A stretch of 64,000 nt of DNA from Streptomyces kanamyceticus. Its GTDB lineage: Bacteria; Actinomycetota; Actinomycetes; Streptomycetales; Streptomycetaceae. The position numbers and the translations under genes were made by a program. The DNA is taken from positions 5,580,001 to 5,644,000 of the forward strand of contig NZ_CP023699.1 in NCBI RefSeq assembly GCF_008704495.1, in the 5' to 3' direction. The notes below the pieces were generated by a model. The model ran no database searches and was not told the origin of the DNA. It worked only from the letters and a program-made list of their open reading frames with translations. Shown piece after piece: positions 1 to 64,000 of the stretch (position 1 is its first letter; the number at the start of each line of letters is the position of its first letter).

Positions 1-815
1 CCGGTGCGGGCGGGCGCGGTCGCGGACCACGGTGCCCCGGGGACGACCAAGGGGGAGCCGGTCACGGGGTCCGGCACCACCACACACTCCAGGCCGAAGA
101 CCTCGCGTACGAGATCCTCGGTGACGATCTTCGAGGGGGCTCCCTCGGCGACGACCTCGCCCTGCTTCATGGCGATGAGGTGGTCGGCGTACCGCGCGGC
201 CTGGTTGAGGTCGTGCAGCACGACCACGACCGTACGGCCCCGGTCGTGGTTCAACTGACGTACCAGGTCGAGGACCTCGACCTGGTGGGAGATGTCCAGG
301 TAGGTCGTGGGCTCGTCCAGGAGGAGCAGGTCGGTGTCCTGGGCGAGGGCCATCGCGATCCACACGCGCTGGCGCTGGCCGCCGGAGAGCTCGTCGACGG
401 AGCGCTCGGCGAGGGCCGCGACGTCGGTGCGCTCCATCGCCTCGGTCACCGCCTGCTCGTCCGCGTCGGACCACTGCTGCCACCAGTGCTGGTGCGGCTG
501 GCGGCCGCGCGCGACGAGGTCTCCGACGGTGATCGCCTCGGGGGCCACGGGCGTCTGCGGGAGCAGCCCGATCTGCTGGGCGATCCGCTTCGTCGGGAGC
601 TTGGCCAGCGCCTCGCCGTCGAGCAGGACGGCGCCGCTCTTCGGCTTCAGGAGGCGGCCGAGGGCGCGCAGGGTCGTGGACTTGCCGCAGGCGTTGGGGC
701 CGACGATCACGGTGACCTTGCCGTCGGGGATCGCGAGGTCGAGGCGGTCGACGACCGTGCGGTCCTCGTAGGCGAGGGTCAGCTCGCTGGCCGTAAGGCG
801 GGCGGCGGCTGTCAC
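1..815 (-). CDS. Siderophore ABC transporter ATPase, FecE/FepC type (3' end cut by window)
   Basis: Cytoplasmic ATPase that powers import of ferric siderophore through the two permeases encoded just upstream. The GTG start overlaps the preceding stop as GTGA and the frame runs open to the window edge, so only the last few residues are missing (about 271 codons seen; the family is 260-280). Visible are a Walker A loop near residue 37 (GPNACGKST), the ABC signature LSGGQRQR near 143, Walker B LLLLDEPTTYLD near 163 and the H-loop in VLHDLNQ near 200. A tyrosine at the T-Y-LD position is usual for FecE/FepC proteins. No substrate-binding lipoprotein is in the window, so the substrate cannot be named. 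Confidence 0.95.
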   Translation of the reverse strand, partial: MTAAARLTASELTLAYEDRTVVDRLDLAIPDGKVTVIVGPNACGKSTTLRALGRLLKPKSGAVLLDGEALAKLPTKRIAQQIGLLPQTPVAPEAITVGDLVARGRQPHQHWWQQWSDADEQAVTEAMERTDVAALAERSVDELSGGQRQRVWIAMALAQDTDLLLLDEPTTYLDISHQVEVLDLVRQLNHDRGRTVVVVLHDLNQAARYADHLIAMKQGEVVAEGAPSKIVTEDLVREVFGLECVVVPDPVTGSPLVVPGAPWSATAPART

Positions 816-1900
816 TGCGTGCCTCCAGAGCGGACGGAACGGCTCCTGATGATGAGCCAGATCAGGTACGGGGCGCCGACCGCCGCCGTGAGGACGCCCA
901 CCGGCAGCTCCGTCGGCGCGAACAGACGGCGGGCGAGCAGGTCGGCGACGACGATGATCAGCGCGCCGAGCAGCGCCGAGCAGAACAGCGGGATCTGCGC
1001 GGTGCGGGTCAGCCTGCGGGCGATCTGCGGGGCGAGCAGCGCGACGAAGTCGACGGGGCCCGCGGCGCCCGTCGCCACGGAGGCGAGGACGACGCCGAGC
1101 AGGACGAGCCCGAGGCGCACCCGGTTCAGGCGCACGCCGAGCGCGGTCGCGGTGTCGTCGTCCATGGTGACCGAGCGCTGGGCGCGGGCCGCCCAGAAGA
1201 CGAACGGAAGGAGTACGAGAAGGACCAGTCCGAGCGGGTCGGCCTCGGCCCAGCCGCGGCCGTTGAGGGAGCCCGTCATCCAGATCTGCGCCTGCTGGGC
1301 GACGAGGTAGTCGCCCTTGGTCATGAAGAGCGTGGTGACCGAGCGCAGCGCGATCGCGAAGCCGATGCCGATGAGGACGAAGCGGGTGGCGTGCAGCCCG
1401 CCGCGCCACGCGAAGGCGTACACGAGGGCGGCGGCGAGCACGCCGCCGAGCACCGAGAGGTAGGGCAGCGCGGTGTAGGAGGTGATCCCGAAGGTCATCG
1501 CGCCGACGGTGAGGGCGCTCGCGCCCTGGCTGATGCCGATGATGTCGGGGCTGGCCAGGGGGTTGCGGGCGACGGTCTGGATGAGCCCGCCCGCGACGCC
1601 GAACGCGGCGCCGACCAGGAGGCCGACGACCAGGCGCGGTTCGCGCAGGGTGCCGACGACCAGTTCGTCGGCGGAGGGCTGCCCGAAGACGACCTTCAGG
1701 GCCTCGGCGGGGTGCACGAAGGACTCGCCGACACAGAGGTACGCCAGGCAGCTCGCGGCGAGGAGCACGGCGAGGCCGACCGCGACGACGGCGGCGCGGC
1801 GGTGGACCAGGAAGTTGGCCTCGCGGACGCGGAGGACCGCGTATCCGGCGGGGCGTACGTTCCCCGTCCTCACGCGCTCCGTGGGCACTGTCGCCGTCAC
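812..1900 (-). CDS. FecCD-family iron-siderophore permease (second of pair)
   Basis: Integral membrane subunit of the siderophore importer, 362 residues, the normal FecCD length. The GTG start (VTATVPTERV) overlaps the stop of the upstream permease as GTGA, which decides the start over a longer open frame. About ten hydrophobic segments follow a short basic N-terminus. Family hallmarks visible are LREPRLVVGLLVGAAFGVAG, the NPLASPDIIGISQGA loop that contacts the ATPase, and the C-terminal GPVDFVALLAPQIARRLT motif. It should pair with the upstream permease as a heterodimer. Confidence 0.95.
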   Translation of the reverse strand: MTATVPTERVRTGNVRPAGYAVLRVREANFLVHRRAAVVAVGLAVLLAASCLAYLCVGESFVHPAEALKVVFGQPSADELVVGTLREPRLVVGLLVGAAFGVAGGLIQTVARNPLASPDIIGISQGASALTVGAMTFGITSYTALPYLSVLGGVLAAALVYAFAWRGGLHATRFVLIGIGFAIALRSVTTLFMTKGDYLVAQQAQIWMTGSLNGRGWAEADPLGLVLLVLLPFVFWAARAQRSVTMDDDTATALGVRLNRVRLGLVLLGVVLASVATGAAGPVDFVALLAPQIARRLTRTAQIPLFCSALLGALIIVVADLLARRLFAPTELPVGVLTAAVGAPYLIWLIIRSRSVRSGGTQ

Positions 1901-2913
1901 GCGGCCACCGCCTTCCTGCGGACGAGGGTCACCAGGAACGGCACCCCGATGAGCGCGGTCATCACGCCCGCGGGCACCTCGCTCGGCGGGAAGATCACGC
2001 GGCCCACGGTGTCGGAGACGAGCAGCATCACGGGCCCGATGACGGCGGCCATCGGAAGGACCCAGCGGTGGTCGCTGCCGACGATCGCGCGGGCGATGTG
2101 CGGCACGGCGAGACCGATGAAGGCGATGGGTCCGGCGGCGGCGACGCCCGCGCCGGTCAGGATCGTCGCGCCGAGCCCGCCGACGATCCGTACGGTCGCG
2201 ACGTTCTGCCCGAGCCCCTTGGCCACGTCCTCGCCGAGCGCGAGGGCGTCGAGGCCGCGGGCGACCGCGAGGACGAGCACCAGGCCGACGAGCAGGAACG
2301 GCCAGATCTGGCCGACGATCTCGGCGTCGCGCCCGGCGAGCGAACCGACCTGCCAGAAGCGGAACTCGTCGAGGGCGGACGCCTTGGTGGTGAGGACGCC
2401 GGTGGTCACCGAGACGAGCAGCGCGTTGATCGCGGCGCCGCCGAGCGCGAGTTTCACGGGCGTCGCCCCGCCCCGACCACTGGCCGCGATCGCGTACACG
2501 GCGACGGACGCGAGGCCCGCGCCCACGAAGGCGTACCAGACGTAGCCGGTGAGGGTGTGGACGCCCGCGAAGGCGATGGCGCACACCACGCCCACCGAGG
2601 CGCCCTGGCTGATGCCGAGGATGCCGGGGTCGGCGATGGGGTTGCGGGTGATGCCCTGCAGGACCGTGCCCGCCAGGGCGAGCGCGGCGCCGACCATCAG
2701 GCCGATCACGGTGCGCGGCACCCGCATCTCGCGGATCACCTCGGCGGCGTCGCTGTGCCCGCCGTGCAGCAGGGCGTCGACGACGGCGGACGGCGCGATG
2801 GCGCGGGCGCCGACGGCCAGGCTGAGCAGGACGGCGAGCAGCAGGGCCACGACGGCCGCGGTCATCACGACGGCGCGTCGGACGGGCACACGCATCGGCT
2901 GGGCTCGTTTCAC
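1897..2913 (-). CDS. FecCD-family iron-siderophore permease (first of pair)
   Basis: First gene of the importer operon and partner of the downstream FecCD permease. The motifs are family-typical: MRVPRTVIGLMVGAALALAG, then RNPIADPGILGISQGAS, then GPIAFIGLAVPHIARAI near the C-terminus. The start is uncertain. I chose GTG at 2913 (VKRAQPMRVPVRR); ATG at 2895 is equally plausible and ATG at 2976 would place translation almost on the iron-box-like site. Lengths would be 338, 332 or 359 residues, all compatible with the family. The likely promoter lies in the 130 bases before the HAD gene, so iron-dependent control is inferred. Confidence 0.93.
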   Translation of the reverse strand: MKRAQPMRVPVRRAVVMTAAVVALLLAVLLSLAVGARAIAPSAVVDALLHGGHSDAAEVIREMRVPRTVIGLMVGAALALAGTVLQGITRNPIADPGILGISQGASVGVVCAIAFAGVHTLTGYVWYAFVGAGLASVAVYAIAASGRGGATPVKLALGGAAINALLVSVTTGVLTTKASALDEFRFWQVGSLAGRDAEIVGQIWPFLLVGLVLVLAVARGLDALALGEDVAKGLGQNVATVRIVGGLGATILTGAGVAAAGPIAFIGLAVPHIARAIVGSDHRWVLPMAAVIGPVMLLVSDTVGRVIFPPSEVPAGVMTALIGVPFLVTLVRRKAVAA

Positions 2914-2985
2914 ATGAGGCGTACGGGAGTTGGTCGCAGCGGTCGGCTCGGCGCCGGCAAGGCACCGGCAGGACACCGGCGGAGC

Positions 2986-3004
2986 ACCGGTAAGGCTTGG
3001 CTAA
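2986..3004 (-). promoter_or_regulatory. Candidate DmdR/IdeR iron box
   Basis: On the minus strand this reads TTAGCCAAGCCTTACCGGT. Against the actinobacterial iron-repressor consensus TTAGGTTAGGCTAACCTAA I count 11 of 19 matches, including TTAG, the central AG/CT pair and ACC. It lies about 73 bases upstream of the chosen start of the FecCD operon, the expected place for DmdR1 control. The match is moderate, and the HAD gene on the other side could share it. Confidence 0.5.
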
Positions 3005-3047
3005 GTCTACGTGCGGGGGTGTCCGCCGCCCTCGGCACAATGGGCTC

Positions 3048-3677
3048 ATGACCTCACGCGCGCTGACCGTCGGCTTCGACCTCGACATGACCCTGATCGA
3101 CTCCAGGCCCGGCATCAAGGCGGCCTACCTGGCGCTTTCCGCGGAGACGGGGACGTACATCGACGCCGACCTGGCGATCACGCGGCTCGGCCCGCCCCTT
3201 GAGGACGAGCTGCGGAACTGGTTCCCCGAGGACGAGATCCAGGAGACGGCCGACCGCTACCGCGAGATCTACGTCACACACGCGATCGAGCCGAGTCTCG
3301 CCATGCCGGGCGCCCGGGACGCCGTCGCCGCGGTGCGCGCGCACGGCGGCCGCGCGATCGTGGTGACCGCCAAGCACGAGCCCAACGCCAAGCTGCACCT
3401 CACGCACCTCGGCATCGAGGCGGACGCGGTCATCGGCTGGCTGTGGGCGGAGGCCAAGGCCGAGGCGCTGCGCGAGTACGGGGCGGCCGTGTACGTCGGT
3501 GACCACACCGGTGACGTACGCGGCGCGCGTACGGCGGGCGCGCTCTCCGTGGCGGTGGCGACCGGACCGTGTGACGCAGCCGAACTGCGCGCGGCGGGCG
3601 CCGACGTGGTCCTCGCCGGGCTCGACGAGTTCCCCGCCTGGCTCGACGCCCAGGTGGCGGGCGGCGCGGAGCGCTGA
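3048..3677 (+). CDS. HAD-family hydrolase (phosphoglycolate-phosphatase-like)
   Basis: Soluble phosphatase of the haloacid dehalogenase superfamily, 209 residues. Motif I is FDLDMTLID, with the nucleophile and acid aspartates at residues 11 and 13; the lysine of VTAKHEPNAK and the acidic motif IV VGDHTGDVRGA follow, with a helical cap in between. The ATG at 3048 was chosen because MTSRALTVGFDLD places motif I about ten residues in; the upstream extension is unrelated low-quality sequence. There is little Shine-Dalgarno. It diverges from the siderophore importer. The physiological substrate cannot be told from sequence. Confidence 0.9.
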   Translation: MTSRALTVGFDLDMTLIDSRPGIKAAYLALSAETGTYIDADLAITRLGPPLEDELRNWFPEDEIQETADRYREIYVTHAIEPSLAMPGARDAVAAVRAHGGRAIVVTAKHEPNAKLHLTHLGIEADAVIGWLWAEAKAEALREYGAAVYVGDHTGDVRGARTAGALSVAVATGPCDAAELRAAGADVVLAGLDEFPAWLDAQVAGGAER

Positions 3678-3690
3678 CGCCCCGGCGCCG

Positions 3691-3942
3691 TCAGGTGGCG
3701 CTCGACCTGGCCTGACTCCGCTGCACGGCGATGCCGCGGAGCACGCCGACGGCGGCGATGAGGAACCCGACGCCCATCAGCATGCACACCGCGTACGCGA
3801 TGGAGGGGAAGGGGTCGGACCCCAGGAACAGCGGGGCCACGGTGACCAATGTGGCCACCGCCCCGACGAAGAAGACGATTGCTCCGGTCCGGACCATTCC
3901 ATCGCCGGGTCCGGCCGAATTCGCTTGGGTTTTGTCACGCAC
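3691..3942 (-). CDS. Small two-helix membrane protein, function unknown
   Basis: An 83-residue protein with two clear transmembrane segments, roughly residues 17-40 (VRTGAIVFFVGAVATLVTVA) and 49-70 (IAYAVCMLMGVGFLIAAVG), joined by a short loop FLGSDPFPS. The N-terminus is hydrophilic and the C-terminus basic (RGIAVQRSQARSSAT). It is convergent with the HAD gene, with only 13 bases between stops. I recognise it only as a small membrane protein of a kind common in Streptomyces; no catalytic motif is present. Confidence 0.75.
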   Translation of the reverse strand: MRDKTQANSAGPGDGMVRTGAIVFFVGAVATLVTVAPLFLGSDPFPSIAYAVCMLMGVGFLIAAVGVLRGIAVQRSQARSSAT

Positions 3943-4133
3943 CCCACCAGGGTAGTTCCCAGCGCGAAGGAAGAATCCGGGGACGTCTTGTCACCGGCCC
4001 ACGGACCAATAGTCTTGGTGGCGGCGGGTCGGGCGACCCGCTGTAGTGCTATCCAGAGCCGTTTTCGCCCTCTCGATCCGGTGGGGCGGACCGGCATAGA
4101 CGAGTACGACGAGTACGAGGACGAGGACTTCAC

Positions 4134-4517
4134 GTGCCTACCGGCAAGGTCAAGTGGTTCAACAGCGAGAAGGGCTTCGGCTTTCTCTCCCGCGACGACG
4201 GCGGCGACGTCTTCGTGCACTCCTCCGTACTGCCCGCCGGCGTCGACACACTCAAGCCCGGCCAGCGCGTGGAATTCGGTGTCGTCGCGGGTCAGCGCGG
4301 CGACCAGGCGCTCTCCGTCACGATCCTCGACCCGACCCCTTCGGTGGCGGCCGCGCAGCGCCGCAAGCCGGACGAACTGGCGTCGATCGTCCAGGACTTG
4401 ACGACGCTCCTGGAGAACATCACGCCGATGCTGGAGAAGGGCCGCTACCCCGACAAGGCGTCGGGGGCGAAGGTCGCGGGGCTCCTGAGGGCGGTCGCGG
4501 ACCAGCTGGACGTCTGA
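4134..4517 (+). CDS. Cold-shock domain protein with C-terminal extension
   Basis: Single-stranded nucleic-acid-binding protein. Residues 1-67 form a cold-shock domain with RNP1 KGFGFL (about 14-19) and RNP2 VFVHSS (about 26-31). At 127 residues it is almost twice the usual CspA length. The extra part from about residue 68 is a charged, mostly helical tail ([20 protein letters not shown]..., ending VADQLDV) which is not low complexity and may mediate dimers or partner binding. The GTG start at 4134 gives the canonical [11 protein letters not shown]-terminus. The gene is single and convergent with mqnD. Confidence 0.93.
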
Positions 4518-4550
4518 TGCACGGGGCTCCGCCCCGGACCCCGGTCCTCA

Positions 4551-4586
4551 ATCGCCGGACGGGCTGAAAACAGCCCGCCCGGCGAT
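4551..4586. terminator. Bidirectional hairpin within a dispersed Streptomyces intergenic repeat
   Basis: A long inverted repeat: the arms of ATCGCCGGACGGGCTG and CAGCCCGCCCGGCGAT pair across a 4-base AAAA loop, with a single mismatch. The preceding bases (4521-4550) carry a second hairpin, GGGGCTCCGCCCC, and belong to the same repeat family as 36717-36762 and 63871-63900. It lies between the convergent cold-shock and mqnD genes and would terminate both. Confidence 0.75.
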
Positions 4587-4594
4587 CGTGACGT

Positions 4595-5491
4595 TCACGG
4601 AAACGACAGCGCGCCGGGTCGCAGAGCAGGCACGAGCCCCTCGGCCGCAGCCCGCGTCAGAAGCCCACGAACCGCCGCGTAGCCGTCCTCACCGAGATCC
4701 GCGGTGAACTCGTTCACGTAGAGCCCGATGTGCTGATCGGCGACGGCGGGGTCCATCTCCTGGGCGTGTTCGAGGACGTAGGGCCGCGACGCCTCGGGGT
4801 CGTCCCAGGCCATGCGGACCGAGGCACGGGCGGCATCGGCCAGCGAGCGCAGCGCCTCCGCGCCGAGGGACCGCCGCGCGATGATCGCACCCAGCGGAAT
4901 CGGCAGCCCCGTCGTCGCCTCCCAATGCTCGCCCATGTCGGCAAGGCAGTGGAGGCCGTAGTTCTGGTACGTGAAGCGCGCCTCGTGGATGACCAGGCCC
5001 GCGTCGACCTTGCCGTCGCGCACCGCGGGCATGATCTGGTCGAAGGGCAGCACCACGATCTCGCCGACGCCACCGCCGGTGAGCGTGTCCGCGGCCCAGA
5101 GGCGGAAGAGCAGGTACGCCGTCGACTTCTCGCTCGGCACCGCGACCGTCTTGCCGGTGAGGTCGGTCCCGGGCTCACGCGTCAGCACGAGCGGCCCGCA
5201 GCCGCGCCCGAGCGCGCCGCCGCAGGGCAGCAGCGCGTACTCGTCGAGGACGTAGGGGAGCACGGCGTACGACACCTTCATGACGTCCAGGTCGGACGCG
5301 GCGGGACCGCGCTCCGCGATGCCGTTGGTGATGTCGATGTCGGCGAAGGTGACGTCGAGCGCGGGGGCGCCGGGCACCCGGCCGTGCGCCCAGGCGTCGA
5401 AGACGAACGTGTCGTTGGGGCAGGGCGAGTACGCGATCCGCAGCGGCGTGGGGTCGGCGCTCGGCTCCTGGGGCCCGGTCATCTCAGTCAT
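4595..5491 (-). CDS. mqnD: 1,4-dihydroxy-6-naphthoate synthase (futalosine pathway)
   Basis: Converts cyclic de-hypoxanthine futalosine to 1,4-dihydroxy-6-naphthoate, a late step of the futalosine route to menaquinone. It is 298 residues with the periplasmic-binding-protein-like fold of the MqnA/MqnD family. The hallmark near the N-terminus is IAYSPCPNDTFVFDAWAHG (about 19-37), and DAGLVIHEARFTYQNYGL is the MqnD-type substrate-region motif. The ATG start overlaps the mqnB stop by 8 bases, so the two are co-transcribed and probably translationally coupled. The other pathway genes (mqnA, mqnC) are outside the window. Confidence 0.94.
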   Translation of the reverse strand: MTEMTGPQEPSADPTPLRIAYSPCPNDTFVFDAWAHGRVPGAPALDVTFADIDITNGIAERGPAASDLDVMKVSYAVLPYVLDEYALLPCGGALGRGCGPLVLTREPGTDLTGKTVAVPSEKSTAYLLFRLWAADTLTGGGVGEIVVLPFDQIMPAVRDGKVDAGLVIHEARFTYQNYGLHCLADMGEHWEATTGLPIPLGAIIARRSLGAEALRSLADAARASVRMAWDDPEASRPYVLEHAQEMDPAVADQHIGLYVNEFTADLGEDGYAAVRGLLTRAAAEGLVPALRPGALSFP

Positions 5492-6242
5492 GGTCGTTCC
5501 AACCCTCCAGTACGGGCGTGAGCTTCCCGAACGCCTCGGTCAATGCCGAGAGCGCGGCACCGATCCGCCAGGCGTCGCGGTCCCGGGGACCGACCGCGTT
5601 GGAGACCGCGCGGACCTCCATGACCGGCAGACCGTGCAGGGCGGCGGCCTCGGCGACACCGAAACCCTCCATCGCCTCTGCCAGGGCGCGCGGATGGCGA
5701 AGCCGCAGCAGGGCGGCACGCTCGGCGGAGCCGGTCACGGTGGAGACGGTGAGCACGGTGCCGCTCGCGGCGCCCGTGGCGTCGGCCGCTCCCCGTACGA
5801 GGGAAGGCGGCGGACGGTGGGTGACGGCGCCGAAGCCGAGCTCGGTCACCGGCAGGAAGCCGTCACCGGTCTCGGCGCCCAGGTCGGCGACGGTGATCTC
5901 GTCGGCGACGACGAGCGAGCCGACGGCGGCGTCGGGCTGGAAGCCGCCGCCGATCCCGGCGGAGACGACGAGGCGGTAGGGGCGACCCGCGGCGTCGGCA
6001 CGGGCGAGTGCGGTCGCCGTGCCCGCGGCGGCGGCCGCGGGGCCCACTCCGACGGCCAGTACGTCGACGCCGGTGCCGGGGTGTGTGGCCAGCGCCCGTG
6101 CCACCGCGTCCCGTTCGGCGGGGACGGCGGTGGCGACGAGAACGCGGGAGGAGCCCGTGGCGGGCCCGGCGGGCCCGCCGGGCTCCGGTGCCGCGTCGTA
6201 CGAGGTCAGGAGTCGGAGTCCTTCTCGAACTTGAACGACCAC
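5484..6242 (-). CDS. mqnB: Futalosine hydrolase
   Basis: Removes hypoxanthine from futalosine, the step before mqnC and mqnD. It belongs to the nucleoside phosphorylase superfamily: VLVATAVPAERDAV near the start, VSAGIGGGF and GSLVVADEI in the middle, and the catalytic-region motif EAMEGFGVAEAAALHG followed by EVRAVSNAVGPRD. The start is uncertain. GTG at 6242 lies inside the upstream lipoprotein gene; a CTG at 6209, overlapping that gene's TGA, has an AAGGA about nine bases before it and may be the true start. Both leave the catalytic domain intact. Confidence 0.92.
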   Translation of the reverse strand: MVVQVREGLRLLTSYDAAPEPGGPAGPATGSSRVLVATAVPAERDAVARALATHPGTGVDVLAVGVGPAAAAAGTATALARADAAGRPYRLVVSAGIGGGFQPDAAVGSLVVADEITVADLGAETGDGFLPVTELGFGAVTHRPPPSLVRGAADATGAASGTVLTVSTVTGSAERAALLRLRHPRALAEAMEGFGVAEAAALHGLPVMEVRAVSNAVGPRDRDAWRIGAALSALTEAFGKLTPVLEGWNDHD

Positions 6243-6721
6243 AGGCCCGTGGCCTTCTGCGCGGAGCCCTTGCCGCCCTCGAGGAGGCTGACGGTGGACT
6301 TGTTGCCGCCACCGCCGTACTGCTGGTTGAAGAAGACGCTGCCCGGGATCACCACGTACGTCTTCTTGCTGGCCTCGGTCAGCGGCTGGCCGTTCATCAG
6401 GAGCGTCCAGCCCTTCTCGGCGATCTCCGGGTCGACGCCGAAGCGGACCTTGTCATCGGGATCGACCTTGACGGTCTTCACGTCCTTGTCCTGGAGGCAG
6501 GACTTCAGCTGGGATTCCTTCAGCTCCTTGCCGTCGTTGTAGCAGGAGGCTTCCGTGTTCACGGAGTCGCTGCCGACGGTCACGGTGGCGAGCGGCGTCG
6601 GCTTGTCGCAGGCCGAGAGGACGAGGAGTCCGGCGGAGACGGCGCCAAGGGCGGCCACGGTGCGGCGGCGGCGCGCCGCGCTGTTCACATTCGCGGCTCC
6701 GCCGCGGAGCAGGGAGGTCAT
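6206..6721 (-). CDS. DUF2771-type secreted lipoprotein
   Basis: A 171-residue predicted lipoprotein. A basic N-terminus (AARRRR) and hydrophobic stretch end in the lipobox LSAC with the lipid-modified cysteine near residue 38. The exported part holds a second cysteine pair (ASCYNDGK and KSCLQDK) that could form a disulfide. The overall pattern matches actinobacterial DUF2771 proteins, whose role is unknown. It overlaps the start of mqnB, so it probably leads the mqnB-mqnD transcript. ATG at 6721 was kept; a GTG about 11 codons in (VNSAARRRR) would give a more usual signal peptide. Confidence 0.85.
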   Translation of the reverse strand: MTSLLRGGAANVNSAARRRRTVAALGAVSAGLLVLSACDKPTPLATVTVGSDSVNTEASCYNDGKELKESQLKSCLQDKDVKTVKVDPDDKVRFGVDPEIAEKGWTLLMNGQPLTEASKKTYVVIPGSVFFNQQYGGGGNKSTVSLLEGGKGSAQKATGLWSFKFEKDSDS

Positions 6722-6830
6722 GGGCGAAGGCTATCGGGCGCGTTGGGGGGTCTTGTTACGTGGGGGTCGCGGGCGCGGCGCGCCCGGGTGTGCCTTCGGG
6801 GGGGGCGGGCGTGCGGAGTACGACTTGGGG

Positions 6831-8255
6831 TCAGATCACCCGGGTGCGGCGCGGGCCGCCCTGCCGGGCCGTGGCGAGCAGCCCCCGTGCCGTCGAGAGC
6901 CAGCCGATCGCGACGATGCCCGCGGCCACCGCCAGACCCAGCGACCCGTTCAGCGGCATGGCGATGCCGACGGCGCCGCCGAACACCCACGCCACCTGGA
7001 GCATCGTCTCGGAGCGGGCGAAGGCGGACGTGCGGACCTGCTCGGGGACGTCCCGCTGGATCAGCGCGTCCAGGGACAGCTTCGACAGGGCCTGCGCGAA
7101 CCCCGCGCAGGCGCCCAGACAGGCCACGCCCACCGCACTGAAGAACAGTGCCGACGTGATCGCCACGCACAGGACCACGGCCACCACGGTCACGATGATG
7201 ACCTCCGGCGCCCGCGCCTTCAGCCAGGCGCCGACCGCGGTGCCCAGCGCGTTGCCCGCGCCCGCCGAGACACCGACGATGCCGAGCGAGACCGCCGCGC
7301 TCTGCCCGGCCAGCGGGTGCTCGCGCAGCAGGAACGCCAGGAAGAAGATGAGGAAACCGGAGAGACAGCGCAGCGCCGCGTTGGCGGCCAGGGCGTGGGT
7401 GACGCCGGGGCCGACCGTGCGCAGCCCGAGCCGCCGCTTGCGGGAGGTGTCGGCGGCGGCCTCCACGCGCGCGTGCAGATGCAGATGCTCCTCGTCCGCG
7501 GAGAGCAGCGCCTTGGCCTCGCCCTTCGCCGAGTCGACCTTGCGGGGCAGCGAGAACGACAGGAACATCCCCGACACGAAGATCACGAAGGCGCCGAAGA
7601 GCGGCCAGCGCGGACCGATGGCCTGCAGCCCGGCCCCGGCGGGCGCGGCCACGGCGGTGGCCAGGAGACCGCCCAGGGTGACGCGGGAGTTGGCCTTGAC
7701 GAGGGAGAAACGGGGTGGCAGAAGCCGTGGCACGACGGCGCTTCTGACCACTCCGTACGCCTTGGAGGCGACGAGCACGCCGAGCGCGGCGGGGTAGAGC
7801 TCGACGCTGCCGGTGGCGACCGCGCCCGAAAGGACGAGCGCCAGCAGGGCACGGGCCAGCATGGCGCCCGCCATCGCGGCGCGGCGCCCGTGCGGAAGCC
7901 GGTCGAGCAGCGGGCCGATGACCGGGGCGAGGAGCGTGAACGGCGCCATCGTGATGGCGAGGTAGAGCGCGACGCGGCCGCGGGCCTCGTCGGTCGGCAC
8001 CGAGAAGAAGACGGTGGAGGCGAGCGCGACGGTGATCATCACGTCGCCCGCGCCGTTCACCGCGTGCAACTCGATCAGCTTCCCGAGGCCCGACTCGCCC
8101 GCGCCGTGGGCGTGCGTGGCCTTGCGGATGCCGCGGGCGGGGCCGGTGACGGGGAAGTGCAGGGCGCGGCCCAGGGCGCGCGCGGTCCGTCGCGCCGGTC
8201 CCGGCGAGACGGTTCCTGTTGCTGTCCCTACGGACGTCGACCTTGTGGGGGCCAC
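6831..8255 (-). CDS. MFS transporter (12-helix, drug-exporter-like)
   Basis: Membrane transporter of the major facilitator superfamily, about 474 residues, with two six-helix halves and a charged central loop (about 240-270: PRKVDSAKGEAKALLSADEE). The MFS signature region is seen as GPLLDRLPHGRRAAM after the second helix. The GTG at 8255 was chosen (VAPTRSTSVG); the open frame continues upstream only through the low-complexity repeat array and is not believable there. A 70-residue hydrophilic N-terminus precedes the first helix. The substrate is unknown. The gene points away from the tandem array at 8.4-8.7 kb. Confidence 0.88.
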   Translation of the reverse strand: MAPTRSTSVGTATGTVSPGPARRTARALGRALHFPVTGPARGIRKATHAHGAGESGLGKLIELHAVNGAGDVMITVALASTVFFSVPTDEARGRVALYLAITMAPFTLLAPVIGPLLDRLPHGRRAAMAGAMLARALLALVLSGAVATGSVELYPAALGVLVASKAYGVVRSAVVPRLLPPRFSLVKANSRVTLGGLLATAVAAPAGAGLQAIGPRWPLFGAFVIFVSGMFLSFSLPRKVDSAKGEAKALLSADEEHLHLHARVEAAADTSRKRRLGLRTVGPGVTHALAANAALRCLSGFLIFFLAFLLREHPLAGQSAAVSLGIVGVSAGAGNALGTAVGAWLKARAPEVIIVTVVAVVLCVAITSALFFSAVGVACLGACAGFAQALSKLSLDALIQRDVPEQVRTSAFARSETMLQVAWVFGGAVGIAMPLNGSLGLAVAAGIVAIGWLSTARGLLATARQGGPRRTRVI

Positions 8256-8347
8256 TCCGTCATAGTGCCCCCTTGGGGGGTGTCCTAGTGCGGATACGTG
8301 GCCGGGGGCCTTGGGGGGGCTCCTCCGCGTGTCCCCCGGGGCCGGTG

Positions 8348-8726
8348 CGCTCCGCCGCTCCGCGACGGCCTCTCCCACCGACTCACCCGTCACGGCGCGT
8401 GTTCTCCCCCGCTCCGCGAGGGCCTTTCCCACCCGCCCGCCCGGCGCTCCGCACGGTCCGGCACGTGTTCTCCCCCGCTCCGCGAGGGTCTTTCCCGCCC
8501 GCCCGCCCGAATCTCCGCACGGTCCGGCGCGTGTTCTCCCTCGCTCCGCGAGGGTCTTTCCCGCCCGCCCGGCGCTCCGCACGGTCCGGCACCTGTTCTC
8601 CCCCGCTCCGCGAGGGCCTTTCCCGCCCGCCCGCCCGGCGCTCCGCACGGTCCGGCACCTGTTCTCCCCCGCTCCGCGAGGGCCATTCCCGCCCGCCCGC
8701 CCGTTGCTCCGCGCCGAGTCGTGCGT
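8348..8726 (+). repeat. Tandem array 1: five 62-66 bp hairpin units plus a degenerate sixth
   Basis: Units begin (at GTTCTCCC) at 8401, 8467, 8533, 8595 and 8661, spaced 66, 66, 62 and 66 bases; the short unit lacks one 4-base CCCG step. Each contains CGCTCCGCGAGGG, half of a near-perfect hairpin, followed by a CTTTCCCRCCCGCC tract and a CTCCGCACGGTCCGGCRC segment. A diverged copy precedes at about 8348. The same unit, in reverse orientation, forms array 2 at 10865-11500. There are no unique spacers, so this is not CRISPR. Confidence 0.9.
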
Positions 8727-8790
8727 CTGTGGTCCCGCTGTCTGCGGGGCGCGCCGCGCCGGGGGCCACCTGTCCGGGTGTTGTGGGGGA

Positions 8791-8871
8791 AATGTTTGGG
8801 CGGGTGGGTGGGGAGTACGGCGCGGAGCGGCGGCGGAGGGAGAGGGCGGTGCGGAGGGGGGATGTGCCGAG
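8791..8871 (+). repeat. 81-bp inverted block A, with G-quadruplex motif
   Basis: An 81-base segment that matches the reverse complement of 10546-10626 with five mismatches (about 94% by hand alignment). It starts with AATGTTTGGG and ends GATGTGCCGAG, and contains GGGCGGGTGGGTGGGG at 8798-8813, a four-tract G-quadruplex motif with one-base loops. Together with the two arrays it makes an inverted-repeat frame around the DUF3027 gene. Confidence 0.85.
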
Positions 8872-9202
8872 GGGGCACAGGGGGAACGGGGCCGAGGAGT
8901 GGGGCGGGGGCGTAGGCCGGGGGCCGGGCGCGGAGGCCCGTGGGGGAGGGGCGGAACGGGGGCTCGGGAGCCGGGGGCGTACGTCGGTGTAGGCCCAGGG
9001 GCCAGGAGAAGGTAGCGTGCGTAGCGCGCCTGCGGCGGTTGTTCTTGGCCGCGCGCCTCTCGGTCATCCCGCAGAATGGGTGACGTAGGTGCGCCCGAGA
9101 ACGTCGGGCGCGGACGTTGACGCGGCCCCCAGGTCCGCTCCGTCCGTACCCCCGCGTAAGGGTGGCGCACTCGTGAGACGGCGTAGGAGAGAAGCGATAC
9201 CT

Positions 9203-10141
9203 GTGAGCGCAGCGACAACGCGAAGCCGTACCCAGCGCACCCCGCGTACCCCGGACCGCCTGTGCGCCGAAGCGGTCGGCCTGGCGCGGGCCGCGGCCGA
9301 GGAGGCCGCCGCACCCGGTGTGGTCGGTGAGCACGTCGAGGTCGTCGTGGAGGGCGACCGGGTCGTCACACACCTCTTCGAATGCAAGGAATTCGGCTAC
9401 CGCGGCTGGCGCTGGGCGGTGACGGTCGCCCGTGCCTCGCGGGCCAAGGTCGTCACGCTCGACGAGACGGTGCTGCTGCCCGGTTCCGACGCGCTCCTCG
9501 CCCCCGAATGGGTGCCGTGGAGCGAGCGGCTGCGCCCTGGCGACATGGGCCCGGGCGACCTCCTGCCGACGGACGCGGAGGATCTGCGCCTCGAGCCCGG
9601 TTTCACCGGCGAGGAGGAGCCGCCGCCGAACTCCGCCGTGTCGGAGGAGATGGCCGAGCTCGTCGAGGCGGAGGACGCCGAGGTCACGGCGGGTCCGCCC
9701 GCCGAACTGCCGTTGGCGCCCGCGCGCGGTTCCATCGCGGCGGTCGCCGACGAACTGGGCATGCGGCGGGCCCGGGTCCTCTCCCGGTACGGGCTGCACA
9801 TCGCGGCCGACCGCTGGGAAGAGACGTACGGCGCGAAGACCCCGATGGCGCAGGCCGCGCCCGCGGGCTGTGTGAGCTGTGGATTCCTGGTGGCGATCGG
9901 CGGCTCGCTCGGTCAGGCGTTCGGTGTGTGCGCCAATGAGTTCGGGCCTGCGGACGGGCGGGTCGTCTCCCTCTCGTACGGCTGTGGAGGCCACTCGGAG
10001 GCGGCGGTCATGCCGAAGCCGCCGCGGCCGGCGCCGCCGGTGCTCGACGAGACGCGGGTGGACGTGTTGCCGTTGCGGCCCGCGGCGGATTCGGGGTCGG
10101 TGAGTGTGGAGGGGCCCAGTGAGGATCTGGGCCACTCCTAG
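9203..10141 (+). CDS. DUF3027 family protein with cysteine cluster
   Basis: A 312-residue soluble protein of the actinobacterial DUF3027 family, function unknown. The N-terminal half (about 20-120) contains VVTHLFECKEFGYRGWRWAV and APEWVPWSERLRPGD, the conserved family core. After an acidic linker, the C-terminal part has an HTH-like helix pair (IAAVADELGMRRARVLSRYG) and a putative metal site: CVSCGF, then CANEF, then YGCGGHSE, four cysteines and a histidine. The GTG start was chosen for the AGGAGA 12 bases upstream and because it begins VSAATTRSRT. It is bracketed on both sides by the inverted repeat system described separately. Confidence 0.87.
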   Translation: MSAATTRSRTQRTPRTPDRLCAEAVGLARAAAEEAAAPGVVGEHVEVVVEGDRVVTHLFECKEFGYRGWRWAVTVARASRAKVVTLDETVLLPGSDALLAPEWVPWSERLRPGDMGPGDLLPTDAEDLRLEPGFTGEEEPPPNSAVSEEMAELVEAEDAEVTAGPPAELPLAPARGSIAAVADELGMRRARVLSRYGLHIAADRWEETYGAKTPMAQAAPAGCVSCGFLVAIGGSLGQAFGVCANEFGPADGRVVSLSYGCGGHSEAAVMPKPPRPAPPVLDETRVDVLPLRPAADSGSVSVEGPSEDLGHS

Positions 10142-10545
10142 TTCCGGCGGCGGGTGACGGGGCCCCGGGTGTTCCTGTGCCATGGGCCCGGTCGGGTGCC
10201 TGAGCCGAACGGTGGCTCCTGCCCCCGCCGCGCTGCGCCCCCTGGCCGGTCCGGTCGGCAGCGCGTCCCTACGCCCAACACATCGGGCGTACGCCCCCGG
10301 ACCTGTCCCTCGGCCCCGTAGCCGAGGTCCCTGGCCCGCCCCTCAGCACGACGGCCCACGCTCGGCACGGTGGCCTGCGTCCTGGCCCGCCCCCAGCGCC
10401 GCGGCGGTGGCCTGCGCCTCCTGGCGGGTTCCGTCGGCTAGGTGACTTACGCCCCGGACCGCTCCTCAGCGCCGTGCTCCCTGTGACCGGCGCCGTGGCT
10501 CCTGTGCCCCCGCCCCGTTCCTCGAGCCCGTGGCTCCTGCGGCCT

Positions 10546-10626
10546 CTCGGCACATCTCCCCTCCGCACCGCCCCCTCCCTCCGTCGCCGCTCCGCGGCGT
10601 GCTCCCCACCCACCCGCCCAAACATT
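10546..10626 (-). repeat. 81-bp inverted block B, mate of block A
   Basis: The reverse complement of this segment aligns to 8791-8871 with five mismatches in 81 positions and no gaps. The G-quadruplex motif is preserved on the minus strand (the + strand reads CCCCACCCACCCGCCC at 10604-10619). It sits about 400 bases beyond the end of the DUF3027 gene, as block A sits about 330 before its start. Confidence 0.85.
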
Positions 10627-10864
10627 CCCGCGCGGGTAACTGTCACCGCGAAAGCGGCGAGGAACACCCACCCGCCGCTGCGCGGGCGGGAAGGCCCGCC
10701 GCAGAGCGGCGAAGCGGGGGTGAGCGCGGTGTTGTGGAAGGGCAGCGGTCCGGGTTGGCAGGGGCGCCGTGCGGTGCGCAGATCCGGGTGGGCAGGTGGC
10801 GAAGTGGGGTCACGTGCGCGGCGTTGACGGAGGGTTGGCCCGGGTCGGCCGGGCATGGGCTGGG

Positions 10865-11500
10865 CGGTGCGGAGCAACGGGTGGGCGAGTGGGAAGGGCC
10901 CTCGCGGAGCGGGGGGAGAGAACTTGTGCTGGGCGGTGCGGAGATTCGGGTGGGCGGGTGGGGATGGCCCTCGCGGAGCGAGGGAGAACACGTGCCGGAC
11001 CGTGCGGAGCGCCGGGCGGGCGGGAAAGACCCTCGCGGAGCGAGGGAGATACAGGTGCCGGACCGTGCGGAGCGCCGGGCGGGCGGGAAAGGCCCCCGCG
11101 GAGCGAGGGAGATACAGGTGCCGGACCGTGCGGAGCGCCGGGCGGGTGGGAAAGGCCCTCGCGGAGCGGGGGAGATACAGGTGCCGGACCGTGCGGAGCG
11201 CCGGGCGGGCGGGAAAGGCCCCCGCGGAGCGAGGGAGATACAGGTGCCGGACCGTGCGGAGCGCCGGGCGGGTGGGAAAGGCCCTCGCGGAGCGGGGGAG
11301 ATACAGGTGCCGGACCGTGCGGAGTGCCGGGTGGGCGGGTGGGAAGGGCCCTCGCGGAGCGGGGGAGAACAGGCGCCGGACGGTGCGGAGCAACGGGTGG
11401 GTGGGTGGGGACGGCCCCCGCGGAGCGGGGGAGAGCAGGTGCTGGGCGGGGCGGAGTGACGGGTGGGTGGGTGGGAGAGGCCGTCGCGGAGCGGCGGGGA
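10865..11500 (-). repeat. Tandem array 2: ten 62-69 bp hairpin units, inverted relative to array 1
   Basis: The hairpin core CKCGCGGAGCG recurs at 10901, 10970, 11032, 11095, 11158, 11221, 11284, 11351, 11417 and 11482. The central units are exactly 63 bases, and 11044-11169 is repeated exactly as 11170-11295, a 126-bp higher-order duplication. Cores read CCCTCGC-GGA-GCGAGGG, CCCCCGC-GGA-GCGGGGG or mixed forms, so the stem is kept while its sequence varies. The outer units on the right add GGGTGGGTGGGTGGGG (11395-11410) and GGGTGGGTGGGTGGG (11461-11475). Confidence 0.9.
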
Positions 11501-11876
11501 GCGTCCCGTCGGGTGGCAGCACCGGCGGGTTGGGCGCAGGGCAGGGCCCGGTGACGAGCGGCAGGCCCCCGCGGAGCGGAGTGGCGGGGCAGGCGGAGTG
11601 GCGGGGTGGAGCGGAGCAGAGTGGCGGGGCGGGGCAGGGGAGGCCCCCGCGGAGCGGGGGAGAGGGGGCGTGGGGCTCAGGAGCCAGTCTCCGCAGGCAC
11701 CGCCCCGTTCCGGCTCCAGCCCTCCCGCCAGGACGCGGTACCGTTCGCCCGCAGGCAAGACCGGATCAGACCCCCGCCTGAAGCAACATCGGCTCAGGCC
11801 CCCGCCCCGAGCAACACCAACACAACACCAGAACCCCGACACGAGCCCCCACCCCCCCCAAAGAAGAGAGACGACC

Positions 11877-14800
11877 GTGAGCAAGACCGTGCGGCCGGCG
11901 GCCGAGGGTATTGATCCCTTTGGTACCGCCCGCCTCCGCCGCGGAGTCCTCGACGCCTGGGCCGCCGCCCCGCCCCGCTTCCGCGAGGACGCCAACGCCG
12001 AGGAGGACCTCGCGCTCGGCGGCTACCGGGACCGGCTCGTCGTGGAGTTGGCGCAGAACGCCTCGGACGCGGCCGCCCGCGCGGGCGTTCCCGGGCGGCT
12101 CGCGCTGACCCTGCGCGACGGCGTCCTCGCCGCCGCGAACAGCGGCGCCCCGCTGGACGCGACCGGCGTGGAGTCCCTCTCCACGCTGCGCGCCTCCGCG
12201 AAGCGGGAGACCCCCGAGGGGGCCAGGGGCACGAGCGTGGGCCGTTTCGGCGTCGGCTTCGCCGCCGTGCTCGCGGTCTCCGACGAGCCCGCCGTCCTGG
12301 GCCGCACCGGCGGCGTCCGCTGGTCGCTCGCCGAGGCCCGTGAACTCGCCGCGGAGACCGCCAGGTTCAGCCCGGGCCTGGGCGACGAGATCCGCCGCAG
12401 GGACGGGCATGTCCCCCTGCTCCGGTTGCCCATGGCGGCGGAGGGCAGCGCGCCCGACGGGTACGACACGGTCGTCGTCCTGCCGTTGCGGGACGCCGCC
12501 GCCGAGGATCTGGTGGCTCGGCTCCTCGCGGGAGTCGACGACGCCCTGCTGCTAGCCCTGCCGGGGCTCGCCGAGGTCACCATCGAGACCCCGGACGGCA
12601 CCGACCGCACCGACCGCACCGACCGCACCGACCGCACCGGTCGCACCGTCCGCACCCTGCGCCGCCGCGCCGAGGCCCCGTACACCGTGGTCGAGGACAG
12701 CCGCGACGGTACGACGCGCTGGCGCACCGTCAGCAGTCAAGGCCCTCTCGACGCCGCGCTGTTGAAGGACCGGCCGGTCGAGGAGCGGCTGCGCCCGCAC
12801 TGGTCGGTCACCTGGGCCGTGCCCGTGGACCGCGACGGCGCTCCGGAGCGGCCCCGCAGCACGCCCGTGGTGCACGCGCCGACGCCGAGTGACGAGCCGC
12901 TGGGCGTACCGGCGTTGCTGATCGCGTCGTTCCCGCTGGACACCGCCCGGCGGCATGCCGCGCCGGGTCCGCTGACCGACTTCCTGGTGGAGCGCGCCGC
13001 GGAGGCGTACGTCGAACTCCTCGCCGACTGGCGGCCCGTCACCGAGGAGATCATCTCCTTGGTGCCGGGGCCGCTCGGCAGGAGCGAGCTGGACGGCGCG
13101 CTGCGCGGGGGCATCCTGGAGCGGCTGCCGCGCACCGCCTTCCTGCCGCCCGCGCTGCCCCGCGCCGAGATCCCCGACGTCCCCAACCTCCCCAACCTCC
13201 CCAACGTCGACGAGCTCGGCGAGGAGGACCTGCCCCAGGCCCTCCGCCCCCGCGACGCGGAAGTCGTCGAGGGCGCGGGCGCCGACACCGTGCGCGTGCT
13301 CGCCGAGGTGCTGCCCAGCCTGCTGCCCGCGGGCCTCGAACGCCGTGCCGAGCTGCGCACGCTCGGGGTGGCGCGGCTTCCGCTGACCGAGGCGGTCGAC
13401 CGGCTCGCCGGTCTGGAGCGGGACGCGGCCTGGTGGCGGCGGCTGTACGACACCTTGGCGGGCGTCGACCCCGACCGGCTCTCGGGGTTGCCCGTGCCGC
13501 TCGCCGACGGGCGTACGACGATCGGGCCCCGGCAGGTCCTGCTGCCCGCCGCGGGCGACGAGCGCGATCCCGCCTCGCTCGCCAGGCTGGGCCTGAAGGT
13601 CGCCCATCCGGAGGCCGTCCACCCCCTCCTGGAGAAGCTCGGCGCGCTCCCCGCGACGCCCCGCGCGATCCTGACGACCCCGCAGGTGCGCGCCGCCGTG
13701 GCCGCCTCCCTCGACGACGACACCTGGGACGAGGAGGCCCTGGACGCCGACGAGTTGGCGGACGTCGTGCTCGCGCTGGTGCGGGACGCCCGTCTCGCGC
13801 CGGGCGACGAGCCGTGGCTCGCCGCCCTCGCGCTGCCCGACGAGGACGGTGAACTCGCCCCCGCCGGTGAGCTGGTGCTCCCCGGCAGCGCGTTCGCCGA
13901 GGTGATGCGCGAGGACGAACTGGCCCTGGCCGACCAGGATCTCGCCGACCGCTGGGGCGAGGAGCCGCTGGCTGCCTGCGGGGTGCTCGCCACGTTCGCG
14001 TTGGTCCGCACCACCGATGTCGTACTGGATCCGGATGAACTGGAGCCGCGCGAAGGCGACTTCGCCGAGCCCGACGACGCGGGTCTCCTTGACGCCGTGG
14101 ACGTGTGGTGCGAGGACGTGCTCGACCGGCTGCCCGATACGCCGGTGCCGCCGGTCGCCACCGAGATCGTCGCCGTACGGGATCTGGATCTGGTCGACGA
14201 CGACTGCTGGCCGCGGGCGCTCGCGATGCTCTCGCGCCCGCCGCTGCGGGACGCGCTGACGCAGCCGTTGCGGGTGCTGCTGCCCGACGGCACGACGGAG
14301 ACCGTCCGTTCGTACACGGCGTGGTGGCTGCGCGGCCATCACGTCCTGGACGGGCGCCGTCCCGCCGGTCTGCGCGCCGCGGGCGGCGATCCGCTCCTGG
14401 TGGGTCTGTACGACGCGGCGGACGCCTCCGGCTTTGGCGACGAGGAGGTGCTGCGGGCCCTGGGCGTGCGGACCTCGGTCGGGGCGCTCCTCGCGGAGCC
14501 GGGCGGCGCGGCCGAGCTGCTCGACCGGCTCGCGGATCCGGAGAGGACCGTTTCGCCCGCCCAACTGCACGCGCTGTACGGGGCCCTTGCCGATCTCGAC
14601 CCGGAGCAGGTGACGCTCCCCGACGAGCTGCGCGCGGTGGTGGATGGCGAGGTCGTGGTGGTCGACGCGGCGGACGCGGTGGTCGCCGACGCGCCGGACC
14701 TGCTGCCGCTGGCCGAGGGCGTGCCGCTGCTTCCGGTGCGTTCGCGCAAGGCGGGGGACCTCGCGGAGCTGTTCCAGGTGCGGCGGCTGAGCGAGACGGC

Positions 14801-15095
14801 CGCGGTGGAGCCCGCGGGCCACGGCGTGGAGCACGCGGTGCCCGAGCCGGTGCGGATCCTGCTGGGGGCGGCGACCCCGGAGACGTACATCGAGCACGAG
14901 GAACTCGTCGTGGGCGGTGTGGATCTCGACTGGCGCCGCACTCCGGACGGCACCGTGCACGCGGCGACGCTGGAGGGTGTCGCGGCGGGGCTCGCCTGGG
15001 CGGCGGGGCAGTGGCCGCGCAGGTTCGAGGTGGCCGCGCTGCTCGAAGATCCTTCGCGGACCGCGGAGTTGGCGCGGGACCGCTGGTTCGACTGA
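11877..15095 (+). CDS. Giant sacsin-type protein with GHKL/HSP90-like ATPase domain
   Basis: A 1072-residue cytoplasmic protein. Residues about 45-200 carry a GHKL (HSP90/histidine kinase) ATP-binding fold: N-box VVELAQNASDAAARAG (55-70), G1 box AAANSGAPLD (86-94), and G2 lid SVGRFGVGFAAVLAVSD (120-136). This is the arrangement in the N-terminal repeat of sacsin. The remaining 800 residues are acidic, rich in leucine and proline, and have no domain I recognise. GTG at 11877 (VSKTVRPAAEG) follows a purine-rich ribosome site; the frame further upstream is repeat-derived. A chaperone-like or conformational ATPase role is inferred. Confidence 0.85.
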   Translation: MSKTVRPAAEGIDPFGTARLRRGVLDAWAAAPPRFREDANAEEDLALGGYRDRLVVELAQNASDAAARAGVPGRLALTLRDGVLAAANSGAPLDATGVESLSTLRASAKRETPEGARGTSVGRFGVGFAAVLAVSDEPAVLGRTGGVRWSLAEARELAAETARFSPGLGDEIRRRDGHVPLLRLPMAAEGSAPDGYDTVVVLPLRDAAAEDLVARLLAGVDDALLLALPGLAEVTIETPDGTDRTDRTDRTDRTGRTVRTLRRRAEAPYTVVEDSRDGTTRWRTVSSQGPLDAALLKDRPVEERLRPHWSVTWAVPVDRDGAPERPRSTPVVHAPTPSDEPLGVPALLIASFPLDTARRHAAPGPLTDFLVERAAEAYVELLADWRPVTEEIISLVPGPLGRSELDGALRGGILERLPRTAFLPPALPRAEIPDVPNLPNLPNVDELGEEDLPQALRPRDAEVVEGAGADTVRVLAEVLPSLLPAGLERRAELRTLGVARLPLTEAVDRLAGLERDAAWWRRLYDTLAGVDPDRLSGLPVPLADGRTTIGPRQVLLPAAGDERDPASLARLGLKVAHPEAVHPLLEKLGALPATPRAILTTPQVRAAVAASLDDDTWDEEALDADELADVVLALVRDARLAPGDEPWLAALALPDEDGELAPAGELVLPGSAFAEVMREDELALADQDLADRWGEEPLAACGVLATFALVRTTDVVLDPDELEPREGDFAEPDDAGLLDAVDVWCEDVLDRLPDTPVPPVATEIVAVRDLDLVDDDCWPRALAMLSRPPLRDALTQPLRVLLPDGTTETVRSYTAWWLRGHHVLDGRRPAGLRAAGGDPLLVGLYDAADASGFGDEEVLRALGVRTSVGALLAEPGGAAELLDRLADPERTVSPAQLHALYGALADLDPEQVTLPDELRAVVDGEVVVVDAADAVVADAPDLLPLAEGVPLLPVRSRKAGDLAELFQVRRLSETAAVEPAGHGVEHAVPEPVRILLGAATPETYIEHEELVVGGVDLDWRRTPDGTVHAATLEGVAAGLAWAAGQWPRRFEVAALLEDPSRTAELARDRWFD
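12599..12646 (+). repeat. In-frame 9-bp minisatellite (Asp-Arg-Thr repeat)
   Basis: Four to five copies of GACCGCACC inside the sacsin-type gene encode DRTDRTDRTDRTGRT at about residues 241-256. The 9-base period keeps the frame, so copy number can change without breaking the protein. A smaller in-frame repeat (CCCAACCTC, giving NLPNLPNV) lies near 13186-13206. Confidence 0.85.
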
Positions 15096-15110
15096 GGCTT
15101 GTGGACGGGT

Positions 15111-15151
15111 ATGCCGGGTTCCGCCCTGCCGAACGGGCGGCAACCCGGCAT
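15111..15151 (+). terminator. Strong hairpin terminator after the sacsin-type gene
   Basis: ATGCCGGGTT and AACCCGGCAT pair perfectly over ten bases, and inside them CCGCCC pairs with GGGCGG around an 8-base loop, with one bulged C. That is a stem of about 16 pairs starting 16 bases after the stop codon. There is no T-run, as usual for Streptomyces terminators. Confidence 0.75.
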
Positions 15152-15319
15152 TCTGTCGCCCGGCATTCCGCCACCCGGTCACACATTCTTCACCCGCTGT
15201 ACAACCAGTCACTCCTGTCACAGGTCTGATCTCGCGAGTCAACAGACTCCTAGATCACTGGGACCCCGCGTGACGGCGTGCAGCGCACCGCGGGTCCCCT
15301 TCTCCACATGGAGAAACGC

Positions 15320-16096
15320 ATGCGCATCCGTGCCACTGTGGCCGCCGTGTCCGGCGCCCTGGCCCTGTCCGCTTTCGCTGTTCCGGCCGCACAGGCCGAT
15401 GAGGCCGCAGGCGATCTCAAGATCACGAAGGTGAGCGTCAACGGCGGCAAGGACGTCGTGATCGGCACCTCGGCGATGAAGGAGTTCAAGCTCTCCATCA
15501 CCGCCACCGACCCGGCCGGCGTGCGGGGCGCCAGCGGCTTCCTGTGGTTCGGCCCGGACTTCAACACGTCCACCGAGGTCATCAGGCCGGTCGTCTTCAA
15601 CGCTCAGTGCGTGGCCGTGGACGACACCACGAAGACCTGCACCGACACGGTCGTCGCCTACCCGCAGGACCTCCGCAACGCCCACGCCGGGTCCCGCTGG
15701 AACGTGTTCGCCACCGCGGTCAACAACAACGGCGACAAGCACCGCGAGGAGTACCTCAAGTCGGAGGCCCGCCTGAAGCGTGCCGCCCGCCTGACCACCA
15801 ACGCCTCCCCCGAGCCCGTCAAGAAGGGCAAGACCATCACGGTCACCGGCGCCCTGACCCGCGCCAACTGGGAGACCTCGAAGTACGCGGGCTACACCAA
15901 GCAGGACGTGAAGCTGCAGTACAAGAAGAAGGGCACCAGCAGCTACACCACGCTCAAGACGGTCAAGTCCGACACCAAGGGCAACCTCAAGACCACGGTG
16001 AAGGCGTCCGCCGACGGCTACTTCCGCTACGTCTTCGCGGGCACCTCCACCACCCCGTCCGTGACGTCGACCAGTGACTTCGTCGACGTCCGCTAG
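15320..16096 (+). CDS. Secreted protein with calcium-binding-like/Ig-like repeats, function unknown
   Basis: A 258-residue exported protein. ATG at 15320 is preferred to the ATG at 15308 because GGAG lies six bases before it and the result (MRIRATVAAVSGALALSAFA) is a clean signal peptide, cleaved near AQA-DEA at about residue 28. The mature protein has a first beta-rich region with two cysteines (NAQCVAV and KTCTDTV) and a second region (about 165-258) of alternating lysine/threonine strands ending in DFVDVR, resembling an immunoglobulin-like fold. No enzymatic motif is seen. It probably acts in the cell envelope or medium. Confidence 0.85.
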   Translation: MRIRATVAAVSGALALSAFAVPAAQADEAAGDLKITKVSVNGGKDVVIGTSAMKEFKLSITATDPAGVRGASGFLWFGPDFNTSTEVIRPVVFNAQCVAVDDTTKTCTDTVVAYPQDLRNAHAGSRWNVFATAVNNNGDKHREEYLKSEARLKRAARLTTNASPEPVKKGKTITVTGALTRANWETSKYAGYTKQDVKLQYKKKGTSSYTTLKTVKSDTKGNLKTTVKASADGYFRYVFAGTSTTPSVTSTSDFVDVR

Positions 16097-16108
16097 TCCG
16101 CCCGCCCG

Positions 16109-18511
16109 CTAGGCGGGAAAGCGGCGGTCCACCCAGCGGTAGACGAACTCGATGGCCCCCGCGGCCACCGCCGCGATCGCGACCGCCGCCCACGGCATCG
16201 TCGTGCCCACCAGCTTCAGCTGGAAGAAGTCCTGGAGCCAGGGCACGGTCATGACGAGCAGGAAGCCGAGACCCATCGCGCCGATCAGGCAGAGCCGCCA
16301 CCACGTGTAGGGGCGGGCGATGATGGCGAGGACCCACATGGCGATCAGGAACAGCGCCAGGGTCGCCGCACTGGTCTCGGCTTCCCGCGCGCCCGCGCCC
16401 GTGTAGTGGTGCCGGGCGAGCAGGTACGTCACGAAGGTGGCGACGCCCGCGATGACACCGCCCGGGATCGCGTACCGCATGACCCTGCGTACGAAGTGGG
16501 GCTTGGCCCGCTCCTTGTTGGGGGCGAGGGCCAGGAAGAACGCGGGGATGCCGATGGTGAGGGTGGAGAGCAGCGTCAGGTGCCTCGGCAGGAAGAGGTA
16601 CTCCACCTGCGAGCAGACCACCAGGAGCGCGATGACGACCGAGTAGACGGTCTTCACCAGGAACAGCGTCGCCACGCGCGTGATGTTGCCGATGACGCGG
16701 CGGCCCTCGGCGACCACCGAGGGCAGCGTCGCGAAGCTGTTGTTGAGGAGCACGATCTGGGCGACCGCCCGCGTCGCCTCCGAGCCCGAGCCCATGGACA
16801 CGCCGATGTCGGCGTCCTTCAGGGCGAGCACGTCGTTCACGCCGTCGCCGGTCATCGCCACCGTGTGGCCGTGCGACTGGAGGGCGCCCACCATGTCGCG
16901 CTTCTGCTGGGGGGTGACCCGGCCGAAGACGGTGTTGTCGTCGAGGGCCTGGGCCAGCTCCTCCTTGTCGGCGGGGAGCCTGCGCGCGTCCACGGTGTTC
17001 TCCGCGCCGGGCAGCCCGAGCTTGCCCGCGACCGCGCCCACCGAGACCGCGTTGTCACCGGAGATGACCTTGGCGGCGACGTCCTGCTCCTCGAAGTAGC
17101 GCAGGGTGTCGGCGGCGTCGGGGCGAAGGCGCTGTTCGAGGACGACCAGGGCGGTGGCCTTGGCCCCCGCGGCCACCTCGGGGTCGTCGAGGGTGCCTGC
17201 CGCGCGGGCGAGGAGCAGCACGCGCAGGCCCTGCTGGTTGAGTCCCTCGATCTCGGCGAGGGAGGGGTCGCCTTCGGGAAGCAGTACGTCGGGGGCGCCG
17301 AGCAGCCACGTCGATTCGGTGCCGTCGCCCTCGCTGAAGGAGGCCCCGCTGTACTTGCGCGCCGAGGAGAAGGGCAGCGATTCGGTGCAGCGCCACTCGT
17401 CGGTGTCGGGGTAGGCGTCGATGATCGCCTGGAGGGACGCGTTGGGCCGCGGGTCGGATTCGCCGAGCGCGCCGAGGACCGTACGGACGTACGCCTCGTC
17501 GCTGCCGTTCAGCGGCCGCAGCTCGGTGACGTCCATGCCGCCCTCGGTGAGGGTGCCCGTCTTGTCCAGGCAGACCGTGTCGATGCGGGCCAGGCCCTCG
17601 ATCGCCGGGAGTTCCTGCACCAGGCACTGCTGGCGGCCGAGCCGGATCACGCCGATCGCGAAGGCCACGGAGGTGAGGAGGACGAGCCCCTCCGGGATCA
17701 TGGGGACGATCCCGCCCACCGTGTACGCGACGGACTCCTTGAAGTTGTCGTCCTTGGCGACGAGCTGGGAGAGGACCAGGCCGATCGAGGTCGGGATCAT
17801 CAGCCACGTCACGTACTTGAGGATCGTGGAGATGCCGGTGCGCAGCTCGGAGTGGACGAGCGTGAAGCGGGACGCCTCCTCGGCGAGCTGGGCCGCGTAC
17901 GCCTCGCGTCCGACCCTGGTGGCGGTGAACGCGCCGCCGCCCGCGACCACGAAGGAGCCCGACATCATCTTGTCGCCCGGCTTCTTGATGACCGGGTCGG
18001 CCTCACCGGTGAGCAGCGACTCGTCGATCTCCAGGCTGTCGGTCTCGACCGCCTCGCCGTCCACCACGATCTTGTCGCCGGGGCCGAGTTCGATGACGTC
18101 GCCGAGGACGATCTCGGAGGTGGAGATCTCGCAGGCCTTGCCGTCGCGCCGGACGGTCGGCTTGGCCTCGCCGATGACGGCGAGGGAGTCCAGGGTCTTC
18201 TTGGCGCGCCACTCCTGGATGATGCCGATGCCGGTGTTGGCGATGATCACGTAGCCGAAGAGGCTGTCCTGGATCGGCGCCACGAAGAGCATGACCACCC
18301 ACAGCACGCCGATGATGGCGTTGAAGCGGGTGAAGACGTTCGCCCGGACGATCTCGCTCAGCGACCGGCTGCTGCGGATCGGGACGTCGTTGACCTCGCC
18401 GCGGGCGACCCGCTCGGCGACCTCGGCGGTGGTGAGTCCCGTGGACCGCCCGTGGGGCGGTGGCACCGGGTGGACCGGGTCGAGTTCGGCGCCCGCGTCG
18501 ATATGCGTCAT
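16109..18511 (-). CDS. Cation-translocating P-type ATPase (P2/calcium-type)
   Basis: Membrane cation pump of about 800 residues. It has an N-terminal cation ATPase segment (GLTTAEVAERVARGEVND), the actuator motif LLTGEADPV, membrane helix 4 motif GGIVPMIPEGLVLL, the phosphorylation site DKTGTLTEGG near residue 313, and the hinge MTGDGVNDVLALKDADIGV with TGDGVND. PEGL rather than CPC in helix 4 argues against copper or zinc and for calcium, magnesium or a related cation. About ten membrane helices are visible. ATG at 18511 gives MTHIDAGAEL; the ribosome site is weak. Confidence 0.92.
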   Translation of the reverse strand: MTHIDAGAELDPVHPVPPPHGRSTGLTTAEVAERVARGEVNDVPIRSSRSLSEIVRANVFTRFNAIIGVLWVVMLFVAPIQDSLFGYVIIANTGIGIIQEWRAKKTLDSLAVIGEAKPTVRRDGKACEISTSEIVLGDVIELGPGDKIVVDGEAVETDSLEIDESLLTGEADPVIKKPGDKMMSGSFVVAGGGAFTATRVGREAYAAQLAEEASRFTLVHSELRTGISTILKYVTWLMIPTSIGLVLSQLVAKDDNFKESVAYTVGGIVPMIPEGLVLLTSVAFAIGVIRLGRQQCLVQELPAIEGLARIDTVCLDKTGTLTEGGMDVTELRPLNGSDEAYVRTVLGALGESDPRPNASLQAIIDAYPDTDEWRCTESLPFSSARKYSGASFSEGDGTESTWLLGAPDVLLPEGDPSLAEIEGLNQQGLRVLLLARAAGTLDDPEVAAGAKATALVVLEQRLRPDAADTLRYFEEQDVAAKVISGDNAVSVGAVAGKLGLPGAENTVDARRLPADKEELAQALDDNTVFGRVTPQQKRDMVGALQSHGHTVAMTGDGVNDVLALKDADIGVSMGSGSEATRAVAQIVLLNNSFATLPSVVAEGRRVIGNITRVATLFLVKTVYSVVIALLVVCSQVEYLFLPRHLTLLSTLTIGIPAFFLALAPNKERAKPHFVRRVMRYAIPGGVIAGVATFVTYLLARHHYTGAGAREAETSAATLALFLIAMWVLAIIARPYTWWRLCLIGAMGLGFLLVMTVPWLQDFFQLKLVGTTMPWAAVAIAAVAAGAIEFVYRWVDRRFPA

Positions 18512-18628
18512 GCATCGACCGTAAGGGGGGTTATGGGGCTTCACCCCTTGAGTGCGGAAAAGATCCGACCTCGGGAGGAGGCGGCCCGTCCCGTGGGTGT
18601 ACGGCCGCGCAGGGCCGCGGGGACCTTC

Positions 18629-18922
18629 CTACCGCGTCTCTGTGACCTTCGGCCCGTTGCTTTCCGTGCTCGCCGTGCTTTCCGCGGCCCGCTTGATCGC
18701 GGCGTCCCTGCCGCGCACGTACCAGATGCCGATCAGGCCGAGGCCCGCTCCGGCCAGGCAGGTCCACACCCACCAGGTCGCGTCGCGGTCGTCGAACCAG
18801 CCGTAGAAGGGGAGCTGGGCCAGGAAGAGGACGAACCAGATGATCGTGCCACCGGTGATGGTGGCGACCACGGGCCCCTCCAGGGGCTCCGGCGCCTCGT
18901 GCGTTGGGGTCCACTTCGCCAT
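18629..18922 (-). CDS. DUF2530-type small membrane protein
   Basis: A 97-residue protein with two transmembrane segments, about 22-42 (ATITGGTIIWFVLFLAQLPF) and 51-69 (WWVWTCLAGAGLGLIGIWYV), separated by a WFDDRDAT loop. The N-terminus is acidic (THEAPEPLEGPV) and the C-terminus charged. The pattern fits the actinobacterial DUF2530 family, function unknown, which commonly lies beside NCS2 permease genes as it does here. Confidence 0.85.
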   Translation of the reverse strand: MAKWTPTHEAPEPLEGPVVATITGGTIIWFVLFLAQLPFYGWFDDRDATWWVWTCLAGAGLGLIGIWYVRGRDAAIKRAAESTASTESNGPKVTETR

Positions 18923-19040
18923 GCCTACAGCTTACGAGGGGTGGGCCCCGTCTCGTACACCCCTTGGGGCACAAGGGTCTACGCGCGGAGATAGCGATCT
19001 TTGCCTTATGTCTTCATACTGAAACCGCTCGTTTATGGCC

Positions 19041-19060
19041 GCTTTCTTTCGTAAGAAAGC
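19041..19060 (+). promoter_or_regulatory. AT-rich perfect inverted repeat in NCS2 leader
   Basis: GCTTTCTT and AAGAAAGC form a perfect 8-bp inverted repeat around TCGT, about 97 bases before the permease start. The region is unusually A+T rich for this genome, so it may be a repressor operator or an RNA hairpin in the leader. No known purine riboswitch pattern was recognised. Confidence 0.5.
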
Positions 19061-19156
19061 ACAAATAAGGCGTGACGAGGATGAAACGTGAGGGCGGGAC
19101 GATCGGTTCCGCACTCCGCTTGATTTGCCACCCGCACGAGATCCATGAGGTCACGC

Positions 19157-20605
19157 ATGTCTCCCTCGGCCAGCGCCCCGGTCGACGCCAAAACGCCGCC
19201 CCCGAAGCCCCCGCGGGGCGGTCTCGACGGGTACTTCAAGATCACGGAGCGGGGCTCCACCCTGGCCAGGGAGGTCCGCGGCGGCCTCGCCACCTTCTTC
19301 GCGATGGCCTACATCATCGTGCTGAACCCGATCATCCTGGGCAGCGCGAAGGACATGTACGGGCATCAGCTCGACAACAAGCAGCTGGTCACCGCGACCG
19401 TGCTGACCGCCGCCTTCACCACGCTCCTGATGGGCGTCATCGGCAACGTGCCGATCGCGCTCGCCGCCGGCCTCGGCGTGAACACCGTGGTCGCCCTCCA
19501 GCTCGCGCCGCGCATGTCGTGGCCCGACGCCATGGGCATGGTCGTGCTCGCGGGCTTCGTCGTGATGCTGCTCGTCGCGACCGGGCTGCGCGAACGCGTG
19601 ATGAGCGCCGTGCCGCTCGGCCTGCGCAAGGGCATCGCGATCGGCATCGGCCTCTTCATCATGCTGATCGGCCTCGTCGACTCCGGTTTCGTCTCGCGCA
19701 TCCCGGACGCCGCGCACACCACGGTGCCGCTGCAGCTCGGCGGCGACGGCCACCTCAACGGCTGGCCCGTCCTGATCTTCGTGCTCGGCGTGCTGCTCAC
19801 CCTGGCGCTGCTCGTGCGCAAGGTGCCCGGCGCCATCCTCATCAGCATCGTCGTCATGACGGTCGTCGCCATGATCATCAACGCGGTCGCGGACATCCCC
19901 TCCTGGGGCCTGACCACCCCGGAGTGGCCGGGCAACCCCGTCTCGACGCCGGACTTCGGGCTCGTCGGCGAGATCAGCCTGTTCGGCGGCTTCGAGAAGG
20001 TCGGCGTCCTGACCGGTGTCCTCTTCGTCTTCACCGTGCTGCTCTCGTGCTTCTTCGACGCGATGGGCACGATCATGGGCATCGGCGACGAGGCCAAGCT
20101 GACCGACGCCAACGGCAACATGCCCGGCATCAACAAGGTGCTCTTCGTCGACGGCATCGCCGTCGCCGCCGGTGGTGCCTCGTCCGCCTCGGCCACCACC
20201 TGCTTCGTGGAGTCCACCGCGGGCGTCGGCGAAGGGGCCCGCACGGGCCTCGCGAACGTCGTCACCGGCGGGCTCTTCGCCGTCGCGCTGTTCCTCACGC
20301 CCATCGCCACGATGGTTCCCTCGCAGGCGGCCACTCCCGCGTTGCTCGCGGTGGGCTTCCTGATCCTGTCCGGGTCGATCCGGGCCATCGACTGGAGCGA
20401 CTACACGATCGCGATCCCCGCGTTCGTGACGATGCTGATGATGCCGTTCACGTACTCGATCACCAATGGCATCGGGATGGGCTTCGTCACGTTCACCGTT
20501 CTGCGGGTGGCGGCGGGGCGGGCCCGTGAGGTGCCCGTTGCCATGTACGTGGTGTCTGCGGTGTTCGCGTTCTACTACCTGATGCCCGCGCTTGGTCTTA
20601 CGTAG
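19157..20605 (+). CDS. NCS2-family purine permease (AzgA-like)
   Basis: Membrane transporter for purine bases (adenine, guanine or hypoxanthine type), 482 residues with about 12-14 hydrophobic segments. AzgA-type features are FATFFAMAYIIVLNPIIL near the start, AAGLGVNTVVALQL, and CFFDAMGTIMGIGDEAKL followed by ASSASATTCFVESTAGVGEGARTGL, the substrate-binding helix-8/10 region. ATG at 19157 was chosen over 19145 because GAGG lies six bases upstream. It faces the DUF2530 gene; the inverted repeat at 19041 lies in its leader. Confidence 0.92.
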   Translation: MSPSASAPVDAKTPPPKPPRGGLDGYFKITERGSTLAREVRGGLATFFAMAYIIVLNPIILGSAKDMYGHQLDNKQLVTATVLTAAFTTLLMGVIGNVPIALAAGLGVNTVVALQLAPRMSWPDAMGMVVLAGFVVMLLVATGLRERVMSAVPLGLRKGIAIGIGLFIMLIGLVDSGFVSRIPDAAHTTVPLQLGGDGHLNGWPVLIFVLGVLLTLALLVRKVPGAILISIVVMTVVAMIINAVADIPSWGLTTPEWPGNPVSTPDFGLVGEISLFGGFEKVGVLTGVLFVFTVLLSCFFDAMGTIMGIGDEAKLTDANGNMPGINKVLFVDGIAVAAGGASSASATTCFVESTAGVGEGARTGLANVVTGGLFAVALFLTPIATMVPSQAATPALLAVGFLILSGSIRAIDWSDYTIAIPAFVTMLMMPFTYSITNGIGMGFVTFTVLRVAAGRAREVPVAMYVVSAVFAFYYLMPALGLT

Positions 20606-20632
20606 GAGCGATCGACCCCGCGGGCCGGTGGG

Positions 20633-20675
20633 GGCTCGTCGCGCAGTTCCCCGCGCCCCTTACGGGGCCCCGCAC
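20633..20675. repeat. Dispersed intergenic repeat with short hairpin
   Basis: The segment GTCGCGCAGTTCCCCGCGCC then CCTTACGGGGC belongs to a repeat common between Streptomyces genes; its reverse complement recurs at 35456-35480 and a shorter relative near 32610. GCCCC-TTAC-GGGGC at 20655-20668 is a hairpin that would terminate the permease and, on the other strand, the ribbon-helix-helix gene. Confidence 0.65.
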
Positions 20676-20858
20676 CTACGCCACCCCGTAGAACTTCTCC
20701 GTCTTCTCGACCGACGTCGCGAACCGTTCGTCGAAGTCGTCACGAATGAGCGTCCGGACCACATAGTCCTGGACGCTCATTCCTCTTTTCGCCGCGTGCT
20801 GCCGGAGCCGGTCGAGCAGCTCACCGTCTATCCGCAGGCTGAGCACTGTCGATCCCAT
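20676..20858 (-). CDS. Ribbon-helix-helix DNA-binding protein (CopG/Arc type)
   Basis: A 60-residue protein with a ribbon-helix-helix layout: beta strand STVLSLRIDGE at 3-13, helix LLDRLRQHAAKRG, turn, helix SVQDYVVRTLIRDDF, and a short polar tail. Such proteins bind DNA as dimers and are often antitoxins or small repressors. No toxin gene adjoins it: neighbours are a purine permease (convergent) and a MarR gene (divergent). It is therefore an orphan regulator here, and its target is unknown. Confidence 0.8.
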   Translation of the reverse strand: MGSTVLSLRIDGELLDRLRQHAAKRGMSVQDYVVRTLIRDDFDERFATSVEKTEKFYGVA

Positions 20859-20970
20859 GCGTGACAGGGTCCACGGGCCCCGCGGGCGGATGCGTCGCTT
20901 TCCGAAGTCACCTCACTCATATGGGTGACGAAAGGGTTCGAGTACCCGGGTACGGGAAACCAAGTGGTCT

Positions 20971-20996
20971 TTAGCTAGGGTAATGAGTTACGCTAA
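20971..20996 (+). promoter_or_regulatory. Candidate operator/promoter of the marR gene
   Basis: TTAGC (20971) and GCTAA (20992) form outer half-sites and GTAA-TGAG-TTAC an inner palindrome at 20980-20991, immediately before the ATG at 21002. There is no Shine-Dalgarno, so the gene may be leaderless. MarR proteins commonly bind such sites to repress their own gene. Inferred. Confidence 0.45.
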
Positions 20997-21001
20997 CAAA
21001 C

Positions 21002-21439
21002 ATGCCGGACCTCTCCCATGGTGACGATGCCGTCGCCGTGAACGCCCTGCGCTCCGCCGTGATGCGCCTGTCCCGTCGACTCAAGCACCAGCGTGTCGAC
21101 GAGTCGCTGAGCCCCACCGAGATGTCGGTGCTCGGCACCCTTGCCCGCTGCGGCAGCGCCACTCCGGGCGAGCTCGCCCGCAAGGAGCACGTGCAGCCGC
21201 CTTCGATGACCCGCATCGTCGCCCTGCTCGAAGCCAAGGGCCTGGTCCGGCTCGAGCCGCACCCCGAGGACCGCCGCCAGAAGGTGGTGACCCAGACGGA
21301 GACCGCCGAGGCCATGCTCGAGGAGAGCCGCCGCAAGCGGAACGCCTGGCTCGCCGGTCTCGCCGAGCACCTCGACGAGGACGAGTGGGAGCGGCTGCGC
21401 GCCGCCGCCCCGGTCCTGGAAAAGCTCGCGCACTTGTAA
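21002..21439 (+). CDS. MarR-family transcriptional regulator
   Basis: A 145-residue winged-helix repressor. Helices 20-40 (VNALRSAVMRLSRRLKHQR) form the dimer interface. The DNA-binding part is LSPTEMSVLGTLARCGSATP then GELARKEHVQPPSMTRIVAL, with the wing RLEPHPEDRRQKVVTQTETAE. The gene is followed 69 bases later by an MFS exporter, the classic arrangement in which a MarR protein senses a toxic compound and derepresses its pump. A 19-bp tandem duplication covers its last codons and stop. Confidence 0.93.
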   Translation: MPDLSHGDDAVAVNALRSAVMRLSRRLKHQRVDESLSPTEMSVLGTLARCGSATPGELARKEHVQPPSMTRIVALLEAKGLVRLEPHPEDRRQKVVTQTETAEAMLEESRRKRNAWLAGLAEHLDEDEWERLRAAAPVLEKLAHL

Positions 21440-21462
21440 GCAACTCGCGCACTTGTAAGCAA
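21425..21462 (+). repeat. Perfect 19-bp tandem duplication at the marR stop codon
   Basis: CTCGCGCACTTGTAAGCAA occurs at 21425-21443 and again directly at 21444-21462. The first copy contains the last three codons and TAA stop of marR, so the second adds only a non-coding echo. It looks like a recent slippage duplication and does not change the protein. Confidence 0.9.
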
Positions 21463-21508
21463 CTGGTCCTCGCGACGACCTTCGTACGCCAAAGGAGGCG
21501 AACCGACT

Positions 21509-22909
21509 TTGAGTACGGGATCCGGAGCAGACTCCGCCCCCGCACCAACCGCCCTCGACTCGCCCGCCCGTCACCCGACCACCGCCCCTCAAGGAGCCTG
21601 CTCCGCAGGCGCAGCACCTGATGGCCCCCGTAAGCCCTCGATGTTCAGCTCGCTGAAGATCCGCAACTACCGGCTCTTCGCGTCCGGTGCCGTCGTCTCC
21701 AACACCGGCACCTGGATGGCCCGCATCACCCAGGACTGGCTCGTGCTCAGCCTCACGGGCTCCTCCGCGGCCGTCGGCATCACCACGGCCATGCAGTTCC
21801 TGCCGATGCTGCTCTTCGGCCTGTACGGCGGCGTGATCGCCGACCGGTTCGCCAAGCGGAAGCTGCTCTTCTGCACCCAGGGCGCGATGAGCATCAGCGG
21901 CCTCTTCCTCGCCGCCCTCACGCTCAGCGGCAACGTCCAGGTCTGGCACGTCTACGCGGCGGCCTTCTTCACCGGCCTCGTCACCGTCGTCGACAACCCG
22001 ACCCGGCAGTCCTTCGTGTCCGAGATGGTCGGCCCCGACCAGGTCCGCAACGCCGTCTCGCTGAACTCCGCCAACTTCCAGTCCGCGCGCCTCGTCGGCC
22101 CCGCCGTGGCCAGTGGTCTCACCGCTGCCGTCGGGCCCGGCTGGGCGTTCCTGGCCAACGGCCTCTCGTTCCTGGCGCCGCTGACCGGACTGATGCTGAT
22201 GCGCACCTCCGAGCTGCACCACACCCCGCGCAAGCCGCGCGGCAAGGGACAGCTGAAGGAGGGGCTCAACTACGTCTCCAAGCACCCCGAGCTGATCTGG
22301 CCGATCGTCCTCGTCGGCTTCATCGGCACCTTCGGGTTCAACTTCCCGATCTGGATGAGCGCCTTCGCGGACGACGTCTTCCACGGCGGCGTGGGGATGT
22401 ACGGGCTGTTCAACACCCTGATGGCGGTCGGCTCGCTGGCCGGTGCGCTGCTCGCGGCCCGCCGCGGCACCTCGCGCCTGCGGCTGCTCGCCGGGGCCGC
22501 GATCGCCTTCGGCGTGCTGCAGATCGTGGCCGCGTTCGCGCCCGAGCTGTGGATGTTCGTCGCGCTGATCGTGCCGATCGGCATCCTCGGCCTGACGGTG
22601 AACGTCACCGCCAACTCCTCGGTCCAGATGGCCACGGACCCGGAGATGCGCGGCCGCGTGATGTCCCTCTTCATGATGGTCTTCACCGGCGGTACGCCGC
22701 TCGGCGGCCCGCTCTTCGGCTGGCTCGCCGACGCCTACGGGGTCCGGGTCAGCATGGCCATCGGCGGCCTCGTCTGCGCGCTCGCCGCGGCCGGTGTCGG
22801 CCTGATGCTGGCGCGCGCCGCGAACCTGCGCCTCAAGGTGGACCTGCGGCGCGGCCGCCAGCACCTGCAGTTCGTGCCGAGGGAGCGGGAGCTGGCGACC
22901 GCGGCGTGA
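21509..22909 (+). CDS. MFS transporter (major-facilitator drug exporter, MarR-linked)
   Basis: A 466-residue major facilitator with 12 predicted helices. The start is a TTG preceded ten bases earlier by AAAGGAGG, a near-perfect ribosome site, which decides it; the first 45 residues are hydrophilic. The transporter begins at FSSLKIRNYRLFASGAVVSN; GGVIADRFAKRKLLF is the loop 2-3 motif and GTPLGGPLFGWLADAYGVR a repeat of it in the second half. The pattern is that of the enterobactin-exporter-like (EntS) MFS group. It is co-transcribed with the MarR gene. Confidence 0.92.
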   Translation: MSTGSGADSAPAPTALDSPARHPTTAPQGACSAGAAPDGPRKPSMFSSLKIRNYRLFASGAVVSNTGTWMARITQDWLVLSLTGSSAAVGITTAMQFLPMLLFGLYGGVIADRFAKRKLLFCTQGAMSISGLFLAALTLSGNVQVWHVYAAAFFTGLVTVVDNPTRQSFVSEMVGPDQVRNAVSLNSANFQSARLVGPAVASGLTAAVGPGWAFLANGLSFLAPLTGLMLMRTSELHHTPRKPRGKGQLKEGLNYVSKHPELIWPIVLVGFIGTFGFNFPIWMSAFADDVFHGGVGMYGLFNTLMAVGSLAGALLAARRGTSRLRLLAGAAIAFGVLQIVAAFAPELWMFVALIVPIGILGLTVNVTANSSVQMATDPEMRGRVMSLFMMVFTGGTPLGGPLFGWLADAYGVRVSMAIGGLVCALAAAGVGLMLARAANLRLKVDLRRGRQHLQFVPRERELATAA

Positions 22910-22934
22910 TGCCGGGGGCGGGGACGGGGGCCGG

Positions 22935-23465
22935 TCAGACGCGCTGCGCGAGCACCTGTCCCGGCCAGCTGCCGTCGGGGCCCGTGAAGGGCTCGGTGGC
23001 GGTGAAGCCGTTGCTCTCGTAGTACGCGACGAGCGCCCGGTCCTCGCCCCGGTAGCAGTCGACCCGCAGCAGGGAGACGCCCTGCGCGCGGGTCTCCCGC
23101 GCCGCGTGCGCGAGGAGCGCGCGGCCCACGCCGCGGCCCGCGTACCTGCCGTGATCGGCGGCGAGCAGGTGGACGTACCGCTCGGGCTCGTCGGCCTTCG
23201 GGATGATGTCGCCGCCGGGCCCTTCGGTCAGCGTGAGCGTGCCCACCACGGTGCCGTCGATCTCGGCTATCCAGGGATCTCCCGTCGTCACGTACTTCTC
23301 GACCATCGCGACGGCGTTCGGGTTGGTGGACCAGGGCTTGGTGCCCCACTGCCCGGTGCGGCCCCGGGCGACGAGCCACTCCACGGCGCCGTCGAAGAGA
23401 GCGATGATCGCGGGGATGTCGTCGGCCCCGCCCTTCCTGATCCTTATGGGCTCCATGTCACTCAT
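22935..23465 (-). CDS. GNAT-family N-acetyltransferase
   Basis: A 176-residue acetyl-CoA-dependent acyltransferase. The fold motifs are IRIRKGGADDIPAIIALFD at the N-terminus, IAEIDGTVVGTLTL, the acetyl-CoA loop GRYAGRGVGRALLAHAARE (about 115-133) and LRVDCYRGEDRALVAYYESN-GF near the C-terminus. ATG at 23465 gives MSDMEPIRI. The substrate amine is unknown. It is divergent from the phosphodiesterase gene across a perfect palindrome. Confidence 0.92.
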   Translation of the reverse strand: MSDMEPIRIRKGGADDIPAIIALFDGAVEWLVARGRTGQWGTKPWSTNPNAVAMVEKYVTTGDPWIAEIDGTVVGTLTLTEGPGGDIIPKADEPERYVHLLAADHGRYAGRGVGRALLAHAARETRAQGVSLLRVDCYRGEDRALVAYYESNGFTATEPFTGPDGSWPGQVLAQRV

Positions 23466-23479
23466 GCGGGGAGGGTAGG

Positions 23480-23495
23480 GCCTGTCCGGACAGGC
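23480..23495. promoter_or_regulatory. Perfect 16-bp palindrome between divergent genes
   Basis: GCCTGTCCGGACAGGC is fully self-complementary and lies in the 45-base gap between the GNAT and phosphodiesterase starts. It could be a shared operator or, because GGCCTGTCCGG also occurs at the end of the NlpC gene (47682-47692), part of a dispersed repeat. Confidence 0.45.
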
Positions 23496-23510
23496 TCTAA
23501 CGTCACCCCC

Positions 23511-24101
23511 ATGAGACTCTTCGCCGCGGTCCTGCCGCCGGACTCCGCGACCTCTGAACTTGCCCTCGCCGCCGACAAGTTGAAGGAGCTGCCCGGCGCG
23601 GAGCGGCTGCGCTGGACCGGGCGGTCCGGGTGGCACTTCACGCTCGCCTTCCTGGGGGAGGTGCCGGACGAGGCGGTGCCCGACCTCTCCGCCCGCCTGG
23701 AGCGGGCCGCGCACCGCACACCTTCCTTCCCGCTCGCGCTGCGCGGCGGCGGGCACTTCGGGGAGCGGGCGCTGTGGGCGGGCGCCGCGGGCGACGTGGC
23801 CGCACTGCGCCTGCTCGCCGCGCGCGCGGACGCGGCGGCGCGCAAGGCGGGCATCGCGACGGAGGGACACCGGCACTACCGCCCGCATCTGACACTGGCG
23901 CGCGCCAAGGGGGAGACGGACCTCACGCCGTACGTCGACGCGCTCGGCCCCTTCGACGGCGCGACCTGGACGGTGGCCGAGCTGACTCTCGTACGCAGCA
24001 ATCTGCCCGTGAGCGGGGTGGCAGGGGAGCGGCCGCGCTACGAGGCGGTCGGGCGCTGGGCACTGGGAGGCGGCGCGGGGTCGCCGGGCGGCGCCGGTTA
24101 A
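23511..24101 (+). CDS. thpR: RNA 2',3'-cyclic phosphodiesterase (LigT/ThpR)
   Basis: A 196-residue 2H phosphoesterase that hydrolyses 2',3'-cyclic phosphate ends of RNA. The two catalytic HxT motifs are visible: HFTLAFLG near residue 43 and HLTLAR near residue 128. The N-terminus MRLFAAVLPPD is typical. The C-terminus (GGAGSPGGAG) is a short glycine tail beyond the fold. ATG at 23511 directly begins the conserved strand. A micropeptide gene starts ten bases downstream and may be read on the same transcript. Confidence 0.92.
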   Translation: MRLFAAVLPPDSATSELALAADKLKELPGAERLRWTGRSGWHFTLAFLGEVPDEAVPDLSARLERAAHRTPSFPLALRGGGHFGERALWAGAAGDVAALRLLAARADAAARKAGIATEGHRHYRPHLTLARAKGETDLTPYVDALGPFDGATWTVAELTLVRSNLPVSGVAGERPRYEAVGRWALGGGAGSPGGAG

Positions 24102-24111
24102 CCTCGACTAC

Positions 24112-24198
24112 GTGGACCCGAAAACCAGGAACCGGATCATGGCCGGTGTGCTCGTGCTGATGTTCGTCGTGGTGGCGGTGGCGGCCGCGTTCGGTTAG
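24112..24198 (+). CDS. 28-residue single-helix membrane micropeptide
   Basis: A short frame with GTG start encodes VDPKTRNRIMAGVLVLMFVVVAVAAAFG: a basic, polar first nine residues followed by about 18 hydrophobic ones, the design of a single-pass membrane peptide. It starts ten bases after thpR, within translational-coupling distance. The hydrophobic run is too regular to be chance noise and I recall similar short proteins in Streptomyces, but I could not check conservation. A CGACTA before the start is a poor ribosome site. Confidence 0.55.
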   Translation: MDPKTRNRIMAGVLVLMFVVVAVAAAFG

Positions 24199-24261
24199 TC
24201 GAACGCGGGCCGCCACCGCGACGCGCCCGTCGCTGCCTCTGTGCTGCCCCTGCGCCGGGGG

Positions 24262-25254
24262 CTACCAGGCGAACGACTCCGGCGAAGGGCCGGGCCCCGG
24301 GAAGATCTCGTCGAGACCGTCGAGGAGTTCCTGGGAGAGTTCGAGCTCGACGGCGCGCAGCGCGGAGGCCAGCTGGCCCGCGGTGCGGGGGCCGACGATC
24401 GGCGCGGTGATCCCGGGCCGGGTGAGCAGCCAGGCGAGCGCGACCTCGCCGGGTTCGAGACCGTGCTTGTCGAGCAGCTCCTCGTACGCCGTGATCTTCG
24501 CGTGGACCTCCGGCTTGGCGAGCTCGACCGCGGCGCGGCCACTGGTGCTGCGCGCGCCCTCGCCCGCCTTCTTCAGGACGCCCCCGAGCAGCCCGCCGTG
24601 CAGCGGTGACCACGGGATGACGCCGATGCCGTACTCCTCGGCGGCCGGGATGACCTCCATCTCGGCGTCGCGCGCGGCGAGGTTGTACAGGCACTGCTCG
24701 CTGACCAGGCCGTAGCTGCCGCGCCGCCGTGCGGTCTCGTTGGCCTGGGCGATCTTGTAGCCGGGGAAGTTGCTCGACCCCGCGTAGAGGATCTTCCCCT
24801 GCTGTACGAGGACGTCGACCGCCTGCCAGATCTCGTCGAACGGGGTGTTCCGGTCGATGTGGTGGAACTGGTAGATGTCGATGTAGTCGGTCCCGAGGCG
24901 CTTCAGCGACGCCTCGACGGCGCGGCGGATGCTGACCGCGGAGAGCCGGTCGTGGTTGGGCCAGACCGCTTCCCCTTCGGCGGACATGTTCCCGTACACC
25001 TTGGTGGCGAGCACGACCTTGTCGCGCCGCTCACCGCCCCGCGCGAACCAGGTGCCGATGATCTCCTCGGTGCGGCCCTTGCCCGCGCTCTGTCCGTAGA
25101 CGTTGGCGGTGTCGAAGTAGTTGACGCCCGCGTCGAGCGCGGCGTCCATGAGCGAGTGGCTCTCGGGTTCGTCGGTGAGCGGCCCGAAGTTCATGGTCCC
25201 GAGCGTGACCCGGCTGACCTTGAGCCCTGTGCGTCCCAGCTGCGTGTACTTCAT
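24262..25254 (-). CDS. Aldo/keto reductase
   Basis: A 330-residue NADPH-dependent oxidoreductase of the AKR superfamily. The catalytic tetrad can be placed: Asp in NYFDTANVYGQ and Tyr in the same motif, Lys in VVLATKVYG, and His in IYQFHHIDRNTP. The cofactor region is TAPIVGPRTAGQLASAL. Members of this subgroup reduce aldehydes and ketones and are sometimes involved in sugar or polyketide tailoring; the substrate is not predictable. The stop lies 63 bases from the micropeptide stop, convergent. Confidence 0.93.
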   Translation of the reverse strand: MKYTQLGRTGLKVSRVTLGTMNFGPLTDEPESHSLMDAALDAGVNYFDTANVYGQSAGKGRTEEIIGTWFARGGERRDKVVLATKVYGNMSAEGEAVWPNHDRLSAVSIRRAVEASLKRLGTDYIDIYQFHHIDRNTPFDEIWQAVDVLVQQGKILYAGSSNFPGYKIAQANETARRRGSYGLVSEQCLYNLAARDAEMEVIPAAEEYGIGVIPWSPLHGGLLGGVLKKAGEGARSTSGRAAVELAKPEVHAKITAYEELLDKHGLEPGEVALAWLLTRPGITAPIVGPRTAGQLASALRAVELELSQELLDGLDEIFPGPGPSPESFAW

Positions 25255-25312
25255 GGGGGTCCAGCCAACGGGGTGGAGTGGGCTCTAGGCAAGGGGAGTT
25301 GGCGGGCCTAGG

Positions 25313-25903
25313 TCAATCGCGGGGGAAGTCTTCGGTCTTGAGGACGAGGCCGATGGGGGCTGCCGCGAGGTCTACGTCCAGGCCGAAGGCCACGGTGAGC
25401 CGACGCCGGTAGTCCCCGTCCTTGGGGTGGGAGAAGAGGTGGCACTTCGCCGAAGTGGGGTCGGCGATGAAGTAGAGCGGGACTTCGGCAGTGGCGTATG
25501 CGTGCAGCTTGGGGCCGTAGTCGTAGTGCGCGGTGCTGTCGCAGGGGACTTCTACGACCAGATCGATGTCCGCGTAGCGCCAGCGACCGTTCGGGGCCGG
25601 GGCCTTGCCTTCCCTGACCGCTACGACGTCGGGCACGAAGGTGTTCATGTACCCGGGGAAGTCGATGTGCCGATCGGAAGTCGGCGACTTCTCCGGGTAC
25701 TTGAGCCGTAACTGGTCGGCGATGTCGTGAGTGATCTGCCGGTGGACCTGCCGCTGCGCGGTCATGATGACCGCGCCCTCGATGCTCTCGGCGACGTAGC
25801 CGAGATCACGGAACGGGGTCCGGTCGAGTGACTGGAACCACTGGTTCAGGGCTCCGTCGCCCTCCTCAGTGACCCCGGTGCTGTCGTTTCCCGCGATGAA
25901 CAC
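25313..25903 (-). CDS. Uma2-family (DUF820) PD-(D/E)XK nuclease-fold protein
   Basis: A 196-residue protein with the Uma2 core: PDVVAVREGKAPAP, then DIDLVVEVPCDSTAHYD and PKLHAYATAEVPLYFIAD, giving the Asp...Glu...Lys layout of the PD-(D/E)XK fold. GTG at 25903 was chosen (VFIAGNDSTG) behind GAGGGGCGGACA. Family members are abundant in Streptomyces and cyanobacteria and are thought to be endonuclease-like, but few have a proven role. It stands alone between a reductase and a DUF418 gene. Confidence 0.88.
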   Translation of the reverse strand: MFIAGNDSTGVTEEGDGALNQWFQSLDRTPFRDLGYVAESIEGAVIMTAQRQVHRQITHDIADQLRLKYPEKSPTSDRHIDFPGYMNTFVPDVVAVREGKAPAPNGRWRYADIDLVVEVPCDSTAHYDYGPKLHAYATAEVPLYFIADPTSAKCHLFSHPKDGDYRRRLTVAFGLDVDLAAAPIGLVLKTEDFPRD

Positions 25904-25968
25904 TGTCCGCCCCTCCCCGCTGCCGCCCTCGGGCAGCCGAGGAGTACAACGGCACCGGCCCCGGGCGG

Positions 25969-27228
25969 TCACCCCCGGTACATCACCCGCCGCAAGACCG
26001 TCTCCACAGGACCCCGTCGCCCCGCCCGCTCCATCGCGTACGCCCCCGCCACCGTCACCAGCCACACCCCGACCGCCACGAGTGCCATCGTCGCGCTGGT
26101 CAGGTGTGCGCCGAGGCCGAGGCCCCAGGCGGCGAGGAGTGGGGCGAAGAGGAGGGAGTGGGTGAGGTAGCAGGAGAGGGAGCGTTTGCCGACGGCGGAG
26201 AGGGCGGTGATCGTGCGTGCGCCTCGGCGGGGGCGGCGGCGCGTCCACCAGTGCGTGAAGAGCGCGATCGCGGCGACGTAGCCGAGCCCCGCGGCGTTCC
26301 CCGTGAGGTCGCGCAGCAGGCCCAGGACCCCCGACTCGCTCTGCGCGGCGTCCGGCACGTCGAGTGCGCCGATGTGCGCGAGCGCCGCGGGCAGCGCGCC
26401 GAGCCAGCCGATCGCGATGCCGATGACGGCGGTGCGGCGCAGGAGGGGCAGGTGGCGTCCCGGCTCCTCCAGGATCCGGCGCCGCGCCGCCCAGAACCCG
26501 AGCAGGAAGATGGTGAAGCCGCCGCCGACCAGGGAGAGCGGGGCGGCGAGGAAGGTGACGTAGAGGCCGCTCTCCACGCGGGTGGCGGCGGAGTCGGGCC
26601 AGCTCGGGTCGCCCGCCGCGTAGGCATCCGAACCGGGCTCGGCGTGGGCGTCCCCGAGCGAGCCCAACTCCCCGTTGAGCAGGGCGGATACGACGGGTTG
26701 CAGCGCCCCGAAGAGCAGCAGCGCGGCGCCGATCCCGATCCACCACTTCAGCGCCCGGTCACTGCGGCGCAGGAAGAGCCAGCCGAGGGCGAGGCTGAGC
26801 AGCCCGTAGTACCCGACGATGTCACCCGCCATCAGGAGGGTGGAATGCGCGAGGCCGATGACGATCAGACAGAGGCTCCGGCGGCGCAGGACGGCGACCG
26901 TGCCGCGCTCGGATGCGCCCTTCGCGGTCCGCCGCAGGAACAGCTGCGTCATCCCGTACCCGAAGAGGAACGCGAAGAGCGGGTACACCCGCATGTCGAG
27001 GGTGGTGATCATCGTGAACTGGACGGCGTGGTCGACCCACCCGCCGTCCACGGGCTGCCACCCGGACGGCCCGTGCTTCGCCTTCCAGAGGTGGAAGGCG
27101 GTGTTGGACAGCACGATGAGCAGGAGCATCAGGCCCCGGGCGAGGTCCGGGGCCAGGGCCCGTTCGCCCGGTGGCAGCTCGGTGCGGGGGGACGGCGCTG
27201 CCTTGTCCGCGGCGGTCTCTGTCGTCAT
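25969..27228 (-). CDS. DUF418-domain polytopic membrane protein
   Basis: A 419-residue membrane protein with about ten helices. The N-terminal part (ERALAPDLARGLMLLLIVLSN; PLFAFLFGYGMTQLFLRR) and the C-terminal DUF418 region (VGKRSLSCYLTHSLLFAPLL) are characteristic of the YeiB/DUF418 group, related to acyltransferase-3 membrane proteins. The role is unknown; some relatives are near transport or cell-wall genes. ATG at 27228. It is a monocistronic gene with 115 bases to the next. Confidence 0.87.
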   Translation of the reverse strand: MTTETAADKAAPSPRTELPPGERALAPDLARGLMLLLIVLSNTAFHLWKAKHGPSGWQPVDGGWVDHAVQFTMITTLDMRVYPLFAFLFGYGMTQLFLRRTAKGASERGTVAVLRRRSLCLIVIGLAHSTLLMAGDIVGYYGLLSLALGWLFLRRSDRALKWWIGIGAALLLFGALQPVVSALLNGELGSLGDAHAEPGSDAYAAGDPSWPDSAATRVESGLYVTFLAAPLSLVGGGFTIFLLGFWAARRRILEEPGRHLPLLRRTAVIGIAIGWLGALPAALAHIGALDVPDAAQSESGVLGLLRDLTGNAAGLGYVAAIALFTHWWTRRRPRRGARTITALSAVGKRSLSCYLTHSLLFAPLLAAWGLGLGAHLTSATMALVAVGVWLVTVAGAYAMERAGRRGPVETVLRRVMYRG

Positions 27229-27343
27229 GTCTGGACGGTAGGGAGACTGCGGTGCGGCGGGCGTCGGTCTTCCGGCTAGGGCGCGGTGACCAAAGTGTGC
27301 GGCTGAGATGCCGCCCTTGCCGGGGGCCCGGGTTCCGGGTGGT

Positions 27344-28645
27344 CTACTTCCGCGGCGTGACCTCCGGTACGGCCGCCCCGCGAGCCGCTCCCACCTCGAA
27401 CGTCACGTGCGTCAGGCCGGTCGGCGCCTCCGTGCCGACTCGCAGTGGTGCCCAGAGAGTCGCGAACTCGCCGGGGTTCAGGTCCAGTGGGAGCCGGCCC
27501 GTCAGTGTGGTCCTGTCCGCCGACAGTTCACCCACGGCCCACCAGTTCTGCGGCAGCCCGTTCCGCCCCCAGTACAGCTTGGACTCGGTGAACCACATCC
27601 CCTGCGGCGCGCGGACGGTGACGGTCTGTGTGCCGATGCGCTCCACACCGGTGTTCTGCACCGTCACGCTCGGCCAGAAGCTCTCCTCGCCCTGCGCCAC
27701 CGTCTGCGGGCTGCGCCGGTCGGTGACGGTGAGCGAGACCCGGGCCCACTCCGGCAGATAGCCCCGGCACCGGAAGTAGACGCTGCCGACCTGGAAGGCG
27801 TCCTCGGGCTTGCTCGGATCCCAGCCGTACTGGTGGCTGAGGGTTTCCTGGCCCTCGGCCGCCTGCGGCCACACCAGGAAGCGGTAGTAGCCGGCCTTGT
27901 CGCCGAGTTCGCCCAGGTGGAAGGCGGGCAGGTCCACCCAGTCCGTCGCGGCGCTGTCGTTGCGCGCCCGCAGGTACTGCTTCTTCGGCAGCGGGGTGAG
28001 GTGCGAGGGCTCGCCGTCCTCGTGGACCAGCTGGTAGTAGACGTAACCGTCGGCCTCGTCGGGCAGGCGCGGGTTGACCAGGTTGATGAAGAGCGTCCGG
28101 TCGTGCACGAGGCCGCTGTCCGTGACGTAGCCGAAGCCGGCCTGGCTGTAGCCCTTCTGGTCCGGGTAGCGGTCCCAGTTGTTGTCGTAGGGCAGCCGGA
28201 CGAACGGGCGCCCTGTGCCTTCGGGGTAGCTCTTGTCCCAGTTCGGGTTGAGAGCCTCGACCCGCGGCGCGACCGTGTACACGCTGCCGTTGTCCAGCGT
28301 GACCTCGACCTTGATCAGGTACGTCTGGGCGTTCTCGCCGCGGACGGTCCTGTCGACGGCCAGGTCGCCGCGGAGGGTGAAGGTGATCAGGTCCCGGTCC
28401 CCGACCGTGACCGTGTCGATGACCTCGAACTCCTGGTCGATGCCGCCCTCGCCGCGCTCCTTCTTGCTGGTGCCGTGGTCGACGGTCCCCTCGCCATCCC
28501 AGTCGTACGTGATTCCCTTGATCTTCACGCCCTTGGGGGCCGATAACCGGCCGTCGTAGCGGAACTCGCTGTCCCAGGTCGCGAAGCGGTTGGCGTGTCC
28601 GAGGGTGTGGATCTCCGTGGCGCCTGCGTTGTCGATGGGACTCAC
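27344..28645 (-). CDS. Orphan beta-rich protein of unknown function, coupled to an AraC gene
   Basis: A 433-residue protein with no signal peptide, membrane segment or enzymatic motif that I recognise. The GTG start overlaps the araC stop as GTGA, with GAGGAGAA about six bases upstream, so it is surely translated and coupled to the regulator. The sequence is rich in aromatic and acidic residues and alternating strands, with possible immunoglobulin-like modules: ITFTLRGDLAVDRTVRGENA, then LIKVEVTLDNGSVYTVAPRV, and a C-terminal WPSVTVQNTGVERIGTQTVT module that looks CARDB-like. It may recognise the signal to which the AraC protein responds. Confidence 0.75.
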   Translation of the reverse strand: MSPIDNAGATEIHTLGHANRFATWDSEFRYDGRLSAPKGVKIKGITYDWDGEGTVDHGTSKKERGEGGIDQEFEVIDTVTVGDRDLITFTLRGDLAVDRTVRGENAQTYLIKVEVTLDNGSVYTVAPRVEALNPNWDKSYPEGTGRPFVRLPYDNNWDRYPDQKGYSQAGFGYVTDSGLVHDRTLFINLVNPRLPDEADGYVYYQLVHEDGEPSHLTPLPKKQYLRARNDSAATDWVDLPAFHLGELGDKAGYYRFLVWPQAAEGQETLSHQYGWDPSKPEDAFQVGSVYFRCRGYLPEWARVSLTVTDRRSPQTVAQGEESFWPSVTVQNTGVERIGTQTVTVRAPQGMWFTESKLYWGRNGLPQNWWAVGELSADRTTLTGRLPLDLNPGEFATLWAPLRVGTEAPTGLTHVTFEVGAARGAAVPEVTPRK

Positions 28646-29754
28646 TTGTTCTCCTCTGCCGTCGAGTCTGCCGTCGAGACCGAGCGGACTCCGGACGGTA
28701 GTGCCGTCGTCGCAGAGGGCATGACTTCCTTTCGCGCCAATCGCGTCCGGTAGCGCCCCGGTGTCGTGCCGAACGTGCGCGTGAACGCGTGCGACAGGGC
28801 GTACGGGGAGCTGTAGCCGACCTGGCGGGCCACCGTGTCCAGGGAAGCGGGCGTGGAGCGCAGGAGCGTCGCCGCTCGCGACATGCGCCACCAGGTGAGG
28901 TACGCCATGGGGGCGCGGCCCACCAGGGACGTGAAGCGGCGGGCGAGAGTGGCCCGGGAGACGCCCGTGCGGGACGCCAACTCCTCGTTGGACCAAGGGG
29001 TTTCGGGGGAGTCGTGCAGCAGGCGCAGGGCCTTGGCGACCACCGGGTCGTTGAGCGCGGCGGGCCAGCGGGCCGGGCACTGGGAGTCGGCCGCGGAGTC
29101 CGCGAGCCAGGCGCGCACCATGTACACCAGGAGCAGGTCGAGGAGGCCGGGCACGACCACGTCGGCGCCGGGGCGGGACGCGCCCGCCTCCCTGCCGAGC
29201 AGGTCGATCGCGGCCGCGAGCTCCGGGTGGCGTCCCGCCCTGCGGGGCAGGTGGACGATGTCGGGGATCTCGGCGAGGAGCGGGTGCGCGTGGGCGCCGC
29301 TCGACTGGTACTTGCCGCAGAGCATTTCCAGGGCGGGGCCCGCGGGTTCGGACGGACCGGGCCCCGCGGATCCGGACGCACCGGGTCCGGCCGGACCGGG
29401 TCCGTGGGGCTGCCGTGCGTCGTGCGTCAGTGGCGCGTCGCGCGTCAGCGGCAGGCCGTGCGTCTCCAGCCACTCGTCGAAAGGGGTCGCCCGCTCGACC
29501 GTGGGCCCGTCCACAGGGGAGTCCGCGACGATGTGTCCCGCCCCGCGCGGCAGCAGCAGCACGTCGCCCGCCGCCAGCGTGAAGGGGGCGCTCCCGTCGT
29601 CCGGCAGCACCCAGCAGCTCCCTTCCAGGACCACGCGGAAGCCCACCCCGTCGTACGAGGGGATCCTGCTGCACCAGGAGCCCGACACCCTGACGCGGTG
29701 GGAGACCGGCCGCCCGGCCCGCACCGCCGAGATCACATCGCTGACGACGTCCAT
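28642..29754 (-). CDS. AraC-family regulator with N-terminal cupin sensor
   Basis: A 370-residue transcription factor. The N-terminal half is a cupin-type ligand domain (GVGFRVVLEGSCWVLPDDGS, then LAAGDVLLLPRGAGHIVADS). The C-terminal about 100 residues carry two helix-turn-helix motifs: ELASRTGVSRATLARRFTSL and LDTVARQVGYSSPYALSHAF, ending TFGTTPGRYRTRLAR. Between them is a proline/glycine-rich stretch (about 120-145). It heads a two-gene operon with the orphan above and diverges from the MBL hydrolase; two ATTGAGGTG direct repeats at 29792 and 29808 lie in the shared gap. Confidence 0.92.
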   Translation of the reverse strand: MDVVSDVISAVRAGRPVSHRVRVSGSWCSRIPSYDGVGFRVVLEGSCWVLPDDGSAPFTLAAGDVLLLPRGAGHIVADSPVDGPTVERATPFDEWLETHGLPLTRDAPLTHDARQPHGPGPAGPGASGSAGPGPSEPAGPALEMLCGKYQSSGAHAHPLLAEIPDIVHLPRRAGRHPELAAAIDLLGREAGASRPGADVVVPGLLDLLLVYMVRAWLADSAADSQCPARWPAALNDPVVAKALRLLHDSPETPWSNEELASRTGVSRATLARRFTSLVGRAPMAYLTWWRMSRAATLLRSTPASLDTVARQVGYSSPYALSHAFTRTFGTTPGRYRTRLARKEVMPSATTALPSGVRSVSTADSTAEENK

Positions 29755-29843
29755 GGCCGGATTCTAGTGTGGTGAGACGCTCGCGTATTCAATTGAGGTG
29801 AGCGGGCATTGAGGTGCTCGCCGACGCTTCCTACGGTGGGTCC

Positions 29844-30740
29844 ATGAGTGAATTCACCGAAGAGCGGATCGTGTTGGGCGATATCGAGGTCCGTCGGGTC
29901 GTGGAGCTGGACGCACTGCCCTTCGAGACCGACGCGATCGTCCCGGACATGCCGGACTCCGTGTGGCGCGAGAACGCGGACCGGCTCGCGCCCGACCACT
30001 GGGACCCGGTGACCGGCAACGCGCTCGCGGCCATACAGAGCTGGGTGCTGCGCAGCGAGGGGCTCACCGTCCTGGTCGACACGGGCGTCGGCAACGGCAG
30101 GGTGCGGCCGGGTGTGCCGCCCTTCGAGCACCTCGACACCCCCTATCTGGACCGGCTCGCCGCGACGGGGGTGCGCCCCGAGGACGTCGACGTCGTCGTC
30201 AACACCCATCTGCACGCCGATCACGTCGGCTGGAACACCCGCGCGCAGGACGGCGATTGGGTCCCCACCTTCCCCAACGCCAGCTACCTCATTCCGGCCG
30301 CCGACCACGCCCATTTCGGTCCGGGGCGCGGGGGCGAGGTCCCCCCGGAGCTCCGGGCGGCCTTCGCCGACAGCGTCGAGCCCGTCGTACGGGCCGGGCA
30401 GGCCGTGCTGTGGGAGGGCGCGCACCGCATCGACGCGCGCCTCACCCTGGAGGCCGCGCCCGGTCACACCCCCGGTTCGGCCGTGCTGAGGCTGGCGTCC
30501 GGCGGCGACAGGGCCGTCTTCGTCGGCGACCTCCTGCACACTCCCGCGCAGCTCTTCGAGCCCGGCTGCAGCAGCTGCTTCTGCGAGAACCCGAAGGAGT
30601 CCGCCGAGAGCCGCGTACGGGTGCTCGGGCGGGCCGCCGACGAGGGGGAACTCCTGGTGCCCGCGCACTTCCGCGGGGCAGGAGTGGCTCAAGTGGCGCG
30701 CGCGGGCGGCAAGTTCAGCATCAGCCGGTGGGGCGCGTGA
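29844..30740 (+). CDS. MBL-fold metallo-hydrolase
   Basis: A 298-residue enzyme with a metallo-beta-lactamase fold. The metal-binding signature NTHLHADHVGWN (about 126-137) supplies HxHxDH. Further ligands are His in PGHTPGSAVLRL, Asp in VFVGDLLHTP and a C-terminal His in VPAHFRG. Such proteins are lactonases, glyoxalase-II-like thioesterases or related hydrolases. ATG at 29844 was preferred because MSEFTEERIVLGD begins the family strand. The last 20 bases overlap the convergent SGNH hydrolase gene. Confidence 0.92.
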   Translation: MSEFTEERIVLGDIEVRRVVELDALPFETDAIVPDMPDSVWRENADRLAPDHWDPVTGNALAAIQSWVLRSEGLTVLVDTGVGNGRVRPGVPPFEHLDTPYLDRLAATGVRPEDVDVVVNTHLHADHVGWNTRAQDGDWVPTFPNASYLIPAADHAHFGPGRGGEVPPELRAAFADSVEPVVRAGQAVLWEGAHRIDARLTLEAAPGHTPGSAVLRLASGGDRAVFVGDLLHTPAQLFEPGCSSCFCENPKESAESRVRVLGRAADEGELLVPAHFRGAGVAQVARAGGKFSISRWGA

Positions 30741-31464
30741 CCGCCGCTTCGGGTCGGGTGACCGCCTCGGGTCGGGCGGCCACCCCGGCGTAGGGGCCGC
30801 CGATCCCCCACGCCTGCGCCATCGCGTCCGCGAAGGCCCCGGCCAGCTTGTGCTCGCCGCTCGCGTTGGGGTGCGTGCCGTCGTACGTGTCGAGATGGAT
30901 GTCGTACGACGGCGGGCGCGAGGCGAGGAGCAGCGGCGAGGTCCCGGTGTCCAGGTTCGCCACCGCCTTGGCGAGGAGCTCGTTGAAGCGGGCGACCTCG
31001 GCGGCGAAGGGCGCGTCCGACTCGGCGCGGATGTTGGGGATCACGGGGAGCAGGACCAGCCGGATCCGCGGGTTCGCCGCGCGGGCGCGCTCGACGAAGG
31101 CGTGGACGTTGTGCGCGGTCTGCTCCGCGTTCGTGTAGAAGCCGAGGTCGATCAGGCCGAGCGAGACGAGGAGCACGTCGGCGGGGTCGCGGGTCAGCGC
31201 GCCCGCGATCTGCGGGGCCAGGTGCTGCCAGCCCTCGCCCCAGCCCGCGAGGTGGTGGCGGGGGAAGTCGGCGGCGGCGTCCGCGTAGTCGTGGGAGAGG
31301 GGCTCGCCCGTCGCCTTGTCGTGCAGGGCCGTGCGCGGGCCCACCACGGCGAAGCCCTCGTCGCCGAGGGTGTCCCGCAGGTGGTGCCACATCCGGTATC
31401 GCCAGGTGTGTTCACCGGCGCTTCCGATCGTCATCGAGTCGCCGACGAACATGAACCTGAGCAT
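30721..31464 (-). CDS. SGNH/GDSL-family hydrolase
   Basis: A 247-residue esterase/lipase-like enzyme without a signal peptide. Block I is VGDSMTIGSAGEHT, with the catalytic Ser near residue 9; block III is seen as SLGLIDLG in place of GxND, and block V is DGTHPNASGEHKLA with catalytic Asp and His. The Gly-x-Asn-Asp replaced by Gly-Leu-Ile-Asp is a notable departure. ATG at 31464 was chosen because MLRFMFVGDS places the nucleophile normally. The C-terminus (ARPEAVTRPEAAVTRPTG) carries a short repeat and overlaps the MBL gene tail. Confidence 0.87.
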   Translation of the reverse strand: MLRFMFVGDSMTIGSAGEHTWRYRMWHHLRDTLGDEGFAVVGPRTALHDKATGEPLSHDYADAAADFPRHHLAGWGEGWQHLAPQIAGALTRDPADVLLVSLGLIDLGFYTNAEQTAHNVHAFVERARAANPRIRLVLLPVIPNIRAESDAPFAAEVARFNELLAKAVANLDTGTSPLLLASRPPSYDIHLDTYDGTHPNASGEHKLAGAFADAMAQAWGIGGPYAGVAARPEAVTRPEAAVTRPTG

Positions 31465-31550
31465 CCGCTCATCATGGCGGATCAGGCACGTCACCTGCGA
31501 TGTGAGGCTGCGCACGCTCTCCGGTCACGGGGGATGGCACGCTTGGGCGC

Positions 31551-32540
31551 ATGCGTTCGCTTCGGGCTGTCCCGTCTCTCCTCGCCGGTGCCGTGCTCCT
31601 CTTCGCCGTGGCGGTGCCCGCCGCCGCCGACGACCACGACGGCTTCACCATCAAGGATCCCCGGATCGTCGAGTCCAGCGGCCTCGCGGCATCCCGCGCC
31701 CACCCGGGCGTCTACTGGACCCACAACGACCAGGACAAGGGCGCCTTCCTCTACGCGGTCGACAGCCGCACGGGAAAGACCGTCGCGACCATCACCATGA
31801 CCGGGGTCGGCGCCCCGCGCGACGTGGAGGCCATCTCGGTCGGCAGCGACGGCAACATCTACGTCGGCGACATCGGCGACAACCTCAACGGCACCTGGAA
31901 GAACGTCTGGGTCTACAAGCTGCCCGAGCCGAAGAAGCTGACCGACCAGAGCGTGCGCGCCACGCAGTACGTCGTGAAGTACGAGGACGGGCCGAGGGAC
32001 GCCGAGGCGCTGATGGTGCACCCCAAGACCGGACGCGTCTACATCGTCAGCAAGAACGAGGAGGGCGGCGGCCTCTACGAGAGCCCGGAGCGCATGACCG
32101 CCTCGGGGACGAACGTCTTCAAGCGCGTCTGTGACATCGACCTCTGGGTGACCGACGGGGCCTTCTCGCCCGACGGCAAACAGCTCGCTCTGCGCGGCTA
32201 CTTCGGGGGTGTCTGGTACGCCTGGAAGGGCGACGGGGAGAAGCCCGAGCGCAAGGGGCGGCTGAGCGTGCCGCTGCAGCGGCAGGGCGAGTCCGTCACG
32301 TACACCCTGGACGGCACGACGCTGATGTACGGCACCGAGGGCGAGCAGAGCGAGGTCAAGCCGGTCGAGGCGCCGGGCGGCGGCGGGAACGGCAAGTCGC
32401 CATCGGCCGACGGGAGTTCGGGCGACGGCGGGGGCGAGGGGCTCGACGGCAAGGTGAAGACGGGCGCGATCGTGCTCGGCGCGGCGCTGCTCGCGGTGTT
32501 CGGCCTGAAGCGGCTGACGCGGCGCGGGGGCGGCAAGTAG
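31551..32540 (+). CDS. Secreted, membrane-anchored propeller-like protein
   Basis: A 329-residue protein with an N-terminal signal peptide (MRSLRAVPSLLAGAVLLFAV, cleavage near AAA-DDH at about 25) and a single C-terminal helix (about 300-320) before the basic tail KRLTRRGGGK. Such a layout would tether the protein to the outer face of the membrane. The middle has blade-like repeats: HPGVYWTHNDQDKGAFLYAV, VEAISVGSDGNIYVGDIGDN and AEALMVHPKTGRVYIVSK. A glycine/serine-rich spacer precedes the anchor. It may bind or hydrolyse an external ligand; no catalytic residues were identified. Confidence 0.85.
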   Translation: MRSLRAVPSLLAGAVLLFAVAVPAAADDHDGFTIKDPRIVESSGLAASRAHPGVYWTHNDQDKGAFLYAVDSRTGKTVATITMTGVGAPRDVEAISVGSDGNIYVGDIGDNLNGTWKNVWVYKLPEPKKLTDQSVRATQYVVKYEDGPRDAEALMVHPKTGRVYIVSKNEEGGGLYESPERMTASGTNVFKRVCDIDLWVTDGAFSPDGKQLALRGYFGGVWYAWKGDGEKPERKGRLSVPLQRQGESVTYTLDGTTLMYGTEGEQSEVKPVEAPGGGGNGKSPSADGSSGDGGGEGLDGKVKTGAIVLGAALLAVFGLKRLTRRGGGK

Positions 32541-32605
32541 CCGTTTCCCGGCCGCCGGTCCGTACGGCCTGAGCGGCTTTGGGGAAGTCCGGTGCGGCTC
32601 AGGTG

Positions 32606-32700
32606 CGCCCGTAAGGGGCGCGGTGCTGTGACATGTGCGGCTCCGCCGCGTGGGCGCGACCAGCCACGACGCGCCCGCAGGCGTGGACCGTACGTCCCGC
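32606..32700. repeat. Dispersed intergenic repeat between convergent genes
   Basis: GCGCCCGTAAGGGGCGC at 32606-32622 is a hairpin, and GCGCGACCAGCCACGACGC at 32651-32670 resembles the GACCAGCCACAGCGCACC segment at 35478-35497. The element lies between the propeller-like gene and tetR and probably terminates both. No gene is seen here. Confidence 0.55.
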
Positions 32701-32707
32701 GGGGCGC

Positions 32708-33472
32708 TTAGCCCTGTTCGCGCCGGGCGACCAGGACGTCCAGGCCGTCCAGGAGGCGTCGCAGGCCGAACTCGAAGTGGTCGAAGTCGCTCCCGAAGGC
32801 GTCCTCGGAGAGGTCCGCGAGCGTGGGGTAGCGGCCGCCGCGCATGATCCGGCCGAGTGCGGGGGCCTGCGCCTCCCAGAACGCCCGGTCCGAGAGGCCG
32901 GTCTTCCGCGCCGCCTCGGCCTCGTGCACCTGCGTGCGGGCGACCCCGGTGACGTACCCCTCGGTCATCACGATCACGCTGATCAGCTCGGGGTCGCGCA
33001 GGCCCATCGGCCTGATCCGCGTCAGGGTGCGTTCGAGGCTGCCGACCGCGCCGGGGCCGAGGACCGGGCGGGCCTGGTTGACGTGCAGCAGCCAGGGGTG
33101 GCGGTGGTAGAGGGCGAGGGTCTCGCGCGCGTACGCCTCGACGGCCTCGCGCCAGCCGCCGCTCCAGGGCGCCGTCTCCTCGGGGGCCGTGTTGACGCGG
33201 TCCAGCATCAGGTCGACCAGGTCGCTCTTGCCGGGGACGTAGCGGTACAGCGACATCGTGCCGGTGCCGAGCTCGGTGGACAGGCGGCGCATGGAGAGGG
33301 CCGCGAGCCCCTCGGCGTCCGCGAGGCGCACCGCCTCGGTGACGATCCGGTCCAGCGTGAGCCCCGGCTTGGGCCCGCGCGTCGGGCGCTCGCCCTCGCC
33401 CCAGAGCAGCGCGAGGCTGCGGGTGATGTCGCTGCCGGTGCGCTGGTCGTCGCCGGTGTTCGTGCTCGTCAT
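32708..33472 (-). CDS. TetR/AcrR-family regulator of a DrrAB-like exporter
   Basis: A 254-residue repressor. The N-terminal HTH is LDRIVTEAVRLADAEGLAAL then SMRRLSTELGTGTMSLYRYV (about 40-80), followed by a TetR_C-type ligand domain with conserved LYHRHPWLLHV. It diverges from a two-gene ABC exporter, and the 123-base gap contains three copies of one palindrome, so it almost certainly represses the exporter and itself. ATG at 33472 was chosen. The ligand is probably the exported drug or metabolite. Confidence 0.92.
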   Translation of the reverse strand: MTSTNTGDDQRTGSDITRSLALLWGEGERPTRGPKPGLTLDRIVTEAVRLADAEGLAALSMRRLSTELGTGTMSLYRYVPGKSDLVDLMLDRVNTAPEETAPWSGGWREAVEAYARETLALYHRHPWLLHVNQARPVLGPGAVGSLERTLTRIRPMGLRDPELISVIVMTEGYVTGVARTQVHEAEAARKTGLSDRAFWEAQAPALGRIMRGGRYPTLADLSEDAFGSDFDHFEFGLRRLLDGLDVLVARREQG

Positions 33473-33503
33473 GGCGCTCAGCCTAGTCGCAGGTCCAGAA
33501 ATT

Positions 33504-33562
33504 GGGTACGGCGTACCCAAGGAATTGGGTACGGCGTACTCTCTTCTGGGTACGGCGTACCC
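33504..33562. promoter_or_regulatory. Triple TetR operator: three copies of GGGTACGGCGTACCC
   Basis: Palindromes GGGTAC-GGC-GTACCC lie at 33504-33518 (extended to TTGGGTACGGCGTACCCAA), 33527-33541 (last arm GTACTC) and 33548-33562. Spacing from start to start is 23 and 21 bases, about two helical turns each, so dimers would bind the same DNA face. They fill the divergent tetR/ABC promoter gap. This is direct sequence evidence of an operator; which protein binds is inferred from position. Confidence 0.85.
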
Positions 33563-33595
33563 AGAGGGCGCGGAAGTGCGGAGGAAGGGGCAGCG

Positions 33596-34570
33596 ATGAA
33601 CGGGAACGGCTTCGCGGTACGGGCCGAAGGGCTCGAAAAGCGCTACGGGGAGAAGTACGCGCTCGACGGCTTCGACCTGCGGGTCGAGCAGGGCACGGTG
33701 CACGGACTGCTGGGACCCAACGGCGCGGGCAAGACCACCGCCGTACGGATCCTCTCCACGCTCGTCAGGCTCGACGGCGGCCGCGCCGAGGTGGCGGGCG
33801 CCGACGTGGCGCGCGAGCCCGGCCTCGTACGCGGCCGCATCGGGCTCACCGGGCAGTACGCGGCGGTCGACGAGATCCTCACCGGACGGCAGAACCTGGA
33901 GATGTTCGGGCGCCTCTTCCACCTCGGCGCCAGGGGCGCGGCCCGCCGCGCGCGGGAACTCCTCGAACAGTTCCACCTCCAGGACGCGGCGGAGAACGGC
34001 GCGGGCCAGTACAGCGGCGGCATGCGGCGCAGGCTCGACCTCGCCGCCTCGATGATCCTCGCGCCCGCCGTGCTCTTCCTCGACGAGCCGACCACCGGAC
34101 TCGACCCGCGCGGCCGCCTCGAAGTCTGGGAGGCCGTAAGGGACTTGGTGGCGCGCGGCACGACCGTGCTGCTCACCACCCAGTACCTGGAGGAGGCCGA
34201 CAGGCTCGCCTCCCGCATCACCGTCATCGACCGGGGCCGGGCCATCGCCGACGACACCCCGGACGGCCTGAAGAGCACGGTGGGCGGCAGCCACCTCGAC
34301 GTCGTGGTGCGCGAGAGCGCCGATCTGCCGGCCGCGGTCAAGGCCGTCGCCCGGGTCTGCGACGGCGAACCGCTGACCGTCGACGCGGAGCGCCGCGTGC
34401 AGGCCGCGGTGACCGACCGGGTCGGCGCCCTGACCGAGGTGGCGCGCACCCTGCGCGACGAGGGCGTCGCGGTCGAGGACATCGGCCTGCGCAGGCCGAG
34501 CCTGGACGACGTGTTCCTACGCCTTACGGGCCGGACGGCCGATGACGAGAAGCTGGAGGTGGCGGCATGA
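33596..34570 (+). CDS. ABC exporter ATPase, daunorubicin-resistance (DrrA) type
   Basis: A 324-residue ATPase that energises drug or lipid export with the downstream permease. Walker [10 protein letters not shown] near residue 43, Q-loop in [19 protein letters not shown], signature [16 protein letters not shown] near 140 and Walker [14 protein letters not shown] near 162 are intact. The C-terminal domain (about 225-324), ending [18 protein letters not shown], is DrrA-specific. ATG at 33596 follows AAGGGGCAGCG. Overlap with the permease is ATGA. Confidence 0.95.
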
Positions 34571-35415
34571 GCGCCGCACTGACCGTCGACGCCCCCGTTG
34601 ATGTCGACGCCTCGCGCGGGCGGCTCTTCTGGGCCCTCGCCGACTGCTGGAACGTCACCCGCCGCTACCTGACGCACTTCCGGCGCAGGCCGGTCACCAT
34701 CGCCTGGCAGCTCGGCTTCCCCCTCATCAGCGTGCTGCTCTACGGCTTCGTCTTCGGCGAGGCGATGAAGGTGCCCGGCGGTGGCGACGACGGTGACTAC
34801 AAGCAGTTCCTGATGCCCGGCATGTTCGTGATGACCATGGCCTTCGGGTTCATGAACACCGCGATGGGCGTGGCCACCGACGCGTCCAAGGGCGTCATCG
34901 ACCGCTTCCGCTCGATGCCGATGGCGCCCTCCGCGGTGGCGTCGGGGCGCGGCCTCGCCGATCTCATCGTGGCCTGCGCGGAGCTGCTCATCATCGCGCT
35001 GACCGCCCTGGCCATCGGCTGGCGCTCCAGCGCGGGGCTCTTCGACACCCTGCTGGCCTTCGGGCTGCTGCTGTTCCTGCGGTTCAGCCTGATCTGGGTG
35101 GGCGTCTTCCTCGGCCTGGTCGTACCGACCCCGGAGGCGGCGGGCGGCCTCTACGCGGTCGCCTTCCCGCTCACCATGATCTCCAGCGTCTTCGTGGCCC
35201 CGTCCCTGATGCCGGACTGGCTGGCCCCCGTCGCCGCGTGGAACCCCGTCTCGTCGACGGGTACGGCGACCCGTGAACTGTTCGGCAACCCCGGCGCGGG
35301 CGGGGCGAGTTGGGTCGAGCAGCACGCGGTGCTGATGGCGGCGGTGTGGCCGGTGGTGATCTCGCTGGTCTTCTTGCCGCTGGCGGTGAGGAAGTTCAAG
35401 CAGTTGAGCCGATAA
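34567..35415 (+). CDS. ABC-2 type exporter permease, DrrB type
   Basis: A 282-residue membrane permease with six transmembrane segments after a 40-residue N-terminal part. Family features are [20 protein letters not shown] and [20 protein letters not shown] at the start of the membrane domain, [14 protein letters not shown] [17 protein letters not shown], and [20 protein letters not shown] near the end. It is translationally coupled (ATGA) to the ATPase gene. A strong hairpin follows 6 bases after the stop. Confidence 0.94.
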
Positions 35416-35421
35416 AGCATC

Positions 35422-35455
35422 GGGGCCGCCCGTCCGCAGAGGGACGGACGGCCCC
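35422..35455 (+). terminator. Hairpin terminator of the DrrAB-like operon
   Basis: GGGGCCGCCCGTCC and GGACGGACGGCCCC pair over 14 positions with one mismatch around a short loop. It begins seven bases after the permease stop codon. Confidence 0.75.
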
Positions 35456-35515
35456 GTCAGGGGCGCGGGGAACTGCGCGACCAGCCACAGCGCACCCGCA
35501 CCCGACGAACCTGCG
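35456..35515. repeat. Dispersed intergenic repeat (GGGGCGCGGGGAACTGCGCG family)
   Basis: GTCAGGGGCGCGGGGAACTG then CGCGACCAGCCACAGCGCACC is the reverse complement family of the element at 20636-20668 and is shared in part with 32651-32670. It fills the gap between the exporter terminator and the serC stop. Confidence 0.6.
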
Positions 35516-35520
35516 GAGCG

Positions 35521-36648
<1,128 letters not shown>

Positions 36649-36716
36649 CTAGCGGCTCAGGGCACGCCGTCCTTCTTGCGTCCGTCGGCTGAGATCCTGC
36701 AGTCCGGGGACCTGCC

Positions 36717-36762
36717 TCGGGGCTCCGCCCCGGACCCCGCTCCTCAATCGCCGGAGGGGCTG
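36717..36762. repeat. Dispersed intergenic repeat running into the CYP154 3' end
   Basis: CGGGGCTCCGCCCCGGACCC then CGCTCCTCAATCGCCGGAGGGGCTG is a second copy of the element at 4521-4566. Read on the minus strand, its right end supplies the last codons and stop (SPSGD-stop) of the P450 gene. It also lies between the stops of serC's upstream region and the P450. Confidence 0.75.
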
Positions 36763-37976
36763 TTTCTCAGCCGCACCGGCAGCTCGTGCAAGTCGTTCTG
36801 CGTCACCACCGGCTTGTTGCGGAGTTCCGACGGCGGGACCGCCAGGGTCAAGGACGGGAAGCGGGCGTACAGCGCCGGGAGTGCCACCCCCGCCTCCAGG
36901 CGGGAGAGTGCCGCGCCGGGGCAGACGTGCGGGCCGTGGCCGAACGAGATGTGGCGGTTCGGGGACGTGCGCGTGATGTCGAAGGAGTCCGCCGTGGGCC
37001 CATGCGCCTGTTCGTCGCGGCCGATCGCGCCGTACGAGACGATCAGCGCGTCGCCCTGGGGGATCACCTTGTCGCCGACGGGTACGTCCTCCGCGGCGAA
37101 GCGGATCAGGACGTGCGAGGTGGGAGTCGCGTAGCGCAGGGTCTCCTCGACCACCGCGTCCCAGCCGATCTCGCCCGCGAGGACGAGCGCGAGCTGGTCG
37201 GGGTGGGCGGAGAGGTTCACGACCGCGTTGACGATGAGGGAGATCGTCGTCTCGTGGCCCGCCGCGACCATCAGCTGGAGCGTGGAGAGGATCTCCGCGT
37301 CGGTGAGGTGGTCGCCGTCCTCGGAGGCCTGGATCAGCGCGCTGGTCAGGTCGTCGCCGGGTTCCGCGCGGCGGGCCGCGACGACCTTGCCCATCATCTC
37401 GGCGAGTTCGCCGAGCGTCGCGACGACCTCGTCCGGGGGCGTCTGGGTGGAGAAGAACTTGTCGAAGAGGACCTTCAGGCGCGGGTGGTCGGACTCGTCG
37501 ATGCCCATCAGGTCGCTGATGACGTACATGGGCAGGGGATAGGCGAACTCGGCCTTCAGGTCGACCACTTCGGCCGCTTCGGGGTCCGCGGGGAGCCGGT
37601 CGAGGAGGGTCTCCGTCAGCTTCGCGATGCGCTCGCGCATGCGCTCCACGCGGCGCGGCGTGAGCGCCTGCGCCACCAGCGTACGCATCCTGCGGTGTTC
37701 CTCGCCGTCGACCGTCAGCATGGAACGGCCGGGGTTGGCGAGGCCGATCAGCGGCCAGTCGGCGGGTATCTCGCCGCGCCGCCAGGCGCCCCAGACCTCG
37801 ATGTCCTTCACCAGGCGTTTGTCGGTGAGGAGTTGGCGGGCCTCGGCGTGGTGCGTGACCGCCCACACCGGGACGCCGCCCGGCAGCTCCGCCTCGGCGA
37901 GGGGGCCCGCCGCGCGCAGCCGGGCACTCTCGCCGTCCAGGTCGGTGACGAACGGGTCCAGGGCGATACGCGTCAT
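36744..37976 (-). CDS. Cytochrome P450, CYP154-like (conservon-linked)
   Basis: A 410-residue monooxygenase. All P450 signatures are intact: I-helix AGHETTISLI, K-helix ExxR as EETLRYATP with Glu277 and Arg280, and the heme loop FGHGPHVCPGAALSR with Cys352 as the axial ligand. The ATG overlaps the stop of the upstream CYP157 as ATGA, making it the sixth gene of the conservon. CYP154 pairing with CYP157 is a known Streptomyces arrangement. Its last five residues come from a dispersed repeat. Electron donors are not encoded here; the substrate is unknown. Confidence 0.93.
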   Translation of the reverse strand: MTRIALDPFVTDLDGESARLRAAGPLAEAELPGGVPVWAVTHHAEARQLLTDKRLVKDIEVWGAWRRGEIPADWPLIGLANPGRSMLTVDGEEHRRMRTLVAQALTPRRVERMRERIAKLTETLLDRLPADPEAAEVVDLKAEFAYPLPMYVISDLMGIDESDHPRLKVLFDKFFSTQTPPDEVVATLGELAEMMGKVVAARRAEPGDDLTSALIQASEDGDHLTDAEILSTLQLMVAAGHETTISLIVNAVVNLSAHPDQLALVLAGEIGWDAVVEETLRYATPTSHVLIRFAAEDVPVGDKVIPQGDALIVSYGAIGRDEQAHGPTADSFDITRTSPNRHISFGHGPHVCPGAALSRLEAGVALPALYARFPSLTLAVPPSELRNKPVVTQNDLHELPVRLRNSPSGD

Positions 37977-39238
37977 CTGGATTCTCCAAACACTGAGGTC
38001 GGGGTCGGGGTGAAGCGCACCGGCAGGTCGGTGAGGCCGCGCAGCCAGGGGGAAGGGCGGCGGGTGAGGTCGGTGGCGGGGACGGCGAGGTCGAGGTCGG
38101 GAAGGCGGTCGAGGAGCACCTCGATGCCGGTCCGCGCGATGACCTCGGCGACCTCCTGGGCCGGGAAGGGGCAGCGGTGCTCGCCGTGGCCGAAGGCGAA
38201 GTGGGCGCTGTTGCCGCCCGTCAGGGCGGAGCCGTCGGTGCGGACCTGCGGGTCGGCGTTGGCGGCGCCGAGGCCGAGCAGGAGCAGGTCGCCGGAGTTG
38301 ATGCGGCGCCCGCCCAGCTGGGTGTCGCGCGAGGCCCAGCGGCCCGCGACGTTCTGGGTGGGGGTGTCCTCCCACAGGACCTCGTTCATGGCCTCGGCGA
38401 CGCTGTGCCTGCCGCCGAACAGCGAGGCGGCGAAGCGGTCGTCGGTGAGCATCAGGCGCAGCGAGTTGCCGATCCAGTCGGCGGTCGGCTGGTGGCCCGC
38501 GGCCATCATCACCATGAGGTCCTGGGCGATCTCCTCGTCGGTGAAGCCCGAGCCGTCGTCGGCGAGCTGCGTCTCCAGCATGTACGAGGCGACGTCCTGG
38601 CCGGGGTTCGCGTGCTTCTCGGCGAGCAGCGCGAACATCGAGGAGGCGAGGTGCTGCTGTCCCGCCAGGGCCCGCTCGCGGCCGTCGATCATGTCGTTCA
38701 TGGCGGTGACGAGGCCGGGGCCCCGCTCGTCGGAGAAGCCGTAGATGCGGGCGAGGACGCGGACGGGGAGCAGCATCGCGTAGTCGGCGATGATCTCGGT
38801 GACGCCCTTGCCGCAGAAGGTGTCGATCAGTTCGTCGGCGAACTGCTCGGCGTACGCCTTGAGTTCGAAGGGGTCGACCGCTTCGAGGGCGTGCGCGATC
38901 ATCGCGGCGCGCTGGGTGTGCCGCTCGCCGACGGTGTAGAGGATCGACGGCTGCTTGTGGCCGATCATCGGGAGCAGTGGCCAGTCGGCGGGGATGTTCG
39001 GCCACTGGTTCCACAGCTCGGAGTCGCGGCTGAAGAGCATCGGGTCGCCGGTGACCTGGTGCAGTTCGCGGTAGCCGAGCACGAGCCAGGCGGGCACGCC
39101 GCCGTCGAGCAGCACGGGGGCGACGGAGCCGTGGTCGCGGCGCATCTCCCGGTAGAGCTCGGCGGGTTCGGTGGCGAACCGGGGTCCGGAGAGCGGGACG
39201 GCCGCGCCGTTCGCGGCGCCGGTTACGGGGCAGGTCAC
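37973..39238 (-). CDS. CYP157-family cytochrome P450 lacking ExxR
   Basis: A 421-residue P450-fold protein. Heme-ligand Cys356 is kept in FGHGEHRCPFPAQEVAE, but the usual glycine after it is Phe. The K-helix Glu286 is followed by VLW, so the invariant Arg is Trp289, and the I-helix reads AGHQPTADW instead of AGxxTT. Loss of ExxR with retention of Cys is the documented hallmark of CYP157. GTG at 39238 overlaps the cvnD stop (GTGA). It may be a non-standard enzyme, a heme sensor, or a partner of the CYP154 downstream. Confidence 0.92.
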   Translation of the reverse strand: MTCPVTGAANGAAVPLSGPRFATEPAELYREMRRDHGSVAPVLLDGGVPAWLVLGYRELHQVTGDPMLFSRDSELWNQWPNIPADWPLLPMIGHKQPSILYTVGERHTQRAAMIAHALEAVDPFELKAYAEQFADELIDTFCGKGVTEIIADYAMLLPVRVLARIYGFSDERGPGLVTAMNDMIDGRERALAGQQHLASSMFALLAEKHANPGQDVASYMLETQLADDGSGFTDEEIAQDLMVMMAAGHQPTADWIGNSLRLMLTDDRFAASLFGGRHSVAEAMNEVLWEDTPTQNVAGRWASRDTQLGGRRINSGDLLLLGLGAANADPQVRTDGSALTGGNSAHFAFGHGEHRCPFPAQEVAEVIARTGIEVLLDRLPDLDLAVPATDLTRRPSPWLRGLTDLPVRFTPTPTSVFGESR

Positions 39239-39891
39239 GGGGTGGTCTCCTGGGGGGCGTACGTCTCCTGCGGGGCGTACAGGGACTTGAGGTGCTGTAC
39301 GAGGGTGATGAGGACGTCCTTGCCGGACTCGCGGGAGCGCGCGTCGCAGTCGATCAGCGGCACGCCGGGGTCGAGGTCGAGTGCTTCGCGCAGCTGCTCC
39401 GCGGTGTGCGCGGGGCCGCCGAAGTCGTTGCGGGCCACGATGAACGGCGTGCCGTGGTGCTCCAGGCGGTCGATGGCGTACCAGGAGTCGGCGAGGCGCT
39501 GGGTGTCGACGAGGACGACCGCGCCGAGCGTGCCGGAGAAGAGGCGGTCCCACAGGAACCAGAACCGCTCCTGGCCCGGGGCGCCGAAGAGGTAGAGGAC
39601 GTTGCGCTCGTCGAGCGTGATGCGGCCGAAGTCGAAGGCGACGGTCGTGGACGTCTTGGCGCGCAGGCCTTCGATGTCGCCGAGTTCGTCGATGCCCTGT
39701 CCGGCCTGCGTCATCGTCTCCTCGGTGGTGAGGGGACGTATCTCGCTGACGGAGCGGACGAGCGTCGTCTTGCCGACGCCGAAGCCGCCGACGACGACGA
39801 TCTTCAGACCGTTGTCGGCGGTGGCGGTCAGCTCTCTTCGGGTAGCGCTGCGTTCAGAGATTCCAGAGATCTCAGAGATTGCGGAGTCCAA
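39235..39891 (-). CDS. cvnD: Conservon protein CvnD, small GTPase-like ATP/GTP-binding protein
   Basis: A 218-residue P-loop protein related to MglA/Ras-like GTPases of conservons. Walker A VVVGGFGVGKTTL is at residues 32-44, a switch-like segment follows in TVAFDFGRITLDE, and the G3-like motif is FGAPGQERFWFLW with AxxGQ. The base-specificity motif is read as ARNDFGG. ATG at 39891; it overlaps cvnC by 20 bases. With CvnA, B and C it is believed to form a membrane signalling complex resembling a G-protein-coupled module. Confidence 0.94.
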   Translation of the reverse strand: MDSAISEISGISERSATRRELTATADNGLKIVVVGGFGVGKTTLVRSVSEIRPLTTEETMTQAGQGIDELGDIEGLRAKTSTTVAFDFGRITLDERNVLYLFGAPGQERFWFLWDRLFSGTLGAVVLVDTQRLADSWYAIDRLEHHGTPFIVARNDFGGPAHTAEQLREALDLDPGVPLIDCDARSRESGKDVLITLVQHLKSLYAPQETYAPQETTP

Positions 39892-40228
39892 CGAGCACCT
39901 GCTCCAGAAGGTCGTGGTCGGGAACGCTGTGGGCGGCGGCCGAGCGCGGGTGACGGGCGCTGATCCGGCCCGCGTCGAGCAGGTCGGAGAGCAGGATGCG
40001 GGTGATGCTCACCGGCAGGCTCAGCTCGGCGGCGATCTCGACCACGGCGGTGGGCATCGTGCACATCCGCAGGATCGCGGAGTGCTCGGACTGCATGCCG
40101 GGCACCGGATCGCACTCGCTGACGACGAGGGTGACCAGGTCGAAGGGGGCGTCGGGCGCCGACCTGCTGCGTCCCCCGGTGAGGGTGTACAGCCGGTCGG
40201 GGGAGTCGTCCCGGCCGGGGCGGCTCAT
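39872..40228 (-). CDS. cvnC: Conservon protein CvnC, DUF742
   Basis: A 118-residue DUF742 protein with a winged-helix look: RLYTLTGGRSRS, then DLVTLVVSEC and SEHSAILRMCTMPTAVVEIA, ending in VPDHDLLEQVLVGLRNL. The middle segment ELSLPVSITRILLSDLLDAG resembles a helix-turn-helix. It begins at ATG 40228, overlapping the cvnB stop (ATGA), and its 3' end overlaps cvnD. Its exact role in the complex is unknown. Confidence 0.93.
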   Translation of the reverse strand: MSRPGRDDSPDRLYTLTGGRSRSAPDAPFDLVTLVVSECDPVPGMQSEHSAILRMCTMPTAVVEIAAELSLPVSITRILLSDLLDAGRISARHPRSAAAHSVPDHDLLEQVLVGLRNL

Positions 40229-40662
40229 GAGGCCTGCGGTGTGCTGGGTCCATCGGCCGCGCGCGGTTCGGCGCGCAGGTGCTCGCCGAGCTGCTCGACC
40301 AGTTCGCTCATGGTGTGCCCGACGTGCCCGGCGTCGGCGTCCTCGGCGGCGATCACCGCGAGGTGCGCGCCCTCGCCCGCCTCGACGATGAAGAGGATGC
40401 CGCCGTAGAACTCGGCCATCGCGGAGCGCACCCCGCCGCTGCCGTCGCCGAACTCGGCGGAGGCGCCGTGCGAGAGGGACTGGATGCCCGCGGCGATCGC
40501 GGCGAGCTGGTCGGCCTGGTCGACGGAGAGCTCGGGGGTGCGGCACAGCTTCAGGCCGTCCCGGGAGAGCACGAGGGCGTGCCGGGCGCCGGGGGTGCGC
40601 TCCAGGAGACCTTCGAGCAGCCAGGTGAGCTTGGCGTCGGTCGTGGTGGTGCCGGTCGTCAT
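40225..40662 (-). CDS. cvnB: Conservon protein CvnB, roadblock/LC7 domain
   Basis: A 145-residue roadblock/LC7 protein, the kind that regulates small GTPases. The motif order is LTWLLEGLLERTPGARHALV, LSRDGLKLCRTPELSVDQAD, LAAIAAGIQSLSHGASAEFG and GILFIVEAGEGAHLAVIA. The N-terminus is threonine-rich (TTGTTTT) and the C-terminus poorly ordered. It overlaps cvnA by ATGA and cvnC likewise, so all four core conservon genes are tightly coupled. Confidence 0.94.
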   Translation of the reverse strand: MTTGTTTTDAKLTWLLEGLLERTPGARHALVLSRDGLKLCRTPELSVDQADQLAAIAAGIQSLSHGASAEFGDGSGGVRSAMAEFYGGILFIVEAGEGAHLAVIAAEDADAGHVGHTMSELVEQLGEHLRAEPRAADGPSTPQAS

Positions 40663-42176
40663 CGGGGAGTGTCGCCTTCCGGGTGCGGGGGAGTTGCGGG
40701 GGCGTCCGGTGCGTCGGGGTCAGTGGCGCGGACGGCCTGGCGGAAGCTGCTGAAGCGGGCGGCGGTGGTGCTCGCGTCGGCGGCGGTACGGGTACGGGGC
40801 GCGGCCTCGGCGGCCCGCGCGCGGGCGCTCTCGGCGGCGGCGAGGGTGCGGCCGCGGGGGCGCTTGGGGAGCCCGCCGGGCGCGGAGGGCTCGGCGGGGG
40901 GCTCGGCCGCGGACTCGTGGGTGGGCACGGGGTCGCGGTCGACGGGGGTCTCGACGCCGTCCCCGGCTTCGTACGGCTCGGGGGTCCTGGTCGCGGGGGC
41001 AGGCACAGTCACGGAGACCGTGGCGGAGGTCTCCGTGGAGGTGGCGACGGGTGCCGGGGCGAGGGCGGGTGCCGGGGCCGCGGCGGGCAGGGTGGCCGGG
41101 GCCGGGGTGGCGTCCGAAGGGCGGGAGATGAGCTCCTGCGGGATGAGCAGGAGCACGCCGGTGCCGCCGCGCGCGGAGGGCCGGAAGGACACGGTCAGGC
41201 CGTGCTTGCGGGCCAGCCTGCCGACGACGGGCAGGCCGAGCCGGGTGCCGGACAGACGGCCGAGGCCCGCGGCGGTGCCCGATACGGCCCGCTCGGCGCG
41301 GCGCTGCTGCACCGGGCCCATGACCAGGCCGCTGTCCTCGACGGAGACGATGACGCCGGCCGCGACCTCTTCGATGTAGACGTGCACTTCGGAGGTGGGC
41401 GGCGAGAAGTTGGCAGCGTTGTCGAGGAGTTCGGCGAGGGCGTGCATGACGCCTTCGGCGGCGTGGCCCGCGACGGCGACCTCGCTGGCCGAGTGGACGC
41501 GCACGCGCTGGTAGCCGCCGATGCGGCCCATGGCGCCGCGCAGGATGGACTCCATGACGATGGGCCTGGCCCAGCGGCGTCCCGAGCGGGCGCCGGTGAG
41601 CACCGCGACGGAGTCGGCGATGCGGCCCGCCTGCGCGGTGCGGTGGTCGAGGTGGAGGAGGTCGGTGAGGACGTCCTCGTCGGCGTGCCTGGTCTCCATC
41701 TCGCGGAGGTCGGCGAGCATGCCGGTGGCGAGCGCCTGCATGCGGCCCGCCGCGTTGGCGCAGGCGGCGAGGGCGGCGGCGCGCTCGGACTCGGCGGTGC
41801 GGGCGCGCTGGGTGAGCACGCCCTTCTCCCGCTCGTGCTCGGCGGTGAGCCGCGCGTGCTCCTGCCCGAACTCGGTGGCCCGCCTGGCCTGTTCCTGCTG
41901 GAGGCGGCCCGCGTCCTGGCGGGTGGAGTGCAGCTGGAGCCGGAGCAGGCCCGCGGTGCGCATGGCGTGGAAGGCGAAGGTCACGGCGGCGCTGAGGGCG
42001 ACGGCGGCGGCACCGGCGCCCCAGGCCACGGCGGTACGTGCGGAGTCGGGCGCGAGGGCGACGGACGCTCCGGTGAGCGCCGAGGTGACCAGGGCGCAGG
42101 TCAGCAGGACGAGCGCGGACGGGCGCAGCTCAGGACGCTCCGTCCCGGGGCGCGCTAGGGGGGTTGGCGCGGTCAT
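40659..42176 (-). CDS. cvnA: Conservon protein CvnA, histidine-kinase-like membrane sensor
   Basis: A 505-residue sensor with two N-terminal transmembrane segments (about 20-65), a coiled-coil region rich in E, R and Q (about 75-140), an H-box-like LLHLDHRTAQAGRIADS, and a GHKL ATPase domain with N-box ALAELLDNAANFSPP and G1 VEDSGLVM. The last 130 residues are a Pro/Ala/Thr-rich disordered tail. ATG at 42176 begins MTAPTP. It is the likely input of the conservon and controls cvnB-D. Whether it phosphorylates is not established. Confidence 0.94.
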   Translation of the reverse strand: MTAPTPLARPGTERPELRPSALVLLTCALVTSALTGASVALAPDSARTAVAWGAGAAAVALSAAVTFAFHAMRTAGLLRLQLHSTRQDAGRLQQEQARRATEFGQEHARLTAEHEREKGVLTQRARTAESERAAALAACANAAGRMQALATGMLADLREMETRHADEDVLTDLLHLDHRTAQAGRIADSVAVLTGARSGRRWARPIVMESILRGAMGRIGGYQRVRVHSASEVAVAGHAAEGVMHALAELLDNAANFSPPTSEVHVYIEEVAAGVIVSVEDSGLVMGPVQQRRAERAVSGTAAGLGRLSGTRLGLPVVGRLARKHGLTVSFRPSARGGTGVLLLIPQELISRPSDATPAPATLPAAAPAPALAPAPVATSTETSATVSVTVPAPATRTPEPYEAGDGVETPVDRDPVPTHESAAEPPAEPSAPGGLPKRPRGRTLAAAESARARAAEAAPRTRTAADASTTAARFSSFRQAVRATDPDAPDAPATPPHPEGDTPR

Positions 42177-42252
42177 CAATCGGGTTCCTAGATCGGAAGC
42201 GACACACTTTGCTCGAACGTGCTCGGTCGTATCTCAAGCTCTGCTCAAGTTG

Positions 42253-42295
42253 TTCCCACTATAGGAGAGTTGATGACCATGGTGGGAATGTTCCC
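42253..42295. promoter_or_regulatory. Candidate operator pair in the cvnA/oxidoreductase gap
   Basis: GGGAA-TG-TTCCC is a perfect palindrome at 42284-42295. TTCCCAC at 42253 and GTGGGAA at 42282 also form a 7-bp inverted pair 22 bases apart. Both are in the 188-base divergent gap between cvnA and the FAD/Fe-S oxidoreductase, where a regulator could control either gene. Confidence 0.4.
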
Positions 42296-42364
42296 TTCCG
42301 CATCGTGACATAACGGGTGGGGCGGGGTGGTCGGCGGGGGCCCTCGCGGGGGCATCCTGGGTGT

Positions 42365-45337
42365 ATGAGCGATCTCGACGGTGACCGCGGCAGCGAACTC
42401 GACGGCGATCTGAACGGCCCTCAGAAGCACCATCCAGGCCGGAATCCACTCGGCAGTCCACTCGGCGATCCGGACGGACTCGGCAAGGCGCTGCGCGACG
42501 CGGTGCGCGGCGACGTGGACCTCTCCGTCACCGCACGGGCCCTGCACACCATGGACGCCTCCAACTACCGCCGCGTGCCCACCGCGGTGCTCGCCCCGCG
42601 CGACGCCGACGACGTGGCGGCGGCCCTCGCCGTCTGCCGGGAGCGGTCCGTGCCGGTCGTGGCGCGCGGCGCGGGCACCTCGATCGCCGGGCAGGCGACG
42701 GGACTCGGCGTCGTCCTCGACTTCACCCGGCACATGAACGGGCTCCTCTCCCTCGACCCCGGGTCCCGTACGGCCGTCGTCCAGCCGGGACTCGTCCTCG
42801 ACGACCTGCGCGCCGCGGCCGCCCCGCACGGCCTGACCTTCGGCCCCGACCCCTCCACGCACAGCCGCTGCACCCTCGGCGGCATGATCGGCAACAACTC
42901 CTGCGGATCGCACTCGGTGGCCTGGGGGACCACGGCCGACAACGTCCACCGGCTGTCCGTCCTCAGCGGCCGGGGCGAGCGGCTCGACCTCGGCAGGGGC
43001 TGGGACGGCGCGCCCCAGGACCTGCGCCCGTTGGTCGACGGCGACTTGGCGCTCCTTCGCACCGGCTTCCCCGACCTGCCGCGCCGCATCTCCGGATACG
43101 CCGTCGACGCCCTGCTCCCCGAGCACGGCGTCGACCACGCGCGCGCGTTCTGCGGCTCGGAGGGCACCCTCGGCATCCTCACCGAAGCCGTCGTACGCCT
43201 CGTCGAAGCGCCCCGCGCGCGGGCCCTCGCCGTACTCGGGTACACCGACGAGAGCGCGGCGGCGGAGGCGGCCGCGGGCCTTCTGCCGCACGGCCCGCTG
43301 ACCGTCGAGGGCATGGCCGCCGACCTGGTGCGCGACACCGAGGGGCTGCCCAGGGGCGGCGCCTGGCTCTTCGTGGAGACCGGCGGCGCGAGTCCGGCCG
43401 AGGCACGCGCGCGTGCCGAGGAGATCGTGCGGGCGGCCGACGTGCTCGACGCCGTGGTCGTCGACGACCCGGCGGGGCAGCGGGCCCTGTGGCGCGTACG
43501 CGAGGACGCCAGCGGCACCGCGACCCGGATGCCGGACGAGGGGGGTACCTCCCTGTCCGAGCGGAGCCGAGGACTTGGGGGAGAGGCCTGGCCCGGCTGG
43601 GAGGACTGCGCGGTGCCGCCCGCCCGACTCGGGGCGTACTTGCGGGACTTCAGGACCCTGCTGACCGAGCACCACCTGCGCGGCACCCCCTACGGACACT
43701 TCGGGGACGGTTGCATCCACGTCCGCATCGACTTCGACCTGCTCGGCAAGGAGGGCATCGCGCGCTTCCGCCGCTTCTCCGAAGAGCTCGCCGACGTCGT
43801 CGTCGCGCACGGCGGCTCGCTCTCCGGCGAACACGGCGACGGACAGGCCCGCGCGGAACTCCTGCCGAAGATGTACGCCCCCGAACTCATCGCCCTCTTC
43901 GGGCGCGTGAAGGACGTCTGGGACCCGGCAGGCCTGCTCAACCCCGGCATGCTGGTGCGCCCCGACCCGCTGGACGCCAACCTGCGCTTCGCCCCGCTGC
44001 CGCGCGAGCCCGTCGACGTGGCCTTCGGCTACCCGCACGACGGCGGCGACTTCTCGGCGGCGGTCAGGCGGTGCGTGGGCGTCGCCAAGTGCCGCACGTC
44101 GACGGCGAACTCACCGACCGGCGTGATGTGCCCCTCCTTCCGCGCGACGGGCCAGGAGGAGCACTCCACGCGCGGGCGCGCGCGGCTGCTGCACGAGATG
44201 CTCGCGGGCGAGGTGGTGACCGACGGCTGGCGCTCGACGGAGGTCAAGGACGCGCTCGACCTCTGCCTGTCCTGCAAGGGCTGCCGCTCGGACTGCCCGG
44301 TGGGCGTCGACATGGCCACGTACAAGGCGGAGTTCCTGCACCACCACTACGAGGGCAGGCGCAGGCCAGCCGCCCACTACTCGATGGGGTGGCTGCCGCG
44401 CTGGCTGCGCGCCGTCGCGCTGACGCGCACGGCCCCGCTCGTCAACGCCCTCGCCCGGATCGGCCCGTTGGCCGCGGCGGGCAAGCGGCTCGGCGGGATC
44501 GCCCCGCAGCGCCAGGTGCCCGAGGTGGCGCCGCGCACGTTCCGGCAGTGGTGGCGGCGTACGGGGAAGCAGGCCGCGGGGCGTACGGGGAAGCGGACCG
44601 GGGGTACGGGGAAGCGGACCGCGGGGGCCCCGGACATCGTGCTCTGGCCCGACACGTTCACCGACCACCTCTCGCCGTCGGTGGGCCGGGCCGCGGTGCG
44701 GGTCCTCGCGGACGCGGGCCTCACCGTCGCGCTGCCGCCGCCGGGCGTCTGCTGCGGCCTGACGTACGTCTCCACGGGCCAGCTGGACGGCGCCCGCGCG
44801 GTGCTGCGCCGCACCCTGGACCGGCTGGCCCCCGTCCTCGACGCGGGCACGCCGGTCGTCGTCCTCGAACCGAGCTGCGCCGCCGCCCTCAGGACGGACC
44901 TGGTCGAACTCCTCGGCGACGACCCGCGCGCCCACCGCCTCGCCGCGTCCGTCCGCACCTTCGCCCAGGCCCTTGAGGAGCTGGCCCCGCAGTGGCGGCC
45001 GCCGCGCGTCGACCGCCCCGCGGTCGGCCAGACGCACTGCCACCAGCACGCGGTCCTGGGGGGCGCGGCCGAGCGCCGCCTGCGCGCGAAGGCGGGCCTG
45101 ACGGGCGAGCTGAGCGGCGGCTGCTGCGGGCTCGCGGGAAACTTCGGTTTCGAGCGGGGGCATTACGACGTGTCGGTGGCCTGCGCGGAGGAACAGCTCC
45201 TGCCCGCCGTGCGCGACGCCCCCGCCGACGCGGTGGTGCTCGCCGACGGCTTCTCCTGCCGGACCCAGCTCGGCCAGCTGGCCGGGGTGCGCGGCAGGCA
45301 CCTGGCGGAGATCCTCGCGGAGGGGCTGCCCAGATAG
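42365..45337 (+). CDS. Fused FAD- and Fe-S-containing oxidoreductase (D-lactate/glycolate dehydrogenase type)
   Basis: A 990-residue protein that joins a GlcD-like FAD subunit to a GlcF-like Fe-S subunit. Residues about 60-250 bind FAD (VVARGAGTSIAGQATGLGVV, then GMIGNNSCGSHSVAWGTTAD); the FAD_oxidase_C region includes YGHFGDGCIHVRIDFD and SGEHGDGQARAELLPK. The Fe-S part has the cluster motif CLSCKGCRSDCP near 634-645, and two CCG motifs (GVCCGLTY near 796, GCCGLAGNFG near 919) of the heterodisulfide-reductase type. It probably oxidises D-lactate or a related 2-hydroxyacid and passes electrons to quinone. Confidence 0.92.
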   Translation: MSDLDGDRGSELDGDLNGPQKHHPGRNPLGSPLGDPDGLGKALRDAVRGDVDLSVTARALHTMDASNYRRVPTAVLAPRDADDVAAALAVCRERSVPVVARGAGTSIAGQATGLGVVLDFTRHMNGLLSLDPGSRTAVVQPGLVLDDLRAAAAPHGLTFGPDPSTHSRCTLGGMIGNNSCGSHSVAWGTTADNVHRLSVLSGRGERLDLGRGWDGAPQDLRPLVDGDLALLRTGFPDLPRRISGYAVDALLPEHGVDHARAFCGSEGTLGILTEAVVRLVEAPRARALAVLGYTDESAAAEAAAGLLPHGPLTVEGMAADLVRDTEGLPRGGAWLFVETGGASPAEARARAEEIVRAADVLDAVVVDDPAGQRALWRVREDASGTATRMPDEGGTSLSERSRGLGGEAWPGWEDCAVPPARLGAYLRDFRTLLTEHHLRGTPYGHFGDGCIHVRIDFDLLGKEGIARFRRFSEELADVVVAHGGSLSGEHGDGQARAELLPKMYAPELIALFGRVKDVWDPAGLLNPGMLVRPDPLDANLRFAPLPREPVDVAFGYPHDGGDFSAAVRRCVGVAKCRTSTANSPTGVMCPSFRATGQEEHSTRGRARLLHEMLAGEVVTDGWRSTEVKDALDLCLSCKGCRSDCPVGVDMATYKAEFLHHHYEGRRRPAAHYSMGWLPRWLRAVALTRTAPLVNALARIGPLAAAGKRLGGIAPQRQVPEVAPRTFRQWWRRTGKQAAGRTGKRTGGTGKRTAGAPDIVLWPDTFTDHLSPSVGRAAVRVLADAGLTVALPPPGVCCGLTYVSTGQLDGARAVLRRTLDRLAPVLDAGTPVVVLEPSCAAALRTDLVELLGDDPRAHRLAASVRTFAQALEELAPQWRPPRVDRPAVGQTHCHQHAVLGGAAERRLRAKAGLTGELSGGCCGLAGNFGFERGHYDVSVACAEEQLLPAVRDAPADAVVLADGFSCRTQLGQLAGVRGRHLAEILAEGLPR

Positions 45338-45372
45338 GGACCAAAGTCCCTGGTGGAAGGGACCTTTGCGGG
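45337..45372 (+). promoter_or_regulatory. DosR/DevR-like box upstream of the SPFH gene
   Basis: GGGACCAAAGTCCC at 45337-45350 matches the DosR core GGGACTWWAGTCCC at all but one position, with perfect 5-base arms. A second GGGACC at 45359 begins a half-site 22 bases on, the two-turn spacing usual for DosR targets. The first G is the last base of the oxidoreductase stop codon, so the box serves the downstream SPFH/NlpC pair. Regulation by a hypoxia or dormancy two-component system is inferred. Confidence 0.65.
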
Positions 45373-45448
45373 TAGGGGGCGGTGTCCGGTTCCGGCAGGA
45401 TCAGGATGGTTCATGATCATCTGTCGAGGCGTCAGCTGACGTACGCCC

Positions 45449-46708
45449 GTGAGAAGTCTGGTTGTGCCCGTGCCGGAAGAGCCGAAGGACCCCGAGCAGC
45501 GGAAGGGCCCCGAAGGGCCCGCGGAACCGGCGGCCCCGGGGGACGGCACGGGCCCCCGCGACGGCACGGGCCCCCGCGCCCTGGTCGTACGCAACCGCCA
45601 CGACTCCATACCGATGGACCTGCTCTTCCGCGGCGACACGGCGGAACTGCCGAAGCCGACGAAGACGGCGCACGCACCGAAGTCCCCCCAGCCTCTGAAG
45701 TCCCTCCAGCCTCCAAAGTCCCCTCAGCCCCAGAAGTCCCCCGAGCCGACGGAGGAGTCCGGCGCGGCCAAGCGCCTCTCCCCGCCGCGCCCCGACCGTG
45801 ACCTGGCCGAGCGGCGCGGTCCCGCGTGCTCCGGCTGGTGGGCGCTGCTCGTGGCGCTCCTGGCCCTCGGCGGAGCGGCCTGGCTGATCTGGGCGGGCGG
45901 TCTGGTCCCCGTACGGATCACGGACTTCCTCGCCCTCCCCGAACGGCCCCGGAACGGGCTGGTCGCCTGGCAGTGGGCGGCGGTCGGCGGCTGTGGAGCG
46001 GTCGCGCTGTTCGCGCTCGGCGGGCTCACGCGGGGGCGGGTCGGCAGCGCGTGGACCCTGTCGCTGTTCGGCCGCTACCGGGGGAGCGTACGGCGGACCG
46101 GACTCGTGTGGATCAGCCCGCTGATGCTGCGGCGCCGCGTGGACGTACGGCTGCGGCACTGGCGCAGCGAACCGATGGCGGCCGTCGACGCGGAGGGCAT
46201 CGAACTGCGGGTCGTCGTCCTCGTGGTGTGGCAGGTCAAGGACGCGGCGCGGGCGCTGCTCACGGTGGACGACCACCTCGCGTACCTGCGGGAGCAGGTG
46301 GAGGCGGTGACGGCGCGGGTGGTGTCGCGGCTGCCCGCCGACTCGTTCCGGGAGCCCGCCGACGACGTGCCGACGCTGCGGGACGCCGAGGCGGTCGGCG
46401 ACGCGCTCGGCGCCACGCTCGCCGCGGAGTGCAGGGCGGTCGGCGTCGAGGTGTTCTCGGCGCGGCCCACCCGCGTGGAGTACGCACCGGAGATGGCGGC
46501 GGCGATGCAGCGCAGGCAGCTCGCCGCGATCGACGCCAAACACCGGGACACCGTGCTGACCTCGGTGCTCGACGCGGTGGACGACACCGTGCGGCGCCTG
46601 ACCGAGCGGGGGCTCGTCACACTCGACGACTACGAACGGAAGGCGCTGGTCAAGGACTTGACGGTGGCCTTCTACACGGCGCGGGGGAGCGCCGTGGACA
46701 CCCACTGA
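45449..46708 (+). CDS. SPFH/Band 7 domain membrane protein with proline repeat
   Basis: A 419-residue membrane-associated protein. An unusual N-terminal 120 residues are rich in K, P and S, with degenerate repeats KSPQP, KSLQP, KSPQP and KSPEP at about 80-100. Two membrane segments follow (about 130-150 and 173-190), then an SPFH region: VRRTGLVWISPLMLRRRVDV, EGIELRVVVLVVWQVKDAAR and YLREQVEAVTARVVSRLPAD. SPFH proteins form oligomeric membrane microdomains. The GTG start has no clear ribosome site. It precedes the NlpC gene by 47 bases. Confidence 0.87.
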   Translation: MRSLVVPVPEEPKDPEQRKGPEGPAEPAAPGDGTGPRDGTGPRALVVRNRHDSIPMDLLFRGDTAELPKPTKTAHAPKSPQPLKSLQPPKSPQPQKSPEPTEESGAAKRLSPPRPDRDLAERRGPACSGWWALLVALLALGGAAWLIWAGGLVPVRITDFLALPERPRNGLVAWQWAAVGGCGAVALFALGGLTRGRVGSAWTLSLFGRYRGSVRRTGLVWISPLMLRRRVDVRLRHWRSEPMAAVDAEGIELRVVVLVVWQVKDAARALLTVDDHLAYLREQVEAVTARVVSRLPADSFREPADDVPTLRDAEAVGDALGATLAAECRAVGVEVFSARPTRVEYAPEMAAAMQRRQLAAIDAKHRDTVLTSVLDAVDDTVRRLTERGLVTLDDYERKALVKDLTVAFYTARGSAVDTH

Positions 46709-46755
46709 GCGGCGGTGAGGAGGGGGCGCCGCCGAACCGACCGAGAGAGGCCGAA

Positions 46756-47682
46756 GTGCAGACACCCCGATTCACCGAGGAGATACCCGCCGACTGCGGG
46801 TGCGGACACTGCGCCGCGACGCCGTCCGCCGACCGCGCGGGCCAGCGCTGCGGGGTGCGCGGCGCGCTGGTCGCCGCCGTGGGAGCGGCGGTGCTCGTGG
46901 GCACCGCGGCGGGCCCGGCGGCCGCCGAACCCGCGCCGAGCCACGCGGGCTGGGACGGCTCCAAGTACTGGTACAAGGACGCGACCGGCTGGTGGCGCTG
47001 GACCTCGCACTACGACAAGTACGTGGCGCGCACGGGCAAGGCGGGCACGCACGCGGCCACTGGGACCGGGAAGGCGCGGCCCGCCGCCCGCGGGACCTCG
47101 TCCGGCGAGCCCACGTTCCGCGGGCGCGGGGGCTGGGACGCCACCGACCGCGTGTACTGGTACCAGAAGGCGGGGCACTGGTACTGGACCAGTCACCGGG
47201 ACAAGTACGAGAGTCGCACGGGCCGTTCCGGAAGCCACGCGGCGAAGCCCGCACCGCGTCCGACGGGTTCGAGCAGTTCGGGCGGCTCGCGCGGCCACAC
47301 CTCCGGAACGCCGAGCAGGCACGGCACGGAGGCGGCCATCTCGTACGCCATGTCGCACCTCGGCGACCCCTACGTCTGGGGCGGCAACGGGCCGCACGGC
47401 TGGGACTGTTCGGGTCTGGTGATGGCCGCCTACCGGCAGGCGGGCGTCAGCCTGCCGCGCGTCGCCGACGCGCAGTACCGCGCGACCCGGTCCCTCTCGC
47501 GGGGCGAGCTGCGCCGCGGTGACCTGGTGTTCTGGAGCGGCAACGGCAGTTCGTCGGGCATCCACCACGTGGCGATCTACCTGGGCGGCGGCCAGTACCT
47601 GGAGGCGCCCCGGCCCGGCAAGAGCGTCCGGATCTCGTCCTTCAGCTGGTACAACCCGAACATGTACGGCCGGGTGCGCTAG
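46756..47682 (+). CDS. NlpC/P60 cell-wall hydrolase with aromatic repeats
   Basis: A 308-residue exported peptidoglycan endopeptidase of the C40 family. The catalytic Cys is about residue 218 in WDCSGLVMAAYRQAG, and His lies in GIHHVAIYLGGG. A 34-residue N-terminal leader with a CGCGHC motif precedes the hydrophobic signal (about 35-58, cleavage near AAA-EPA). Between are two tandem tryptophan/tyrosine-rich repeats, GWDGSKYWYKDATGWWRWTS at 65-84 and GWDATDRVYWYQ at 126-137 with HWYWTSH, each ending DKY-x-x-RTG; these may bind the wall. GTG at 46756 follows GAGAGG. The gene is probably co-transcribed with the SPFH gene. Confidence 0.9.
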   Translation: MQTPRFTEEIPADCGCGHCAATPSADRAGQRCGVRGALVAAVGAAVLVGTAAGPAAAEPAPSHAGWDGSKYWYKDATGWWRWTSHYDKYVARTGKAGTHAATGTGKARPAARGTSSGEPTFRGRGGWDATDRVYWYQKAGHWYWTSHRDKYESRTGRSGSHAAKPAPRPTGSSSSGGSRGHTSGTPSRHGTEAAISYAMSHLGDPYVWGGNGPHGWDCSGLVMAAYRQAGVSLPRVADAQYRATRSLSRGELRRGDLVFWSGNGSSSGIHHVAIYLGGGQYLEAPRPGKSVRISSFSWYNPNMYGRVR

Positions 47683-47697
47683 GGCCTGTCCGGCGGG

Positions 47698-48588
47698 TCA
47701 GGCGGAGTCCCGGCCCGTGACCTCGTGCGCGAGGGCGCACAGGTCGCGCAGGGCGGGATGGCTCGGCGGCCCGTCGCGGCGGGCCAGGAACACCGGGACC
47801 GGCGGGGCGTCGGGCAGCGGGACGTAGACGACGCCGGGGTGCGGGTGCAGGGCCGCGGTCGCGGTGGTCGTGACGCCGACCGCGCGGGACGCCGCGATCG
47901 CGGCCAGCCAGTCGTCGGTGTTGGCGACGGTGATCGTGCCGGTGGGCCGGGCGTCGACGGGCCACAGGTCGAGCGTGGTCGTACCGGACACGGTGTTGAG
48001 CGCGATCACGGCCCCGGCCAGCTCGTCGAGTGCCGCACTCCCCTGACCGGCCGGCGGACTGTCGGCGGGCACGGCGGCCACCCGCGCCTCCGTGTACAGG
48101 AGCTCCGTCACCAGGCCCGGGGTGCCGACGGGGCCGCGGAGCAGCGCGGCGTCGACCGCGCCCCGGGCGAGCCCCGCGGTGCGGTCGTCGATGCGGAGCA
48201 GTTCGAGCGGTACGTCGGGGTGGGCCTCGCGCCAGCGGCGCAGCAGGGGCGTGGTGTACGCGCCCGCGGCCGACCAGGCGTGCCCGAGGCGCAGCGCCCT
48301 GCGCACCGAACGCCCCACGTCCAGGGCGTCCTCGAAGGCGGCGACGGCGACGGCGGCCTTGTCGCGGAAGGCGCGGCCCTCGGGGGTGAGCGTGAGGTAG
48401 TGGGTGGACCGGTCCACTAGCCGCGCTCGCAGGGCGTCCTCCAGGGCGGCGAGGGTGCGGGACGCGGCGGGCTGGGTGATGCGGAGGCGGGCGGCGGCGC
48501 GGGTGATGTTGCCCTCGTCGGCGATGGCGAGGAAGCACCGCAGATGACGCAGCTCGATGGCCCCGGGCCCGGACGTTCCCTTTGTCAT
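47698..48588 (-). CDS. LysR-family transcriptional regulator
   Basis: A 296-residue regulator with the LysR N-terminal HTH: ELRHLRCFLAIADEGNITRA then AARLRITQPAASRTLAALED. The two-lobed effector-binding domain follows (TPEGRAFRDKAAVAVAAFED; LRLGHAWSAAGAYTTPLLRR). ATG at 48588 was chosen because MTKGTSGPGAIELRHLR brings the HTH into the normal place. It diverges from an EamA exporter across a gap containing two identical-spacing palindromes and probably activates or represses that exporter. Confidence 0.93.
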   Translation of the reverse strand: MTKGTSGPGAIELRHLRCFLAIADEGNITRAAARLRITQPAASRTLAALEDALRARLVDRSTHYLTLTPEGRAFRDKAAVAVAAFEDALDVGRSVRRALRLGHAWSAAGAYTTPLLRRWREAHPDVPLELLRIDDRTAGLARGAVDAALLRGPVGTPGLVTELLYTEARVAAVPADSPPAGQGSAALDELAGAVIALNTVSGTTTLDLWPVDARPTGTITVANTDDWLAAIAASRAVGVTTTATAALHPHPGVVYVPLPDAPPVPVFLARRDGPPSHPALRDLCALAHEVTGRDSA

Positions 48589-48706
48589 GCCTGCGGAGCA
48601 TAACGGGAGCGCAATCGGCATTTCACGCGCCGCGCTCCGCGCCGTACCTTCGCCATGTGGACAGGTCTTGCGTACAGCAGCAAAAGGGCTCCACAATCCT
48701 GTCGTA

Positions 48707-48744
48707 GTCCAATAGCGTGGACGTCAAGGTCCAGAACAATGGAC
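48707..48744. promoter_or_regulatory. Twin palindromic operator GTCCA-N6-TGGAC
   Basis: GTCCA-ATAGCG-TGGAC at 48707-48722 and GTCCA-GAACAA-TGGAC at 48729-48744 have perfect 5-base arms and identical 6-base spacing, 22 bases apart (two helical turns). They lie in the divergent LysR/EamA gap, about 60-100 bases upstream of the exporter start. Two copies make chance unlikely. LysR proteins prefer T-N11-A sites; this is T-N12-A, so assignment to the LysR protein is inference. Confidence 0.75.
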
Positions 48745-48805
48745 TGGTGGTAGCGCTGGAGGAATCCGGCGAACGGAAGACTCAGCGCAAGACTCAGGAG
48801 CGAAG

Positions 48806-49759
48806 GTGTCGAGTACCGATCAGGAGACGGCGACCGGCGGGCGTGCCGCGCTAGGGCCCGTCGGGCTCGTACTCGCCGGGGGCATCTCCGTGCAGTTCGG
48901 CGGGGCGATCGCCGTCAGCGTCATGCCGAAGGCGGGGGCGCTCGGCATCGTGACCCTGCGCCTCGCGTTCGCCGCGCTCGTGCTGCTCATCGTCTGCCGA
49001 CCCCGGCTGCGCGGGCACTCGCGCGCGGACTGGGGCACGGTCGTCGCCTTCGGCGTCGCCATGGCGGGCATGAACGGCCTCTTCTACCAGTCCGTGGCCC
49101 GCATCCCCATGGGCCCCGCGGTCACGCTCGAGGTCCTCGGCCCCCTCGCCCTCTCCGTCCTCGCCTCCCGCCGGGCGGTCAACTTCATCTGGGCGGGCCT
49201 TGCCCTCTGCGGCGTCTTCCTGCTCGGCGGCGGTGGCGGGTTCAGCGGCCTCGACCCGGTCGGTGTGGCGTACGCGCTCGGCGCGGGGGCGATGTGGGCG
49301 ACGTACATCGTCTTCAGCGCGCGTACGGGACGGCGCTTTCCGCAGGCCGACGGGCTCGCGCTCGCCATGGTCGTGGCGGCGGTCCTCTTCCTGCCGCTCG
49401 GCCTCGTGGAATCCGGCTCGAAGCTGGTCCGCCCCGAGGTGCTGGCGCTCGGCGCGGCGGTCGCCGTGATGTCGTCCGTGCTGCCCTACACCCTCGAACT
49501 CCTCGCGCTGCGGCGGCTGCCCGCGTCCACGTTCGCCATCATGATGAGCCTCGAACCGGCGATCGCGGCGGTCGCGGGCTTCCTCATCCTCGGCCAGGCG
49601 CTGGCTCTCAGCGAGGCGTTGGCGATCTCTTTGGTGATCGCGGCGAGCATGGGGGCGGTGCGGTCGCAGGTGGGGCGCCGGAGGGTTGCGCCTGCTGCTG
49701 CGGCGACGGTGCTACCGGAAGCGACGTCGGCCCTCCCTGAGCGGGAGCGCTCCCTGTAG
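48806..49759 (+). CDS. EamA-family (drug/metabolite transporter) exporter
   Basis: A 317-residue membrane transporter with ten helices, formed from two EamA repeats. Examples are GLVLAGGISVQFGGAIAVSV and the central GMNGLFYQSVARIPMGPAVTLE in repeat one, and VAYALGAGAMWATYIVFSAR with STFAIMMSLEPAIAAVAGFL-ILGQALAL in repeat two. GTG at 48806 follows CAGGAG. It resembles RhtA-type amino-acid exporters. The basic/Ser-rich C-terminus runs into repeat-like DNA. The divergent LysR gene is its likely controller. Confidence 0.92.
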   Translation: MSSTDQETATGGRAALGPVGLVLAGGISVQFGGAIAVSVMPKAGALGIVTLRLAFAALVLLIVCRPRLRGHSRADWGTVVAFGVAMAGMNGLFYQSVARIPMGPAVTLEVLGPLALSVLASRRAVNFIWAGLALCGVFLLGGGGGFSGLDPVGVAYALGAGAMWATYIVFSARTGRRFPQADGLALAMVVAAVLFLPLGLVESGSKLVRPEVLALGAAVAVMSSVLPYTLELLALRRLPASTFAIMMSLEPAIAAVAGFLILGQALALSEALAISLVIAASMGAVRSQVGRRRVAPAAAATVLPEATSALPERERSL

Positions 49760-50252
49760 GAACCTTTCCCACCCGCCCACCCGTATCTCCGCGACGGGCT
49801 CTTCCTGTAGGAGCCGCCCCGTGCGTCGTGGGGCGGGGCCGCGGCGGTATGTCCGTCCTCGCCGTCCCAGAGCATTGCCACACCACGGGCACCTCGGAAC
49901 GAGGCCCCCAGTGCTCCGGGCGGACATACCGCCACGTCCCCTCAGGCCGGACGGCGGCTGCGGGTCGCGCTGCTGTGGGCAATCGTTCCGCACGGCGGAA
50001 CGGGTGGGCACAGCCCCCGGCGCCGAGGGACGGTTACGGGGGCACAAGCCACAGTGCAGGTGGGCGCAGCCCCACCGGCCCGCAGCCGCCCGCGCTCCTG
50101 AGGGGACGTGGGGGTATGTGCGAACGGAGCACAGTGGAGACCGAGGCAAGGAAGCAAGGCCAGTAGCCCCCGCCCCGGGATGGCGAGTACGCACATACTC
50201 CCGCGGCCCCGCCCCCAAGACGAACCCAAGGCGAACCCGCACCAAAACTCAT
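49760..50252. repeat. About 380-bp imperfect inverted repeat with internal hairpins, gene-free
   Basis: This 566-base gap before the TIGR03084 gene holds no gene. Two related units face each other. Left unit: GGCGGTATGTCCG near 49842 and its mate CGGACATACCGCC near 49919. Right unit: GGGGGTATGTGCG near 50109 and mate CGCACATACTCCCGC near 50191. The segment after the left unit (about 49922-49962) matches the inverse of that before the right unit (about 50080-50120), 41 bases with clear identity at both ends (CCACGTCCCCTCAGG; GCGGCTGCGGG). Inside, CGTTCCGC-ACG-GCGGAACG at 49983-50001 and GGTGGG-CGCAGC-CCCACC are hairpins. Confidence 0.7.
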
Positions 50253-50269
50253 GCAAGCACGCTTGCTTG
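50253..50269 (+). promoter_or_regulatory. Overlapping palindromes, candidate TetR operator of the AtuA-type operon
   Basis: GCAAGC-AC-GCTTGC (50253-50266) and CAAGCA-CGCT-TGCTTG (50254-50269) are overlapping perfect inverted repeats 57 bases before the first gene. Such a site is expected for a TetR dimer; the TetR gene at the end of the same operon is the natural candidate, inferred from position. Confidence 0.6.
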
Positions 50270-50325
50270 TTTCTGAAGCCGCTGGCATGCTCCAGGCACA
50301 CCGCCGTCCCCGAGGGGAGCGCCCC

Positions 50326-51126
50326 GTGTCCGACGTCCTGCCCGTGCTCGCAGACCTGCGCCGTGAGAGTGAGGAACTCGACCGGCTCGTAGCGCAGTTG
50401 CCGTACGAGCGATGGGCGACCGGCACCCCCGCCACCGGCTGGACCGTCGCGCACCAGATCGCTCATCTCGCCTGGACCGACCGCGCCGCCCTCCTCGCCG
50501 CCACCGACCCCATCGCCTTCGCCGACGAAGTCGCGAAAGCCGCCGCCGCCCCCGACACCTTCGTGGACGACGGCGCCCAAGAAGGCGCCACTCTCCCGCC
50601 CGCCGACCTCCTCACCCGCTGGCGCACCGCCCGCGACAAGCTGTGGCACGTCCTCAGCGAGGCCCCCGCGGGCACCCGCCTGCCCTGGTACGGCCCGCCC
50701 ATGGCCGCCCCCTCCATGGCGACCGCCCGCCTCATGGAGACCTGGGCCCACGGCCAGGACGTCGCCGACGCCCTGGGAGTGACGCGCGAGCCCACCGACC
50801 GTCTCCGTCACGTGGCCCGCATCGGCGTACGGACCCGCGACTTCGCCTACGCCGTACGGGGGTTGACCCCGCCCCAGGAGGAGTTCCGAGTGGAGCTGAC
50901 GTCGCCCGTGACCGGGGAGACGTGGGAGTACGGTCCCGACGACGCACCCCAACGCGTCACCGGACCCGCCCTGGACTTCTGTCTGCTCGTCACGCGCCGA
51001 GCGCACCGCGCGGACCTGGACGTACGGGCCCAAGGCCCGGACGCCGACCGCTGGTTGGACATCGCGCAGGCCTTCGCGGGACCGCCCGGCACCGACCGCA
51101 CCCCACGCGAGGGGACCTCCCGATGA
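50326..51126 (+). CDS. TIGR03084-type (DinB/maleylpyruvate-isomerase fold) protein, first of acyl-CoA operon
   Basis: A 266-residue protein with an N-terminal DinB-like helical bundle. The likely metal ligands are the histidines in [19 protein letters not shown] and [16 protein letters not shown]. The rest ends in a small domain ([20 protein letters not shown]). GTG at 50326 was chosen because [19 protein letters not shown] opens the family and GAGGGGAG lies upstream. It overlaps the AtuA-like gene (ATGA). Family members travel with AtuA and acyl-CoA genes; the reaction is unproven. Confidence 0.88.
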
Positions 51127-52829
51127 CCCCCGCCCCTCTCCGCATAGGCAACGCCTCCGGCTTCTACGGCGACCGCTTCGACGCCATGCGCGAGATGCTC
51201 ACCGACGGCCCCCTGGACGTCCTCACCGGCGACTACCTCGCCGAACTGACCATGCTGATCCTCGGCCGCGACCGCCTCAAGGACCCGTCGCGCGGCTACG
51301 CGAAGACCTTCCTGCGCCAGCTGGAGGAGTGCCTCGGCCTCGCGCACGAACGCGGAGTCAGGATCGTGGCCAACGCGGGCGGCCTGAACCCGTCCGGACT
51401 GGCCGCAAGAATAAGGGAGTTGGTGCGGGAGCTGGGTATCCCCGTCGCCGTGGCGCACGTGGAGGGGGACGACCTCACCGCCCGCTTCCCCGGCGTACTC
51501 ACCGCCAACGCCTACCTCGGCGGAGCCGGTATCGCGGAGTGTCTGCGCGCGGGCGCGGACATCGTGGTGACGGGCCGCGTGACGGACGCGGCCCTCGTCA
51601 CGGGTCCGGCGGCCGCGCACTTCGGCTGGTCGCCGACGGACCACGACCGCCTGGCGGGAGCGGTCGTCGCGGGCCACATCCTGGAGTGCGGGACGCAGGC
51701 CACCGGAGGCAACTACGCGTTCTTCGCGGAGCGGGACGCGCGCGACCTGCGCCGCCCCGGCTTCCCGCTGGCCGAGATCCACGAGGACGGCTCGGCGGTC
51801 ATCACGAAGCACGACGGCACGGGCGGTTTCGTCGACGTGGGCACGGTCACCGCGCAGCTGCTCTACGAGACGCAGGGGTCTCGGTACGCGGGCCCGGACG
51901 TGACCGCGCGGCTCGACACGGTGACGCTCACGGAGGAGGGTCCGGACCGGGTGCGCGTGACGGGCGTACGGGGTGAGGCGCCGCCGCCGACGCTGAAGGT
52001 GGGCCTGAACCGCCTTGGCGGCTTCCGCAACGAAGTGGTGTTCGTGCTGACCGGGCTCGACATCGAGGCCAAGGCGGCGCTGGTCCAGGCTCAGATAGAG
52101 GACGCGTTCGACAGGGGCAAGTCCCGTCCCAAGCAGGTTAGTTGGGAGCTGTCCCGTACCGATCGCCCGGACGCGTCGACCGAGGAGACGGCCAGCGCGC
52201 TGCTGCGACTCGTCGTGCGCGACGCGGACGCGGAAGCGGTCGGCAGGGCGCTCAGCGGCGCGGCGATCGAGCTGGCGCTCGGCAGCGTCCCCGGCTTCCA
52301 CGTGACGGCGCCGCCGGGCAAGGGTGCGCCGTACGGGGTGTTCGAGGCGGCGTACGTGGAGCGGGACGCGGTGGAGCACGTGTCGGTGCTGCCGACGGGT
52401 GAACGCAGGCCGGTCGGTGAGGACACCGCGCACGACATTCTCGTACTGCGGGAGCCGACCTTGAAACCCCCGCCCCCCGAACCGCTCCCCCCGAGCCCCA
52501 CCCGCCCCACCCCCCTCGGCCGCATCGCAGGCGCCCGCAGCGGCGACAAGGGCGGCGACGCCAACCTCGGCGTCTGGGTGCGCGGCGACGACGCGTGGCG
52601 GTGGCTCGCCCACGAGTTGACCGTCGACAGGCTTCGGCAACTCCTGCCCGAGACACGTGACTTGGTCATCACCCGCCACGAGCTGCCCAACCTGCGCGCC
52701 CTGAACTTCGTCGTGGAGGGGCTGCTCGGCGAAGGCGTCGCCGCGCAGGCCCGTTTCGATCCGCAGGCCAAGGGCCTGGGGGAGTGGCTGCGCGCCCGCC
52801 ACCTGGACATACCGGAGGTATTGCTGTGA
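51123..52829 (+). CDS. AtuA-family (DUF1446) protein with C-terminal AtuA-like domain
   Basis: A 568-residue protein of the acyclic terpene utilisation AtuA group. The DUF1446 core ([20 protein letters not shown], then [50 protein letters not shown]) spans about 1-440. After a Pro-rich linker ([15 protein letters not shown]) comes the second domain, [20 protein letters not shown] to the end. ATG at 51123 overlaps the previous stop. In Pseudomonas, AtuA is needed for acyclic terpene catabolism, but its reaction is unknown. Placement before carboxylase genes supports a related role here. Confidence 0.92.
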
Positions 52830-54430
52830 CCGTCCTCGCCTCCGCGCTCGACCCCGCGAGCGCCGAGTACGCCGAGTACCGCGAGGCCATGCTGGCCAGG
52901 CTCGACGAGCTCGGCACCGAGCAGGCCAAGGCCCTGGAGGGCGGCGGCGAGAAGTACGTCCAACGTCACCACAAGCGCGGCAAGTTGCTGGCCAGGGAAC
53001 GGATCGAGCTGCTCCTCGACCCGGATACGCCCTTCCTTGAGCTTTCGCCGCTCGCGGCCTGGGGCAGCGACTATCCGGTCGGTGCCTCCATGGTCACGGG
53101 CATCGGCGTCGTCGAGGGCGTCGAGTGTCTGATCACCGCCAACGACCCGACCGTACGCGGCGGCGCGAGCAATCCGTGGACGCTGAAGAAGGCGTTCCGG
53201 GCGCATGAGATCGGGCACGCGAACCGGCTGCCCTCGATCCACCTCGTGGAGTCCGGCGGCGCCGATCTGCCCTCCCAGAAGGAGATCTTCATCCCGGGAG
53301 GCGCCCTGTTCAAGCACCTCACGCAGTCATCGGCCGCCGGGATCCCCACGATCGCCGTCGTCTTCGGCAACTCCACGGCGGGCGGCGCCTACGTGCCCGG
53401 CATGAGCGACCACGTGATCATGGTCAAGGAGCGCGCGAAGGTGTTCCTCGGCGGTCCGCCGCTGGTGAAGATGGCGACCGGCGAGGAGAGCGACGACGAG
53501 TCGCTGGGCGGCGCCGAGATGCACGCCCGCACCTCGGGCCTCGCCGACTACCTCGCCGAGGACGAGCGCGACGCGCTGCGCCAGGCCCGCCGGGTCGTAT
53601 CCCGCCTCAACTGGCGCAAGGAGTACGCCGATCCGGACCCGTCCGCGGTCCAGGCGCCCAAGTACGACGAGGACGAGCTCCTCGGCATCGTCCCCGGCGA
53701 CCTGAAGAAGCCCTTCGATCCGCGCGAGGTGATCGCGCGGATCGTCGACGGCTCGGACTTCGACGAGTTCAAGCCGCTGTACGGGCCGAGCCTCGCCACG
53801 GGGTGGGCCTCGCTGCACGGCTATCCCGTAGGCATCCTCGCCAACGCGCAGGGCGTGCTGTTCAGCGAGGAGTCGCAGAAGGCGGCCCAGTTCATCCAGT
53901 TGGCCAACCAGCGAGACATCCCGCTGCTCTTCCTGCACAACACCACCGGATACATGGTCGGCAAGGAGTACGAGCAGGGCGGCATCATCAAGCACGGCGC
54001 GATGATGATCAACGCGGTCAGCAACTCGCGGGTGCCGCACCTGTCCGTCCTCATGGGCGCCTCCTACGGCGCCGGGCACTACGGCATGTGCGGGCGCGCC
54101 TACGACCCCCGCTTCCTCTTCGCCTGGCCGAGCGCCAAGTCGGCGGTGATGGGGCCGCAGCAGCTCGCGGGCGTGCTCTCCATCGTCGCCCGGCAGTCCG
54201 CCGCCGCGAAGGGGCAGCCCTACGACGACGAGGCGGATGCCGCGCTGCGCGCCATGGTGGAGCAGCAGATCGAGTCCGAGTCGCTGCCGATGTTCCTGTC
54301 CGGGCGGCTCTACGACGACGGGGTCATCGACCCGCGTGACACCCGCACCGTCCTCGGCCTGTGCCTGTCCGCGATCCACACCGCCCCCTACGAGGGCGCG
54401 CGCGGCGGCTTCGGCGTCTTCCGGATGTGA
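52826..54430 (+). CDS. Acyl-CoA carboxylase beta (carboxyltransferase) subunit, MCC/GCC type
   Basis: A 534-residue carboxyltransferase that moves carboxyl from biotin to an acyl-CoA. Motifs: GKLLARERIELLLDPDTPFL, GVEGVECLITANDPTVRGG-like segment, FGNSTAGGAYVPGMSDHVIM, GGPPLVKMATGEE and the acyl-CoA site FLHNTTGYMVGKEYE with MGASYGAGHYGMCGRAYDPR. GASYGAGxYGMCGRAY is characteristic of methylcrotonyl- and geranyl-CoA carboxylase beta chains rather than acetyl or propionyl. GTG at 52826 overlaps the AtuA-like stop and has GGAGGT upstream. Confidence 0.94.
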   Translation: MTVLASALDPASAEYAEYREAMLARLDELGTEQAKALEGGGEKYVQRHHKRGKLLARERIELLLDPDTPFLELSPLAAWGSDYPVGASMVTGIGVVEGVECLITANDPTVRGGASNPWTLKKAFRAHEIGHANRLPSIHLVESGGADLPSQKEIFIPGGALFKHLTQSSAAGIPTIAVVFGNSTAGGAYVPGMSDHVIMVKERAKVFLGGPPLVKMATGEESDDESLGGAEMHARTSGLADYLAEDERDALRQARRVVSRLNWRKEYADPDPSAVQAPKYDEDELLGIVPGDLKKPFDPREVIARIVDGSDFDEFKPLYGPSLATGWASLHGYPVGILANAQGVLFSEESQKAAQFIQLANQRDIPLLFLHNTTGYMVGKEYEQGGIIKHGAMMINAVSNSRVPHLSVLMGASYGAGHYGMCGRAYDPRFLFAWPSAKSAVMGPQQLAGVLSIVARQSAAAKGQPYDDEADAALRAMVEQQIESESLPMFLSGRLYDDGVIDPRDTRTVLGLCLSAIHTAPYEGARGGFGVFRM

Positions 54431-54438
54431 GGGCTCCC

Positions 54439-56358
54439 ATGACTTCTGAGGAACTGCCCATGATTACTTCCCTGTTGGTCGCCAACCGGGGCGAGATCGC
54501 CTGCCGCGTCTTCCGTACCTGCCGGGAGCTCGGCATCGGCACGGTCGCCGTGTACTCCGACGCGGACGCGGACGCCCTGCACGTACGCGAGGCGGATTGC
54601 GCCGTACGCCTGCCGGGGGCGGCGCCCGCCGACACGTATCTGCGCGGCGAGCTGATCGTGAAGGCCGCGCAGGCGGCGGGCGCGGACGCCGTCCACCCCG
54701 GCTACGGCTTCCTCTCCGAGAACGCGGACTTCGCGCGCGCCGTCCTCGACGCGGGCCTGGTCTGGATCGGGCCGCCCCCGGAGGCGATCGAGGCGATGGC
54801 GTCCAAGACGCGCGCCAAGGAACTGATGGGCGTCGAGCCGCTCAAGGAGGTCACCGCCGCCGATCTGCCGGTCCTGGTGAAGGCGGCGGCGGGCGGCGGC
54901 GGGCGCGGGATGCGCGTCGTACGCGAACTAGACGCTCTGGACGGGGAGTTGGAGGCCGCGCGCGCCGAGGCGGCCAGCGCGTTCGGGGACGGCGAGGTGT
55001 TCGTCGAGCCGTTCGTCGAGGGCGGGCGGCACGTCGAGGTGCAGATCATGGCCGACGCGCACGGCACGGTGTGGCCGCTCGGCACCCGCGACTGCACGCT
55101 CCAGCGCCGCCACCAGAAGGTCATCGAGGAATCCCCGGCGCCCGGACTGCCCCCGGAACTCGTCGCCGAACTGCACGCGCAGGCCGTACGGGCGGCACGG
55201 GTCACCGAGTACCGGGGTGCGGGCACGGTCGAGTTCCTCGTCGCTGACGGGCGGGCGCACTTCCTGGAGATGAACACCCGGCTCCAGGTCGAACACCCCG
55301 TCACCGAGGCGGTGTTCGGCATCGACCTGGTGGCGCTGCAGATCCGGATCGCCGAGGGGCACCCGCTTACGGGGGAGCCGCCCGTCGCGCGCGGACACGC
55401 CGTCGAGGCCCGTATCTACGCCGAGGACCCGGCGGCGGGCTGGGCCCCGCAGACCGGCACGCTGCACCGCCTGACCGTGCCGGGGGTGCGCCTGGACACC
55501 GGGTACGCGGCGGGCGACGGCATCGGCGTGCACTACGACGCCATGCTCGCCAAGGCCGTCGCGCACGCCCCCACGCGCGCCGAGGCCGTGCGCAAGCTCG
55601 CCGGGGCCCTGGAACGGGCGGCGGTGCACGGCCCGGTGACAAATCGCGACCTGCTCGTACGCTCCCTGCGGCACCCGGAGTTCACCGGCGCCCGCATGGA
55701 CACCGGCTTCTACGACCGGCACCTCGCCGACCTCGCGGCCGCCGCGCCCGACCCGCACGCACCGCTGGCCGCCGCCCTCGCGGACGCGCACGGCCGCTCC
55801 CGGTTCGGCGGCTGGCGCAACCTCCGCTCGGCGCCCCGCGTCAAGCGCTACCGCACCGAGCCCGACGGCGCCGAGCACGAGGTCCGCTACGACCACACGC
55901 GGGACGGCCTGACCGCCGAAGGGGTCCGTGTCGTCGCCGTGGCGGCGGAGCGCGTGGTGCTCGAAGTCGATGGCGTACGACGCGAGTTCGCGATCGCGCG
56001 GTACGGCGAGGGGGGTGACGGCCGCGTCTACGTCGGCACGTCCCGGGGCGGCACCGTCCTCACCGCGCTGCCCCTGCTCCCCGAGCCGACCGCCCGCCGC
56101 GAGCCCGGATCGCTGCTCGCCCCGATGCCCGGCACCGTAGTCCGCGTCGCCGAAGGACTCACCGAAGGGGCTCGGGTCACCGCCGGGCAGCCCCTCATCT
56201 GGCTGGAGGCCATGAAGATGGAGCACCGCGTCTCCGCTCCCGCCTCCGGAACGCTCACCGCCCTGCACGCCGCCCCCGGCCAGCAGGTCGAGGTCGGCGC
56301 GCTGCTCGCCGTCGTACAGGACTCCAGCGGAGTCGTACAGGAGGAAGAGTCCGTATGA
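54439..56358 (+). CDS. Biotin-dependent acyl-CoA carboxylase alpha subunit
   Basis: A 639-residue biotin carboxylase plus biotin carrier. Biotin carboxylase: SLLVANRGEIACRVFRTCRE, HPGYGFLSENADFARAV, ATP loop KAAAGGGGRGMRVVRE, and EMNTRLQVEHPVTEAVFGID. The carrier domain ends in LEAMKMEHRVSAPASG, with the biotinyl Lys near 593. It partners the preceding beta subunit. Two starts are possible: ATG 54439 (MTSEELP), used here, and ATG 54460 (MITSLL); each has a purine-rich stretch before it. It overlaps the acyl-CoA dehydrogenase gene (ATGA). Confidence 0.95.
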   Translation: MTSEELPMITSLLVANRGEIACRVFRTCRELGIGTVAVYSDADADALHVREADCAVRLPGAAPADTYLRGELIVKAAQAAGADAVHPGYGFLSENADFARAVLDAGLVWIGPPPEAIEAMASKTRAKELMGVEPLKEVTAADLPVLVKAAAGGGGRGMRVVRELDALDGELEAARAEAASAFGDGEVFVEPFVEGGRHVEVQIMADAHGTVWPLGTRDCTLQRRHQKVIEESPAPGLPPELVAELHAQAVRAARVTEYRGAGTVEFLVADGRAHFLEMNTRLQVEHPVTEAVFGIDLVALQIRIAEGHPLTGEPPVARGHAVEARIYAEDPAAGWAPQTGTLHRLTVPGVRLDTGYAAGDGIGVHYDAMLAKAVAHAPTRAEAVRKLAGALERAAVHGPVTNRDLLVRSLRHPEFTGARMDTGFYDRHLADLAAAAPDPHAPLAAALADAHGRSRFGGWRNLRSAPRVKRYRTEPDGAEHEVRYDHTRDGLTAEGVRVVAVAAERVVLEVDGVRREFAIARYGEGGDGRVYVGTSRGGTVLTALPLLPEPTARREPGSLLAPMPGTVVRVAEGLTEGARVTAGQPLIWLEAMKMEHRVSAPASGTLTALHAAPGQQVEVGALLAVVQDSSGVVQEEESV

Positions 56359-57515
56359 GCCTCGAAATCCAGGAGCACCAGGACCTGCGCGCCGCCGTCG
56401 CCGCCCTCGGCAAGCGCTACGGCCGCGAGTACATGACCCGCGTCGTGGCGGCCGACGGCCACCCCGACGAGCTGTGGGCGGACGCCGCCAAGCTCGGCTA
56501 CCTGGGCGTGAACCTGCCCGAGGAGTACGGCGGCGGAGGCGGCGGCATCGCCGAACTCTCCATCGTCCTTGAGGAGTTGGGCGCGGCGGGCTCGCCCCTC
56601 CTCATGATGGTCGTCTCGCCCGCGATCTGCGGCACCGTCATCGCCCGCTTCGGCACGGAGGCCCAGAAGCGGAAGTGGCTGCCCGGGCTCGCCGACGGGT
56701 CCCGCACGATGGCGTTCGGCATCACCGAGCCGGACGCGGGCTCCAACTCGCACCGCATCACCACCACGGCGCGCCGCGACCCCGACTCCGGCGACTGGCT
56801 CCTGACCGGCCGCAAGGTCTTCATCTCCGGCGTGGACATCGCCGACGCCACCCTCGTCGTCGGCCGCACGTCCGACGCTAGGACCGGCAGCCTCAAGCCG
56901 TGCCTGTTCATCGTCCCGCGCGACGCCGAAGGCTTCCGGCGGCGGCAGATCGACATGGAACTCCAGGCCCCGGAGAAGCAGTTCGAGCTGACGCTCGACG
57001 ACGTGCGACTGCCCCCGGACGCGCTCGTCGGCGACGAGGACGCGGGCCTGCTCCAGCTCTTCGCGGGCCTGAACCCCGAACGGATCATGACCGCCGCGTT
57101 CGCCCTGGGCATGGCCCGTTACGCACTGCACAGGGCCACCGAGTACGCCAAGGAACGCACCGTCTGGAAGGCCCCCATCGGCACCCACCAGGCCATCGCG
57201 CACCCGCTCGCCCAGTGCCACATAGAGATCGAACTGGCCCGCCTGATGATGCAGAAGGCCGCCGGGCTCTACGACGAGGGCGACGACACCGGCGCGGGCG
57301 AGGCCGCCAACATGGCCAAGCTCGCCGCGGCCGACGCCTGTGTGAAGGCCGTCGACCAGGCCGTGCACACGCTCGGCGGCAACGGCCTCACCAAGGAGTT
57401 CGGGCTCGCCTCGCTCATCGTGGCCGCGCGGGTGGCCAGGATCGCCCCCGTCAGCAGGGAAATGATCCTCAACTACGTGTCCCACCAGACGCTCGGCCTG
57501 CCCAAGTCCTACTGA
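56355..57515 (+). CDS. Acyl-CoA dehydrogenase
   Basis: A 386-residue FAD enzyme that introduces the 2,3 double bond. Signatures: FGITEPDAGSNSHRITTTAR in the middle domain (MxFxxTEPxAGSxxxxxxT type) and HTLGGNGLTKEFGLASLIVA near the C-terminus, the Q/N-G-x-GLTxE motif. A catalytic Glu is probably in VHTLGGNGLTKEF context, but I did not assign it firmly. It fits an AtuD/LiuA-like step that feeds unsaturated acyl-CoA to the carboxylase. ATG overlaps the alpha-subunit stop. Confidence 0.93.
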   Translation: MSLEIQEHQDLRAAVAALGKRYGREYMTRVVAADGHPDELWADAAKLGYLGVNLPEEYGGGGGGIAELSIVLEELGAAGSPLLMMVVSPAICGTVIARFGTEAQKRKWLPGLADGSRTMAFGITEPDAGSNSHRITTTARRDPDSGDWLLTGRKVFISGVDIADATLVVGRTSDARTGSLKPCLFIVPRDAEGFRRRQIDMELQAPEKQFELTLDDVRLPPDALVGDEDAGLLQLFAGLNPERIMTAAFALGMARYALHRATEYAKERTVWKAPIGTHQAIAHPLAQCHIEIELARLMMQKAAGLYDEGDDTGAGEAANMAKLAAADACVKAVDQAVHTLGGNGLTKEFGLASLIVAARVARIAPVSREMILNYVSHQTLGLPKSY

Positions 57516-57526
57516 GGAGCGCTTTC

Positions 57527-58261
57527 ATGAGCCTGTCCGTCGCCTCGACGGTGCGTGGCATCACCACCGTCACCCTGGACCTGCCCGAGCGGCGCAACGC
57601 GCTCTCGGCGGACCTGCTCGGCGCCCTGGCCGAGGCGTTCGGCGACCTCGGCGAGGACCCGGGCACCCGCGCGGTCCTGCTCACCCACACCGGCACGACG
57701 TTCTGCGCGGGCGCCGACCTGAAGGACCCGCCGGACCCCGCCGCCTTCGTGGCGCTGCTCCGGCTCCTCGTCGAACTGCCCAAGCCGGTGATCGCCCGGG
57801 TGGACGGGCACGTGCGGGCGGGCGGGCTCGGTCTCCTCGGCGCCTGCGACATGGCGGTCGCGGGACCCGGCTCCTCCTTCGCGTTCACGGAGGTGCGCAT
57901 CGGGGTCGCGCCCGCCGTGATCTCCATGCCGCTGCTGCCCCGCGTCGACCCGAGCGCCGCGTCCCGCTACTTCCTCACCGGGGAGCGCTTCGACGGCGCG
58001 GAGGCGGCGCGGATCGGCCTCGTCACGGCGTACGCGGCCGAGCCCGACGGGATGGTCCAGACCCTCCTGGACGGGGTGCGGGCGGCCGCCCCCGGCGCCC
58101 TGGCCGAGACGAAGAAGCTGCTCACGGCTAGGGTGCTCGACGCATTCGACGACCACTCGGACGCCCTCACCGCCCTGTCCGCGCGGCTCTTCGGCTCCGC
58201 CGAGGCCCGGGAAGGGATGGCGGCGTTCCTCGAACGACGGGAGCGCCCATGGGCGTTGTGA
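57527..58261 (+). CDS. Enoyl-CoA hydratase/isomerase (crotonase) family
   Basis: A 244-residue crotonase-fold enzyme. Oxyanion-hole and active-site segments are FCAGADLKDPPDPAAFVALL and RVDGHVRAGGLGLLGACDMA, then FAFTEVRIGVAPAVISMPLL. Its partner role is hydration of the 2,3-unsaturated acyl-CoA after the carboxylase, as AtuE or LiuC do. ATG at 57527 follows GAGGAG. It overlaps the tetR start by 13 bases at its end. Confidence 0.92.
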   Translation: MSLSVASTVRGITTVTLDLPERRNALSADLLGALAEAFGDLGEDPGTRAVLLTHTGTTFCAGADLKDPPDPAAFVALLRLLVELPKPVIARVDGHVRAGGLGLLGACDMAVAGPGSSFAFTEVRIGVAPAVISMPLLPRVDPSAASRYFLTGERFDGAEAARIGLVTAYAAEPDGMVQTLLDGVRAAAPGALAETKKLLTARVLDAFDDHSDALTALSARLFGSAEAREGMAAFLERRERPWAL

Positions 58262-58836
58262 CCGCCGCCGACCGCGCGCCCAAGCAGGACCGCAGCCGTG
58301 CCACCCGCCTGAAGCTCCTGGAGGCCGCGGTGTCCTGCCTGGCCGAGCACGGCTGGGCGGGCTCCACGGTCTCCGTGGTCGCCGAGCGCGCGGGGGTCTC
58401 GCGGGGCGCGGCCCAGCACCACTTCCCGACCCGCGAGGACCTCTTCACGGCGGCCGTGGAGTACGTCGCCGAGCAGCGCTCCACCGCCCTGCGGGAGCTG
58501 CCCGCGCAGGACAGGGCGGCGGTGGTCGCCGCCCTCGTCGACCTCTACACGGGCCCGCTCTTCCGCGCCGCACTCCACCTGTGGGTGGCCGCGTCCAACG
58601 AGCCCCAACTGGGCTCACGCGTCACGGAACTGGAATCCCGCGTGGGCCGCGAGACGCACCGCATAGCGGTGGAACTGCTGGGCGCGGACGAGTCCCGCCC
58701 CGGGGTCCGCGAAACGATCCAGGGCCTCCTGGACATGGCCCGGGGCCTGGGCCTGGCGAACCTCCTGACGGACGACGGGGCGCGGCGGGAACGGGTGGTG
58801 GCGCAGTGGACGGTGCTGGTGGAGGGGGTGTTGTAG
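58249..58836 (+). CDS. TetR-family regulator, last gene of the acyl-CoA operon
   Basis: A 195-residue repressor with HTH LLEAAVSCLAEHGWAGSTVS then VVAERAGVSRGAAQHHFPTR (about 25-70) and an effector-binding domain that follows. It overlaps the enoyl-CoA hydratase by 13 bases, so it is made with the operon. It probably binds the overlapping palindromes at 50253-50269 and is released by an acyl-CoA, as is usual for such operon-encoded TetRs. GTG at 58258 (VTAADRAP) is an alternative start. Confidence 0.92.
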   Translation: MGVVTAADRAPKQDRSRATRLKLLEAAVSCLAEHGWAGSTVSVVAERAGVSRGAAQHHFPTREDLFTAAVEYVAEQRSTALRELPAQDRAAVVAALVDLYTGPLFRAALHLWVAASNEPQLGSRVTELESRVGRETHRIAVELLGADESRPGVRETIQGLLDMARGLGLANLLTDDGARRERVVAQWTVLVEGVL

Positions 58837-58895
58837 GGGTCGGGCGCAGGGGAGCGGCGGCTGGGCCCGGGCACAGTGTCAGCATCCCCGCGACC

Positions 58896-58919
58896 GCCTC
58901 ACCCCACCCGCCCGCCCCC
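58896..58919 (+). repeat. Left 24-bp inverted repeat bounding the 58.9-61.6 kb island
   Basis: A 24-base sequence beginning GCCTCACCCCACCCGCCCG that matches the reverse complement of 61613-61636 at 23 of 24 positions. The pair brackets three genes whose codon use and content differ from the flanking operons. The sequence is low in complexity, so chance cannot be excluded. Confidence 0.55.
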
Positions 58920-59031
58920 GCCCAGCGTGACTTGGCCTCGTCGGCTGGTGGACCCATCCGGGGCGGGCGAAGTCTCCGGTGCGGCGGTTCCCTCCAGCGG
59001 CCGAACACGGCCGGGGCCTCCACGGCTCCTT

Positions 59032-59862
59032 CTACGTCGACGCCTTGCGGAATTCCGCTGCTACCTCCGACAGAGCGGGGCGGTCGTACGGTTCGTAGCT
59101 CAGCATCCGGTCGACCATGACGCCGAAGGGTCCCGGTAGGTCGAACGGGCGTCGCTTGTTGTCGACGACGGCCTGCCGCTGTTCCTCGCGCTCCGCATGG
59201 TCCGGGTACTCCATCGCCCTGATGCCGGTGGCAGAGATCAGCAGGGACGCCCCCAGGGCGTACACGTCGGCCGCTGGGGATGGCGTGGCCGTGCCGGTGG
59301 CCAGCACGGCGCGGGAGATCTCGGGTGGCTCGTAGTGGACGAGGCACCCCGGATACGGGAAGTCGTAGAGGGAGTCGACGCGGCCGCCGCGTGCGAACGC
59401 GAGGTCGATGAGGTGGATGCTGCCGCCGTCCACGATCAGGTGGGCGGGTTGCATGTCTCCATGGACCCAGCCGTCGCTGTGGAGACGGTCGAGGGCTTCT
59501 ACGCACTGAGCTGCGGTTCCGTAGTCGATGGGCGCCTGGGGGCCCTTCCTGCGGTACTCCCAGAGAGGCCAAAGGGCCACTCCGTCGTACCAGGGCTGCA
59601 CGCTGAACGTGCCTCGGTCCCATGTGCCGTAGGCGACGTGCGGTCTCCCCAGGGTGCGCAGAACGGATGCCTCGCGAGCGGGGGCGAGAGCTGTGTACCC
59701 GCGCTTCCCGTCGATGGCGTACCCGACCTTCACCGCCACCCGGCCGTACGGCGACTCGGCCTCCCACACCATGGAGCCGCGCCGGTCGGCAACGACCCTC
59801 AGGGCCCTCGGCCGCACGACCGCCTCGACCTCCGACGGCAACTCCGCGAGCGTGTCAGCCAC
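59032..59862 (-). CDS. Protein-kinase-fold protein with altered catalytic motifs
   Basis: A 276-residue protein with a eukaryotic-like kinase or phosphotransferase fold. VAVKVGYA (about 43-50) supplies the ATP-anchoring Lys; the catalytic loop reads HSDGWVHGDMQPAHLIVDGG with HGD, but the metal-binding Asn is His; the DFG motif is DLA in IHLIDLAFAR. No classical glycine loop is seen. HGD is the form found in antibiotic- and small-molecule kinases. It may be a small-molecule kinase or a pseudokinase. Codon use is less G/C-biased than its neighbours. It belongs to a three-gene island. Confidence 0.8.
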   Translation of the reverse strand: MADTLAELPSEVEAVVRPRALRVVADRRGSMVWEAESPYGRVAVKVGYAIDGKRGYTALAPAREASVLRTLGRPHVAYGTWDRGTFSVQPWYDGVALWPLWEYRRKGPQAPIDYGTAAQCVEALDRLHSDGWVHGDMQPAHLIVDGGSIHLIDLAFARGGRVDSLYDFPYPGCLVHYEPPEISRAVLATGTATPSPAADVYALGASLLISATGIRAMEYPDHAEREEQRQAVVDNKRRPFDLPGPFGVMVDRMLSYEPYDRPALSEVAAEFRKAST

Positions 59863-59964
59863 AGCTGTCCTTCCTGGGGGAATCGGGAGACGGAAATGGG
59901 AGACGGGAAATGGAAGACCGCCGCAGACCGGCCCTCAATGCGAGGGCCGGTCCCGGCGCAGCTC

Positions 59965-60399
59965 CTAGTAGGGACGACCGTCGTCGGAGTCGCACTGCGA
60001 GACCCCGCCTTCGACGTGCGCCCAATACTTGTCCTCGACGACGAAGCCCGCGTCACGCATCGCGGACTTCGTATGGATCAGCGAGCCAGCGGGGCGAGCC
60101 CCCCTCTCGGGGTGCGGGTTGTGGTGGAGGAACCTGCCCGCGATGCGGTCGAAGAGCGCTGCGGCGTCCCTGGTGTGCAGGTAGACGCAGTGGATTCCTC
60201 GGTCCACCGCGTCGGACGGCATGAGCGGCAGGCCGTCGTGTACGGCCACCGTGCCGAAGTAGGCCAACGCCTGGTCCACGATGCCGGGAGCGTGCCGAGG
60301 GTCCTCTCCCATGTCGTTGATCAGGAAGAGCACGAAGTGCCCGAACGTCTCGTCGTCTACGAGTGAGGCGCCTGTCTTGTACTCCACTGCTGTGGTCAT
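59965..60399 (-). CDS. Orphan protein of unknown function beside the kinase-like gene
   Basis: A 144-residue soluble protein that I do not recognise. It starts MTTAVEYKTGASLVDDETFG, has hydrophobic helices HFVLFLINDMG and ALAYFGTVAVHDGLPLMPSD, and a His-rich region GRFLHHNPHPERG. The C-terminus AHVEGGVSQCDSDDGRPY is polar with the only cysteine. There is no signal peptide or membrane segment. It is on the same strand as the kinase-like gene, 102 bases upstream of it, and is likely co-transcribed. It diverges from the XRE gene. Confidence 0.65.
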   Translation of the reverse strand: MTTAVEYKTGASLVDDETFGHFVLFLINDMGEDPRHAPGIVDQALAYFGTVAVHDGLPLMPSDAVDRGIHCVYLHTRDAAALFDRIAGRFLHHNPHPERGARPAGSLIHTKSAMRDAGFVVEDKYWAHVEGGVSQCDSDDGRPY

Positions 60400-60547
60400 G
60401 CCCGTACCTCCGTCAGTTGGGGGAACAGGCCTGATGGTTCCGCCATCTGCCAGGTCACCGCGACGTCATGGAAGGCGTCCGACCGACGTCGGTTGAGGGG
60501 CGTCAATTCGGTGTCATTCAACGGTGATTGGGTCTAGCGTGACTCAC

Positions 60548-61321
60548 ATGACAGCCACGGTCGCGGAGCCTAACGACACCCTGCGTGCCGTCCGTATCGG
60601 CATGCGCATGAGTCAAGAAGATCTGGCCCGAGCCTTGCGCCGGGCAGGTGAGGAGCTGGGGGAGCGCAACGAAGCCAGCAAGCGGCTCGTGCAGCGTTGG
60701 GAGGCTGGCGTCAGCCGCTCCCCCCGGGGTGTGTATGTGAGAGCCCTGGAGCGAGTCACAGGGCGCCCCGTTGAGGAGCTCGGGTTCGCACTGGCAGTTA
60801 TGGCACGAGTGCACGACGACGGAGCAGGGGGGCACGACATGGACCCCGACCCGGAAGGTGTGGCTGCGGCGTCCGCCGAGACGGATCCAGCGACCGAGGC
60901 TCAGGGGCAGTACGGCGGAGTCTGGCTGTCCAGGTACGAGTACTACTCATCCGGCCGGGACAGTTCCTACGAGGGCAAGCACTACGTAGTGGTGGTGCAG
61001 ACCGGCAACCGGCTCACGGTGCGGAGTCTGCCCGGAGCGTCCGCCAGCCCGGACAGCCCGCTCTCCATTGACTTGACGTTGGACCAGTCCGTTGTCACCG
61101 GGTCATGGACGGAGCAGACCGCCCCCGACGGGTACTACCAGGGCGCCCGCTATCACGGGGCGGTTCAGATGCTGGTGGAGCCGACCGGGCGCAGGATGGC
61201 CGGGAAGTGGGTCGGGTTCGGGAAGGACTTCGACGTGAACACCGGGCCGTGGGAGCTGCGGCTCATGGACCCGTCGACCCGCAAGGCGACGCTGGAGCGC
61301 TACAGCCGACCCCCTGAGTAG
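60548..61321 (+). CDS. XRE-family regulator with C-terminal beta-barrel-like domain
   Basis: A 257-residue protein. Residues about 10-65 are an XRE/Cro HTH: LRAVRIGMRMSQEDLARALR and ASKRLVQRWEAGVSRSPRGV. After a short acidic linker, about 120-250 is a beta-rich region (GVWLSRYEYYSSGRDSSYEG, then HYVVVVQTGNRLTVRSLPGA, GRRMAGKWVGFGKDFDVNTG-PWELRL) resembling a lipocalin-like sensor. The early codons (ACA, CCT, CGT, AGT, CAA, GAA, GAT, CGA) are unusual for this genome. It is divergent from the orphan gene and may control the island. ATG at 60548 chosen; the ribosome site is weak. Confidence 0.85.
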   Translation: MTATVAEPNDTLRAVRIGMRMSQEDLARALRRAGEELGERNEASKRLVQRWEAGVSRSPRGVYVRALERVTGRPVEELGFALAVMARVHDDGAGGHDMDPDPEGVAAASAETDPATEAQGQYGGVWLSRYEYYSSGRDSSYEGKHYVVVVQTGNRLTVRSLPGASASPDSPLSIDLTLDQSVVTGSWTEQTAPDGYYQGARYHGAVQMLVEPTGRRMAGKWVGFGKDFDVNTGPWELRLMDPSTRKATLERYSRPPE

Positions 61322-61412
61322 GGGCGGCGCGGGGCGCAGGGATCTTTATGGTGCTCGCCCGAGTCAGCACGAAGCCAGCACGCTGCCGCGCTGCCCCCGC
61401 GGGCACAGAAGC

Positions 61413-61442
61413 GGCCCGGCCACTCCGAGGAGTGGCCGGGCC
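61413..61442 (+). terminator. Strong hairpin terminator in XRE-citrate synthase gap
   Basis: GGCCCGGCCACTCC and GGAGTGGCCGGGCC are perfect 14-base inverse complements separated by GA, so in RNA a 12-pair stem with a small loop. It would stop transcription from the XRE gene. Confidence 0.8.
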
Positions 61443-61612
61443 GGTATTAGCGGCGGCGGCCGCCTGGAGAAGCGTCCTGCGATGCCCTACCAGTCCCCCT
61501 CCTGGCTGGCACGGGCCCTCAAGTCCCGGTTGCTTGACCGGACCTGACCCGACCTGGCTTGGCCGGACCTGATCTGGCGTCGGGTGGCCGGTGGCGTGAG
61601 GTCGGGCCTGGA

Positions 61613-61636
61613 GGGGGCGGGTGGGTGGGGTGAGGC
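61613..61636 (-). repeat. Right 24-bp inverted repeat bounding the island
   Basis: Reads GGGGGCGGGTGGGTGGGG then TGAGGC on the + strand; inverse of 58896-58919 at 23 of 24 bases. It also contains a four-tract G-quadruplex motif and resembles the G-tract of the inverted block at 8798-8813, so it may instead belong to that family. Confidence 0.55.
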
Positions 61637-61692
61637 AGCGGTGTCACGGGGCCGAGCGGGAGTTCCCGGCACCAGCCTCGTGCCGGAGGCCC

Positions 61693-62793
61693 TCAGCGCG
61701 CGATCTCGTCGTACCCCTCGATCGCCTGCGGGCCCCGCGACGCAGGTCCCACGTACCGGGCCGAGGGGCGGACAAGCCGCCCCGTCCGCTTCTGTTCGAG
61801 GATGTGCGCCGACCACCCCGCGGTGCGCGCACACGTGAACATCGACGTGAACATGTGCGCGGGCACCTCGGCGAAGTCGAGGACGATCGCCGCCCAGAAC
61901 TCCACGTTGGTGGCGAGGACGCGGTCGGGGCGGCGGGCGTGCAGCTCGTCCAGGGCCGCCTTCTCCAGCGCCTCGGCGACCTCGAAGCGGGGCGCCCCCA
62001 GCTCACGCGCGGTGCGGCGAAGCACTCGCGCACGCGGGTCCTCGGCCCGGTAGACCCGGTGCCCGAAGCCCATGAGGCGCTCGCCCTTGTCCAGGGCCTG
62101 CTTCACGTACGCGACCGCGTCCCCCGTGCGCTCGATCTCCTCGATCATGCCGAGGACCCGGGACGGCGCCCCGCCGTGCAGCGGTCCCGACATCGCGCCC
62201 ACGGCCCCGCTCAGCGACGCCGCGACATCGGCCCCCGTGGAGGCGATGACGCGCGCCGTGAACGTGGAGGCGTTCATGCCGTGCTCGGCGGCCGAGGTCC
62301 AGTACGCGTCGACGGCCTGCACGTGCTTGGGATCGGGCTCTCCGCGCCAGCGCTTCATGAAGCGCTCGACGACCGTGTCGGCCTTGTCGATCTCCCGCTG
62401 CGGCACCATCGGCAGACCCTGGCCGCGCGCGGACTGGGCGACGTAGGAGAGGGCCATGACGGCGGCGCGCGCGAGGTCGTCGCGGGCCTGCTGCTCAGTG
62501 ATGTCGAGCAGCGGGCGCAGCCCCCACACGGGCGCGAGCATCGCGAGCGCGGACTGGACGTCGACGCGGATGTCGCCGGAGTGCACCGGGATCGGGAAGG
62601 GCTCGGCGGGCGGCAGACCGGGGTTGAAGGCGCCGTCGACGAGCAGGCCCCACACGTTCCCGAAGGAGACGTGGCCGACCAGGTCCTCGATGTCGACGCC
62701 CCGGTAGCGAAGGGCGCCGCCCTCCTTGTCCGGTTCGGCGATCTCCGTCTCGAACGCGACGACTCCTTCAAGTCCGGGTACGAAGTCGGACAT
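61693..62793 (-). CDS. Citrate synthase family protein (citrate synthase 2)
   Basis: A 366-residue enzyme condensing acetyl-CoA or a related acyl-CoA with oxaloacetate. Active-site segments: SAAEHGMNASTFTARVIAST, GAMSGPLHGGAPSRVLGMIE and MGFGHRVYRAEDPRARVLRR, which supply the catalytic His and binding Arg. This short form is a second citrate synthase of actinomycetes, also called 2-methylcitrate or type II-like; precise substrate preference is not predictable. ATG at 62793 has GAGGAG seven to twelve bases before it. It diverges from pdxH. Confidence 0.93.
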   Translation of the reverse strand: MSDFVPGLEGVVAFETEIAEPDKEGGALRYRGVDIEDLVGHVSFGNVWGLLVDGAFNPGLPPAEPFPIPVHSGDIRVDVQSALAMLAPVWGLRPLLDITEQQARDDLARAAVMALSYVAQSARGQGLPMVPQREIDKADTVVERFMKRWRGEPDPKHVQAVDAYWTSAAEHGMNASTFTARVIASTGADVAASLSGAVGAMSGPLHGGAPSRVLGMIEEIERTGDAVAYVKQALDKGERLMGFGHRVYRAEDPRARVLRRTARELGAPRFEVAEALEKAALDELHARRPDRVLATNVEFWAAIVLDFAEVPAHMFTSMFTCARTAGWSAHILEQKRTGRLVRPSARYVGPASRGPQAIEGYDEIAR

Positions 62794-63124
62794 CAGGCGG
62801 CTCCTCGTGATGTGTTCGACAAGATGGTTTCGAGAGATGGGGTTGCGATCAGCTCGTGACCATGTGTCAGAAGTGGGCAATTTCGGTCCGGTTCCGCGGT
62901 CGTGTGCGTCGACTTCGCCGACTCGCGGTCCGGAACGGTCATCCCGGTGATGCCCCGTGAGGCTGGTGGTCACCCAACCGATTCGGCAGCAGGACGATAT
63001 CCCTTGGTGCCACCTTTGGCGATCGAATGCGGCACTCAGTGCCACACGTCACCTCTCCGTGGCGTAGTGCGCCCCGTCGAGCGCCCCTGCGTCCGCGCTC
63101 CTACGTATACGGCAAGATGACCGC
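62794..63124. promoter_or_regulatory. Divergent promoter region of citrate synthase and pdxH
   Basis: A 331-base gene-free gap. GGCAC-TCA-GTGCC at 63031-63043 is a perfect palindrome, a possible operator. TATACG at 63109-63114 lies about ten bases before the pdxH GTG, which may make that message leaderless or nearly so. Nothing else was recognised. Confidence 0.5.
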
Positions 63125-63796
63125 GTGACCGACTCCAGTGCCCCCGTTCCCGAACCGGCCTACATGCGAGAGCAGTACGTCACCGACGGGCTCGCCGAGG
63201 CCGCGCTGCCCGGCGACCCCCTGGAGCAGTTCGCGCTCTGGTTCAAGGAGGCGGCACGCGCGACGGGCGCCGTCCACGAGCCGAACGCCATGGTCGTCTC
63301 CACGGCCGACGCCGAGGGCAGGCCCAGCTCCCGCACGGTGCTCCTGAAGGGCTTCGACGAGCGCGGCTTCGTCTTCTTCACCAACTACGAGTCCCGCAAG
63401 GCCCGCGAGCTGTCCGCCAACCCGTACGTCTCGCTGCTCTTCCCCTGGCACCCCATGGCCCGCCAGGTCATCGTCTCGGGCACGGCGGCACGCGTGGCCC
63501 GCGAGGAGACCGTCGCCTACTTCCGCACCCGCCCACACGGCTCCCAGCTGGGCGCCTGGGCCAGCGCGCAGTCCTCCGTACTCACCTCGCGGCGAGAACT
63601 CGACCGCGCGTACGCGGACTTGGCGGCGCGCTACCCGGAGGGCGAACAGGTCCCGGCCCCACCGAACTGGGGCGGCTTCCGGGTGACCCCGACGGCGGTG
63701 GAGTTCTGGCAGGGGCGATCGGACCGCTTGCACGACCGTTTGAGGTACGTACGCGAGGCGGGCCAGGGGTGGCACCTGGAGCGCCTCAGCCCGTGA
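63125..63796 (+). CDS. pdxH: Pyridoxamine 5'-phosphate oxidase
   Basis: A 223-residue FMN enzyme that oxidises pyridoxamine or pyridoxine 5'-phosphate to PLP. Motifs: [73 protein letters not shown] and the C-terminal [20 protein letters not shown] with [10 protein letters not shown], the PLP/FMN-binding signature. GTG at 63125 begins [11 protein letters not shown]. It stands alone, opposite citrate synthase. Confidence 0.96.
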
Positions 63797-63799
63797 GAT

Positions 63800-63925
63800 T
63801 TCCAGCCGGGCCGGAAAATTCGGCTGGACCGGGCAATTTCCCCGGGCCGGGCAATTTCAGCCGGGCCGGGGAAAAATCAGCCCGTCCGGCGTTTGAGGAC
63901 GAGCCAGGCCGCAGGCCGCGACCGG
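63800..63925. repeat. Intergenic repeats after pdxH
   Basis: CCGGGCAATTTC occurs at 63829-63840 and 63847-63858, an 18-base period, inside GCCGGGCCGG-rich DNA. CAGCCCGTCCGGCGTTTGAGG at about 63879-63899 is a diverged copy of the dispersed element seen at 4551-4566 and 36744-36762 (CAATCGCCGGASGGGCTG, inverted). It lies between convergent genes and probably terminates both. Confidence 0.65.
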
Positions 63926-63950
63926 CATCAGCCCACCCGCGGACCGGCCG

Positions 63951-64000
63951 CTACCCCGTCAGGACCCCGTCCAGAAACGGCTCGATCGCCGCGCGCCAAG
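63951..64000 (-). CDS. C-terminal fragment of a gene running off the window, TetR-like tail
   Basis: On the minus strand a frame reads WRAAIEPFLDGVLTG followed by TAG at 63951-63953. RAAIEPFLDGVLTG is typical of the end of TetR-family regulators in Streptomyces, but 16 codons cannot settle the family. The body of the gene is beyond the window end. Confidence 0.5.
   Translation of the reverse strand, partial: WRAAIEPFLDGVLTG

Follow-up and report, generated by a model that had tools for sequence, protein, structure and literature searches.

Why should one gene of Streptomyces kanamyceticus, that of a DUF3027 protein, lie between two arrays of hairpin units that are mirror images of each other? 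The locus belongs to a stretch of 64,000 nucleotides that was analysed as a whole (the window), and positions are those of the window. The features are as follows.

8350 to 8400, + strand: outermost, degenerate unit of array 1, in C orientation (sixth unit)
8401 to 8726, + strand: array 1, five tandem units in C orientation (hairpin CCCYCGCTCCGCGAGGG, C-rich tract, CTCCGC tail)
8788 to 8916, - strand: block A, a lone unit of opposite orientation plus about 80 nt common with block B; it faces array 1
9203 to 10141, + strand: DUF3027 gene (PF11228)
10501 to 10629, + strand: block B, the inverse of block A (81-bp core, 5 mismatches)
10670 to 10809, - strand: two units, weak and degenerate, inward of array 2
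10862 to 11499, - strand: array 2, ten units in C orientation on this strand, the inverse of array 1; G-rich on the + strand
11609 to 11662, - strand: weak outlying unit beyond array 2
49749 to 49799, + strand: single dispersed family member, overlapping the 3' end of a predicted ORF (48890-49759)

The symmetric inverted structure that an earlier note had described around DUF3027 is confirmed. The best inverted alignment of the left and right intergenic flanks scores 369 bits, far above the background of 100 dinucleotide-preserving shuffles (mean 32.9 bits, maximum 52.5), and the arms comprise 421 aligned positions with 83% identity. The unit counts in the note hold as well. Array 1 has its five units at 8401-8726, spaced 62 or 66 bp apart, and the degenerate sixth is added outside them. 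Array 2 has ten good units inverse to array 1, with hairpins 62-69 bp apart, and weaker units on both sides, of which the inner two are at 10670-10714 and 10769-10809. It contains two near-identical two-unit blocks (126 bp). Blocks A and B have exactly the mismatches claimed for their core, and their inverse match reaches 129 nt at 86% (8788-8916 and 10501-10629). When the 129 nt of block A are compared with the whole genome, block B alone matches over nearly the full length (124/129 nt, 87%); nine other matches are 36-57 nt each, one of them inside array 2. Both blocks are units of the array family in the opposite orientation, so each flank of DUF3027 makes up a whole element with its arms facing inward. 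Near 8970 and 10290 the further inverse similarity comes down to a brief GC-rich match, to which no weight is given. A small ORF at 9017 was rejected as protein-coding, as it has no codon periodicity.

The unit is composed of a 7-bp hairpin with a 3-base loop, a C3N C3N C3N C3 tract, which is of the G-quadruplex type on the opposite strand, and a CTCCGC tail. A covariance model of the unit (R1), trained on 19 S. kanamyceticus copies picked by their tract, has 87 matches in the genome, 20 of them at the DUF3027 locus; the covariation support is modest. At 45 other loci in this genome, 66 of 68 units are intergenic as judged by a basic gene finder that scores codon usage, built for this analysis and trained on 22 ORFs of the window. 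Dispersal of the unit, which the earlier note had named as evidence against its reading, is found in part: the family is dispersed, with 44 other intergenic regions sampled here, and the exact array variant is confined to the DUF3027 flanks. All 15 exact copies of the array hairpin (CCCYCGCGGAGCGRGGG) in 10.13 Mb are in these flanks, and four copies with one mismatch are outside them. Of the local expansions of this dispersed intergenic family that were seen, the one at DUF3027 is the largest. Intergenic regions that hold units of both orientations have them facing inward in 32 of 32 cases from six genomes that share sites (6/6, 16/16 and 10/10), the loci being drawn from high-scoring matches, not at random, and many family sites showing a lone unit at the threshold used. 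One representative unit had no blastn match among plasmids and phages at E≤1e-3, and the titles and abstract openings surveyed in one open-licence library do not describe the family.

The two arrays are as similar to each other as each is within itself (identity 0.798 between left and right, 0.795 and 0.802 within arrays). Identity of the array units is 0.66 to dispersed copies in the same genome and 0.58-0.59 to the arrays of WAC 01529. The order of the units is largely mirrored when queried from the left side, outermost with outermost and innermost with innermost as best partners, and the degenerate unit at 8350-8400 has the outermost good unit, 11444-11499, as its best right-hand partner. 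WAC 01529 has the same array layout around DUF3027, with diverged units and different unit numbers. The mirrored order and the WAC 01529 layout fit an inverted copy that was later held similar.

Long inverted arms with DUF3027 and its upstream region between them also invite the reading, put forward in the earlier note, of an invertible DNA switch in which recombination between the arrays flips the gene. This suggestion is not borne out: none of 114 other loci is inverted, a weak test as most of them have no long arms, and WAC 01529 has the arms, yet carries the gene in the standard orientation. A switch is very improbable. Chromosomal looping or the binding of a nucleoid protein, also suggested in the note, stays a conjectural role.

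The neighbouring genes give no sign of inversion. An MFS-like gene is upstream and divergent in 114/114 other loci (a set that counts at least two genomes twice, G024 and G033), and the downstream gene is co-directional in all 86 loci where it was found. A core upstream of DUF3027 is present at 115/115 loci by blastn and at 29/115 by pattern search. DUF3027 itself is present in 58 of 61 relatives, and in a different sample, 61 genomes of the genus, 9 carry the repeat family; copy numbers from the 295-genome scan, in which at most 19 candidates were scored per genome, are lower bounds. The family matches the DUF3027 locus at E≤1e-4 in 5 of 80 named loci and is absent at this threshold from the other 75, and strain G44 (L040) has 25 family matches in its genome, none of them at its DUF3027 locus even at E≤1. 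These counts, and the unit numbers that vary between S. kanamyceticus and WAC 01529, favour repeats that spread by slippage in permissive intergenic space, are homogenised by recombination and are idle at DUF3027. Against such idleness, DUF3027 recurs as a home of the family beyond any other neighbour (6 loci, 3 for the next, among the loci compared), the repeat sits at one position and in one orientation beside it in five other genomes, and WAC 01529 retains the layout though its units have diverged. We consider neutral spread unlikely, while giving it some weight.

A general hot spot of palindromes at DUF3027 was weighed and set aside as an explanation. Scores of at least 18 are reached in 13% of 52 co-directional downstream regions vs 1% of 122 controls, and scores of at least 14 in 4% of 80 upstream regions vs 0/77 control divergent regions. 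Inverted pairs above 90 bits flank DUF3027 in L103, L096, L059, L070 and L078 among the 80 loci, and those of L096, L070 and L059 are a different repeat (GCGCAGTTCCCCGCG type). The downstream side of DUF3027 may favour strong palindromes whatever their family. Many DUF3027 loci give weak inverted matches.

Comparison with WAC 01529, where 19 of 40 family sites are common to S. kanamyceticus, reveals that the two genomes spell the unit differently. At one base of the tract, the 19 orthologous sites have G in S. kanamyceticus (19/19) and A or T in WAC 01529 (19/19) when the best unit per site is used, and a recount on the first intact tracts gives 18 against 18. Over single units the base is G in 44 and A in 4 in S. 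kanamyceticus, and A in 72, T in 2 and G in 10 in WAC 01529. G174 and its near relative G278 have a common dialect at 5/5 comparable sites; dialects are mixed in two of five other genomes (G123 and G175). The other columns of the unit together carry no orthology signal at the 19 sites, and orthologous units are overall barely more alike than others (0.774 vs 0.761). Methylation or deamination seems an unlikely cause of the dialects, because other spacers of the tract retain G in the same genomes.

Change site by site would give scattered differences between the orthologous copies of two species. A tract position at which the best units differ at every compared site speaks instead for a dispersed bacterial family that changes in concert. 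Between the two species, roughly half of the copies compared have stayed in place while their spelling has changed jointly, which requires either homogenisation among copies or a trans-acting reader. Whether dispersed families follow copy homogenisation or a DNA-binding reader is testable within one genus, and the DUF3027 locus, whose roughly 20 units largely mirror each other in order, is the natural place for testing both.

The second alternative makes the units sites of a trans-acting factor whose specificity shifts by species, perhaps DUF3027's own regulator or a chromosome-organising protein, with the DUF3027 flank as a cluster site. It draws on the dialect difference at all 19 orthologous sites when other columns have no such signal, on the agreement of G174 and G278, and on the upstream unit, which in five genomes stands some 185-295 nt away from DUF3027. 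The factor is putative, however, and single units and the genomes G123 and G175 break the dialect. DUF3027 is far more widespread than the family and so cannot serve the family only; its protein has a sub-threshold HTH match (E=2), no sequence relative in the PDB at E≤1, and a predicted structure too poor to use (mean pLDDT 40.6). A reader of this kind is improbable. Its fuller form is a family of regulatory or chromosome-organising sites with inherited positions, a tract spelling that follows a protein reader and a founding cluster in the DUF3027 flank, DUF3027 or its regulator being included; we hold this to be quite doubtful.

The orientation of the units relative to genes suggests a different use. 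Within 80 nt behind a stop codon, C-sense units outnumber G-sense units 22:6 in S. kanamyceticus, 17:1 in WAC 01529 and 42:16 in four more genomes. The sum over the six genomes, 81 to 23, includes partly shared sites and describes an enrichment, not a rule; at all distances from gene ends the S. kanamyceticus ratio is 30:18, which is not significant (p 0.11). Two stretches that include both arms fold better as DNA than nearly all shuffles (z -3.8 and -2.3), and five of five single units have no clear folding gain over shuffles (z -1.0 to +0.6). G.T pairs on the G strand vs the C strand number 22 vs 8 in S. kanamyceticus and 9 vs 37 in WAC 01529, an inconsistent preference that does not clearly mark out either strand as the structured one. 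There is no curated Rfam match over 7500-12500 at E≤1. Between 8100 and 12000 a sigma-70 scan finds no promoter, and a scan for U-tract terminators finds two terminator-like sites, neither of them in the arrays.

We see about an even chance that the repeats, amplified locally and homogenised, make up a new intergenic family of the REPIN-like kind and probably serve at transcript ends or boundaries. The basic element would be a pair of inward-facing arms, and DUF3027 would have one such element to its left and one to its right. In both, the outer arm would have been multiplied in tandem by slippage or unequal exchange, and the flanks may have been kept similar and mirrored through inverted gene conversion or stem from an earlier inverted duplication, as the pattern suggests. 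Both amplified arms are C-sense toward DUF3027 and could block transcription that enters from either side. The enrichment of C-sense hairpins just behind stops, together with arms that point at DUF3027, makes a transcript end or boundary the likeliest role. Terminator logic does not directly explain array 1, since the left flank is divergent and no gene ends there; 7 of the 44 dispersed family regions are likewise divergent. The inconsistent G.T pairs, the poor folding of single units, the modest covariation and the 75 DUF3027 loci with no family match at E≤1e-4 also weigh against this reading. For GC-rich bacteria, the DUF3027 locus is one candidate for a transcription boundary.

Three known systems resemble the family. 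The HS-U-lack transcript ends of Streptomyces are presented as hairpins without a U tract and compared to I-shaped terminators (PMC8269248). The family hairpin is similarly GC-rich, has no U tract and is enriched just behind stops, but is part of a repeat family whose units also have a tract and a tail, and occurs in divergent regions too. The DNA uptake sequence of the Neisseriaceae is a dispersed motif whose dialects are specific to species and which also forms inverted intergenic pairs (PMC3630211). The present family is also dispersed, with dialects and inverted intergenic pairs, and differs in that no uptake role is known for it. DNA uptake sequences (DUS) are shorter and far more numerous.

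REP and REPIN sequences are short intergenic palindromes in inverted doublets and tandem clusters, with tens to hundreds of copies (Bertels and Rainey 2011, PMC3116915; GTAG/CGTC repeats, PMC3733652). The family likewise consists of short intergenic palindromes in inverted doublets and tandem clusters, with copy numbers in that range. Inward-facing doublets between genes are what miniature mobile elements of the REPIN type, moved by a RAYT transposase, would look like, yet mobility of this kind is extremely improbable. The S. kanamyceticus genome has no Y1_Tnp domain (PF01797) in a search that was positive in 5 of 14 control genomes. The GTAG/CGTC tag is not above shuffles: GTAG and CGTC are by the hairpin in 13 and 16 of 90 S. 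kanamyceticus units (12% and 22% in shuffled flanks) and in 5 and 20 of 103 WAC 01529 units. The 19 of 40 sites shared with WAC 01529 also indicate that movement is slow. Unlike REP and REPIN sequences, then, the family is without a detected RAYT-type gene or tag, and it has a conserved C3N/G3N tract with genome-specific dialects at shared positions.

Repeats are present in both intergenic regions adjoining the DUF3027 gene. The gene itself, together with its relatives, assigns the window to Streptomyces. In the following list, drawn from the window (positions 5580001-5644000, 64 kb, of a 10,133,897-bp contig), orientation C or G says whether the tract of the repeat unit reads C-rich or G-rich.

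About 6831-8255, minus strand: divergent gene to the left of DUF3027, presumably an MFS transporter
8350-8726, C orientation: array 1, six units, left flank
After array 1, orientation opposite to array 1: block A, a single unit, left flank
9203-10141: DUF3027 gene
Ahead of array 2, C orientation: block B, a single unit, right flank
Right flank, orientation opposite to block B: array 2, ten good units and a few weak ones
11877-15095, co-directional with DUF3027: large ORF on the other side

The inverted match between the two flanks scores 369 bits, against a best of 52.5 in 100 dinucleotide shuffles, which places the inverted pair described in the earlier note beyond chance. Alignment of block A with block B shows 5 mismatches over 81 positions, as that note had counted, and a genome-wide search with the 129-nt block A returns a near-full-length match to block B alone. 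Whether the unit occurs elsewhere in the genome has a divided answer: all 15 genome-wide copies of the exact array hairpin lie within the DUF3027 flanks, and a wider family is dispersed. The stretch preceding DUF3027 (9000-9203) has a blastn match in every one of 115 loci, the window among them, with strongly conserved blocks starting at about 9070; codon periodicity was looked for in a small ORF at 9017 and none was found. This stretch is perhaps a promoter or RNA region. Other repeats in the window are a 9-bp repeat, GACCGCACC, present seven times at 12594-12656 inside the large ORF and read as TDR repeats, and, away from the flanks, a perfect 19-bp double repeat (21425-21464) and an 18-bp tandem array (63798-63882).

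The G3N tract occurs 74 times in the S. kanamyceticus genome, 64 of them outside the DUF3027 flanks. Most of 30 inspected sites share one plan: a hairpin such as CCGCCGCTYCGCGGCGG, the tract C3N C3N C3N C3, and CTCCGC. A covariance model was built from 19 dispersed copies in this genome; these were chosen by their tract, so the tract in the model alignment is there by construction. At E≤0.01 the model has 87 matches in the genome, and the DUF3027 locus accounts for 20. The family is present in 9 of 61 genomes of one genus sample (E≤1e-4) and in 35 of 295 of a second (E≤1e-5), S. kanamyceticus included in both. For seven relatives, their genomes traced from the DUF3027 locus, the matches at E≤1e-4 number 131 (WAC 01529), 66 (S. 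alboflavus), 34 (S. flavofungini), 25 (strain G44), 21 (S. lasiicapitis), 16 (MZ04) and 2 (S. brasiliensis). Further tandem clusters lie in S. kanamyceticus at about 2.950 Mb (L204, period about 106 bp) and 4.381 Mb (L199, about 51 bp), and in WAC 01529 at L315 (about 106 bp) and L304 (about 62 bp). Three G3C tracts 229 bp apart at 6.598-6.599 Mb (L255) have no family-model match at E≤0.01. No description of the family was met in the titles and abstract starts of the open-licence library searched.

The units follow rules of placement. Outside the DUF3027 locus, 66 of 68 S. kanamyceticus units are intergenic (45 fetched loci, simple gene finder). Among units that are the closest to a gene end and no more than 80 nt from its stop codon, C is in the sense of the gene in 22 of 28 cases, in 17 of 18 in WAC 01529 and in 42 of 58 in four more genomes. 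Over all distances the C:G bias is significant in WAC 01529 (33:10) and not in S. kanamyceticus (30:18, p 0.11). Two things count against reading the units as simple terminators: array 1 sits in a divergent region, and G.T pairs show no strand preference. In every intergenic region with both orientations, the C units precede the G units (6/6, 16/16 and 10/10 at the thresholds used, leaving out the two DUF3027 flanks). Because each DUF3027 flank separately follows this order, the 3-kb symmetric structure is two complete elements whose outer arms were probably amplified in tandem.

The best left-right unit pairs run in mirror order from the outermost, 8356/11493, through 8410/11361 and 8542/11042 to the innermost, 8670/10911. 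Left unit 8604 breaks the order (best partner 11361), 8476 ties at 0.88 with 11042 and 11361, and the view from the right is less tidy, left 8410 being the preferred partner of both 10911 and 11427. Units are as alike across the gene (identity 0.798) as within the arrays (0.795 and 0.802), against 0.66 to dispersed copies in the same genome and 0.58-0.59 to the WAC 01529 arrays. In WAC 01529, DUF3027 likewise stands between three C units followed by one G and, on its other side, one C followed by three G; the pattern there is similar but weaker, 0.756 left to right and 0.67 to its own dispersed copies. The two single blocks, A and B, make up another mirrored pair. The WAC 01529 blocks are each other's nearest relative (0.89); over the short model-aligned part, block A is closer to them (0.76, 0.74) than to block B (0.70), and the closest match of block B is with dispersed copies (0.73). 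Despite this ranking, over 124-129 nt blocks A and B match only each other. These patterns suggest that inverted exchange may have occurred across DUF3027.

DUF3027 is a recurrent home of the family. Among 80 named DUF3027 loci (0.93 Mb), 16 matches at E≤1e-4 come from five loci, and all 16 fall in the two intergenic regions adjoining the gene. A genus scan started independently of DUF3027 led from 34 other genomes with a match to 29 loci, apparently one per genome. DUF3027 is present in five of these, each with a unit about 185-295 nt upstream in the orientation of block A. Apart from DUF3027, each neighbour family is seen in at most three loci of the compared set. For two of the 29, the genome (WAC 01529, G44) is also one of those found by name; neither of these loci is among the five. 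Two contigs end just downstream of DUF3027, in tandem family units (L048, about 7270-7306) and a unit-like C tract (L029, about 7070-7091), as expected if repeats break short-read assemblies. Three loci (L059, L070, L096) carry other palindromic repeats, of the GCGCAGTTCCCCGCGCCCC type, in inverted pairs around DUF3027. A strong palindrome (score ≥18) occurs in 13% of the 52 co-directional regions downstream of DUF3027 in the 80 named loci, against 1% of 122 controls.

Genomes differ in dialect, the base at the middle spacer of the tract. Nineteen of 40 WAC 01529 sites have at least two neighbouring genes in common with S. kanamyceticus sites (median amino-acid identity 90%; a later run paired 20). 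Taking the best unit per site, S. kanamyceticus has G at all 19 and WAC 01529 has A at 18 and T at one; first intact tracts give 18 G versus 17 A and one T, and all units 44 G and 4 A versus 72 A, 2 T and 10 G. Orthologous intergenic sites that differ include L179/L322, L185/L305 and L197/L315. The model's training favours the S. kanamyceticus dialect, so this bias works against the result. Across all columns combined there is no orthology signal (0.750 versus 0.747; 464 of 2000 permutations as high). The flanks of shared sites also carry little (on each side, 5 of 19 exceed the 95th percentile), and its absence from the columns alone therefore proves nothing. Genome G278 has the WAC 01529 base at all five comparable sites of six shared. 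Compared with S. kanamyceticus, G278 differs at 4/4 sites, G311 at 2/2 and G123 at 2/2, and G175 agrees at 2/2; G123 and G175 are each mixed internally.

Beyond what was observed here, namely the family with its rules of placement, the mirror order, the likeness of units within the locus and the dialects, we propose that the repeats may act as transcript-end or boundary elements. Two stretches containing both arms fold well (z -3.8 and -2.3), and five of five single units tested do not. Of 535 highly structured transcript ends in S. clavuligerus, the majority, 353, lack a U tract (PMC8269248), and the family hairpins would fit ends of this type. Alternatively, the units could be neutral satellites, or binding sites of a putative reader protein.

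The family around DUF3027 resembles REPINs, inverted REP doublets, in layout (PMC3116915), but it fails both the test for a RAYT transposase and the tag test (PMC3733652). No uptake role is claimed for it; the dialects of DNA uptake sequences (PMC3630211) are the closest parallel for dialects combined with inverted pairs.
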